A stretch of DNA of 35,741 nucleotides, taken from positions 1-35,741 of IMG/VR virus record IMGVR_UViG_3300034375_000958, one strand, 5' to 3'. A model generated the notes under the pieces. The model did no database searches. It had not been told where the DNA came from and worked only from the letters and a program-made list of their open reading frames with translations. Source of the DNA: a virus. The position numbers and the translations under genes were made by a program. This document shows positions 1 through 35,741 of this stretch, one piece after another. Numbering within the stretch: position 1 is the stretch's first letter; each line of letters opens with the position of its first letter.

Positions 1-54
1 AGAAAGAACTTCTATTACTTTACTATTTAAACCTATTTTTGCAAAACTAGCCAT
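1..54 (-). CDS. Fibre-associated small protein, N-terminal fragment cut by window edge
   Basis: Reading leftward from 54, 18 codons remain before the window edge (MASFAKIGLNSKVIEVLS). They align with the first residues of the complete 114-residue protein at 1447-1791 (MAHFAKLG start). The start codon overlaps the TAA of the glycine-rich fibre gene by one base (TAATG), so translation is probably coupled to the fibre. The matching C-terminal part lies at the other window edge (35517-35741), which suggests one gene split by linearising a circular or permuted genome. Function unknown; it is predicted to act with the preceding fibre, for example as a chaperone or fibre-tip component. Confidence 0.75.
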   Translation of the reverse strand, partial: MASFAKIGLNSKVIEVLS

Positions 55-1445
55 TATGTTGTGTAACTCCCTGATCCTGTAAATGTTAAAACTGTTTTAC
101 CTGAAACGCCTGTTGCTACTGTCGGACTTCCAGTAGTTGTTCCTGAATAACTTGCGTCAGGCATACTTAAAATAACTACTCCTTTACCACCTGCACCACT
201 ATCAAGATAACCACCAACAACAGCATTTGCTCCGCCACCTCCGCCACCTCCAGTATTAGCAGTTCCAGGTACACCAACGGCATCTACAACACCTGCTCCA
301 CCACCACCTGTTCCACCACTTCCACCAGTACCTCCCTCAAAAACTGAACCTCCTCCACCACCAGCTCTAGTTACAGATGAACCTGTTATTGAAGAAGCTG
401 TACCATTACCACCATTACCTGCAACAGTACTAGTTCCATTTCCACCAACGGCACCAGCACCACCTCCGCCTCCACCAGTATAATTTGGACCACCTGGACC
501 ACCTGTTCCACCATTATTACCTTGACTTGGTGAGGTACTTGGACTGTTACCTGAACCTCCTGAATTTGGTGAGGCACCACCTCCGCCTGAACCACCAGCC
601 ACTCCACTTGAAACTGGGTTATTTGATCCTCCTCCACCACCTCCACTAGAAGTAATCGTTGTTAAACCTGAACCTGATATTGAAGAATTGCTTCCATTAT
701 TTCCTATAGCAGTATTAACTAATGCTCCACCATCACCTACAGTTACAGTAATAACAGTTCCTACAGCAATACCAGTTTGTGTTGATGTTCTATAACCTCC
801 AGCACCTCCACCACCACCTCTACCAGACCCACCAGATCCACCGCCAGCTATAACTAAAAAATCTATATCATAAGGTGGAACGATTGGAGCATCTGTAACA
901 TCATCATCTGAAACTGGAATCCAACCTTTTGTTGCTCCTGAATAAACAATGTTTACTGATTGACCATTTGTATTGTATTCAACTGTTGAAGTATCAGGGT
1001 CTCCTTGATAATTTAAACCATTACTATCTATTATAATTTTATTTGTTCCCCAAGTTCTAGCATAATCAGTAAAAATTAACTGATCTCCAACTGAAGCAGA
1101 AGCAGGTAAAGTAATCGTACAAGCGTTTGAAGTAGTATCTATCCAGTAGCCATTACCAGCTACAGCACTTAAAGTTGTACCTGTAACAATAGTTGATTGC
1201 CAAGAAATACCACCACCAACAAATTCTGCACCAGAAGCTACAGATACTGTGTCTCCACTTGCTCCTAGAGTAACTGTTGTGCCTGATTTAGAAACTATTA
1301 TATTTCCTGAAGCATCTTTTAAAGATCCTGAAGCAACATTAATAGAATCACCAGCTTTACCAATGGTAACTGTATTAGCATTTTCATTGATAATATTATT
1401 GCCGTCTTGGTCTTGAATTGTATCTACTTTAATTATGCTTGACAT
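54..1445 (-). CDS. Glycine-rich tail fibre / adhesin-like protein (copy B)
   Basis: A 463-residue protein. Residues 1-80 form a repeat-bearing attachment region (IIKVDTIQDQDGNNIINEN, a start often seen in marine phage fibres). Residues 82-180 hold a beta-rich domain shared with the paralogue at 1796-3175 (WQSTIVTG, YWIDTTSNACTITLPAS, DYARTWGTN). From about residue 196 a DFLVIAGGG motif opens a very glycine-rich stretch to about 417, ending in a short beta C-terminus. Such regions resemble the polyglycine-II sandwich of phage S16 gp38-type adhesins; a receptor-binding role is inferred. It is followed by a small companion gene with a TAATG overlap. Confident as a virion fibre, less so on its exact role. 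Confidence 0.85.
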   Translation of the reverse strand: MSSIIKVDTIQDQDGNNIINENANTVTIGKAGDSINVASGSLKDASGNIIVSKSGTTVTLGASGDTVSVASGAEFVGGGISWQSTIVTGTTLSAVAGNGYWIDTTSNACTITLPASASVGDQLIFTDYARTWGTNKIIIDSNGLNYQGDPDTSTVEYNTNGQSVNIVYSGATKGWIPVSDDDVTDAPIVPPYDIDFLVIAGGGSGGSGRGGGGGAGGYRTSTQTGIAVGTVITVTVGDGGALVNTAIGNNGSNSSISGSGLTTITSSGGGGGGSNNPVSSGVAGGSGGGGASPNSGGSGNSPSTSPSQGNNGGTGGPGGPNYTGGGGGGAGAVGGNGTSTVAGNGGNGTASSITGSSVTRAGGGGGSVFEGGTGGSGGTGGGGAGVVDAVGVPGTANTGGGGGGGANAVVGGYLDSGAGGKGVVILSMPDASYSGTTTGSPTVATGVSGKTVLTFTGSGSYTT

Positions 1446-1446
1446 A

Positions 1447-1791
1447 TTATACTAACTCCCAATTCTTAATTGTTTCATTCCATTTGTAATTTTGTCCATC
1501 ACTAGGATATACAACTGGTGCTTCCCAACGACAAGTATCTTCATTTAAAATCCAACTGTTAAAAGGTTTAGGTGCTATAAAAGCATCTCTTGCTTGGTCG
1601 TATTTAAAACCTATTCCAGCAAAGTTTTTTCTAATGTTATTATTATAAGAAGTTTGTTTCCAAACATCTCTAGTTTTGTAAAGATTGTTTAAGAAATCTG
1701 CTCCAGCTTGTTCTGTTGTAGCAATATCGTTAGATACTACTTCAACTCTTTCAATTATATTTCCTGTTCCTAATTTTGCAAAATGTGCCAT
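1447..1791 (-). CDS. Small fibre-associated protein (complete paralogue)
   Basis: A 114-residue protein preceded by AGGATAATATT on the minus strand. The C-terminal half is rich in Trp, Tyr and Asn (WKQTSYNNNIRKNF, FNSWILNEDTCRWEAP, YKWNETIKNWE) and closely matches the gene fragments at the two window edges. Each copy follows a glycine-rich fibre gene, so fibre and small protein form a duplicated two-gene module. From memory, related proteins are common beside marine phage fibres, usually without assigned function. A fibre chaperone or tip accessory is the likeliest role, from context only. The gene ends one base before the next fibre start. Confidence 0.85.
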   Translation of the reverse strand: MAHFAKLGTGNIIERVEVVSNDIATTEQAGADFLNNLYKTRDVWKQTSYNNNIRKNFAGIGFKYDQARDAFIAPKPFNSWILNEDTCRWEAPVVYPSDGQNYKWNETIKNWELV

Positions 1792-1795
1792 AATA

Positions 1796-3175
1796 TTATC
1801 CTGTGTAACTTCCTGATGCGTTAAAAACTAAAATTGTATCTGTTCCATCTGTTGTAACAGTTGGAGAGCCACTTGTTGTTCCTGTATAGTCTGCTGTTGC
1901 CATACGAAGAATAACAACACCTGAACCACCATTAGAACCTAAGGCAGTACCATTACCTGTTGCACCTCCTCCACCACTTCCTGTATTAGCTGTTCCAGCA
2001 GTTGAAGCTACAACACTACTTCCTCCTGAATCTGATTTACCACCATTTCCACCACCACCTGAACCTCCTGTTCCAGCAGTTGTTGTAGTACTATAATCAA
2101 TAGAACCTCCTCCACCTCCTCCAGCTCTTGTTACTGATGAACCAGTAATAGATGAAGCTAAACCATTTCCACCATTACCACCATTTGTAGAAGTTGAATC
2201 AGCACCAACAGCATTAGCACCTCCACCACCAGCACCAGTTCTTGTTTCTCCGCAATCGCCACCATCATAACCTTGATTAGCTGTACCAGCACCACCTGTT
2301 GTATTATCATTTGAACCACCACCACCTGAACCGCCTGATAATGCTGGCCAACTATTACCTCCAGCACCAGCACCACCACCTGTTGAGGTAACTGTTGTAA
2401 TATCACTTCCTGATATTGATGAATTTGAACCTGATGTTGAACCTCTGTATGCACCAGTACCACCAGCACCAACTGTAATTGTATAAACTGTATTTTCTGA
2501 AAAAATTAAACTTGTTTCTGAACTTCCTCCTCCACCTGATGATTCAGTAGAATAAGAATTTCTATATCCGCCAGCACCACCGCCACCGCCACCTGTTGCA
2601 TATTGATTACCTGAACCAGCACCTCCTCCAGCAATAACTAAAAAATCTACTGTGTATGATGGTGGTGTTTCATAAGTAACATCATCATCAGTTGATGGTA
2701 TCCAGCCTTTTGTTGAACCAGAATAAATTATTTTAAATGATTGACCACTAGTATCGTAAATTGGATTAGGTGAAGTAGCTCCTTGATAGTTTAAACTGTT
2801 TTGATTTATTGTAATTGCATTTGTTCCCCACGTTCTTGCGTAGTCAGAAAATTCTATAAAGTCGCCAACACTTGCACTAGCTGGTAAAGTAATTGTACAA
2901 GCATTTGATGTTGTATCAATCCAATAACCTTTTCCAGCAACCGCAGTTAAAGTTGAACCTGTAACAATAGTAGATTGCCAATCTGTACCAGCACTAAATG
3001 GTAAAGCTGTTACGTTAGATAAAGAATTATTATCTATTCTATCTGCTGATAATGTTCCTGTAGTAATTTTAGAAGTATCTAAAGCAGGTATCTCATTAGC
3101 ATCTAGTGTGATTTTAGTATTGTCTATTTGACTTGATGCACCTAATAATGAACCTAAATCTCTAGCTTTAGTCAT
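1796..3175 (-). CDS. Glycine-rich tail fibre / adhesin-like protein (copy A)
   Basis: A 459-residue paralogue of the protein at 54-1445. Residues 1-65 differ from it and begin MTKARDLGSLLGASS, another start common in marine phage fibres. From WQSTIVTG (about residue 67) through the DYARTWGTN domain, the DFLVIAGGG motif (about 178) and the glycine-rich region, the two proteins are homologous. This is modular: different attachment segments carry the same beta domain and glycine-rich tip. The likely role is receptor recognition at the virion surface. A GGAGG that could serve as ribosome binding site lies within the end of the upstream 80-residue gene, a long spacing from the ATG. Confidence 0.85.
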   Translation of the reverse strand: MTKARDLGSLLGASSQIDNTKITLDANEIPALDTSKITTGTLSADRIDNNSLSNVTALPFSAGTDWQSTIVTGSTLTAVAGKGYWIDTTSNACTITLPASASVGDFIEFSDYARTWGTNAITINQNSLNYQGATSPNPIYDTSGQSFKIIYSGSTKGWIPSTDDDVTYETPPSYTVDFLVIAGGGAGSGNQYATGGGGGGAGGYRNSYSTESSGGGGSSETSLIFSENTVYTITVGAGGTGAYRGSTSGSNSSISGSDITTVTSTGGGAGAGGNSWPALSGGSGGGGSNDNTTGGAGTANQGYDGGDCGETRTGAGGGGANAVGADSTSTNGGNGGNGLASSITGSSVTRAGGGGGGSIDYSTTTTAGTGGSGGGGNGGKSDSGGSSVVASTAGTANTGSGGGGATGNGTALGSNGGSGVVILRMATADYTGTTSGSPTVTTDGTDTILVFNASGSYTG

Positions 3176-3181
3176 AGCGGA

Positions 3182-3424
3182 TTATACCTCCGCAGGTGGT
3201 CTGTACCCTGTCATAGCAGTTACTTGTGCTTGAGTTAAACCAAGTTCTAATAACTTATTATTTCCAGCAAGTGCGTCAGCTTCTTTTTGTGCTTTAGCTT
3301 GTTGTTCAGCTAGATTTCTTTGTTCTGCTTCTTTTTTTGCAGTTTCATTATTAGCAAGTTCTTCTGCTGTTAAATCTACTAAAACACCATTTGGATATTC
3401 TTTATTGTATTTTATTTGTTGCAT
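3182..3424 (-). CDS. Small tail-region protein with central charged helix
   Basis: An 80-residue protein with AAGGAG before the ATG. Residues 20-52 are an Ala/Glu/Lys/Gln-rich predicted helix or coiled coil (ELANNETAKKEAEQ, LAEQQAKAQKEADAL). The C-terminus (LTQAQVTAMTGYRP) is short and unstructured-looking. It lies between two fibre genes. Similar small helical proteins accompany fibre genes in marine phages, and a tail assembly or fibre chaperone role is plausible from context. No specific family could be named. Confidence 0.75.
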   Translation of the reverse strand: MQQIKYNKEYPNGVLVDLTAEELANNETAKKEAEQRNLAEQQAKAQKEADALAGNNKLLELGLTQAQVTAMTGYRPPAEV

Positions 3425-3436
3425 ATTTTTTACTCC

Positions 3437-4342
3437 TTATTTAATTCCATATACAGAAATTCTACCTGTAGTATAAATATAAGAACTTCCTTGAAAAAAT
3501 CTTATACCAGTAACTTCTGTTGTACTTTGATTGCAATAGTGCAAACTTTCATTTGCAAAATAAGGTACATTTCCATAAAGACCACCTACAATTTGACTAT
3601 GTAAAGCTGTCATTACACCTGATTGAGCTCCAGTAATTACAGCATCAAAACCGCCTTGACCAGCACCACCAGCCCAACTTGAATGACCACCACCCCAAGC
3701 TCCAACAGTCATATAAGTTCTGTTTTGGTCGTAGTCTGCTGTGTTATTACTCCAAACAGCATTCCATTCTCTATATGCACCTATTTTAACATAACCATAA
3801 TTTCCGCTTAAATCTGAACCTGATGCACCACCAGTTCTAAAATAAGCCTCACAAGTAGTTGTATTGTTTGGTTTAGAGGATATTCCTGATGCAATTACTT
3901 TATAACTTGAATAAGTTGAATAATCAAAAATATTATCAAAAGTTACACCATTTCCATTAGTTACAGCAAAATCGTGTTCTGCAATTTTAACAAAGTCACT
4001 AGACAAATTAGTCCAACTAGGATTTGCACCAGCTCCGCCACTTTGTAATACTTGTCCTGCTGTACCTGCACCAAGTCTTTGAAGACCTGAACCATCACGA
4101 TAAACTAAATCGCCTTGAGTTGTTAATGTTGTTGTAAGATCAGTACCATTTGTGCCGTTTGTTCCAGCAGATGACATCTGATCCCAATATGTATTGTTAG
4201 TAGGTAAGTTGCCTGTAGATGCTAACTTACAAATGTAGCTTGATCCATTGTAAGATACAACGTCATCAACAGCATAAGCTGTTCCACCTGCGTATGCACC
4301 TTGCCAATTAAATTTTATATTTCCTAGATTTATTGTTGCCAT
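3437..4342 (-). CDS. Tail fibre protein with carbohydrate-binding-like N-terminus
   Basis: A 301-residue protein with AAAGGAG before ATG. Residues about 11-57 (FNWQGAYAGGTAYAVDDVVS ... YWDQMS) resemble the small chitin/carbohydrate-binding-like modules of phage fibres. A short collagen-like GTNGTNG follows at about 60-66. A linker (GDLVYRDGSGLQRLGAGTAG) precedes a beta-rich C-terminal domain from about 115 that ends in RFFQGSS ... GRISVYGIK, a closing pattern common in phage fibre tips. It is probably a minor fibre or receptor-binding subunit. The region before the gene carries an ACGCACATTAAA motif at the stop of the upstream gene. Confidence 0.85.
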   Translation of the reverse strand: MATINLGNIKFNWQGAYAGGTAYAVDDVVSYNGSSYICKLASTGNLPTNNTYWDQMSSAGTNGTNGTDLTTTLTTQGDLVYRDGSGLQRLGAGTAGQVLQSGGAGANPSWTNLSSDFVKIAEHDFAVTNGNGVTFDNIFDYSTYSSYKVIASGISSKPNNTTTCEAYFRTGGASGSDLSGNYGYVKIGAYREWNAVWSNNTADYDQNRTYMTVGAWGGGHSSWAGGAGQGGFDAVITGAQSGVMTALHSQIVGGLYGNVPYFANESLHYCNQSTTEVTGIRFFQGSSYIYTTGRISVYGIK

Positions 4343-4384
4343 ATGTTCTCCTTTATAATTTTATTCTATTATTTTCTACGCACA

Positions 4385-6229
4385 TTAAACTGTTGCTATT
4401 AATTGCCCATTAGAAATACTAAATGTAAAGCCAGACGCTGCAAATAATACATCATCAAATGCTGCATAAGTAGCTGCATCTATATTATCTACGCCACCAC
4501 CAGTTGTTGTTACTATTAATTGACCACTAGCATTTTTATTAAATCCATATACTTCTGCTGAACTAGCATTTCCTGGTTGGAATGTAGAAGATGAAGCGTT
4601 CCAAGTTAAAACTTGTCCGTCTGTAACACCTGCAATAGAAACATCATTAGCATCACCTATGCTAAAGTTTGCTAATTCAAATGTACCAAATGTAACTACA
4701 TCTACAATATCAGTACCAGATACTCCTATTGGACTAGCAAATACTATTGATGTACCAGATGAAACTGTAACATCTGTTCCATTCACCATCTTGACCCCAT
4801 TTAAATATACGTCAATATATGGTGAGTCATATGTAAGGGAATTTCCAGAATCATCATTACCACTAATTGTAGTAGTTGTTGAAGATACTGTATATGTAAA
4901 TCTTTCTGATGTTCCATTAACTGATGATCCAGTATTAATAAATCCTCCAGATGAGTACACTTTCATAACGTCATTTGTAGAATCAAACCATAAATCACCT
5001 ACATCTAAACTTGTTGTTGGAGCTGTAGCTGATACTCTGTATCTAGCAGCAAAGTCATTAACTGATCCAATATTATTAGATACATCTTGTACAGATGCAA
5101 TGTTAGTTGCAACAGTACCAATTGTATTAGATCCAGCTAAATCAGTTGCTACTGTTCCAATAGTATTAGATCCTGATAAATTTGATGAAACAGTATTAAT
5201 ATTTGATGCGTTAGAATTAACAGAAGTAATAGCAGCAGATATTGCATAGACACCTGCTATTTCAGTATTTAATCCTGCTACTGTAGTTATTTGAGAATTA
5301 ATTCCAGCAACAGTTGCTATATTATTTGTTGGAGATATTTGTCCTGCAACAGTAGTTATATTTGCATTATTTCCATAAACTCCAGCAATTTCTGTTGCTA
5401 AACCTCCCAAAGTTGCAATATTATTAGTAGGTGATATTTGACCTGCAACAAGATTAACATCACTAATATTATTTGCTACTGTATCAATTTCTGGTTGGAC
5501 TTCTTGTAAGTCAGCAGCTACAGTTTCAATTTCAGAAACTGCTTCATTAAGATCATTTGCAACAGTTATAATATCTGCAATATTTGTTGCTACAATATTA
5601 ATATTAGGAATATTAGAAGCTACAGTATTAATATTAGATACTGCACCTGCAACTGTAGTTACATTAGCTGCTATACCACTAACTGTAGTTACATCATTTG
5701 CTATTCCAGCAATTGTTGTAATGTCTGTAATATCTTGTGCAAATTCTAAACCATTACCTGCACTATTAACAGATAATACTTTATTAGCTGCTAAGTTAGG
5801 AAATGTAATATTAAAAGTGTTTGCTGTTGTTGCCGCAGCTCTTGGAGAGAATTTTAAATCTCTTTCCAATTGCTGACACATAGCAATAATTTTATCTAAT
5901 TCAGTATTTAATGAATCAATTTGAAAAGCTCCAGATGTTGGAAAGTCTGTAGATCTTTCAATTGCTAAATCTCTATAAATTGTAATAACATCATTTAATG
6001 TTGCACCAGATCCACCTAATGAAATAGATCCACCACCTGTTTGTCCTGCACCAGATACTGAATATTCTAATGCTGTACTAGGTGATGCAGCATAAGTTAA
6101 TAATGTTGTGCCATTATAAACTTTTAAATCTGCATTAGCAAAAAATTCAAATGGAACAGTAAAGCTAACTTGCCCAGAGGTAGCTGTATATTGTACACGT
6201 GGTTCTGTGTCAGAAATAATAATTGCCAT
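4385..6229 (-). CDS. Tail fibre protein with T7 gp17-type N-terminus
   Basis: A 614-residue protein. The first ~135 residues match the pattern of the T7 tail fibre attachment domain (QVSFTVPFEFF, LKVYNG near the start; YRDLAIERSTDF; FQIDSLNTELDKIIAMCQQL), which docks the fibre to the tail. Residues about 165-395 are a long run of degenerate repeats of the type ITTVAGIxxNVTTV, expected to form a trimeric helical or beta-helical shaft. The C-terminal ~200 residues are beta-rich and begin with DVGDLWFDSTNDVMKVY. Its start overlaps the stop of the large internal virion protein gene by one base (TAATG). Confidence 0.9.
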   Translation of the reverse strand: MAIIISDTEPRVQYTATSGQVSFTVPFEFFANADLKVYNGTTLLTYAASPSTALEYSVSGAGQTGGGSISLGGSGATLNDVITIYRDLAIERSTDFPTSGAFQIDSLNTELDKIIAMCQQLERDLKFSPRAAATTANTFNITFPNLAANKVLSVNSAGNGLEFAQDITDITTIAGIANDVTTVSGIAANVTTVAGAVSNINTVASNIPNINIVATNIADIITVANDLNEAVSEIETVAADLQEVQPEIDTVANNISDVNLVAGQISPTNNIATLGGLATEIAGVYGNNANITTVAGQISPTNNIATVAGINSQITTVAGLNTEIAGVYAISAAITSVNSNASNINTVSSNLSGSNTIGTVATDLAGSNTIGTVATNIASVQDVSNNIGSVNDFAARYRVSATAPTTSLDVGDLWFDSTNDVMKVYSSGGFINTGSSVNGTSERFTYTVSSTTTTISGNDDSGNSLTYDSPYIDVYLNGVKMVNGTDVTVSSGTSIVFASPIGVSGTDIVDVVTFGTFELANFSIGDANDVSIAGVTDGQVLTWNASSSTFQPGNASSAEVYGFNKNASGQLIVTTTGGGVDNIDAATYAAFDDVLFAASGFTFSISNGQLIATV

Positions 6230-9200
6230 TATCGAAGTCCTTTTTCAATGTCGTCAAATAACCAATCTAAATACCATACGTTCTGAAATGGAATTAATCT
6301 ACGCACATTACGTGCTGTGTAGTGATTATATTTATTTCCACCAACATCATACATAATATCAAATACATTATAAATTTGACCTGCTGATGGGCCAAGTAAT
6401 CCTACTTTTGATCTCATAGAAGATCCGTATGGTTTTGTTTCTCCAAGTATTGGACCAATACCTATTCTATTGTCAGTTAGAGCTTCTATTGATCTATTAA
6501 TATCTGTATAGATTCCAGCTAATCCAGATCTATCAAAAGCATTTAATAATTTTTGTGTTAAAGATAATTTAGAATAATCTTTACCAAATCTAAATTCATT
6601 ATAGATTCCATCAGTTAACATACCTGCACCAAGTAATAAAAATGATCCAAATAAAAAATCCATATCTTTTTCTTGCATACCTCTAATCAACATTCTTTGT
6701 GTTGAAGCCATAGCAAATTTTTTAAATTGAGCTAATGTAGATCCTAATTCAAATGACATCCATAAAGGCGTATCACCTTTTCCTGGTGTAACAATTGTAA
6801 TATTAATATCTTTATTTAATGCAGCACCAAATGCTTGTTTAGCTGCATCATCAGTCCATTCTGCTGTATTAGCCATAAAGTTATATTTTAATTTTGTTCC
6901 GTGTTGTTCAAACTGATTAGCAATTCTTTTAGCCATTTGTTCATTTATACCAGAAGATGCTAAAGCAGTTTTCCATTTAGGAGCAATAGTTTCACCTTTA
7001 GACCATTTAATAGAATCTTCTATTATTCTAGATCCTATTGTTACCGAAGCCATTGATTTAGTAAATTCAGTCCATCTAGACATTAAGTTAACATACATAA
7101 AGTTAAACATTGCTGCTTTTCCCATTGCACCTTCAATTTTAGATCCCATACCAAACATATCTCCAACATCAGAAAACAACATAGCTCTTTGACCTGTTAA
7201 CATATCTACTGCTTCAGCTACCGAGTTAGCTTCTTTTTTACCAAGTTTTCTAATACCATTAGCACCAGAAAGCATATCAGCAAACATTTCAAATTGAGTT
7301 TTAAATCCTCTTTCAATACCAGAAGTCATAACAACACGTGCAACGTCTGCTGATGCTGCTAAGAATCCTGTAAGCATTGTAAGAGCATTGTAATGTTTCA
7401 TAGTTCTCATAGCTCTAGAAGTAAAAGCATGTGGATTAGCAGGTAAACCATAAGTACCTCTAACTAATTCTACAGCAGCTTCTAAATCTTCAAGTACTTG
7501 ATTTCTTTCTTTAATAATAGCTGCTCTAGCTTCTTTTGATTTAGCATTAGCAGCTCTTAAATTATATTCATTAGCAACTTGATATAATCCTGGTGATGTC
7601 ATTGAATCTGCTTCAGATATGTATTTATATCCTAAACCATTTGGATCACCATATTTTTTAGTAAATAATATATCTGGTGATATTTGTCTGTAATATGTTT
7701 TCATTAAAGAAAAAATATCACTAACAATAAAATTGTTTTCAATAAGTTTTAATTGTGTTTCTGGTAATAAATTTAATTCTCTAGCTCTTGTAGATCTAGC
7801 ATATCTAGGTCTATTAAAAGCATATCTTTCATAAATAAGATCATCAATATTATCAGTGTATTTATTTTTTTCAAATCTAACAAAAGGAAAATGATTAGAT
7901 AAATCTTCAACTAATTGATTAAGTTTTTTAGTGGTAATATTTAAACCACGTTTAATAAAATCTTCTCTAATAATTTGTTTAAATAATTCTTTATTATTAT
8001 CAATTGCAGATTTATTGTAAATAATATTAATGTAATCTTTAATTAAAGAATCAGCTCTAGCTAATCTTTCATCTAATTTTTTAATTTTATTTTCTATTTC
8101 TGTTCTAGTAAATGTAGATGTTTCACCATCAACTTTAGATTTGAAATTAACAGTGCCTTCATTTTTTTGTTTCATTCTTTCTAAAGTAGATTTCCAAAAA
8201 TTAATTTCTCTTTCAATAGGAAGTTTACGAATACCAAGTTCTTGCATTTCTTTACCAAGTGGCCCATAAACTTTTTCTTGTGTAATACGAGCTGCTTGAG
8301 CAACTTCTGGTATCTCGTGTTGCATTTTATTTAATCTTGATTTTGTAACTTCTTGTGCAAACTGAGATATAGACATATGTTCATTATTAAATTTATTATG
8401 AAGATTAATACCTAATTCAGTTTTAGGTGCAGCACCTTGTACTCTATTAATGTATTTTAAATATTGATCTTTAATACCTTTCATAGCTTCTATGTTTCCA
8501 ACTTCCATCATACGAAGCTGTGTTTCAATAGAAGCATCAGATGCTTCAAATCCATACTTTTCAGTATTTTTTAATTTAAGTAATGGAGTATCTAATATAT
8601 CTGCCATCATTGTTTTAGCATTTAAAGATTTAGATTTTATTACTCTAAATACTGGAGTCCAAGGCCCTTCTTCACCAAAGATTCTTAAATTAGATTTTAT
8701 AAAGTTTTCACCTTCAAATCTTTCTCTAAATGTTTTTTGAGGTGCAGCTTGTTCATTAACAGCAGCTCCACCAGAGCTTGGTGTTGGTCTTTCATTAGGA
8801 TTAATAAACTTACCATCTTCATAAACTTTAGTACTAACATCTTCTATTTTAGGTGTATGATAAGCTTTGTCAGCTTCAATAACTTGTTGTTGAACTTTAG
8901 GTGATACATTACCTTTAGCCATTTTATTAATAATGTAAGGTAATCCATATCCACCTGCTACTACCCAAGGCACATAATCATCTGGTCTTGTAGGATCTAA
9001 AGTTTGTTTAGCAATTTCTTCAGCAGCAAAAGCTGTTCCAAATACTTTTGCAGATTGACCAAATTTAGTAAACAATAATAAACTTGATGGATCTGTAAAT
9101 GCACCAGTAACTTTACCTAAATGATACCAAGGTGAAGCATAATTATTTTGGGCGTGATTATTTATTTTAGTAAGTATAGCAGTAGTTTCTGCTGGACTTT

Positions 9201-9438
9201 TGCTAAACATAAACTGATCATAAAAATCCATATAGGATTGAGCTTGTGGATCTTCTTTAGGATTATAACCATCTTGTGGTTTAAAGTCTTGATTATTAAC
9301 CATATAATCATATGCAATGTATGGTAAGTTTTCTTCTTTAAATCCAGATAAAAAATCTGATACTTTATACTCAACAGGTTTTAATGCTTCTTCTTTTTGT
9401 TTAGTAATATCCTGTGGTGTAATTGGATATGCTATCAT
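6229..9438 (-). CDS. Large internal virion protein (T7 gp16-like position)
   Basis: A 1069-residue, mostly helical protein directly before the fibre gene, where T7-like phages encode the gp16-type ejection protein. Hydrophobic stretches include ALTMLTGFLAAS (about 685-700) and FGSFLLLGAGMLTDGIY near 970. The C-terminal ~60 residues (FQNVWYLDWLFDD near the end) resemble the closing segment of many phage internal proteins. No lysozyme/transglycosylase motif is obvious at the N-terminus, unlike T7 gp16. It is inferred to be stored in the capsid and ejected with DNA to form part of the envelope-spanning channel. TAATG overlaps occur at both ends. Confidence 0.8.
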   Translation of the reverse strand: MIAYPITPQDITKQKEEALKPVEYKVSDFLSGFKEENLPYIAYDYMVNNQDFKPQDGYNPKEDPQAQSYMDFYDQFMFSKSPAETTAILTKINNHAQNNYASPWYHLGKVTGAFTDPSSLLLFTKFGQSAKVFGTAFAAEEIAKQTLDPTRPDDYVPWVVAGGYGLPYIINKMAKGNVSPKVQQQVIEADKAYHTPKIEDVSTKVYEDGKFINPNERPTPSSGGAAVNEQAAPQKTFRERFEGENFIKSNLRIFGEEGPWTPVFRVIKSKSLNAKTMMADILDTPLLKLKNTEKYGFEASDASIETQLRMMEVGNIEAMKGIKDQYLKYINRVQGAAPKTELGINLHNKFNNEHMSISQFAQEVTKSRLNKMQHEIPEVAQAARITQEKVYGPLGKEMQELGIRKLPIEREINFWKSTLERMKQKNEGTVNFKSKVDGETSTFTRTEIENKIKKLDERLARADSLIKDYINIIYNKSAIDNNKELFKQIIREDFIKRGLNITTKKLNQLVEDLSNHFPFVRFEKNKYTDNIDDLIYERYAFNRPRYARSTRARELNLLPETQLKLIENNFIVSDIFSLMKTYYRQISPDILFTKKYGDPNGLGYKYISEADSMTSPGLYQVANEYNLRAANAKSKEARAAIIKERNQVLEDLEAAVELVRGTYGLPANPHAFTSRAMRTMKHYNALTMLTGFLAASADVARVVMTSGIERGFKTQFEMFADMLSGANGIRKLGKKEANSVAEAVDMLTGQRAMLFSDVGDMFGMGSKIEGAMGKAAMFNFMYVNLMSRWTEFTKSMASVTIGSRIIEDSIKWSKGETIAPKWKTALASSGINEQMAKRIANQFEQHGTKLKYNFMANTAEWTDDAAKQAFGAALNKDINITIVTPGKGDTPLWMSFELGSTLAQFKKFAMASTQRMLIRGMQEKDMDFLFGSFLLLGAGMLTDGIYNEFRFGKDYSKLSLTQKLLNAFDRSGLAGIYTDINRSIEALTDNRIGIGPILGETKPYGSSMRSKVGLLGPSAGQIYNVFDIMYDVGGNKYNHYTARNVRRLIPFQNVWYLDWLFDDIEKGLR

Positions 9439-12400
9439 TATCTAACTTTTCCTAAAGTACCACCAAATGAGTTAATACCTTTAGTATATCCTTCCATAAT
9501 CATACCATCTAATAATAGTTGATTGTTTGGTGGATAGTATTTGTTAAATGCGTCACTTCCCATTTCGTGTTCAATCATAAACTTAATAATTTTCATCATT
9601 TGATTAGAATCAAAAAAGTTTATTTCAGTATCTCTAGTAAATCCAGTTTTAGATTCTAGTGCATTAATGTATGATGTAGAATCTACAGCATAAACTTTTA
9701 ACATTTCACCTAATGTTGGAGTATCAGAATAATTTTTTGTAGTATTAGTTGGTGCTAAAGTTGAATTGTTAATCATAACTCTTACACCAGCTCTTATAGA
9801 ATCTACAGGACTAGCAAATACTGCTGCTTGATTACCTGTGCTAACATCTACCATTTCTCCATCCCATTGAGAATCAGTTTTCATAACTGCCATATAGTTA
9901 TTAGTTCTTAATGTTAATGGTAATGATGTATCTTGATATTTATCATAAACAAATTGTCTATATGTTTTTTGTATATTTTCTTGCGTATAAGAAGTTTGAT
10001 ACGGAGGAAATATAGCTTCTAATTCTTTATCTTTAGGTTGAATTTTTGAATTACTTACAATTCTAGCGTCATAAGATAATATATTATTAATTTCATTATT
10101 TACTTTAGCAGCTTCATCATAATAAGGTTTAAGATCAGCATCTATACCTAGAGTTTTAAATATAAAAGCAAATGGTCTAACTTCTGCTGGAACATCATTA
10201 AGACCAGGTACATCTGGATAGAATTTATAATCAGATGCTTCAATACCTAATTTAATTGTTCCATAAATAACTTTTTTAGCAAAATCGTGATAAGCATTAT
10301 TGTTATCAAATTTATGACCATAAGTTTGAATAAAACTGTCGTATTTTTTTTGAGCTAATGTTTGTATTAAGTTAGCTCTACTAGCTGGTAATTTATCAGA
10401 TACTAATGGATTACTAGAAAATCCTGTAGGATCAAAATAATTATTACCAGTTGTTAAACTAATTAAAGTTCCTTTATGATTAATCTTTAAATGATAATTA
10501 GGTTTGCCAAATTTATTTAATGTACCTGTAGGTTCAATAATAGTATTTTCATAACCATTATCTATTTCTTGTTTAATAACTTCAGAAATATCAACTGGTT
10601 CTAATTTTGTACCTGTAAATAAACCAGATGTATCTTTTTGCCCAAATCTTTCTATTTGATCTTCTTCGCTTAAAGTAGCTTTTAAATAATTACCTTGTGC
10701 AATAATACTATTATCAAAACCTTGACCAGAAAAACCTACTTTATCTTCAAAAGAATTTTTAATTATTCTTACTTTGCCATCACCAGTAAATCTAGTAGCA
10801 GAATAACCAGCTTTATTCATTTTGTTTAAAGCAATTTGTGATGCTTTATAAAATATTTGTTTGCCATCATCACTATTAATATCTATTTCTTTACTTCCAG
10901 TCATATAAGTTAATTCAGTAATTGTATTATCTAACCATACTCTTTTAACTTCTGGTGTTAAAAGTGTAGATGCAAATGTTGGAAGTAATGTTGTAGAATC
11001 AGGTGAAAACATATGGGCATATTTATCTTTTTGACCTAAAAAGAATTTTTTAACCCACCAAGTATTAGTATTAATATCTAAATCACTAATAACATTTTCT
11101 AATTCATTAGATGTAATAGAAGCATTTTCACTTAAATGTGTTGTAATTCTTTTTTTGTTTTCATTAAATTTAGTAGAATCTTTTGCAAAAAGATTTAATT
11201 GATTAGCACCAATAATATTATCTAAAACTGCAATATTAGCATTATTTGCTTCTTCATATATTGAAGCATTTTGAATTGAAAGATATGGAAACATATCTGT
11301 AGATTTAATATAATTATATAATGCAAGATTTTTTTTAAATTCATCCATTTGTCCTGGTTGATTAAAATCTACATTATATGTTGTATTTAATCTTTTAATA
11401 ACAGCAGTAGGTTCTAAATTTTGATTCTTTAAAAGAGTCATAGCAAGACCAAATTTAGCATTACTAATATCAGTTATATTGTTATCATTAATACCATATC
11501 TTCTAAAAATAGCAGTTTGAAATAATTGTTTTTGTTCATCATTAACAAAATCATTAGAAATAATTTCACCATTCATAGCTTTATTAACTAATGCTTGAGC
11601 TTTAATATTTTTATCAACTATATTTATTGCATTAGGAAAATCAGTTTCTGATATGCCAGGCATATTATTGATTACATAATCATTTGCATTACCTGTTCCA
11701 TCTTTAAATTTATTTACATCAAGTATTCCACCATACTGTTGTTCACCATCTAAATTATATTTAATTTTAGAATCTTTTAATGCACCAATTGATTGACCAT
11801 TATAGTCATCATACAAATCTTTAACTTTTTTAATAATTTTAGATCTAATAAAAGGATCTTTAATTTGATTAGAATATTCTTGGAATATTGGATTGTTTGT
11901 GTCATCAGGTGTTACAGGTAAACTATCTTGCCCTGCTGCATAATTAGTAAAATATTTTAAACCATCTTTTTTTCCTATTTTTTTCATTAAGTTAAATACT
12001 CTTAATGATTCAATATCTATAATATCGCTATTTAAATTTTGAGTTAAAACGCTGCTTTTATATCTTCCAGTATTAACAATACCTTCTTCAGCAGATCCAT
12101 AATTATGATTTAATTGTTTAAATGTAGTGTTACCAATATATGAATTAATATTCATAGCAGGTGCATCACTCATAGTAATAGTATCTAATGTAGATCCTGT
12201 ATCACTAATTGTATTTTGTTTTGTAGTTAACCAACCATTAACTGCTGCTTCATCTTTTAAAGCATTATAATTAGCTGTAGCATATGCCATATTAGCTAAG
12301 TTTTTTTGTGCTAATATATTTTCTGCAATAGACTTATATGCTGATGGTGTATTTCCTAATACAGTTTTAGAATAATTATCTACTGCATTTTTCATTGCAT

Positions 12401-12671
12401 CAGGATCATTTTTGTATTTATCTTTTAAATTTAAATAATGATCTCTTGATGTTTGATTAAATTGATATTGCCAATCTACTTTATCGTCAACTTCAGCTTT
12501 TTTTCTAAATGTATCAATAACATCAATAGCACCAGATAAAATTTCTGTTGAAATAGTAGTGTCTGGAAATTTTGGAATACCAATATTATCAGCTACAGAT
12601 GCTCTAAGATTAACAGATTTTTTACCTGTTTCTAATGATGTTGTAATTTGTTTACCTGTTTTTAATGCCAT
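9438..12671 (-). CDS. Large internal virion protein with C-terminal P5-like structural domain
   Basis: A 1077-residue protein in the position of T7 gp15. Most of it is helical, low-complexity and Asn/Lys-rich with no clear motif. The last ~130 residues differ: FASPVDSIRAGVRVMINN, then TLGEMLKVYAVDSTSYINAL, then FDSNQMMKIIKFMIEHEMG. This order matches a domain of many phage structural and cell-wall proteins (pattern F.SP..GIRA ... I..W.....Y ... MI.HE.G). It is probably an ejected core protein, the C-terminal domain perhaps contacting peptidoglycan. Coupled to its neighbours by TAATG overlaps. Confidence 0.8.
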   Translation of the reverse strand: MALKTGKQITTSLETGKKSVNLRASVADNIGIPKFPDTTISTEILSGAIDVIDTFRKKAEVDDKVDWQYQFNQTSRDHYLNLKDKYKNDPDAMKNAVDNYSKTVLGNTPSAYKSIAENILAQKNLANMAYATANYNALKDEAAVNGWLTTKQNTISDTGSTLDTITMSDAPAMNINSYIGNTTFKQLNHNYGSAEEGIVNTGRYKSSVLTQNLNSDIIDIESLRVFNLMKKIGKKDGLKYFTNYAAGQDSLPVTPDDTNNPIFQEYSNQIKDPFIRSKIIKKVKDLYDDYNGQSIGALKDSKIKYNLDGEQQYGGILDVNKFKDGTGNANDYVINNMPGISETDFPNAINIVDKNIKAQALVNKAMNGEIISNDFVNDEQKQLFQTAIFRRYGINDNNITDISNAKFGLAMTLLKNQNLEPTAVIKRLNTTYNVDFNQPGQMDEFKKNLALYNYIKSTDMFPYLSIQNASIYEEANNANIAVLDNIIGANQLNLFAKDSTKFNENKKRITTHLSENASITSNELENVISDLDINTNTWWVKKFFLGQKDKYAHMFSPDSTTLLPTFASTLLTPEVKRVWLDNTITELTYMTGSKEIDINSDDGKQIFYKASQIALNKMNKAGYSATRFTGDGKVRIIKNSFEDKVGFSGQGFDNSIIAQGNYLKATLSEEDQIERFGQKDTSGLFTGTKLEPVDISEVIKQEIDNGYENTIIEPTGTLNKFGKPNYHLKINHKGTLISLTTGNNYFDPTGFSSNPLVSDKLPASRANLIQTLAQKKYDSFIQTYGHKFDNNNAYHDFAKKVIYGTIKLGIEASDYKFYPDVPGLNDVPAEVRPFAFIFKTLGIDADLKPYYDEAAKVNNEINNILSYDARIVSNSKIQPKDKELEAIFPPYQTSYTQENIQKTYRQFVYDKYQDTSLPLTLRTNNYMAVMKTDSQWDGEMVDVSTGNQAAVFASPVDSIRAGVRVMINNSTLAPTNTTKNYSDTPTLGEMLKVYAVDSTSYINALESKTGFTRDTEINFFDSNQMMKIIKFMIEHEMGSDAFNKYYPPNNQLLLDGMIMEGYTKGINSFGGTLGKVR

Positions 12672-13204
12672 TAAAATGATCCTTCAGTAGCAGTTCTTAT
12701 TTTAGCTAATTTAGTAATATCACTATCTACTCCAGTGTCATATTGTCCTTTACCACTTTTATATGATTGTGCGTATGCTGCTGTTTTAAATCCACTTACT
12801 GCTAATTTAGTATAAGCACCATACTCTTGTGCTTTACCCATAACTTTAGTTGTATAAATAGCAGATTGTAATTTAGATTCAGATCTAGCAGTATTTAATT
12901 TTATAGTACTAACATCTTTTGTAGCTATTCTATCTATTTCACTTTGAACAGCTAAAAAACTTCTACTATCATCAGAATAACCAGAACCTGCTACAATAGC
13001 TCTATTAATTTTTTTCTTTTTTTCAGCAGCTTCGTTTACATCATTAGCATCTTGTAATCCTTTTAATTGATTAACTTTACGTTCAGTTTCATATTCTTGT
13101 AACTGAGCTTTTGTCATAGCTTTTTGATATTGTACTTGCTGATATGTACCTACAGCTTGTACTCCAAAACTAATTACTGCTAATGTTACTGGATCTGCAC
13201 TCAT
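12671..13204 (-). CDS. Internal virion protein (T7 gp14-like)
   Basis: A 177-residue protein. The N-terminus has a weakly hydrophobic segment (VTLAVISFGVQAVGTY, about 6-21), then a long charged helix (AMTKAQLQEYETERKVNQL) and Lys-rich EKKKKINRA. The motif GSGYSDDSRSFLAVQSEIDRI resembles the conserved GxxxxSGSF..V..... segment of gp14-type core proteins. Size and order (tail tube B, then gp14, gp15, gp16 analogues) fit the smallest ejection protein, which inserts in the outer membrane in T7. Overlaps the stop of the tail tubular B gene by one base. Confidence 0.85.
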   Translation of the reverse strand: MSADPVTLAVISFGVQAVGTYQQVQYQKAMTKAQLQEYETERKVNQLKGLQDANDVNEAAEKKKKINRAIVAGSGYSDDSRSFLAVQSEIDRIATKDVSTIKLNTARSESKLQSAIYTTKVMGKAQEYGAYTKLAVSGFKTAAYAQSYKSGKGQYDTGVDSDITKLAKIRTATEGSF

Positions 13205-15420
13205 TATGCGAATACTACCTCCACTGACATACCTAATATTTTAATTGGTAATGGATCATCTTGCGATAAAGTTACTGTTGGACTTTTGTCATATCCTAAA
13301 AAGAAAAATTCTTTTTTAGATGTAATAGGTGTTAGGTCAGAACCACCAGTAAAATTAACTTGCTGTACTACTAATGATTTTGCGGTTGTATCAGCAGCTT
13401 TGACAGTTAAATCTAATGCAGAGTTAAGATCAATGATGGCTCTTGAGATTCTTCTAGGTAATCCTGTTAATGGCCCTTCAGCTAATTCTTTATCAATAGG
13501 CATAGTTTCTATAATCGGTATATAATTAAATCCAATTTTTAATCCAGATGCTCTGGCAGTATTTAAAGTAATAGTGTTAGTAGCAGATACAGTAAACGCA
13601 CCAAGAGAACTGTTACCTTCTATAGCATTAATAGATTCATTAGTATAAATTGCATTAACATTATGTAAAAATCCTTTTACTAAAGTAATTACTGCATTGT
13701 CCGCAGGTGTAACTGCTAAAGCAGTATTAAGGTTAAGGTCATAAGATCCTCCACCATTATTAGTTACTGCTTGTATAATATATTCAGTAGAATCACCAGC
13801 TATAGTAAATGTTTCATTAATTTGTGGATCAGATGTTAATCCATCTACTTTTAATACTGAACCTGTTTGGCTACCACCTTGAACCAAAGGTGTACCTTTT
13901 TGATTAACAGTAGAAATAGTTTTCATATCTAATGTATTACTATCATCATCAGCAAATAATTCCAATGTATAAACTGTAGATCCGTTTAATTGTCTTTTAA
14001 CAATACACACAAGGTATTCATTAAGAGCAATTATAGATTGAAAGTAATCATCATTTCTTGTTGACCATAAACTCCAACCTGCAATTTTTTCATCTCTAAC
14101 AGAATGAAACACTGCAAATGTTCCTGGTAATGTAGAACCATTATTTAAGAAAAAAGCATATTGTTCTGGTCTAGTAAAGTTACCTTTAATAACTGCAATT
14201 TGTTTTGGGTTATCAATTAAATGCTGTGCAAGTATTGATACTGATGTAGATTTATATCCATCTTCAATATCAGAATAAATAAATTCTCTAACAGCTTTAC
14301 CATTCTTTTGAACAAACCCTGCTGCTTGATCAAACATTACAGGTGCTGTTCTACTAATACCATAAGGTGTTTGTCTTAATACAGATACGTTAGCAGGTGT
14401 AATAGTATTATCAGTTGCTCTAGGAATGTAATATTCTCCACCATCTGTAAATACTTGTAGATCTTTACCAGATAACATATGTCTAACTTCATTAACTTCT
14501 GAACCTGCAATATCTAAATCTATTGCTTCGTCTGGATCACCAGCTCCAACATCAAAATTATAATATTCAGATATTCTTGATGCTAAAATTCCAGCAGGTC
14601 TAGATTTAAGACCACCAAACCATAATCTATTATTATGAAATGTTACTGCTTGAGGATAACCTCTATGATCAGAAATTGCTTCTTCTTTCCAATTAAAATG
14701 TGGCCCAGCTCCAGCAGATACAGCTTCAATAATAGTAACTGTTACAACAGTTGCAGAAGTATAGCCAGTAATTTTCATTTGTGATCCATCAACTTCTAAA
14801 TAGTGACCAACACAATCTGGAACAAATACTGGAGCACTTGCTGTTACAGTTCTTCCAGTTCCTGTAGCACCAGTAGATAAGGTTACTGTAACAGTAGAAT
14901 CATCATATTTATAAAATGGTGCATATATTTTATTAACTCCAGAAACAGCAGGAGTATCTTCATCAATTCCAAATGCAAATTCAGATACAGTAAATGTTGT
15001 TGCAGATGATCTAAATATTTTTCTAATTGGATTATCTCTATGAGTTACAAATATTGTATCTCCAAATTGTGCAAAGTTTAATTCAAATAATTGAGCTGTA
15101 GTCCAATTACAGTTTGTAGTGTAATTAGATACAATTGGTGTACCACTAATATCGTAAACATCCATTCTATTATTTGATAACACTATAATAGCTATTTCAT
15201 CATCAGAAAATACAAATGGAATTAATCTAGATTCAGCAGGTAATGTTGCAAGATAAGAAGTACCTGGTCTTCTCATTACTCCACCTTCTGCTAATAAAGC
15301 AAAATTTCTACATTGTTTAGCACCATTAGCATAAGCAGGTGTATCTATTCTGTTAGATAATAATGGATTAAGTTCTCCAGAAGAAAAGTTTGTTAATACA
15401 GTTTTTAGTGTTCTTGCCAT
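13204..15420 (-). CDS. Tail tubular protein B / nozzle (T7 gp12-like)
   Basis: A 738-residue beta-rich protein. The start (TLKTVLTNFSSGELNPLLSN) and the following CRNFALLAEGGVMRRPGTSY are diagnostic of the gp12-type tail nozzle family. Downstream, HNNRLWFGG and DEAIDLDIAGSEVNEVRHML are further family-like segments. It forms the distal tail nozzle on the gatekeeper ring made by the next protein upstream (15420-16019). Coupled by TAATG overlaps on both sides, as expected for proteins assembled in fixed ratio. Confidence 0.93.
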   Translation of the reverse strand: MARTLKTVLTNFSSGELNPLLSNRIDTPAYANGAKQCRNFALLAEGGVMRRPGTSYLATLPAESRLIPFVFSDDEIAIIVLSNNRMDVYDISGTPIVSNYTTNCNWTTAQLFELNFAQFGDTIFVTHRDNPIRKIFRSSATTFTVSEFAFGIDEDTPAVSGVNKIYAPFYKYDDSTVTVTLSTGATGTGRTVTASAPVFVPDCVGHYLEVDGSQMKITGYTSATVVTVTIIEAVSAGAGPHFNWKEEAISDHRGYPQAVTFHNNRLWFGGLKSRPAGILASRISEYYNFDVGAGDPDEAIDLDIAGSEVNEVRHMLSGKDLQVFTDGGEYYIPRATDNTITPANVSVLRQTPYGISRTAPVMFDQAAGFVQKNGKAVREFIYSDIEDGYKSTSVSILAQHLIDNPKQIAVIKGNFTRPEQYAFFLNNGSTLPGTFAVFHSVRDEKIAGWSLWSTRNDDYFQSIIALNEYLVCIVKRQLNGSTVYTLELFADDDSNTLDMKTISTVNQKGTPLVQGGSQTGSVLKVDGLTSDPQINETFTIAGDSTEYIIQAVTNNGGGSYDLNLNTALAVTPADNAVITLVKGFLHNVNAIYTNESINAIEGNSSLGAFTVSATNTITLNTARASGLKIGFNYIPIIETMPIDKELAEGPLTGLPRRISRAIIDLNSALDLTVKAADTTAKSLVVQQVNFTGGSDLTPITSKKEFFFLGYDKSPTVTLSQDDPLPIKILGMSVEVVFA

Positions 15421-16019
15421 TAGACATCAGTTCTTGTAGAGTTTCTTAAGTTAATAAATCTTGAAGTATCAAGTTTTCTAGTAGTTACTTCTGATGTATC
15501 AATATTTTTAGATATTAAAAATTGTCTATCAGATAACATTTTAAATTCTCTAATCATACCAGCATCTCTAGCAACAGATCCTGCAAAGATAGATGCAAGT
15601 TCATATTCTAAAGCTAATCTAAAATGAGCTGGAAAGTAATCTTCTTCTACTCTGTAAATATAATCTAATATTAAAGTATTGTTTCCACCATAAGTATTTA
15701 CATAAATTTTATCTTTGTATCTTGTATATGGAATAACATAGTCATTAACTGTTACTGTAATAATTTGTAATACTCCAGGATCAGCAGGTAATTGATAAGC
15801 ATAATCATATCTACCTTCTGGTGCTGATGCTAATAATGATAATTGTTTTTGGTTAGTAGCAAATTTCCATCTATGTCTAGTTAAAGAAGATTGAACAATA
15901 TCTTCATAAACATTTGATGCAACGAGAGCTTCAGTGCTACCATCTGAAAAAGAAGATATAGGTTGAGCACCTATCATTACTAAAGCTCTTGCACATATAT
16001 CTACTTTACTTGTTGCCAT
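15420..16019 (-). CDS. Tail tubular protein A / gatekeeper (T7 gp11-like)
   Basis: A 199-residue protein with family-like features: SKVDICARALVMIGAQPISS at the N-terminus, SNVYEDIVQSSLTRHRWKFA (about 36-55), then YQLPADPGVLQI and a helical C-terminus (LALEYELASIFAGSVARD). It forms the dodecameric ring between portal and nozzle. It is the first tail gene after the head genes. A stable hairpin at 16037-16062 lies just upstream in the late transcript, so tail expression may be set separately from capsid expression. Confidence 0.92.
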   Translation of the reverse strand: MATSKVDICARALVMIGAQPISSFSDGSTEALVASNVYEDIVQSSLTRHRWKFATNQKQLSLLASAPEGRYDYAYQLPADPGVLQIITVTVNDYVIPYTRYKDKIYVNTYGGNNTLILDYIYRVEEDYFPAHFRLALEYELASIFAGSVARDAGMIREFKMLSDRQFLISKNIDTSEVTTRKLDTSRFINLRNSTRTDV

Positions 16020-16036
16020 TAAAATCCTTTATTAAA

Positions 16037-16062
16037 TTGAGGGCGAGTTTCCTCGCCCCCAA
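16037..16062 (-). promoter_or_regulatory. GC-rich hairpin with GAAA tetraloop between head and tail genes
   Basis: On the minus-strand transcript an 11-bp stem (TTGGGGGCGAG with CTCGCCCTCAA) closes a GAAA tetraloop. One pair is G-U and forms only in minus-strand RNA (it is A-C on the other strand), supporting function in the late mRNA. It is followed by ATTTAATAAAGG rather than a clean U-run, so it is more likely a partial terminator, processing site or mRNA stabiliser than a full terminator. It separates highly expressed capsid genes from tail genes. Confidence 0.65.
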
Positions 16063-16074
16063 ATATATATATTA

Positions 16075-16326
16075 TTAAGCCAAAGCTACAGTAGTTACTG
16101 TTGCTGCTCCAGATGCAGATGTTACAGATAGCACGTCTGCTGCTATTGTTCCACCAACTCCAGAAGTAACAATAATAATGTCACCTTGTTTTAATTGATT
16201 ATATGCTGAGTTGAAGTAACCAGAACCACTAATAGTTCCAATTGCATCTCCGTCTATATAGAAGAAAATACTGTTACCACCAGCTTCAGCAATCTTTTTG
16301 ATTGGGTTGTCTGTTGCGTATGCCAT
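16075..16326 (-). CDS. Small protein after capsid gene, possible head decoration protein
   Basis: An 83-residue beta-rich protein immediately downstream of the major capsid gene (12-base gap) with AGGAGG before its ATG. The sequence YATDNPIKKIAEAGG, FFYIDGDAIGTISGSGYFNS and GDIIIVTSGVGGT suggests a small beta-sandwich without signal peptide or membrane segment. Similar small proteins follow the capsid gene in marine podoviruses. A capsid-surface decoration or stabilising role is inferred from position and size only. Confidence 0.8.
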   Translation of the reverse strand: MAYATDNPIKKIAEAGGNSIFFYIDGDAIGTISGSGYFNSAYNQLKQGDIIIVTSGVGGTIAADVLSVTSASGAATVTTVALA

Positions 16327-16338
16327 ATTATCCTCCTA

Positions 16339-17169
16339 TTACTCCGCACATTTTTGAACTCTTAATCCATTAGAGTCAATCTCAACTGCACCTAATGATA
16401 ACATAGATGTAATTAAGTGTGATACTTTTTCTGGAATGTAGTTCACTTCAGTTTTAACGTCAGATCCAACACCTAATCCCACAGATGATTTGTGGAAAGC
16501 TAGTGTGTATCTATCGCTTGATGGTTTAGATAAACCAGAGTGTACGAACCATAAGAATCCTAACCATCTTTTAGCAGTCATACCACCTTTGAATGGAAGT
16601 TCATCTTGTCCTACGTATTCTAGTCTTGTAAACTGATCAATACCTAATAGGTCAGACCATTGTTTAGGCCCTACTACCCAGTATCTTTGACCATCATCTG
16701 GAACGTCATTACCATTGAATGTTTCCATCATATTTTTAGCTTTCACTAAAGACATACCTGTTGATGCGTCTGAGTTTACGTTATTTGCGAAAGCAGTACC
16801 TGCATCCATCACATCTCTTATCACTTCGTCAGTTTTTCTACCAAGTGCATAAGCTGCTGATTGTGCAACTACTTGTCTTTCGTCAATGTTTACCTTTAAC
16901 TCGTCTAACTTGTCAACGTAATCTGCTGCATAGTAATCAGTTAAAGTTGCTGACACACTGCTGTGTGAAAGATCCATTGCAACTACTTCAGCGTGTCTTG
17001 CTTTAGTGTTTGCAGAACCTTGTGCAACTTTCTGAAACTTAACAGTAGATCCGTTTACTCCGTTCACATTTCTAACTAAATTTTTTAGTTTGCTTCCCAT
17101 TCTTTGGTAAGCCATATGAACTTCAGCTTCGAATTGAGTTATAAAGGCATTTGTTATTGATGTAGCCAT
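16339..17169 (-). CDS. Major capsid protein
   Basis: A 276-residue protein with a strong ribosome site (AAAAAAGGAGC before ATG). The N-terminal helix (FITQFEAEVHMAYQRMGSKL), the VKFQKVAQGSANTKARHAE segment, DKLDELKVNIDERQVVAQSA and a C-terminal VNYIPEKVSHLITSMLSLGA fit the HK97-fold capsid protein of HTVC010P/T7-like podoviruses. Its place after the scaffold gene agrees. The 153-base gap upstream leaves room for a dedicated promoter, consistent with high expression. Confidence 0.92.
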   Translation of the reverse strand: MATSITNAFITQFEAEVHMAYQRMGSKLKNLVRNVNGVNGSTVKFQKVAQGSANTKARHAEVVAMDLSHSSVSATLTDYYAADYVDKLDELKVNIDERQVVAQSAAYALGRKTDEVIRDVMDAGTAFANNVNSDASTGMSLVKAKNMMETFNGNDVPDDGQRYWVVGPKQWSDLLGIDQFTRLEYVGQDELPFKGGMTAKRWLGFLWFVHSGLSKPSSDRYTLAFHKSSVGLGVGSDVKTEVNYIPEKVSHLITSMLSLGAVEIDSNGLRVQKCAE

Positions 17170-17322
17170 TTATTAGCTCCTTTTTTATTGTTGTTGTTAA
17201 GTTTACGTTTATCCGATTGTCTTACAAATGCAGAGGATTGTTATCCAATTAAGGGCAATCATTGAACATTTTTAAGGTCTTGCTGCAAAAATAGATTTGT
17301 TTATGATACTAAACAACGCACA
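17170..17322 (-). promoter_or_regulatory. Capsid gene leader / possible late promoter region
   Basis: This is one of the few noncoding gaps in the late region. Read on the minus strand it starts with TTTAATGTGCGTTGTTTA (overlapping the upstream stop codon), then TATCATAAAC, and ends with the strong capsid ribosome site. A 7-bp inverted repeat (GATTGTC with GGCAATC, 17211-17217 and 17252-17258 approximately) could form a leader hairpin. The TGTGCGT core recurs at other late gaps. A promoter is inferred; no clear -35/-10 pair is seen. Confidence 0.4.
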
Positions 17323-17598
17323 TTAAATCCATATTTTAGGTATAGTTATAACTTCACCAAATTCTAACTTACCTTTATCATCATATGAATAAGTGCCAAA
17401 TAATGTAATTGATTTATCGTCTTCTTTATAAATCCACATTTGGCTACATATTGCATCAGCAGGTTTTTGATTATCCATATCTTCTTCAGATAACCATCCA
17501 GAATCTGATACAGCATCTAGCCAATGTAGATCTGTTTTAAGCTTTTTAAAACGAAAAGGTTTTTTAACCTTGTTTCGCTTTATTGTATGCTTTCTCAT
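17323..17598 (-). CDS. Conserved small phage protein between scaffold and capsid genes
   Basis: A 91-residue protein overlapping the scaffold gene end by 35 bases. The N-terminus is very basic (MRKHTIKRNKVKKPFRFKKL). The rest is a compact acidic domain: HWLDAVSDSGW, a short Cys segment (ADAICSQMWIYKED), beta strands (SITLFGTYSY) and a final VITIPKIWI. The W...D..S.SGW ... IPK.W pattern is, from memory, shared by small proteins in many phages. Function unknown; location suggests assembly or regulation in the head module. Confidence 0.8.
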   Translation of the reverse strand: MRKHTIKRNKVKKPFRFKKLKTDLHWLDAVSDSGWLSEEDMDNQKPADAICSQMWIYKEDDKSITLFGTYSYDDKGKLEFGEVITIPKIWI

Positions 17599-18322
17599 AA
17601 AGCTCCGTTACTCGTTTGACATATGAAGGATCTCTTTGATTTGAATCAAAGTATCTTGGATCATTCATCATAGATTTTAAATCTTGCAAGTCTGGCATAA
17701 CAGACACTTGAGTTGGTGTTGTTGGAATAGGACTATCTTTAGTTAACTTCATTATTTCTTCAATAGCCTTAACTCCATCTGCTGTAGCAGCTATACTTGA
17801 GAAAGTACTATAAGCACTAGGAGATAGGTTTTTTTTAGACCATAACTCAGCAGCTTCTATTCTTTCTTTAGCGTTATCACCAAGATTTTGCATTTCTGCA
17901 TTTATATCTGGCAAAGCAGATACAGCATTATTGATGAACATATTTACACCTTCATCAAACTGATCTTGTGATAAACCATTTTTTTTAGCAGTTTCTTTCC
18001 ACCATTGTACAATCTCCATATCATCAGATACAGATACATCTACATTCTCTGGAAGTTCTGGAAGATTAACTTTATATGCCTCAGGAGCATTTTTTAATCT
18101 TTCTAGTTCCATATCTTGTCTAATTTGTTTAGACAAGTCTTCAGTTCTTGAACCTAGTTTTTTTTCAAGAGCATTATAACTAGAAGCTAAATTTTCTAAA
18201 TTAACTTCTTTTCTATCAACATCCCAAAATTTGTCTTGTACATATTCTGGTTTAGACACAACAGTTTGCTCTTTCGAATCTGTGGTGACTGGTGCTTGAT
18301 TTGTAGCATTATCATCTACCAT
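17564..18322 (-). CDS. Capsid assembly scaffolding protein (T7 gp9-like)
   Basis: A 252-residue protein. Residues 1-30 are polar and disordered-looking, followed by DKFWDVDRKEVNLENLASSY and a coiled helix, a common scaffold pattern. The middle is acidic and helical (VQWWKETAKKNGLSQDQFDE). The C-terminus is Arg/Lys-rich (RDPSYVKRVTELYEKAYNKAKQG), the usual capsid-binding helix. Position between portal and capsid genes supports the call. It would guide procapsid formation and then leave. Confidence 0.88.
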   Translation of the reverse strand: MVDDNATNQAPVTTDSKEQTVVSKPEYVQDKFWDVDRKEVNLENLASSYNALEKKLGSRTEDLSKQIRQDMELERLKNAPEAYKVNLPELPENVDVSVSDDMEIVQWWKETAKKNGLSQDQFDEGVNMFINNAVSALPDINAEMQNLGDNAKERIEAAELWSKKNLSPSAYSTFSSIAATADGVKAIEEIMKLTKDSPIPTTPTQVSVMPDLQDLKSMMNDPRYFDSNQRDPSYVKRVTELYEKAYNKAKQG

Positions 18323-18593
18323 CTTGTTCTCCTTTTTTTATACGTGTTTGAATTACACCTGCTAAGAATCTCATTCCTTCTAAATGAAATAATTGGTTGC
18401 TGTCTATATTTGGCCCAGCAACAGCTTCAGTTGTAATAGATCTAATATACTCAAGAACTTTCTTGCCTTGATCGCCCTTGAATAAACCCGCAAATGCTTT
18501 ATTCAGATTACGTTCATCTTCGTCAGATCTTACGTAACCATCTATAGATTTTGCAGGAATTGGTTTTTTATTTTTTAACCCATCCCAGCTCAT
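18312..18593 (-). CDS. Bbp19-like small phage protein
   Basis: A 93-residue protein between portal and scaffold genes. The pattern NKAFAGLFKGDQGKKVLEYI, then QLFHLEGMRFLAGVIQTRIK, fits (from memory) the Bbp19-type family of small helical proteins in podovirus head modules. No enzyme motif is present. Its start overlaps the portal stop by one base and its end overlaps the scaffold start by 11 bases. Probably a minor head or assembly factor. Confidence 0.8.
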   Translation of the reverse strand: MSWDGLKNKKPIPAKSIDGYVRSDEDERNLNKAFAGLFKGDQGKKVLEYIRSITTEAVAGPNIDSNQLFHLEGMRFLAGVIQTRIKKGEQDGR

Positions 18594-20143
18594 TATTGAG
18601 GTATCTCTCCTTCTTTCGGTTGATTTTGTAATTGACTTATCTGTTGTACTATTTGCCTTTGTTCTTCTTCATCACGAATAAGTTTTTCTGGCAAATTCAT
18701 TTTACTAGCTAAATACTTTGCAGTTTCATTTTGATTAATAATTACATTAACCATTTGTGGACCAAAAGTACCTGCTATAATTTCATTGAATCTATTTACA
18801 TCTGCAATGTCTTGCATATGTTGTGCTTTAGCTAATGGAGATCTTGCAGCTATCTTAACTTCTCTACCATTAACTTTAGGTAATTCTATTCTACCTTGTT
18901 TAGATAATATTCTAATAATTCTTTTTAATAATGGATGAATAAACTCAGATTGTAATCTTCCAAATGAAGATCCAATTTGTCTAGATAGATCTGCCATTCT
19001 TTCAGAAACTTCTGTTGCTGTCATTGGTGTACCTTCTGGTCTTCCAAGAGTTTCCATATAAAGAGCTTTTTTAATATTTTGTCGCATATCATTTAATACT
19101 AATTGTGCAACATCAAAATTAGATGCAGATTGAATTGAACTTAATCCTCTTGATCCTGGTGCAACTGGAATTAAAGATCCTGGTACTAATGCAATATTAT
19201 CTGGATTGATAACACCATCATCTTCATAAGTATAAACTCCAGATACTGCCATCTGTGCATTTTGTAATATTAACTCAATAGTTAAGTTACAAGTTTTAAT
19301 AGCACCCATTGCATTAAAGATTGGGCCTCTACCATAAACTTCTCCAGATGCTTTATTCCATCTAAATACTAAATAAGGATTTGATCCTTCTCCTGTATAA
19401 TATTCTTCAAAGATTACTGCTTTAGGATTTTCTAATACAACGCAATATTTATATTTTTCAACATTGTTTTCATAAACTCTGTAAACTGCTTCAATAATAG
19501 TTAAATCTTTTTTTTGTCTTAACGGATCAAAATATTGAGGCATTACTGCTTTAGGATAAAGTATTTGAATATGTTCTGGTTTAACTTTTCTAGTTCTATA
19601 GACAGTATCTATTTTACCATCTGGCCCATTAAGTAAACAGATTTTAGGTAGAGGTACAGCAGTAAACTTGATTGGATTTACTGCATCACCTTCTTCAACT
19701 AACATACATCCTGTGCCTACAGCTAAATCCATAAATGCTTCGTGACATTCTTGGTTAAAGTTTGAGTTTTGTAATACTTCAAAAACGTATTCAGTTATTT
19801 TATCTAATTGTAAATTGACTTGAGATTTTTGTTCTTCAGGTATTTCTACACCAGCTTGGAAATCTGCCCATCTAGCAAATGTTGGAACAATACCAGATTG
19901 TAATCTAGATGCAAATTCTTGAACACCTACTACTGCTGTTTCATCAAAGATCTTATCAGTTCTTTTTTGTCCTGGTGATTCATCATAAAATGATTCTCTA
20001 TTTGGAAGACAATATTCATATGCTTCTTCAAATTTTTCTCTCCAATGATCTTTAACAGATACAGCTTCTTTATACTTTTGTAAGATAGCAGTTGCTTTAT
20101 CTGTAGTATCTACTGTAGGTGTATCTTCGTATGTGTATTCCAT
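18593..20143 (-). CDS. Portal protein / head-tail connector (T7 gp8-like)
   Basis: A 516-residue protein of usual family length. Features include HWREKFEEAYEYCLPNRESF near the N-terminus, DEtAVVGVQEFASRLQSGI (about 68-86), GRGPIFNAMGAIKTCNLTIE in the core and ALYMETLGRPEGTPMTATEV before the long stem helices (SRQIGSSFGRLQSEFIHPLL). These are typical of podovirus connectors. The dodecamer forms the DNA entry channel and binds the terminase and the tail gatekeeper. Ends in a Gln/Glu-rich tail. Confidence 0.94.
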   Translation of the reverse strand: MEYTYEDTPTVDTTDKATAILQKYKEAVSVKDHWREKFEEAYEYCLPNRESFYDESPGQKRTDKIFDETAVVGVQEFASRLQSGIVPTFARWADFQAGVEIPEEQKSQVNLQLDKITEYVFEVLQNSNFNQECHEAFMDLAVGTGCMLVEEGDAVNPIKFTAVPLPKICLLNGPDGKIDTVYRTRKVKPEHIQILYPKAVMPQYFDPLRQKKDLTIIEAVYRVYENNVEKYKYCVVLENPKAVIFEEYYTGEGSNPYLVFRWNKASGEVYGRGPIFNAMGAIKTCNLTIELILQNAQMAVSGVYTYEDDGVINPDNIALVPGSLIPVAPGSRGLSSIQSASNFDVAQLVLNDMRQNIKKALYMETLGRPEGTPMTATEVSERMADLSRQIGSSFGRLQSEFIHPLLKRIIRILSKQGRIELPKVNGREVKIAARSPLAKAQHMQDIADVNRFNEIIAGTFGPQMVNVIINQNETAKYLASKMNLPEKLIRDEEEQRQIVQQISQLQNQPKEGEIPQ

Positions 20144-20319
20144 TATTTTTTAAATCCTTTTAAAGTAATTGCTAATCTTGCTCTAGCTCCCATCTTACCT
20201 TTCTTCTTAGCAGCTTTTTTTAAATCTTTCATTGGAATCTTTTCACCTTTTTTAATTCCCATAGATTTTCTTAAAGCACCAGGTTTTTTAATAGCAGCTT
20301 GAATCCATTTTTTAGTCAT
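20143..20319 (-). CDS. Small very basic conserved phage protein
   Basis: A 58-residue protein starting at the ATG at 20319 and ending in a TAATG overlap with the portal start. Composition is dominated by Lys, Arg, Ala and Gly: TKKWIQAAIKKPGALRKSM, GIKKGEKIPMKDLKKAAKKK, then a LARRA-like basic helix. From memory, near-identical small proteins (WIQKAIKKPGALRK pattern) occur in many phages. Function is not established; nucleic acid binding or a minor virion role is inferred from charge. Confidence 0.8.
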   Translation of the reverse strand: MTKKWIQAAIKKPGALRKSMGIKKGEKIPMKDLKKAAKKKGKMGARARLAITLKGFKK

Positions 20320-20324
20320 TGTTT

Positions 20325-20702
20325 TTACTTTCTAAATCTTTTAACTTTTGCGGCGATACTTTTTGGTTGTTTGACAAATTGTTTTCCTTGTTTATTTCCA
20401 CGTGCTTTAGCTTGGTTAGTTGCAGACCTTTCTTTAGCCGTAAGAGCCTTCCAAGCCTTCTCAGGTAAATATCTTCGTTTTCCTTCACTTGGTTTTCCAC
20501 TACTTGTTCTCCATTTTTGTTTACTCCATTTGGATAGCTTATTAGATCCTGACTTAGATCCTCTATAGCCTCCACCTGCTTTTTTATATATCTTAACAGC
20601 AAGTTGCATAGCTCTCGCACTATGTTTCCCTCCCATTTGTGCTTTAGCTTGAGCTTTTGCTCTTGCCCATAAAGCAGGTTTAGTTTTTTTTGCCACAGAC
20701 AT
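20325..20702 (-). CDS. DUF5872-like basic protein
   Basis: A 125-residue protein with about 30% Lys plus Arg and only three acidic residues. Motifs GGKHSARAMQLAVKIYKKAG, GGGYRG, NKLSKWSKQKWRTSSGKP, RRYLPEKAWKALT and GKQFVKQPKSIA match, from memory, the DUF5872 pattern, found in marine phages and in large DNA viruses of eukaryotes. The role is unknown. Such a charge suggests binding to packaged DNA or RNA. It lies in a run of basic genes between terminase and portal genes. Confidence 0.82.
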   Translation of the reverse strand: MSVAKKTKPALWARAKAQAKAQMGGKHSARAMQLAVKIYKKAGGGYRGSKSGSNKLSKWSKQKWRTSSGKPSEGKRRYLPEKAWKALTAKERSATNQAKARGNKQGKQFVKQPKSIAAKVKRFRK

Positions 20703-20704
20703 TT

Positions 20705-20977
20705 TTATTTCTTTTTATGTCTATTTGCAAAGTTCCTTGCAGCTTCAACACTACCAAAGCCCCACGCTTTTAATGCTAAGGCTTTTCTTGTTGGTCTGCC
20801 TTTAGAATCTTTCATTGGGCCTTTCATTCCTGCAAACCTTGCAGCAAAACTAATTCTTCTTGGATTAATTCCTTTTTTAACAGGAGCTTTTAGGTTAGCA
20901 CCTTCAGTTCTTTTGAAGTATGCTCTACCTTTAGCATTTAATCCACCTTTAGGATTCTGGTAAACCTTTGCTACCAT
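20705..20977 (-). CDS. DUF6321-like basic protein
   Basis: A 90-residue basic protein. The order GGLNAKGRAYFKRTEGANLK, APVKKG, RRISFAARFAGMKGPMKDSK, GRPTRKALALKAWGF fits (from memory) the DUF6321 pattern, which also appears in large eukaryotic viruses and other phages. The GMKGPMKDSKGRPTRKALAL core is the clearest part. Role unknown, probably nucleic acid-associated. Its start overlaps the upstream stop by one base. Confidence 0.82.
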   Translation of the reverse strand: MVAKVYQNPKGGLNAKGRAYFKRTEGANLKAPVKKGINPRRISFAARFAGMKGPMKDSKGRPTRKALALKAWGFGSVEAARNFANRHKKK

Positions 20978-21180
20978 TATCCAAAAAATCCTCTACCACC
21001 AGCTTTACCAAATAAAGATCTAGCACCAATAATACCTTTAGCAACTTTTTGCTTATAGGTTCTTTGCTCTTTTTCTAAAGCAGCAGCTCTTGCTTCTTCA
21101 GCAGCTCTTTGTTCTTCTAATTGCTTTTCTAAAGCAGTATCTCTTGGTGGTGGTGATGGTTTTGAAAATACTCCGCCCAT
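20977..21180 (-). CDS. Small Ala/Glu/Arg-rich protein of head module
   Basis: A 67-residue protein. The N-terminus is MGGVFSKPSPPPRD, then an uninterrupted charged helix (about 16-45, LEKQLEEQRAAEEARAAALE) and a Gly/Arg tail (GARSLFGKAGGRGFFG). A similar layout (MGG start, helix, glycine tail) is seen in many podovirus head modules. Function unknown; perhaps an internal head or assembly factor. TAATG overlaps on both sides. Confidence 0.75.
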   Translation of the reverse strand: MGGVFSKPSPPPRDTALEKQLEEQRAAEEARAAALEKEQRTYKQKVAKGIIGARSLFGKAGGRGFFG

Positions 21181-21332
21181 TAGTTCTCCTCGTCTTCTAT
21201 AAATTTTAAATCATCAGATATTAAAGATCCTAAACCATTTTCCATTTCTTGTATTAAATCATCTTCTTGAGCCTGTAAATCTCTCATTTCGTCAATGATC
21301 TCCTGCAAGGATTTTTTCTTTGGTTTTGGCAT
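21180..21332 (-). CDS. Small acidic helical protein
   Basis: A 50-residue protein beginning at the ATG at 21332 inside the end of the upstream gene (41-base overlap) and ending in a TAATG overlap. The N-terminus is basic (MPKPKKKSLQ); the rest is an acidic helix (EIIDEMRDLQAQEDDLIQEM, then SDDLKFIEDEEN). Coupled overlaps and a bias unlike random sequence support coding. Function unknown; it may partner the neighbouring basic proteins. Confidence 0.65.
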   Translation of the reverse strand: MPKPKKKSLQEIIDEMRDLQAQEDDLIQEMENGLGSLISDDLKFIEDEEN

Positions 21333-21732
21333 CTTGTTCGTAAAATGACTTATATCCTGCTTTAATCAACGCACAATAAAGCTGGTATGGAGTAAAGATA
21401 TACCATTTATAAAATCCAATTAATCTCATAATAAATGATACGCAGGTTAAATCTTTAATCCTTAATAAATGCCATTGATCCCTAACAGGGCAACGTAACA
21501 TTTTAAAATTGCTTAAGTAATGAAATGTATCTTCAACTTCCTTTTTATCTAAATAAGATAGTTTAATACCTGCGTGGGTAAACTCTAAATGTACCCAAGT
21601 ATCTTTTGCGTGGTAATATGACAAAGCTCCACAATGCTTATAACCTTTTTTTAAAAATCTTAACCAATCAGAGTAAGGATGATTGTCTGCTTCATAGAAA
21701 TAGACTAACCATTCCGTTTGAATAAATCCCAT
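21292..21732 (-). CDS. Conserved phage protein after TerL, possible papain-fold-like
   Basis: A 146-residue protein overlapping the TerL end by 28 bases. It is rich in aromatic residues (TEWLVYFYEAD, SYYHAKDTWVHLEFTHAGIK). A later segment (LTCVSFIMRLIGFYKWYIF, then TPYQLYCALIKAGYKSF) resembles the Cys-containing helix plus TP..L motif of circularly permuted NlpC/P60-like proteins, with an upstream His in WVHLEF as possible partner. This is a weak resemblance. The gene is conserved in position beside podovirus TerL as far as I recall. Confidence 0.75.
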   Translation of the reverse strand: MGFIQTEWLVYFYEADNHPYSDWLRFLKKGYKHCGALSYYHAKDTWVHLEFTHAGIKLSYLDKKEVEDTFHYLSNFKMLRCPVRDQWHLLRIKDLTCVSFIMRLIGFYKWYIFTPYQLYCALIKAGYKSFYEQDAKTKEKILAGDH

Positions 21733-23234
21733 ACTCTCCTTTTATTAGGTCTTTGTTTAGCAAACACATCCCATTCTTTTTTGACTACTGTTGGTTTGGA
21801 TTGTGTTCTACCTGCTAGAATAGATCTACCTTCACCTGCTCCAATCATTAAATATTGTAATGCGTCGTGTACGTGAGAGTATCTATTCTTGTTTGGTTTC
21901 TCATCATAACGATCTCCAGAAGTTTGTATTCGTCTATAATGATAACCACCATTAAATCCTTTTTTTAAATTAATACATTGTTTGTCTAATAAGAATCCTG
22001 GTTTACCATCTAGCAATCTACATAAAGCAACATCAACAGCTTCTATTCTTAATGCAACATCATTAGATGGAGCTGGTGTAGCTTTTAATCCTGCTTGTCG
22101 CATTATTTGAAATGGAGTTCTTTCATCTGTTTGAGATCTAAAATCTCCAGCAGGATCTCCATAAATATTTACTTCATAGCCTCTGTAATTTTTTGCAATC
22201 TCATTTCTTAATAATTCTGAAAATCTTACAACACCCATATCAAAACATACTAGCTCATTTACAATATGCCATCTACCTGTAGCTAGTCTTTGACCAAAGA
22301 CAGCAGCAGGAGTTAATCCAAAGTCAACTCCAATGTAAATAGGTTGATGAATATTTAATTCTAATTTTTCTATAGCAACGTGGAGTTCTTCTTTAAAGTT
22401 TGGATAAACAGGTTTACCTTCTTCAATTGATCCAAGTTTATTTAAAACATAAACATCAATCCATCCTTTTGTTTTACCTCTAATAATATTAGTATAATAT
22501 TTATCTGTTAAGTTTTTTTTATTTTCTGCAAGAGGATTATTTTCATAACCTGTAGTAATTCCATTTTCTTTTTTTTCCTGCAATGCAGGTGGTTGAGTAT
22601 AAAAACTCCAGTTATCTGGTTTGATTAACATCAAAGCTTCTTCTCTAGAAATATGATCTGGTGTTGGAACATCACCTGCCATTATTGGCCACCAATGATC
22701 TTCTTCTGGAGCATTGGTATCTGCAATAACTCCATACCAACTTGCACCACCATCTCTCATAGATGGGTATCTTCCTACCCTCATAGTACAAGCATCTATA
22801 ATTGATTTAGGTATTTCTCTAGCTTCATTAACCCATACACCAGTAAGTTCTAAAGATAATAATTTCTTTACGTCTTCTGGTCTATCTAATGCAAGAAAGA
22901 TAACTTCTATATCTAAATCACCTTTATAGATTCTATGAGTATAAGGAACAGACCAAGAAAAGTTTCCCCAGTTTTCTTCAGGAAACCAATCTAACCAAGT
23001 CTTAATGGTTGTTGTTTTTAATTGTGGGTTTGTATTTCTAATAACTGCCCATCTTGATTTACGTTTGCCATCTGCACCTTTTTCTTGCAGCAATGCTCGT
23101 CTAAATAATTCTATGCAACAAGATACAGATTTACCAGAACCTACTGGGCCACGTAGTCCTCTAAAGAAGTCATTAGACTTCATAAACTCTTTTAAGGTTT
23201 TACCTTCTGGTTTATAATTAAAATCAATCGACAT
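21705..23234 (-). CDS. terL: Terminase large subunit
   Basis: A 509-residue DNA-packaging motor. Walker A is GPVGSGKS at 29-36, the Walker B-like segment with catalytic glutamate is TGVWVNEARE (131-140), and the coupling region is GVIADTNAPEEDHWW (168-182). The nuclease domain begins YIGVDFGLTPAA with D304, then IYGDPAGDFRSQ (D360), and a C-terminal RYSHVHDALQYL acidic site. It cuts concatemers and threads DNA through the portal using ATP. The stop region overlaps the next gene by 28 bases. Confidence 0.95.
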   Translation of the reverse strand: MSIDFNYKPEGKTLKEFMKSNDFFRGLRGPVGSGKSVSCCIELFRRALLQEKGADGKRKSRWAVIRNTNPQLKTTTIKTWLDWFPEENWGNFSWSVPYTHRIYKGDLDIEVIFLALDRPEDVKKLLSLELTGVWVNEAREIPKSIIDACTMRVGRYPSMRDGGASWYGVIADTNAPEEDHWWPIMAGDVPTPDHISREEALMLIKPDNWSFYTQPPALQEKKENGITTGYENNPLAENKKNLTDKYYTNIIRGKTKGWIDVYVLNKLGSIEEGKPVYPNFKEELHVAIEKLELNIHQPIYIGVDFGLTPAAVFGQRLATGRWHIVNELVCFDMGVVRFSELLRNEIAKNYRGYEVNIYGDPAGDFRSQTDERTPFQIMRQAGLKATPAPSNDVALRIEAVDVALCRLLDGKPGFLLDKQCINLKKGFNGGYHYRRIQTSGDRYDEKPNKNRYSHVHDALQYLMIGAGEGRSILAGRTQSKPTVVKKEWDVFAKQRPNKRRVWDLFKRNG

Positions 23235-23412
23235 TTTTACCTACGTTATCTCTAAGTAGGTTATAAACTGTTTCTTCTCCAAAAGCTTCTACAAGTTTAT
23301 CTGCCTCATAATCTGTAATCATATGAGTGGGATAATGTTTAAGATGTACTTTCTTAACTATTGTTCTGAGTCTTCTCTTGTCCTTCAATGACAGCGTGTT
23401 CAGAAATGACAT
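23224..23412 (-). CDS. Small conserved protein upstream of TerL
   Basis: A 62-residue helical protein (SLKDKRRLRTIVKKVHLKHY, then ITDYEADKLVEAFGEETVY). The DKRRLR...HLKHYP...TDYEADKL pattern recurs, as I recall, in small proteins beside phage terminases. AAGGAG precedes the ATG. It overlaps the nuclease gene upstream by 59 bases and TerL by 11. Function unknown; a packaging accessory is possible from context. Confidence 0.75.
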   Translation of the reverse strand: MSFLNTLSLKDKRRLRTIVKKVHLKHYPTHMITDYEADKLVEAFGEETVYNLLRDNVGKNVD

Positions 23413-23713
23413 AACCTAATAACTCCTTAAATTTTCTCCAACGCATTTGTACACGTGGCTCTTGATAATCAGAAACTAAAACAAGCAAGTCAGCTCCGCC
23501 TTGCCACTTTTCCATAGTAACAAATCCTTTTGCTCCTTTTCTTGCTTTACATTCAACTGATAGTCCACCCATAACATCTGCATAAACGTCGTGTGGTAGT
23601 CCAGGAATTGCACCAGACATTGGTTGTCGTCTGGCTTTAATTCCTAATTCTTCAAATAACTTTCTTACTTTGTGTTCTACTCTAGTACCCTTTTGCTTTG
23701 CTTTGCTTCCCAT
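23354..23713 (-). CDS. PDDEXK endonuclease (Holliday junction resolvase-like)
   Basis: A 119-residue protein with the compact archaeal Hjc/VRR-like nuclease layout: KGTRVEHKVRKLFEELG (E13), QPMSGAIPGLPHDVYADV (D42 or D46), LSVECKARK (E54 and K56), then LLVLVSDYQEP. These acidic residues and the E-x-K would bind metal and cut DNA. Its location between TerS and TerL suggests removal of branches from recombinogenic concatemers before packaging. It overlaps the next gene by 59 bases in another frame. Confidence 0.85.
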   Translation of the reverse strand: MGSKAKQKGTRVEHKVRKLFEELGIKARRQPMSGAIPGLPHDVYADVMGGLSVECKARKGAKGFVTMEKWQGGADLLVLVSDYQEPRVQMRWRKFKELLGYVISEHAVIEGQEKTQNNS

Positions 23714-23715
23714 TC

Positions 23716-23925
23716 TTAGCTTTCTGTGGTTTCTTTGACTTTTTGTTGTATGCTGGTTTCGAAACTTTTTTCATAGATCTCCTTTGTTATTTCTTCAAAT
23801 GTACTTCTGCATCCATCTGGTGTAGCAGCACTCGCCATTTGTATTGCTTGTATATCATTATCAGCAGAATATACAATCTCTCTTTTGAAGTCTTCAGACT
23901 TCCATATTTTTACCAAGTAATACAT
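23716..23925 (-). CDS. Hypothetical small protein
   Basis: A 69-residue protein with a strong AGGAGG before ATG. The N-terminus (MYYLVKIWKSEDFKREIVYS) is beta-like, followed by DIQAIQMASAATPDGCRSTF and a charged C-terminal helix. No family recognised. It lies in the packaging module. Upstream there is a TAAGTGCGTTTAAAATATTT element (minus strand) related to the repeated motif of other late gaps. Confidence 0.65.
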   Translation of the reverse strand: MYYLVKIWKSEDFKREIVYSADNDIQAIQMASAATPDGCRSTFEEITKEIYEKSFETSIQQKVKETTES

Positions 23926-24007
23926 ATTTCCTCCTATGTGTGAAAGACTGTGAGCCTATAGAGGAATAAAAATATTTTAAACGCACTTATGGAGATAAAA
24001 AAATATT

Positions 24008-24157
24008 TTAAGCCTTGCCTTGACCAATATATTTTTTCCAAGTTCTTTTCTTGGACTTATTCATTGAAGACATCTTTGGATTTCTACCAATACTTGTCTT
24101 CTTGAATTTAGCTTTACTCTCGTGTTTGATTACATCTTTAAATTTAGCCTTTGCCAT
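24008..24157 (-). CDS. Small very basic conserved phage protein
   Basis: A 49-residue protein from the ATG at 24157, with AAAAAGG upstream. Composition is Lys-rich (MAKAKFKDVIKHESKAKFKK, TSIGRNPKMSSMNKSKKR, then TWKKYIGQGKA). From memory, the KKTSIG ... MNKSKKR..KKY.GQG pattern is widespread in small proteins of marine phages. Function unknown; the charge suggests nucleic acid or virion association. It lies just after the structured region following terS. Confidence 0.78.
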   Translation of the reverse strand: MAKAKFKDVIKHESKAKFKKTSIGRNPKMSSMNKSKKRTWKKYIGQGKA

Positions 24158-24198
24158 AATGCGTACCTTTTTGACCTTTAATGCTTGAGGTCATCCCC

Positions 24199-24266
24199 TC
24201 GTCAGCTAAAGCTGATGAATTTTGCCCCCACCCTCCGACTCTGTGGAGTCTAGCTGTGTGTGGGCA
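24199..24266. other. GC-rich cluster of inverted repeats beside terS (possible pac/cos or RNA element)
   Basis: Within 70 bases lie three stems: TCGTCAGC with GCTGATGA around TAAA (24199-24218), GACTC with GAGTC around TGTG (24237-24250), and an enclosing TGCCC(c)CAC with GTG(t)GGGCA (24223-24231, 24258-24266). The DNA is more GC-rich than the surroundings. It lies between the terS stop and the next gene. Phage packaging sites often sit in or near terS, so a terminase recognition site is possible; a late-mRNA structure is the alternative. Confidence 0.45.
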
Positions 24267-24276
24267 TACCAACGCC

Positions 24277-24657
24277 TCACGATAGATCTATATTAATTTT
24301 AATATCCCCTTGAATATTGTGAGCTACCTTATCTGGTGCTCTTAAACCTACACGATCTAGTATATCTCTACTAGCTTCTAGTTGAACGTACTCTGATCTT
24401 GCTCCGTTTGAGAGTTCGATAAGTTTCCTACTTGCACTTACTGCCCCAAGTCCTAGAGTTTGTGCTATCCTTGATTGCATATAACTCTGTACCTTTGGTA
24501 ATCGTAGTGTGCGAGATGCACTTACTCTCCCAGCATCTCCTTTACCTTTACTTGAATATCCTGCCTTTTCTGCTGCTTCCTTAATAGAACACCCTGTTGC
24601 TACGATAGTATCAACGAGCATCTTTTGTTTGTTTGTTAGATCATCCATACTACACAA
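24277..24657 (-). CDS. terS: Terminase small subunit
   Basis: Up to 126 residues. The N-terminal part is a helix-turn-helix (LTNKQKMLVDTIVATGCSIK, EAAEKAGYSSKG), followed by VSASRTLRLPKVQSYMQSRI and a C-terminal RDILDRVGLRAPDKVAH, the pattern of TerS DNA-binding subunits. It would recognise viral DNA and deliver it to TerL. A TTG start at 24657 has AAGGGAAG 8 bases upstream; the ATG at 24648 is an alternative with a longer spacing. It is the first late gene after the divergent promoter region. Confidence 0.88.
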   Translation of the reverse strand: MCSMDDLTNKQKMLVDTIVATGCSIKEAAEKAGYSSKGKGDAGRVSASRTLRLPKVQSYMQSRIAQTLGLGAVSASRKLIELSNGARSEYVQLEASRDILDRVGLRAPDKVAHNIQGDIKINIDLS

Positions 24658-24678
24658 TTGTTATTCTTCCCTTAACAG

Positions 24679-24738
24679 TACGTAGGGTTTTATTTTGTTA
24701 CTGTCAAGCAAAATAACAGCACTTTAGTGGTGTGTCAA
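24679..24738 (-). promoter_or_regulatory. Tandem sigma70-like promoters for late operon, with inverted repeat
   Basis: On the minus strand TTGACA (24738-24733) is followed after 17 bases by TATTTT (24715-24710). A second TTGACA (24707-24702) is followed after 17 bases by the weaker TACGTA. The two -35 boxes are 31 bases apart, about three helical turns. Between the first pair lies CACTTTAGTG, an inverted repeat that could be an operator. They would drive terS and the late genes with host polymerase; no phage polymerase gene is seen. Confidence 0.55.
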
Positions 24739-24746
24739 ACTCACAA

Positions 24747-24756
24747 TACTATATAT
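24747..24756 (+). promoter_or_regulatory. Possible early promoter -10 region
   Basis: TACTATATAT on the plus strand, with start expected a few bases downstream, immediately before the first strong hairpin of the structured leader. The -35 region (around 24724-24732) is a poor match, so it may need an activator, or the site may be wrong. It faces the late promoters and shares the same short divergent gap. Confidence 0.35.
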
Positions 24757-25086
24757 GGAATCTTCTCGCCAAATGCAGGAAGCATTTGTCTGCGAGGATG
24801 CCCCCATAAGTGTTTCGCCCTTTGATTTAGACAAAGGTGCGAACCAGTCGTAATCACATAAGTAGGATGTAGATTACTCCTTACACTGATGGGTCCCCTC
24901 CCACACACGTGAGTAAGCGAGTGTAACAAGGAATCCCCTCAACCTGTAAACAGGGCGAATTGTCCACGAGGAACAATTACGCCGCAGGGGGTAAACCCCT
25001 GCCAAGCTGTTGACAGGTCAAGGACTCCCCTTGTTCACTGTACGCTACCACGTGATGTGGGTTACGTTAATCATAAACAAAGGAGG
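24757..25086 (+). ncRNA. Long structured leader / noncoding RNA upstream of early genes
   Basis: About 330 bases with no credible gene and much higher GC than the surroundings, packed with stems: CTCGC-CAAATGC/GCATTTG-GCGAG (24765-24796); CCCAT-A-AGTGT/ACACT-G-ATGGG (24803-24813 with 24883-24893) enclosing CGC-CCTTTG/CAAAGG-GCG (24816-24841) and GTAATC-ACAT/ATGT-GATTAC (24850-24877); GGCG-AATTGTCC/GGAACAATT-CGCC (about 24954-24984); GCAGGGG/CCCCTGC (24984-25002); CAAGG/CCTTG (25019-25033); CCAC/GTGG (25048-25060). ACACT can instead pair with AGTGT at 24920, and ACCTGT (24942) with ACAGGT (25013). It ends in the AGGAGG site of the first early gene. Strand and function are inferred. Confidence 0.65.
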
Positions 25087-25090
25087 TTAT

Positions 25091-25261
25091 ATGGATTACG
25101 TTAAGTACTATGAGTTAGTTGTTGATGAAACTAACAAGATGAGAGTTAATGAGTTGTTGACTCTTAAAGATGAAGCTATCTGTAAAGGTGATAGAGATAA
25201 AGTTGCTGAAATAGATAGTGAGTTAAATAATATAACTAATGGAGGAATATATGTTAGCTAG
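25091..25261 (+). CDS. First early protein, small and acidic, unknown
   Basis: A 56-residue protein. The ATG at 25091 has AGGAGG four bases upstream; an in-frame TTG at 25010 inside the structured leader is much less likely. The sequence (MDYVKYYELVVDETNKMRVN, then ELLTLKDEAICKGDRDKVAE) is a helical, charged protein without recognisable family. It overlaps the next gene by 11 bases. As the first gene behind the early leader it could be a host take-over factor, by position only. Confidence 0.8.
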   Translation: MDYVKYYELVVDETNKMRVNELLTLKDEAICKGDRDKVAEIDSELNNITNGGIYVS

Positions 25262-25751
25262 TGAACTAAGAGAAAGAGATTATTCTGATAATCGTGTATA
25301 TGAAATGCAAGATGTATTAGATACTGCTGAAATAGATAATGCTATGAGAGCATTTTTTCAGGGTATTATAATGCCTTTTGCAGATTCAAATGATTGGGTT
25401 AGAATTGCTGAATGGAATTGTAATTCAATCTATGGTGCATTTGCAAGACATCTAGACGCTTGTAAGAACTCATTGGATAAAACAATGGGTAAGTTAAAAC
25501 AAGCATATAGATCAGATACAGGCACAGAAATATCCACACAAGAAATTGATAAGTGGTTATTTACTAGAAATGTTCAGGAATTGAATATTAAGCGTGCTGA
25601 GAAAATATTAGATGCTTTCAAATTACAGTTTGAAAATGCTTTCGGTCAAAAGTTTGTACCGCCAAGCAAATCATCTAGTAAAAATGTATCATCAGAGGAG
25701 CTTAAGAAATATAATATTGAAAGACTTAAACAAGCTCTTGGTGAAAAGTAA
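25251..25751 (+). CDS. Early protein of unknown function
   Basis: A 166-residue protein. The ATG at 25251 has GGAGG five bases upstream, whereas an earlier ATG at 25239 precedes that site and is less likely. Mostly helical with two Trp-containing segments (DSNDWVRIAEWNCNSIYGAF) and a charged C-terminus with a Ser-rich linker (PPSKSSSKNVSSEELKKY). No family recognised. With the 56-residue gene it forms a short unit between the structured leader and a strong terminator, which suggests immediate-early expression. Confidence 0.82.
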   Translation: MLASELRERDYSDNRVYEMQDVLDTAEIDNAMRAFFQGIIMPFADSNDWVRIAEWNCNSIYGAFARHLDACKNSLDKTMGKLKQAYRSDTGTEISTQEIDKWLFTRNVQELNIKRAEKILDAFKLQFENAFGQKFVPPSKSSSKNVSSEELKKYNIERLKQALGEK

Positions 25752-25760
25752 TTAAAATTA

Positions 25761-25794
25761 AGCCCTGTTGTCTTCGGACAATGGGGCTTTTTTT
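25761..25794 (+). terminator. Intrinsic terminator with UUCG tetraloop
   Basis: A 12-bp stem (AGCCCTGTTGTC with GACAATGGGGCT, including two G-U pairs that form only in plus-strand RNA) closes a TTCG loop and is followed by seven T residues. It lies 10 bases after the 166-residue early gene and ends the first early unit. Confidence 0.92.
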
Positions 25795-25807
25795 ATCGCT
25801 AGGGACT

Positions 25808-25862
25808 GAATTTTTCAGGTTCGGCGTTGGAAAATTCATAAGTGTTGCTGCCGAAATTCACT
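25808..25862 (+). promoter_or_regulatory. Predicted H-type RNA pseudoknot in 5' leader
   Basis: Stem 1 is GAATTTTTC (25808-25816) with GGAAAATTC (25829-25837), 9 bp including one U-G pair specific to plus-strand RNA. Its loop holds TTCGGC (25820-25825), which is complementary to GCCGAA at 25850-25855. The connecting loops are 3, 3 and 12 bases, workable for a classical H-type fold. A short AGTG/CACT pair (25841, 25859) may add a third helix. It lies between a terminator and the ribosome site of the gene at 25888. Riboswitch, translational operator or stability element are all possible. Confidence 0.55.
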
Positions 25863-25887
25863 AACATTCTAAATAAAAGGAAATATT

Positions 25888-26073
25888 ATGGAAAATACAA
25901 TTTATTTATTAAGCAGATATAATAACGTAATGTTTGCTGTAATGTTATGGTTAAAACATAATAAGTTTGAAAAAGAACCTATTTACAAAACTGTTTGTGA
26001 TATGTGTTCTCAAGATGACAAAATATTTGATTTGGCATCAATGGAATTAACTAAAATAAAATTAAAGGATTAA
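25888..26073 (+). CDS. Small early protein, unknown
   Basis: A 61-residue protein with AAAAGGA before the ATG. The N-terminal half is hydrophobic and aromatic (IYLLSRYNNVMFAVMLWLKH), the C-terminal half has two Cys (YKTVCDMCSQDDKIFDLASM). It might be membrane-peripheral, but no clear membrane segment is seen. No family recognised. It is directly downstream of the pseudoknot candidate and one base before the next gene. Confidence 0.72.
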   Translation: MENTIYLLSRYNNVMFAVMLWLKHNKFEKEPIYKTVCDMCSQDDKIFDLASMELTKIKLKD

Positions 26074-26074
26074 T

Positions 26075-26281
26075 ATGAATTTAAAAGATATAGATAATAT
26101 AATTGATAAACATCAAAATACTACTTCAGGAAAGTATGGAATGTTTGGTGTGAATTTAGGAGTGGATTTATTAGAAGCTTTAAGAAAGTATGCTAATAAA
26201 AGAAATGTAAGTATGGCAGTGATTGTTAAAACATTAGTCATAAATTACTTAACAGAGAAAGGAGAATATGATGCTAAATAA
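26075..26281 (+). CDS. Ribbon-helix-helix-like DNA-binding protein
   Basis: A 68-residue protein. Residues 22-28 (GMFGVNL) could be the DNA-contacting strand, followed by helix 30-43 (VDLLEALRKYANKR) and helix 46-60 (SMAVIVKTLVINYL), the layout of Arc/CopG-type repressors. The dimer would bind early operators. It overlaps the next gene. The call rests on pattern only; a different small helical protein is possible. Confidence 0.65.
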   Translation: MNLKDIDNIIDKHQNTTSGKYGMFGVNLGVDLLEALRKYANKRNVSMAVIVKTLVINYLTEKGEYDAK

Positions 26282-26459
26282 TATACAAAATTGGTTAATG
26301 AATGTAGCAGCTAAATGGATTTGGTTTGCTATTATGTTACCCATTAGAATTGTATTAGGACTTTGTTTTGCCATTGCAAAATATATGCCTAAAACAGTTG
26401 TATTACCTTACAAGGTAGTTAGACGTGACGAAGCAGAAAAAAGAACATTTTGGAACTAA
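26271..26459 (+). CDS. Small membrane protein
   Basis: A 62-residue protein. Of two adjacent ATGs (26268 and 26271) the second has the better spacing from GGAG at 26261. A hydrophobic span at about 13-40 (AAKWIWFAIMLPIRIVLGLC, then FAIAKY) is a likely membrane segment, with a basic, charged C-terminus (KVVRRDEAEKR). It is one of three membrane microproteins in this early block. Roles such as superinfection exclusion or host envelope modification are guesses from context. Confidence 0.7.
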   Translation: MLNNIQNWLMNVAAKWIWFAIMLPIRIVLGLCFAIAKYMPKTVVLPYKVVRRDEAEKRTFWN

Positions 26460-26469
26460 AGGAGATAAA

Positions 26470-26640
26470 ATGAGTTTTATATTGCTACTATCAATTGTAT
26501 TCATTTTGCTATATGGTATATCATTAGCAAAAGACAGTATCGCTTTAGTTGAAGAAATCAACACAAGATACAGAGAACAAATTGAAATAGAAAGGATGGA
26601 GAAATGGGAAAAGTTAAAGCAGAAAAACAAAGTGAGTTAG
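26470..26640 (+). CDS. Small single-pass membrane protein
   Basis: A 56-residue protein starting at the ATG at 26470, with AAAGGAG six bases upstream; an in-frame upstream ATG at 26425 lies inside the previous gene. Residues 2-19 are a membrane segment (SFILLLSIVFILLYGISL), followed by a charged coiled-coil tail (ALVEEINTRYREQIEIERME). Unknown function. It overlaps the next gene by 37 bases. Confidence 0.72.
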   Translation: MSFILLLSIVFILLYGISLAKDSIALVEEINTRYREQIEIERMEKWEKLKQKNKVS

Positions 26641-26807
26641 ATAAATTACATTTTGATTATGCTGAGTGCAAAATTGAAATGAATGAATTTATATCAAAAC
26701 TTACTGCTCTTGGAATAGACTCTCCAGCAGACATTGAGGAACATAGACTAGATGCCGAAGAAGCAAGATACGACTATAAAGTATCTCAACATCAAAATAA
26801 ATTCTAA
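26604..26807 (+). CDS. Small acidic coiled-coil protein
   Basis: A 67-residue protein with a GGATGGAG ribosome site. Predicted helices (AEKQSELDKLHFDYAECKIE, then NEFISKLTALGI) and SPADIEEHRLDAEEARYDYK give an acidic, coiled-coil-like protein. No family recognised. Overlaps both neighbours. Confidence 0.65.
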   Translation: MGKVKAEKQSELDKLHFDYAECKIEMNEFISKLTALGIDSPADIEEHRLDAEEARYDYKVSQHQNKF

Positions 26808-26964
26808 AGAAATTTTTATTTTAGAAAAAGTTTTGAAAAGATACTTAATTGAAATGGAAGTATTAGCTTATCAAGATACAAATAAAATAGATGCTAAACC
26901 TATTTACGATAGAGTTAAACATTTAATTAGTTTGTATAATTTACAGAATCCTAGTGCTGATTAG
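26752..26964 (+). CDS. Small helical protein, start uncertain
   Basis: A 70-residue reading frame that overlaps the previous gene by 56 bases. GAGG lies 12 bases before the ATG at 26752; the true start may be further in, since the conserved-looking part begins at IKYLNIKINSKEIFILEKVL. The C-terminal half (AYQDTNKIDAKPIYDRVKHL) is helical and charged. Unknown function; it closes this gene block before a noncoding gap. Confidence 0.55.
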   Translation: MPKKQDTTIKYLNIKINSKEIFILEKVLKRYLIEMEVLAYQDTNKIDAKPIYDRVKHLISLYNLQNPSAD

Positions 26965-26984
26965 TTGTTTTCCCTCTAATTAGT

Positions 26985-27061
26985 CTAAACACCAAGTTTA
27001 GCGTTGTACTTGGGGGATATAAACAACGCACTAAATATAGCTCTCCCATTGATGAGAGAGC
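26985..27061 (+). promoter_or_regulatory. Leader with mutually exclusive hairpins
   Basis: CTAAAC (26985-26990) pairs with GTTTAG (26996-27001) around a 5-base loop. The same TTTAG plus the following CGTTG can instead pair with CAACG (27024-27028) and CTAAA (27031-27035), a 10-bp stem with a 2-base bulge. A further hairpin GCTCTC/GAGAGC follows (27040-27061). Two competing stems sharing one strand are typical of switch-like leaders. It also contains the AACAACGCAC motif. Function is inferred. Confidence 0.4.
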
Positions 27062-27085
27062 ATAACAGAAAGTTAGAAAGAAATA

Positions 27086-27091
27086 TATAAT
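27086..27091 (+). promoter_or_regulatory. Possible promoter -10 box (TATAAT)
   Basis: A perfect TATAAT lies 20 bases before the ATG at 27112, in a noncoding gap. The region 17 bases upstream (TAACAG) is a poor -35, so the site would be weak or factor-dependent. It would restart early transcription after the preceding block. Confidence 0.4.
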
Positions 27092-27111
27092 ACGAAAGGG
27101 TATATATTAAA

Positions 27112-27315
27112 ATGGCCATTATCAAAAACTGGATAAATAATCTACGCACATTTTTAACAGCATACCAACCTAAAGTATTTAAGTTATTTAAATTTATATT
27201 TGTAGGAATTGTATCATTATTGATATGGGGCTTATACTTTATTGGTGTTGCTGCCGATTACGGATTGCAGATGTTAACTAAACTTAAAGAAAAAACAGGA
27301 GATAAAAATGTATAA
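27112..27315 (+). CDS. Small single-pass membrane protein
   Basis: A 67-residue protein with GAAAGGG upstream. An amphipathic basic N-terminus (IIKNWINNLRTFLTAYQPKV) precedes a membrane span at about 27-48 (FKFIFVGIVSLLIWGLYFIG), then a short polar, Lys-rich tail. No family recognised. Its stop overlaps the next start within ATGTATAA. Confidence 0.72.
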   Translation: MAIIKNWINNLRTFLTAYQPKVFKLFKFIFVGIVSLLIWGLYFIGVAADYGLQMLTKLKEKTGDKNV

Positions 27316-27655
27316 TGTAATACTTTGGAAAGACAATGGTAATGAAGACATACACGTATTTGAAAAGAAACCAACATTTAAAGAATTATATCCATTAATT
27401 GGATGTAGTACTATTGAAATTGTTGGTGGTTATACTGACGAACATAAAACATTTGAAATGTATGTTGATGAGGAAGGTAAATATAATCCTTTAGCATATC
27501 CAAATAAACGAGCAACTAATGCTTGGTATGAATGGCAAAAAAGAACTAAACGTATGTGTTTGCCAGGCGATCATATTGCAGGTAATGCAGCTATTATTAA
27601 AAATGTTGGTAAAATAAAAAGTGTTAAAAAGGAGAAAGTAAATGAAAGTAATTGA
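27308..27655 (+). CDS. DUF3846-like protein
   Basis: A 115-residue protein. The order FKELYPLIGCSTIEIVGGY, FEMYVDEEGKYNPLAYPNKR, ATNAWYEW and PGDHIAGNAAIIKN fits, from memory, the DUF3846 pattern (DEEGK ... N..A ... GD.I.GNA.I). These small proteins are common in phages and plasmids and lack an assigned function. GGAG lies upstream of the ATG. The C-terminus is Lys-rich. Confidence 0.78.
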   Translation: MYNVILWKDNGNEDIHVFEKKPTFKELYPLIGCSTIEIVGGYTDEHKTFEMYVDEEGKYNPLAYPNKRATNAWYEWQKRTKRMCLPGDHIAGNAAIIKNVGKIKSVKKEKVNESN

Positions 27656-27866
27656 TATACTTCGTATTTGTAAAATTGCAGGTCGAACTATACCTTCTGA
27701 TATGACAGATCAATGTAATAAAACATATTTGTCGGAATCAAAAGGTGAACATATTCCAATTGGTGAAATGGATATTGTTCATTTAATTAGAGCATTTAAC
27801 AAAATGAAAAATGATAATGAAATTGTTAAAGCGTTTAATGAAATAATAAAACGAAAGGCAAACTAA
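27642..27866 (+). CDS. Hypothetical small protein
   Basis: A 74-residue protein with AAGGAG upstream. Helical, with DILRICKIAGRTIPSDMTDQ and a charged C-terminal helix (VHLIRAFNKMKNDNEIVKAF). No family recognised. It overlaps the previous gene by 14 bases and the next by one (TAATG), so it belongs to a coupled string. Confidence 0.68.
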   Translation: MKVIDILRICKIAGRTIPSDMTDQCNKTYLSESKGEHIPIGEMDIVHLIRAFNKMKNDNEIVKAFNEIIKRKAN

Positions 27867-28198
27867 TGGCTAACTGTTATTATCACAGTTTATCATCCGT
27901 AAAAAAATGGGGTGGTAAACCAGAGGACTACCAACCCATACATAATTGGTTTGATGAATCAAAAAAAATTGTAGCACACTTTACGCATAGAGCATTAAGG
28001 CATCACGCTGAAGGGTGTTTTGCTGCCGAACGAGAGTTTGGTACTACAATAACAAATTCTGATGGTAAACAAGTACCAGTCAGATTAATAGCTGAACAAC
28101 ATATCAAAGAAGATCTAGGATGGATTCCTAGTTTTCAAGATTGGATTGTTCATATTAAAGCTCAACCTTGGATGATGAAAGGACAACCAAAACTATGA
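27866..28198 (+). CDS. DUF6915-like protein
   Basis: A 110-residue protein. HSLSSVKKWGGKPEDYQPIH, NWFDESKKIVAHFTHRALRH, HAEGCFAAEREFGTTITNSD and VPVRLIAEQHIKEDLGWIPS follow (from memory) the DUF6915 pattern, found in many phages. The clustered His residues (FTHRALRHHAEG, AEQH) suggest metal binding, but no activity is known. Starts with a TAATG overlap and ends with an ATGA overlap. Confidence 0.83.
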   Translation: MANCYYHSLSSVKKWGGKPEDYQPIHNWFDESKKIVAHFTHRALRHHAEGCFAAEREFGTTITNSDGKQVPVRLIAEQHIKEDLGWIPSFQDWIVHIKAQPWMMKGQPKL

Positions 28199-28590
28199 TA
28201 GACACAGATAACATACAAGACGTTATCAAAGCATTACATAAAAATGGTTATACTAAAATAACTATTGCTTATGATGGTGGTAATGATGACGGATCATTTC
28301 AAGATTTAACCTTTTATAAAGGTGATAAATCTGAATTAGTTGATTGGGATAAAGTTTTAGAAATTACAGAAGATGATAAATCTTTTGATGATGATGACTT
28401 TATTGGACTAGTTCACGGAGATTACGATAGGTTAAATCAATGGGGTTCATTTGCTGGTGATTATTCAGTTCACGGAACAGTAACAATTGACACTGCTAGT
28501 GGTGATTTTACTGACGATTATGAAGAATCAACATTTATGTCAAATGATAAAACAGGAAATGTTTATAAAGATCAAAAATCAGTTTGGTAA
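28195..28590 (+). CDS. Acidic early protein, DUF6878-like
   Basis: A 131-residue protein. The ATG at 28195 overlaps the previous stop (ATGA); an in-frame ATG at 28168 is within the previous gene. The protein is very acidic: KITIAYDGGNDDGSFQDLTF, then EITEDDKSFDDDDFIGLVHG and a beta-rich SVHGTVTIDTASGDFTDDYE. The YDG.ND.GSF pattern recalls DUF6878-type phage proteins. The acidity would also suit a DNA mimic, which is speculative. Confidence 0.72.
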   Translation: MIDTDNIQDVIKALHKNGYTKITIAYDGGNDDGSFQDLTFYKGDKSELVDWDKVLEITEDDKSFDDDDFIGLVHGDYDRLNQWGSFAGDYSVHGTVTIDTASGDFTDDYEESTFMSNDKTGNVYKDQKSVW

Positions 28591-28605
28591 CAGAAAGGAA
28601 ACAAT

Positions 28606-29187
28606 ATGAAACCAATACGTAAAAACGAGTTAGAGTATCTTGATAGACTTATTAAAGATAAGTTTCAAGAAAGAAGCAGAGAAATACAATCTGCTATTGA
28701 AGCCGAAACTCAAAAACAAACAGAAAAAAATTATAAATCTTTTGTTCAAAAGTTAGGCATTTCAAAACAGATTAATGCTTTTAAAGAAGCAAGTGTTAAA
28801 CTTCGTAATTTTCTTACATCAAAAGAATCTTATGAAGATAAACTTAAACGTGCTGAATATAAAGCTAAAGAAGCATTAGTTGAAAAATTACAATCTTGGT
28901 CAAAAATTAGAGATTGGAATGATTACAGACTTGATGACATTAAACAATATGATGATGTTGAAGGAGAACTTAAACAAGTTTGTTCTTTTGAAACAAAACG
29001 TGCTGTAAAGAAATTACCTAAATTTAAAGTAAAAGATGAATTAGAATTTCTTGAAGAACAAGCTAAAAACGTGTTATACTCTGGTAGAGATATAATGGAA
29101 GTTTGGAAATATTTAGGTTCAACATTTGAAAAATCTGGTATTCCAGTTGCTGCACCTAAATCATTTTTACAAATAGAAAGTAAATAA
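28606..29187 (+). CDS. Coiled-coil early protein, unknown
   Basis: A 193-residue protein with AGAAAGGAAAC before the ATG. It is almost entirely charged helix: NELEYLDRLIKDKFQERSRE, SAIEAETQKQTEKNYKSFVQ, then a Lys/Glu-rich middle and KFKVKDELEFLEEQAKNVLY. No catalytic motif seen and no family recognised. TAATG links it to the next gene. Confidence 0.72.
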   Translation: MKPIRKNELEYLDRLIKDKFQERSREIQSAIEAETQKQTEKNYKSFVQKLGISKQINAFKEASVKLRNFLTSKESYEDKLKRAEYKAKEALVEKLQSWSKIRDWNDYRLDDIKQYDDVEGELKQVCSFETKRAVKKLPKFKVKDELEFLEEQAKNVLYSGRDIMEVWKYLGSTFEKSGIPVAAPKSFLQIESK

Positions 29188-29495
29188 TGGATATTGAGAA
29201 AGAAATAAACTTTCTTGCTGAAACAGATAATGACTTCGCCGAATCTACGGCGGAGTTACAATATCAGCAAGATATGATTAAACATTACAAAGGAAGTTAT
29301 GTTAATGTATCTGATAAATCTGTGTCAAAAGCAGTTGAAGATTATTACGCTTCCGAAAGTTATGTTAACTCAATAAAAACAATTAATGCTCTCAATATAG
29401 AAGTTCTTAAATTAAAAAATAAAAGAAGAACTGCTGAAATGAAAATAGATATATGGAGAACATTAGAAGCATCAAGGAGAAAAGGTAATGTATAA
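29187..29495 (+). CDS. Hypothetical helical protein
   Basis: A 102-residue acidic helical protein (DIEKEINFLAETDNDFAEST at the start, ALNIEVLKLKNKRRTAEMKI near the end). No family recognised. Its start overlaps the previous stop (TAATG) and its stop lies within the start of the HTH gene (ATGTATAA), so the three genes are translationally linked. Confidence 0.7.
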   Translation: MDIEKEINFLAETDNDFAESTAELQYQQDMIKHYKGSYVNVSDKSVSKAVEDYYASESYVNSIKTINALNIEVLKLKNKRRTAEMKIDIWRTLEASRRKGNV

Positions 29496-29814
29496 TGATA
29501 ACCAATTATATGAATATGTAGGCAAACGTATTTTAGAATCTAGATCGTTACCGCATAGAAAAATTACTCAAACTGAATTAGGCAAACTAATTGGAGTAAC
29601 TTTTCAACAAATACAAAAGTATGAAAGAGCTGTTAATAGAGTACCTTTATGTAGTTTACTAAAAATAAGTAAACATACTAAAAAACCTTTAACATTCTTC
29701 TTACCATTAGAACACGCAGGTTATACTCTGGATAAACCTGTGGAATTAACTCCAGCAGATACCGACCAAGATGTAAGAGAATTTATAGAAAATAACGTAT
29801 TTAGGAATCCGTAA
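29488..29814 (+). CDS. Cro/CI-type helix-turn-helix regulator
   Basis: A 108-residue protein. An HTH_3 domain spans about 10-60: GKRILESRSL, ITQTELGKLIGVTFQQIQKY, ERAVNRVPLCSLLKIS. The C-terminal 45 residues (LELTPADTDQDVREF-like) are acidic and hold no peptidase motif, so this is not a full CI repressor. It would bind operators as a dimer. A perfect 8-bp inverted repeat lies 14 bases downstream. Confidence 0.88.
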   Translation: MYNDNQLYEYVGKRILESRSLPHRKITQTELGKLIGVTFQQIQKYERAVNRVPLCSLLKISKHTKKPLTFFLPLEHAGYTLDKPVELTPADTDQDVREFIENNVFRNP

Positions 29815-29828
29815 CCTCCAAGTTATGG

Positions 29829-29870
29829 GGTAGGTGGGGTTAAAATCTCACCTACCATATATAGTTGACA
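29829..29870 (+). promoter_or_regulatory. Inverted repeat and -35-like box between two HTH genes
   Basis: GGTAGGTG (29829-29836) and CACCTACC (29849-29856) form a perfect 8-bp dyad with 12 bases between. TTGACA follows at 29865-29870, with only poor -10 candidates (CATATT region) before the ATG at 29899. It could be an operator for one of the flanking HTH proteins controlling a promoter for the second, or a weak terminator. No U-run follows the stem directly. Confidence 0.5.
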
Positions 29871-29898
29871 TTTTTAAAAATATTCATATTCCTAGTAT

Positions 29899-30132
29899 AT
29901 GGCTAACAAATCACTAGGAGAACATTTTCATAATCAAGTGATACCGCAATTTGTTTCTTTAAGAAAGAAACGAAACATATCTCAATTAGAAATGGATGAA
30001 ATACTTGGTGTTGCCAAAGGTCTTGTTTCAAAATGGGAATGTGGTATAAGAAAACCAAGCGGTTGGTTATTCTGTTGTTGGGCCGAAGCCCTTGGAGCAG
30101 AAATAACTTTAAGAGAAAAAGGAAAACAATGA
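29899..30132 (+). CDS. Second Cro/CI-type helix-turn-helix protein
   Basis: A 77-residue single-domain regulator: VIPQFVSLRKKRNISQLEMD, EILGVAKGLVSKWECGIRKP, SGWLFCCWAEALGAEITL. The Q-L-x-x-D-x-x-L-G-V...L-V-S-K-W-E pattern is a canonical HTH_3 (about 28-54). It lacks any dimerisation or cleavage domain. A TTGACA and dyad lie in front, so it may be autoregulated. Ends in an ATGA overlap. Confidence 0.88.
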   Translation: MANKSLGEHFHNQVIPQFVSLRKKRNISQLEMDEILGVAKGLVSKWECGIRKPSGWLFCCWAEALGAEITLREKGKQ

Positions 30133-30446
30133 CAGTTAATCCAATAATTGATTCTAGTGAATTAACAAATGATCCAATAGTTAATGAAGTCATAGAGCTA
30201 ATTGTTAAACGCCACATAGAAGGTATGAATAAGTTTGGTGTTACAATGGAAGCTAATGACCGACCTATTAATGAATGGGTAGATGAAACAATTGAAGAAT
30301 TGTTAGATGCTATTCATTATTTGGTTAAAACAAAAACTATATTTGATAAATTCAAAGCAGATAATAAAAGATTAAAAGCTGCTATTGAAGTATTTGAAAA
30401 AGGATCATTTACTGATGAAAAAAATAAAGAAGAAAACGGAAATTGA
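30129..30446 (+). CDS. MazG-like all-alpha protein
   Basis: A 105-residue protein starting at the ATG overlapping the previous stop; an in-frame ATG at 30033 lies inside the HTH gene. The segment VNEVIELIVKRHIEGMNKFG, then NDRPINEWVDETIEELLDAI, HYLVKTK shows the acidic E..EE..D cluster (E53, E56, E57, D60) of MazG-like nucleotide pyrophosphohydrolases. Related phage proteins keep the RH..GM.K.G...ND....EW pattern. It may adjust nucleotide pools; the substrate cannot be read from sequence. Confidence 0.72.
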   Translation: MTVNPIIDSSELTNDPIVNEVIELIVKRHIEGMNKFGVTMEANDRPINEWVDETIEELLDAIHYLVKTKTIFDKFKADNKRLKAAIEVFEKGSFTDEKNKEENGN

Positions 30447-30717
30447 TTTTACGCCTTATCACGTAAGACAACAAGCTTGGCAAATGTCTTTGCTCAAGTT
30501 CTATAGTACAATTGAGTTTAATGAAAAAACTTATATGGAGTTTGCAGATAAGTTAATCAATAATAAAATACCATATAAAACATTACAAGAATTAGATAAA
30601 CTTAGAAGGATAGCTAATGAAAAGAAAAGGAAACAATGGGAAGAACAAAAAAAATATAAAGCTACTAAAATGGGATTGCAATTTAGAAACATACATCAAA
30701 AAATGCAAACAGATTAG
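30415..30717 (+). CDS. Basic early protein, unknown
   Basis: A 100-residue, Lys-rich helical protein. The ATG at 30415 has AAAGGA 10 bases upstream and is preferred over 30385, which lies inside the previous gene. Motifs FTPYHVRQQAWQMSLLKFYS and KLRRIANEKKRKQWEEQKKY. No family recognised. A role in nucleic acid metabolism is plausible from the neighbouring recombination genes. Confidence 0.65.
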   Translation: MKKIKKKTEIDFTPYHVRQQAWQMSLLKFYSTIEFNEKTYMEFADKLINNKIPYKTLQELDKLRRIANEKKRKQWEEQKKYKATKMGLQFRNIHQKMQTD

Positions 30718-30755
30718 TGGTTATTATATTAATAACAGAAAGATAAATATAATAT

Positions 30756-31379
30756 ATGAAAGAAAATTTTGATCGCAAAACAGGTATAGGTGGTAGTGAT
30801 GCTACCAAAATATATCAAGGTGAATGGTACGATTTGTATCTAGAAAAAATTGGAGAAAAAGAAGCAGTAGATCTCTCTGATGTTTTACCAGTACAAATGG
30901 GAATCCATACCGAAGACTTTAATATTAGTTGGTTTGAAAAACAAACAGGAATTAAAGTTGTAGGCAAACAAGTATTTATAACATCTAAAAAATATCCATT
31001 TATGTATTGTAATATAGATGGTGTACTTCAAGAAAAAAAAGCATTGTTAGAATGTAAACATACTAATGCTTTTTCTAATGAAGTTAAAACTGCTGAAAAA
31101 TATAAAGCACAATTGCAACATTATCTAATGGTGTATGGTGCTGATAAAATTTATTTATCAATTTTTTTTGGTAATATGAAATATGGTTTAGTTGAAGTAT
31201 TGCCAGATAAAGAATTTCAAGAACAGTTATTAGCTGCTGAAGTTTTGTTTTGGCATTTAGTTGAAACTAAAACACCACCACCTGATTTTGTAGAATTTAA
31301 AAATTTTGATATTAAACTAAAGGAGTTCAATGACGGAAGACAAATCATACCCTTACTCACCAGGGAGTCAACAAGTTGA
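30756..31379 (+). CDS. YqaJ-type (lambda exonuclease-like) viral recombinase nuclease
   Basis: A 207-residue PDDEXK nuclease. GIGGSDATKIY (S14, D15) is the family's start, followed by MGIHTEDFNISWFEKQTG (E53), NIDGV (D88), LLECKHT (E99, K101) and AQLQHYLMVYGADK (Q121). These residues form the metal site of lambda Exo/YqaJ. It would resect double-strand DNA 5' to 3' to give single strands for annealing. The stop overlaps the winged-helix gene by 50 bases. It opens the recombination module together with the annealing and SSB genes. Confidence 0.92.
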   Translation: MKENFDRKTGIGGSDATKIYQGEWYDLYLEKIGEKEAVDLSDVLPVQMGIHTEDFNISWFEKQTGIKVVGKQVFITSKKYPFMYCNIDGVLQEKKALLECKHTNAFSNEVKTAEKYKAQLQHYLMVYGADKIYLSIFFGNMKYGLVEVLPDKEFQEQLLAAEVLFWHLVETKTPPPDFVEFKNFDIKLKEFNDGRQIIPLLTRESTS

Positions 31380-31665
31380 TACTTCAATAGAAGCTGCTGA
31401 ACTTATTAAAGAAGGTGCAGAAACTATTAGAAGAAAGGTGTTTGACGTAATATGTAATAAAGGAAATTTTGGAGCTACTGCTGATGAAGTATCAGAGTTG
31501 TTATCTTTAAGTCCTTTTACAGTTAGACCTAGAGTAACAGAACTATATAAACAAGGTAAGATAGAAAGAAAAGATAAACGTAAGAATGGTAGTGGTCGAG
31601 CTGCTTATGTTTATGTAGTAAGTAAAACTTATGTTAATGAACAATATACAACGAAAGGAATATAA
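31330..31665 (+). CDS. Winged-helix DNA-binding protein
   Basis: A 111-residue protein with AAAGGAG before the ATG. YPYSPGSQQVDTSIEAAELI at the N-terminus is common, as I recall, in phage proteins next to recombination genes. The domain at about 38-95 (RKVFDVICNKGNFGATADEV, SELLSLSPFTVRPRVTELYK, GKIERKDKRKNGSG) is a winged helix-turn-helix. It may regulate the early operon or assist replication. Confidence 0.82.
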   Translation: MTEDKSYPYSPGSQQVDTSIEAAELIKEGAETIRRKVFDVICNKGNFGATADEVSELLSLSPFTVRPRVTELYKQGKIERKDKRKNGSGRAAYVYVVSKTYVNEQYTTKGI

Positions 31666-32145
31666 ATGGGTAAACCAATAGACAGTAGAGCATTAGCTAT
31701 ACTTAAAAAATTAAATCTTGATCAAAAAAATGAGCAAGGTGAATATAAAGCATTATGGGATTGCCACGGAACTTGGGTAATGTATCATAGATACATTGAA
31801 CAAGCAGGTGCAGAAAACGATATTAAATATCATTATAAAGAAATAGAAACTAATTCTGCTAATGGTATTGTTGTAATTAGATGTACTGCTGAACTAGTTA
31901 AAGATGGTAAATCTATATTTGTAGTTTCTTATGGTGAGTCTTCACCTAAGAATACAAAAAATGCTTATCCATATGCAATGGCAGAGAAACGTGCTTATGA
32001 TAGATGCGTTCTTAAATTGCTAGGTTTACACGGATTTGTTTATTCAGAGGATGAAATGCCTGATGAACTTAGAAACAAACCTAAAGTAAAAGCAACAAGT
32101 AATATAAAAATCATTAATCCAAAGGAGCTAAAAAATGATAAATAA
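31666..32145 (+). CDS. Putative single-strand annealing protein (Erf/Rad52-like)
   Basis: A 159-residue protein. The core (WVMYHRYIEQAG, then FVVSYGESSPKNTKNAYPYA, MAEKRAYDRCVLKLLGLHGF, VYSEDEMPD) belongs to a phage family I recall beside exonucleases and SSB genes. The A-M-A-E-K-R-A-x-D-R helix is reminiscent of the Ala-rich helix of Erf/Rad52-type annealing proteins, but the assignment is mainly from context. It would pair complementary strands after resection. Ends inside the ssb start. Confidence 0.72.
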   Translation: MGKPIDSRALAILKKLNLDQKNEQGEYKALWDCHGTWVMYHRYIEQAGAENDIKYHYKEIETNSANGIVVIRCTAELVKDGKSIFVVSYGESSPKNTKNAYPYAMAEKRAYDRCVLKLLGLHGFVYSEDEMPDELRNKPKVKATSNIKIINPKELKNDK

Positions 32146-32545
32146 AGTAATGTTAATAGGTCGTCTTGGAGCTGATCCAGAGATCAAGGAAACAAAGAAA
32201 GGAGAAGCTTTTGCAAACTTATCTTTAGCAACTAATAAAAAGTTTAAAGATCAGCAAGGCAATTGGGCAGAAAAAACTACTTGGCATAAAGTAGTTGTAT
32301 TTGATCCAAGACTTGCAGAGAATATGCAAAAGTTTGCTAAGAAGGGTACTCAGTTATATTGTGAAGGTGAATTAGAAACTAGACAATATAAAGACCTTAA
32401 CGGAAATAACAGAATTGTGACAGAGGTTGTTGTACCTCGATACACAGGCAGTATTAGATTGATTGGAGATAAATCATCTACAAAGACTACACAGTCGTCA
32501 ACAACGACTACACAGTCTGATAGTGATTTTGACGATCAATTCTAG
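32135..32545 (+). CDS. ssb: Single-stranded DNA-binding protein
   Basis: A 136-residue SSB. The OB fold (1-110) starts MINKVMLIGRLGADPEIKET and includes FANLSLATNKK, TTWHKVVVF and GTQLYCEGELETRQYKD. A Ser/Thr/Gln linker follows, and the C-terminus DSDFDDQF is the acidic tip that recruits partner proteins. It protects single strands and helps the recombination module. AAGGAG lies before the ATG. Confidence 0.95.
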   Translation: MINKVMLIGRLGADPEIKETKKGEAFANLSLATNKKFKDQQGNWAEKTTWHKVVVFDPRLAENMQKFAKKGTQLYCEGELETRQYKDLNGNNRIVTEVVVPRYTGSIRLIGDKSSTKTTQSSTTTTQSDSDFDDQF

Positions 32546-32580
32546 TAGGTTAACGTAACTCACCTTTAAGTAGTTACCTA

Positions 32581-32731
32581 ATTGTAAATTGATTACAATG
32601 TTGTGTGTATTGTAAGCAAAGGTATCTAGATACGACTAATTCGTGTACCCAGAGAAGCTAGAGTAAATTTATTCCTGGGGTAATTAGGATGATAAAAAAG
32701 CCTTTGCTTATAATCTAATTATTTTTTTTTT
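32581..32731 (+). ncRNA. Structured RNA element downstream of ssb
   Basis: A 193-base gap follows ssb. GTAAGCAAAGG (32612-32622) pairs with CCTTTGCTTAT (32701-32711), 11 bp including a G-U pair specific to plus-strand RNA. It encloses ACGA/TCGT (32632-32644), GGTA/TACC (32621-32649, competing with the closing helix by two bases) and CCCAG/CTGGG (32648-32679). Upstream, TTACAAT (32593-32599) can pair with ATTGTAA on either side (32581 or 32609), the second overlapping the closing helix. ATAATCTAATTAT and ten T residues follow at 32710-32731. Switch-like leader or small RNA; TATAAT at 32709 could also be a promoter. Confidence 0.55.
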
Positions 32732-32738
32732 CGGTGAG

Positions 32739-33047
32739 GTGACTGATACCGAATATCATACTAGATTCTATAGTATGAAAACTATATTAAGCTTAAAAGA
32801 TATATTTAAACAAAGACAAGTTAGCAATGATGAAGTCATAACTATTTATGATAATATTGCAGACACAGTTACAATAGATCTTTTAAGAGGTAAGGGTATT
32901 GATGCCGCACAGGTTGCTTTAGCTTCCAACATTATGAGCCTTGCTGCTAGTTATAATAATAGAAAATTTGCCATAGATTTACTACAAGGTGCATTAGCAG
33001 AGCTAGAATCTGAACACTTTGTAGAAAATGGCGGTAGATTGTCATAA
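32739..33047 (+). CDS. Last early protein, unknown; start uncertain
   Basis: A reading frame of up to 102 residues from a GTG at 32739; the ATG at 32775 (90 residues) is an alternative. Neither has a well-placed ribosome site, so translation may depend on the structured region upstream. The helical sequence (ILSLKDIFKQRQVSNDEVIT, VALASNIMSLAASYNNRKFA, IDLLQGALAELESEHF) looks like a real soluble protein. No family recognised. It ends at the convergent terminator. Confidence 0.65.
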   Translation: MTDTEYHTRFYSMKTILSLKDIFKQRQVSNDEVITIYDNIADTVTIDLLRGKGIDAAQVALASNIMSLAASYNNRKFAIDLLQGALAELESEHFVENGGRLS

Positions 33048-33093
33048 ACCCCCTAAATTTTAACATCTTATTTTAAGGGTACTTGGGTATAGG

Positions 33094-33136
33094 AAAAGCC
33101 TATTTCGTCAATTCTGAGGCTTCTCAGAGCCTTTTT
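33094..33136. terminator. Bidirectional terminator between early and late operons
   Basis: On the plus strand AGGCT (33117-33121) and AGCCT (33128-33132) form a short stem followed by TTTTT. On the minus strand AAGCCT and AGGCTT (33117-33122 with 33096-33101) form a 6-bp stem followed by TTTTCC. The shared arm serves both directions. Convergent genes end here, the plus-strand stop at 33047 and the minus-strand stop at 33108. Confidence 0.75.
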
Positions 33137-33290
33137 CGTGGTCATTTTTGTAGCATATATAGTGAGCTTTGCTCTTATCTGCAAAAATTACAAAACTTTC
33201 AGTATTGACCATATCCTTGCCACAATGTTTGCAAGGCCCAATATCAATTATAATTTGTCTTTTAGATTTCTTCCAAGTTTTTTTTTTCAT
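33108..33290 (-). CDS. Small zinc-ribbon-like protein
   Basis: A 60-residue protein. A basic N-terminus (MKKKTWKKSKRQ) is followed by CKHCGKDM and, 20 residues on, YICYKND, giving C-x2-C ... C with a nearby His as possible zinc ligands. Only three Cys are seen, so zinc binding is probable rather than certain. GGAGGTTACAT precedes the ATG. Unknown function, last gene of the late strand. Confidence 0.72.
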   Translation of the reverse strand: MKKKTWKKSKRQIIIDIGPCKHCGKDMVNTESFVIFADKSKAHYICYKNDHEKGSEKPQN

Positions 33291-33390
33291 TATGTAACCT
33301 CCAATATTCAGTTACTTGTTTCCATTCACATTCTTCATTTTCTTGATTGTAATCGTATTCTTGAAAAGAACCTTCGTTAATAAATTCCAT
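33262..33390 (-). CDS. Possible small acidic protein
   Basis: A 42-residue frame from the ATG at 33390 that ends inside the zinc-ribbon gene. Acidic and aromatic (MEFINEGSFQEYDYNQENEE, CEWKQVTEYWRLHNE). Its ribosome site (AAGAAGTAA) is weak. It fills the otherwise empty gap between two late genes, and its composition looks coding, but nothing else supports it. Confidence 0.42.
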   Translation of the reverse strand: MEFINEGSFQEYDYNQENEECEWKQVTEYWRLHNEKKNLEEI

Positions 33391-33400
33391 TTACTTCTTG

Positions 33401-33778
33401 TTATTTCTTTTTAAGCAAATCCATTCCTGGTTTCAAACCATATATGCTGCTGAAAATTCCTAACACTAACCACTTATAAAATTCTGGGAAGTTATTAAAG
33501 TAATGAAAAAATAAATCTAATTTTTCTTTAGCTTCCGGATCTCCACTAAATATACTCCAGGCTAAAATTATAATTGGCAAAACAACTATTATAAGGACAA
33601 GCTCGTCTTTCCATCCTTGATTGTTATTATCCATAACAGCTTTTTGATATTCAATTTCACCTTTAGCAACACGTTCCATATAGTTACGTTCAGCTAAAGA
33701 TTCTAATCTTTTAGATTCTTGTCTATTATTAAAGACATCAACTCCAGTTTTAAGAAGTGTAGGTAATAAGTTCCACAT
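33401..33778 (-). CDS. Holin-like protein (3-TM GTA-holin type)
   Basis: A 125-residue protein. The N-terminal half is a charged helix (NRQESKRLESLAERNYMERV), then WKDELVLIIVVLPIIILAWS (about 56-75) and YKWLVLGIFSSIYGLK (about 102-117) are membrane segments. This layout, with W.DE before the first span and P.FYKW before the second, fits the DUF3154 / GTA-holin family. It would form the inner-membrane lesion that releases the endolysin encoded just upstream. Confidence 0.78.
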   Translation of the reverse strand: MWNLLPTLLKTGVDVFNNRQESKRLESLAERNYMERVAKGEIEYQKAVMDNNNQGWKDELVLIIVVLPIIILAWSIFSGDPEAKEKLDLFFHYFNNFPEFYKWLVLGIFSSIYGLKPGMDLLKKK

Positions 33779-33779
33779 A

Positions 33780-34166
33780 TTAATATTTCCATACGTTAGG
33801 TCTTACTACATACTTTTGATCTATATCTACTGTAAGCCAATCAAGATGAGTAAATGTTTTTGCAATACCTATACCAGTAGGTTTAGGTTCATAATGTAAT
33901 GCAAAGTCTATTAGTTTATATTGTAATTGTGGTGTAGTAGAAATATCAATTGCTAATCCGCTAGTGTGTGGGCCATCTGTACCTGTGCTGCTAACAGCAT
34001 TGTTATGTTCACCACATCTATATCCAGAATTAATTTTTACCGACTCACCTATATGATCTCTCCAAGCTTGAATAAAATCAAGAACAACTTCTTGCATTTT
34101 ATTTTTGCCACAGTGAGAACAATTAAATTCTTTTTCAGAAAAATTTTTGTACTTGCTATAATCCAT
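33780..34166 (-). CDS. Endolysin, peptidase M15 family
   Basis: A 128-residue protein of the M15 D-Ala-D-Ala / L-Ala-D-Glu peptidase family. INSGYRCGEHNNAVSS (45-60), GPHTSGLAIDIS (65-76) and FTHLDW (105-110) hold the zinc ligands H67, D74 and H107 and the catalytic acid region D109. N-terminal FNCSHCGKNKM is an extra Cys pair. It cuts peptidoglycan cross-bridges at lysis. No signal peptide, so release depends on the holin. Overlaps the upstream phosphoesterase gene by 11 bases. Confidence 0.92.
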   Translation of the reverse strand: MDYSKYKNFSEKEFNCSHCGKNKMQEVVLDFIQAWRDHIGESVKINSGYRCGEHNNAVSSTGTDGPHTSGLAIDISTTPQLQYKLIDFALHYEPKPTGIGIAKTFTHLDWLTVDIDQKYVVRPNVWKY

Positions 34167-34923
34167 ATTGTTTTTCCAATCTATCCATAGATATAAACTG
34201 GCTCTCTTGTATATGGTTATCCCAGATACCGAGTTCTACAATTCCCCAAGACCAACCAGTTAGATTTAACTTAGCATAATCTTCAACGTGATTAAAAGGC
34301 AACGCACAACCTACATTTACAACTCGTACATAATTTTTATCTCCTATCTTTGGAGCTTTCCAATCTCTAAATTTATGAGTGTGTCCGAAGACAATATCAT
34401 TAGTAGCATCATTAGCTACTTGTACTTCGCAATTTTTACCACCATACTCTTTACCCATAATGTTAAGAGGACAGTGTGTAAATGAAACACCTGCTATATT
34501 TTTAAATGCTCCATAAGGAGATCGTTTCCAATTACGTTTATCAAATGAATCGTGTAATTCTTTTTTCATCATACCTGCTATCTCTGGTATGTTTTCTTCA
34601 AACTTATAAACTCTTTGTTCGTGGTTACCGAATGTTACGTGTCTAGGTATTCTGTCATTGTCTATATACTTGTCTAATAAATCTATAGAATTTCTCATAG
34701 AATTTATGTCAACCATATAGGCATCTTTTAATTTTCCTGCTTGGGAAGAATTTTTTTGAAAAAAACTTAAGCTATCAAATGATGCCCAATCACCAATTTG
34801 TATTATGTAATCTGGCTCAGATTGTTTAATGTATTTACCAATCCATTTAAATCTATCTTGAGATATATGAGGTGAGTCGTGTGCATCACCTATTACTATT
34901 ACTCTGTGTCCTTTAAATGACAT
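34156..34923 (-). CDS. Calcineurin-like metallophosphoesterase
   Basis: A 255-residue protein with the full motif set: GDAHDSPH (D13, H15), IQIGDWASFD (D45), FGNHEQR (N100, H101), FTHCPL (H150) and FGHTHK (H181, H183). A di-metal site for cleaving phosphodiester or phosphomonoester bonds is therefore intact. Substrate unknown; such enzymes are frequent in marine phages. It lies in the lysis block between the secreted small protein and the endolysin, with overlaps on both sides. Confidence 0.92.
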   Translation of the reverse strand: MSFKGHRVIVIGDAHDSPHISQDRFKWIGKYIKQSEPDYIIQIGDWASFDSLSFFQKNSSQAGKLKDAYMVDINSMRNSIDLLDKYIDNDRIPRHVTFGNHEQRVYKFEENIPEIAGMMKKELHDSFDKRNWKRSPYGAFKNIAGVSFTHCPLNIMGKEYGGKNCEVQVANDATNDIVFGHTHKFRDWKAPKIGDKNYVRVVNVGCALPFNHVEDYAKLNLTGWSWGIVELGIWDNHIQESQFISMDRLEKQYGL

Positions 34924-35125
34924 TATCTTCCTTGCACATAAATTTTGTAGCCAATCTAAATTCTTCTACATTATTATTATCTTGATCTGCAAGGATTAAA
35001 ATACTTGTTTTGTAAGCGTCTTCAACGCACTCCTTCCAAGTGTTGTATGCTAATGGTGATTGTATTGGAGCTGTACATTCATTACTTAAAAATGAACAAA
35101 GCCACAATGTTAAAAAAAATTTCAT
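34913..35125 (-). CDS. Small exported protein with conserved cysteines
   Basis: A 70-residue protein. MKFFLTLWLCSFLSNECTAP looks like a short signal peptide, followed by a mature part of about 50 residues with Cys (KECVEDAYKTS, FMCKEDN). Similar small exported proteins are familiar from marine phage lysis regions. A periplasmic role at lysis, possibly spanin-related, is inferred from position; there is no clear lipobox. Confidence 0.75.
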   Translation of the reverse strand: MKFFLTLWLCSFLSNECTAPIQSPLAYNTWKECVEDAYKTSILILADQDNNNVEEFRLATKFMCKEDNVI

Positions 35126-35364
35126 TTAAAAGAAAAAAAACCAATAACAGCAGTTGCTAGAGAACCTATAAAAACTAATGCTGCTACTATTCCTTTTCCT
35201 TTTGATACTGAATCTTTTAATTCAGCTACTTCTTTTCTTAATTCGTCAATAGACTTAATAAGAGTTTTCATTCTTTCAGCACAAATTTTTTCGTGCGAAG
35301 AAAGTCTAATACCTAATGATTGTTGTGCAATATTAGTTACAGTAGCTGATTTTCTTTTTTTCAT
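35122..35364 (-). CDS. Coiled-coil membrane protein, lysis-associated
   Basis: An 80-residue protein. A basic N-terminus (MKKRKSATVTN), a segment SLGIRLSSHEKICAERMKTL, a coiled-coil helix (SIDELRKEVAELKDSVSKGK) and a C-terminal membrane span (IVAALVFIGSLATAVIGFF). This coiled coil plus C-terminal span resembles XhlA-type proteins near phage lysis genes. It probably works with the holin and endolysin. Start overlaps the upstream stop by one base (TAATG). Confidence 0.78.
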   Translation of the reverse strand: MKKRKSATVTNIAQQSLGIRLSSHEKICAERMKTLIKSIDELRKEVAELKDSVSKGKGIVAALVFIGSLATAVIGFFSFK

Positions 35365-35513
35365 TATTCTGGATCTTTTTTAATGTTATTAAAAACATCA
35401 TTATAAAAGTCTTTCCAAAAGTTAATAATTTTTTGGTTATACTTATTAATGTTTTGTTTAACTGTCTTGTAAGAATACATATCCTCCCAAGATTTAAACC
35501 AATTATCAAACAT
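35364..35513 (-). CDS. Small aromatic-rich protein
   Basis: A 49-residue protein from the ATG at 35513 with strong AAAGGAG upstream, ending in TAATG. It is rich in Phe, Trp, Tyr, Asn and Lys (MFDNWFKSWEDMYSYKTVKQ, then KIINFWKDFYNDVFNN), an amphipathic helix. Ribosome site and coupling support coding. Unknown function; it sits between the fibre and lysis modules. Confidence 0.7.
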   Translation of the reverse strand: MFDNWFKSWEDMYSYKTVKQNINKYNQKIINFWKDFYNDVFNNIKKDPE

Positions 35514-35516
35514 AGT

Positions 35517-35741
35517 TTACTCCTTTGTTATTAATTCCCAATTTTGTATTGTTTCATTCCACTTATAATCTTGACCATCATTAGGATATGCAACAGGTGC
35601 TTCCCAAAGACAAGTATCTTCGTTTAGAATCCAGCTATTAAAATGTTTAGGTGGAATAAATGCGTCTCTTGCTTGGTCATATTTATAACCAATACCAGCA
35701 AAGTTTTTTCTAATTGTACTATTGTATGAAGTTTGTTTCCA
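35517..35741 (-). CDS. Fibre-associated small protein, C-terminal fragment cut by window edge
   Basis: Reading leftward from the right edge, 74 residues remain: WKQTSYNSTIRKNFAGIG, then FNSWILNEDTCLWEAPVAYP and KWNETIQNWELITKE. This matches residues 44-114 of the protein at 1447-1791. Together with the 18-codon start at 1-54, it would be one gene lacking about 25 codons compared with the paralogue. The frame is kept across the junction. The missing part may be absent from the assembly or truly deleted. Confidence 0.85.
   Translation of the reverse strand, partial: WKQTSYNSTIRKNFAGIGYKYDQARDAFIPPKHFNSWILNEDTCLWEAPVAYPNDGQDYKWNETIQNWELITKE

Follow-up and report, generated by a model that had tools for sequence, protein, structure and literature searches.

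A modular structured leader RNA beside terS is swapped as a cassette between near-identical putative SAR11 phages

The put RNAs are conserved in sequence, bind the zinc-binding domain of beta' and suppress termination. The lambda nut site consists of a short boxA plus boxB, and N and nut vary together, while the phi29 pRNA is a phage packaging RNA of a few hundred nucleotides at most. HK022 put is about 70 nt long with two stem-loops, and the leader RNA alone can modify the polymerase (PMC9378689). In GOLLD, the 3' part is conserved and the 5' part is variable (PMC12286853). The locus described here can be compared with each of these systems. Like HK022 putL and putR, it is a structured phage early-leader RNA near a promoter and upstream of terminator(s), with a host-only partner in the model proposed below; unlike put, it measures 180-500 nt, combines three-way junctions with a rod, is variable and undergoes cassette exchange. 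Lambda nut/N has a similar layout, in which a promoter, an RNA element and small early gene(s) precede a terminator and the remaining early genes. As a large modular structured phage RNA it resembles GOLLD and ROOL, but it is an mRNA leader beside terS, is swapped between near-identical phages and has no Rfam match. It is a phage RNA like phi29 pRNA and adjoins terminase genes here, but it is an early leader that would be transcribed away from terS, and it again lacks an Rfam match. We know of no precedent for such an RNA family or for its cassette exchange between near-identical phages, and we found no report of a structured pelagiphage RNA in the literature searched, most subscription papers lying outside the reach of that search.

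The window, by which we mean the whole stretch of DNA analysed, is a 35.7-kb IMG/VR virus record (35,741 nt). Since its TerL shares 67% identity with the TerL of EXVC031P Hodr, a Pelagibacter phage that infects HTCC1062, the assignment to a SAR11 phage made in a first-pass annotation of this DNA is reasonable. Hodr is the sole named phage close by TerL, and a DNA search for named phages gave no match. Near both contig ends, at 1447-1791 and 35517-35741 (both minus strand), lies a pair of small, closely similar proteins (WKQTSYN..., FNSWILNEDTC.WEAP), which may reflect duplication of a tail-region gene or a point of genome closure nearby. The leader sits in a 434-nt gap with terS (minus strand) on one side and g1 (plus strand) on the other, terS and the leader unit being divergent. 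Local G+C is 0.50 compared with about 0.30-0.43 in the flanks, and the ORF list holds no credible protein in the leader region; on both points the annotation had described the stretch correctly. The features of the locus are as follows.

24277-24657, minus strand: terS.
24702-24756, plus strand: putative promoter/operator block, ACTTTAGT-N8-AAACTCACA..ACTAxAT, from 42 distinct homologous rows.
24747-24752, plus strand: -10-like TACTAT.
24757-25065, plus strand: structured leader RNA (the exchanged cassette), from fold z-score, covariation and whole-cassette exchange.
24765-24796, plus strand: 5' hairpin module (CTCGC/GCGAG and CAAATGC/GCATTTG), from sequence and minimum free energy (MFE).
24803-24893, plus strand: three-way junction with stems 24803-24813/24883-24893, 24814-24824/24832-24843 and 24850-24859/24867-24877, from covariation and a covariance model.
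24900-25061, plus strand: 3' rod, form A, from covariation and P1 complementarity.
24900-24911/25049-25061, plus strand: P1 of the rod, holding the nearly invariant ACACACG.
24920-24931/25029-25039, plus strand: P2 of the rod.
24932-24936 (AAUCC)/25024-25028 (ACUCC), plus strand: symmetric internal loop of the rod.
24949-25011, plus strand: apical three-way junction of the rod.
25091-25261, plus strand: g1, an ORF of 56 aa with its ATG at 25091.
25239-25751, plus strand: g2, 170 aa, predicted all-helical, motif Y..xxGxxYxP.
25760-25794, plus strand: intrinsic terminator behind g2, with a 13-bp stem, a UUCG loop and a U tract (hairpin -18.7 kcal/mol).
25795-25860, plus strand: second conserved element, ATCGcTA...TTCGGCGTTG...GTTGCTGCCGAA, directly behind the terminator.

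The leader locus is a modular structured region with conserved pairing, about 310 nt long in this phage, situated between terS and g1. A 339-nt plus-strand sequence folded at -136.7 kcal/mol, compared with -92.5 +/- 5.2 kcal/mol for shuffles (z = -8.6), and when 890 segments of 160 nt were scored over both strands of the whole window, the top fold z-score (-7.9) was at 24881-25040 on the plus strand. The second-strongest score, -6.7, belonged to 35201-35360 on the minus strand, within a coding region. Homologues were gathered via TerL, g2 and two DNA patterns; the alignment of the 3' domain comprised 15 distinct sequences and that of the three-way junction 10. Compensatory changes were present in 14 of the 45 pairs of the 3' rod and in 7 of the 29 pairs of the junction. 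Within the 3' domain, 96.7% of cells were paired; shuffles gave 86.0 +/- 0.9%, and sliding the partner gave 43% at most. The covariation score was 0.262 versus 0.083; the bare count of compensatory pairs was less striking, with 14 attained by 37 of 500 shuffles. For the junction, 99.0% of cells were paired and none of 500 shuffles had as many as 7 compensatory pairs. A covariance model of the junction matched this locus only, across 70 sources (0.62 Mb) made up of the window, relatives and unrelated contigs, and the same model found shortened versions in other cassettes (E 1e-4 to 0.3). The fold scores and the homologues thus bear out the earlier proposal of a compact structured RNA at the head of the early genes, for which compensatory base changes had been named as the check. 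Specifically, the proposed 10-bp stem with one mismatch, CCCATAAGTGT at 24803-24813 with ACACTGATGGG at 24883-24893, is present, encloses two hairpins and forms a covarying three-way junction. The suggestion that some strands have switch-like alternative partners did not hold, since the alternatives showed no covariation and were not conserved in relatives. Each strand has one conserved partner: ACACT at 24883 covaries with AGTGT at 24809, AGTG at 24920 covaries with CACT at 25036 (AGAC/GTCT in L010), and relatives, which have CCTAT, no longer form the local CCTGT/ACAGG alternative but retain the long-range pair.

The junction and the rod are separated by GGGUCCCC, and other modules stand in place of the 5' hairpin module in relatives. 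P1 complementarity was preserved in nearly all forms compared, even those with unrelated content (the L182 row was left out of this comparison). The RNA proper stops near 25065, and 25066-25090 is an AU-rich linker that holds the g1 Shine-Dalgarno sequence. Upstream, ACTTTAGT and AAACTCACA of the promoter block are nearly invariant and unlike a plain sigma-70 -35 box; on the minus strand of 24702-24756, CTTGACA resembles the -35 of a divergent terS promoter.

Fold energy was dropped as a test of strand, since the minus strand folds equally well (mean z -6.7 versus -5.8 for plus). The comparison of G-U with A-C wobbles on pairs predicted on both strands gave no signal (5 versus 4), and a wobble count of 24:4 was set aside as biased by the fold used. 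Loop orientation was one-sided. On the plus strand of the cassettes we counted 59 C(UUCG)G loops (10 distinct contexts) and 92 loops of the sequence C(UAAA)G (16 contexts), with none of either on the other strand. Together with the promoter-like block upstream and the Shine-Dalgarno sequence at the 3' end, this orientation supports reading the leader as a plus-strand RNA that would be the first part transcribed from the early promoter; transcription of the leader is what we infer from these signals.

One or more markers of the RNA were found in 82 of 97 distinct IMG/VR sequences upstream of terS, and the leader ranges from about 180 to 500 nt among relatives. Form B, a different rod at the same place with the internal loop UUUGC/CUUUGC, is carried by 37 contigs; other phages have alternative 5' modules, such as GGCGACUUACAGGCUCUAG...GAUCCUGGUCGC, and some have extra inserted hairpin domains. 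Hodr (L097) has a structured leader at the same spot, about 3600-3835 on the minus strand of L097 (z = -4.7), without clear sequence similarity. In the cassettes of L034, L043, L045, L235, L241, L245 and L063, we noted two recurrent hairpins: stem-UCCnnnGGUC-stem (e.g. GCAGC-UCCUAUGGUC-GCUGC), which occurs in inserted domains as well as in the leader of the distant L063, and NN-UCGCUGUUGCUC-N'N', whose closing pairs covary.

Comparison of closely related phages revealed how these forms replace one another. Contigs with 97-99% identity over up to 12.6 kb differed in the leader cassette only, TerS, g1 and g2 being at least 95% identical, and the exchanged stretch ran from the transcription start to the ribosome-binding site, with boundaries near those signals. 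In L020 and L038, for instance, identity is 98.5% across 9.0 kb upstream and 97.4% across 3.5 kb downstream, and BLAST found no similar stretch in the segment that runs from +96 (the -10 region) almost to the g1 start. The same pattern holds for L010 and L245, whose sequences agree at 99.4% across 3 kb downstream. Between L095 and L091 most of the difference lies in the 3' domain (form A versus form B), the identities being 100% for TerS, 98% for the 5' domain, 100% for g1 and 99% for g2. In 70 close pairs, defined by identities of at least 95% for each of TerS, g1 and g2, RNA identity was bimodal: it was about 97% or higher in 57 pairs and under 80% in the other 13, and every pair kept at least 88% identity in the promoter block. 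By our reading of the sequences, the 13 divergent pairs would amount to about four independent exchanges. Chimeric assembly is unlikely to account for them, since the forms recur in several independent samples. Replacement is all-or-none, of a whole cassette or a whole domain, between near-identical phages. Since TerS (99-100% identical even where the cassettes are unrelated), g1 and g2 stay constant as the cassettes change, a variant-specific partner is unlikely to be found among them, and the RNA probably has a host component as its partner or else acts on the transcript that it belongs to. The unchanged g2 contradicts the candidate of g2 as the variant-specific RNA partner.

None of the Rfam 15 covariance models, which include GOLLD, ROOL, OLE, pRNA, 6S, introns and riboswitches, reached its gathering score; a permissive setting gave just two chance-level matches in the window leader (E 8-10), and a scan of the relatives' leaders returned no family. 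The window holds no tRNA genes. The first-pass annotation had recognised no RNA class here, which agrees with these searches of both the window and its relatives. At about 310 nt and with several domains, the leader is set apart from put by its described structure, while its placement in an early leader upstream of terminators is put-like. A nut boxA (CGCTCTTA / TGCTCTTTAACA) beside a boxB was not found, the best matches being 6/8 and 8/12 at places that are not conserved, and the joint change of protein and site seen with N and nut is absent, g1 and g2 keeping 95% identity or more where the cassettes are unrelated. Likewise, a packaging site or pRNA co-varying with the terminase is contradicted by the near-identity of TerS. 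Comparison with type III toxin-antitoxin systems gave no tandem repeat when the RNA was read by eye, and g2 has no Pfam or PHROG counterpart. The leader RNA is a new family, and its likeness to put is offered as a hypothesis and not as membership.

Our best guess at its function, which we hold tentatively, is that a cis-acting RNA together with a host factor lets the host polymerase pass the terminator behind g2. The leader would fold on the nascent early transcript and act in cis with a host partner, most likely the host RNA polymerase, as an elongation or antitermination leader, and the polymerase would then pass the strong terminator and proceed into the remaining early genes. We rank this reading first because of the lambda pL-nutL-N-tL1 and HK022 pL-putL layout, the put precedent and the spacing of ribosome-binding sites behind the terminator. 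The terminator lies directly 3' of g2 in 44 of 46 distinct relatives, which fits the put-like antiterminator that the annotation had listed among possible roles, beside host-polymerase binding and regulation of the two genes, and beyond it follow about 22 closely packed plus-strand ORFs with only one further plus-strand terminator-like site, at the end of the ORF region. In many relatives the next ribosome-binding site lies 65-95 nt past the terminator with a conserved element between, which suggests read-through. The conserved promoter block upstream and the g1 Shine-Dalgarno sequence downstream also agree with cis antitermination. However, antitermination does not require a size of 180-500 nt or such high variability, and read-through would be unnecessary in Hodr and some relatives, where promoter-like TTGACA/TATAAT sequences follow the unit. 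A consensus promoter scan behind the terminator was uninformative, since the leader promoter itself scores no better. The second conserved element follows the terminator with ATCG in most relatives, where it was aligned as ATCGcTA...UUCGGCGUUG...GUUGCUGCCGAA (alignment A2). It is possibly an H-type pseudoknot, its nested fold without a pseudoknot did not exceed shuffles, and it looks like a recombination junction, since the genes behind it differ between relatives.

Since the RNA is a swappable cassette, a diversifying role in trans is a serious rival, possible though on the doubtful side. A putative trans-acting RNA, made first on infection and serving for example in counter-defence, would bind or block a host component (polymerase, RNase, ribosome or defence system), and the terminator would simply end an autonomous unit, as the unit in Hodr and some relatives appears to be. 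Its leading position in the early transcript, the constant scaffold (P1, ACACACG) with variable modules and the repeated all-or-none exchanges agree with this role, the modules being swapped and diversified like hypervariable, first-expressed counter-defence protein genes; the exchange pattern fits it nearly as well as cis antitermination. Against it, the RNA would be co-transcribed with mRNA, as there is no terminator or processing site between it and g1; it resembles no host RNA family in Rfam, and a form-B 21-mer had no exact match in the host genomes (genome_contigs). A narrower version, which we consider unlikely, makes the leader an RNA analogue of a hypervariable counter-defence gene, with the ACACACG closing helix as constant scaffold and swappable modules that each fit a host target. 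If true, pelagiphages would adapt through swapping RNAs instead of proteins.

More improbable still is a role in cis on the g1-g2 mRNA, as its regulator or stabiliser, through protection of the 5' end, control of translation or g2 autoregulation. The leader stands directly before the g1 Shine-Dalgarno sequence, but that sequence lies in the unstructured AU-rich linker outside the RNA. Neither g1 nor g2 matched PHROG or Pfam; the predicted structure of g2 is all-helical (mean pLDDT 84), and a fold search with this model gave no confident match. Proteins resembling g2 weakly, with the motif Y..xxGxxYxP, also follow such leaders after terS in divergent clades and Hodr; the g2 profile matched them with E 1e-6 to 0.03, values that are optimistic since the search space held just 12 candidates. 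These proteins, including that at 3141-3584 of L097 (Hodr), appear as a widespread family of small all-helical early proteins without a database match. In a profile search g2 weakly matched WHEP, an RNA-binding domain of aminoacyl-tRNA synthetases (E 0.012-0.05). This would favour such a cis role, but it is a lead only, supported neither by Pfam (E 2.3) nor by the fold search, and g2 stays constant across replacements of the RNA. Very improbable, finally, is a DNA element with hairpins that function as DNA, such as a replication origin, a packaging site or a hot spot of recombination. In its favour, the locus adjoins terS, is clearly an exchange hot spot and has a minus strand that folds as well, with a neutral wobble test. 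Against it, the constancy of TerS excludes a TerS recognition site from the swapped part, the UUCG and UAAA loops are confined to one strand, and the exchange boundaries lie near the transcription start and Shine-Dalgarno sequence.

SAR11 are the commonest bacteria of the ocean, and few viruses on Earth are as abundant as their phages. A leader that is large, first in the early transcript, spread over a large clade and the sole part replaced between near-identical phages implies strong selection on RNA structure itself. What is new is the RNA family and its evolution; if antitermination proves right, the mechanism would be a further version of a kind already known. The natural leader variants with constant neighbours are a ready-made swap experiment, and since a different structured RNA occupies the same place in a cultured phage of HTCC1062, bench work on the locus is possible. 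The leader is thereby a testable handle on how pelagiphages take over or evade their streamlined host.
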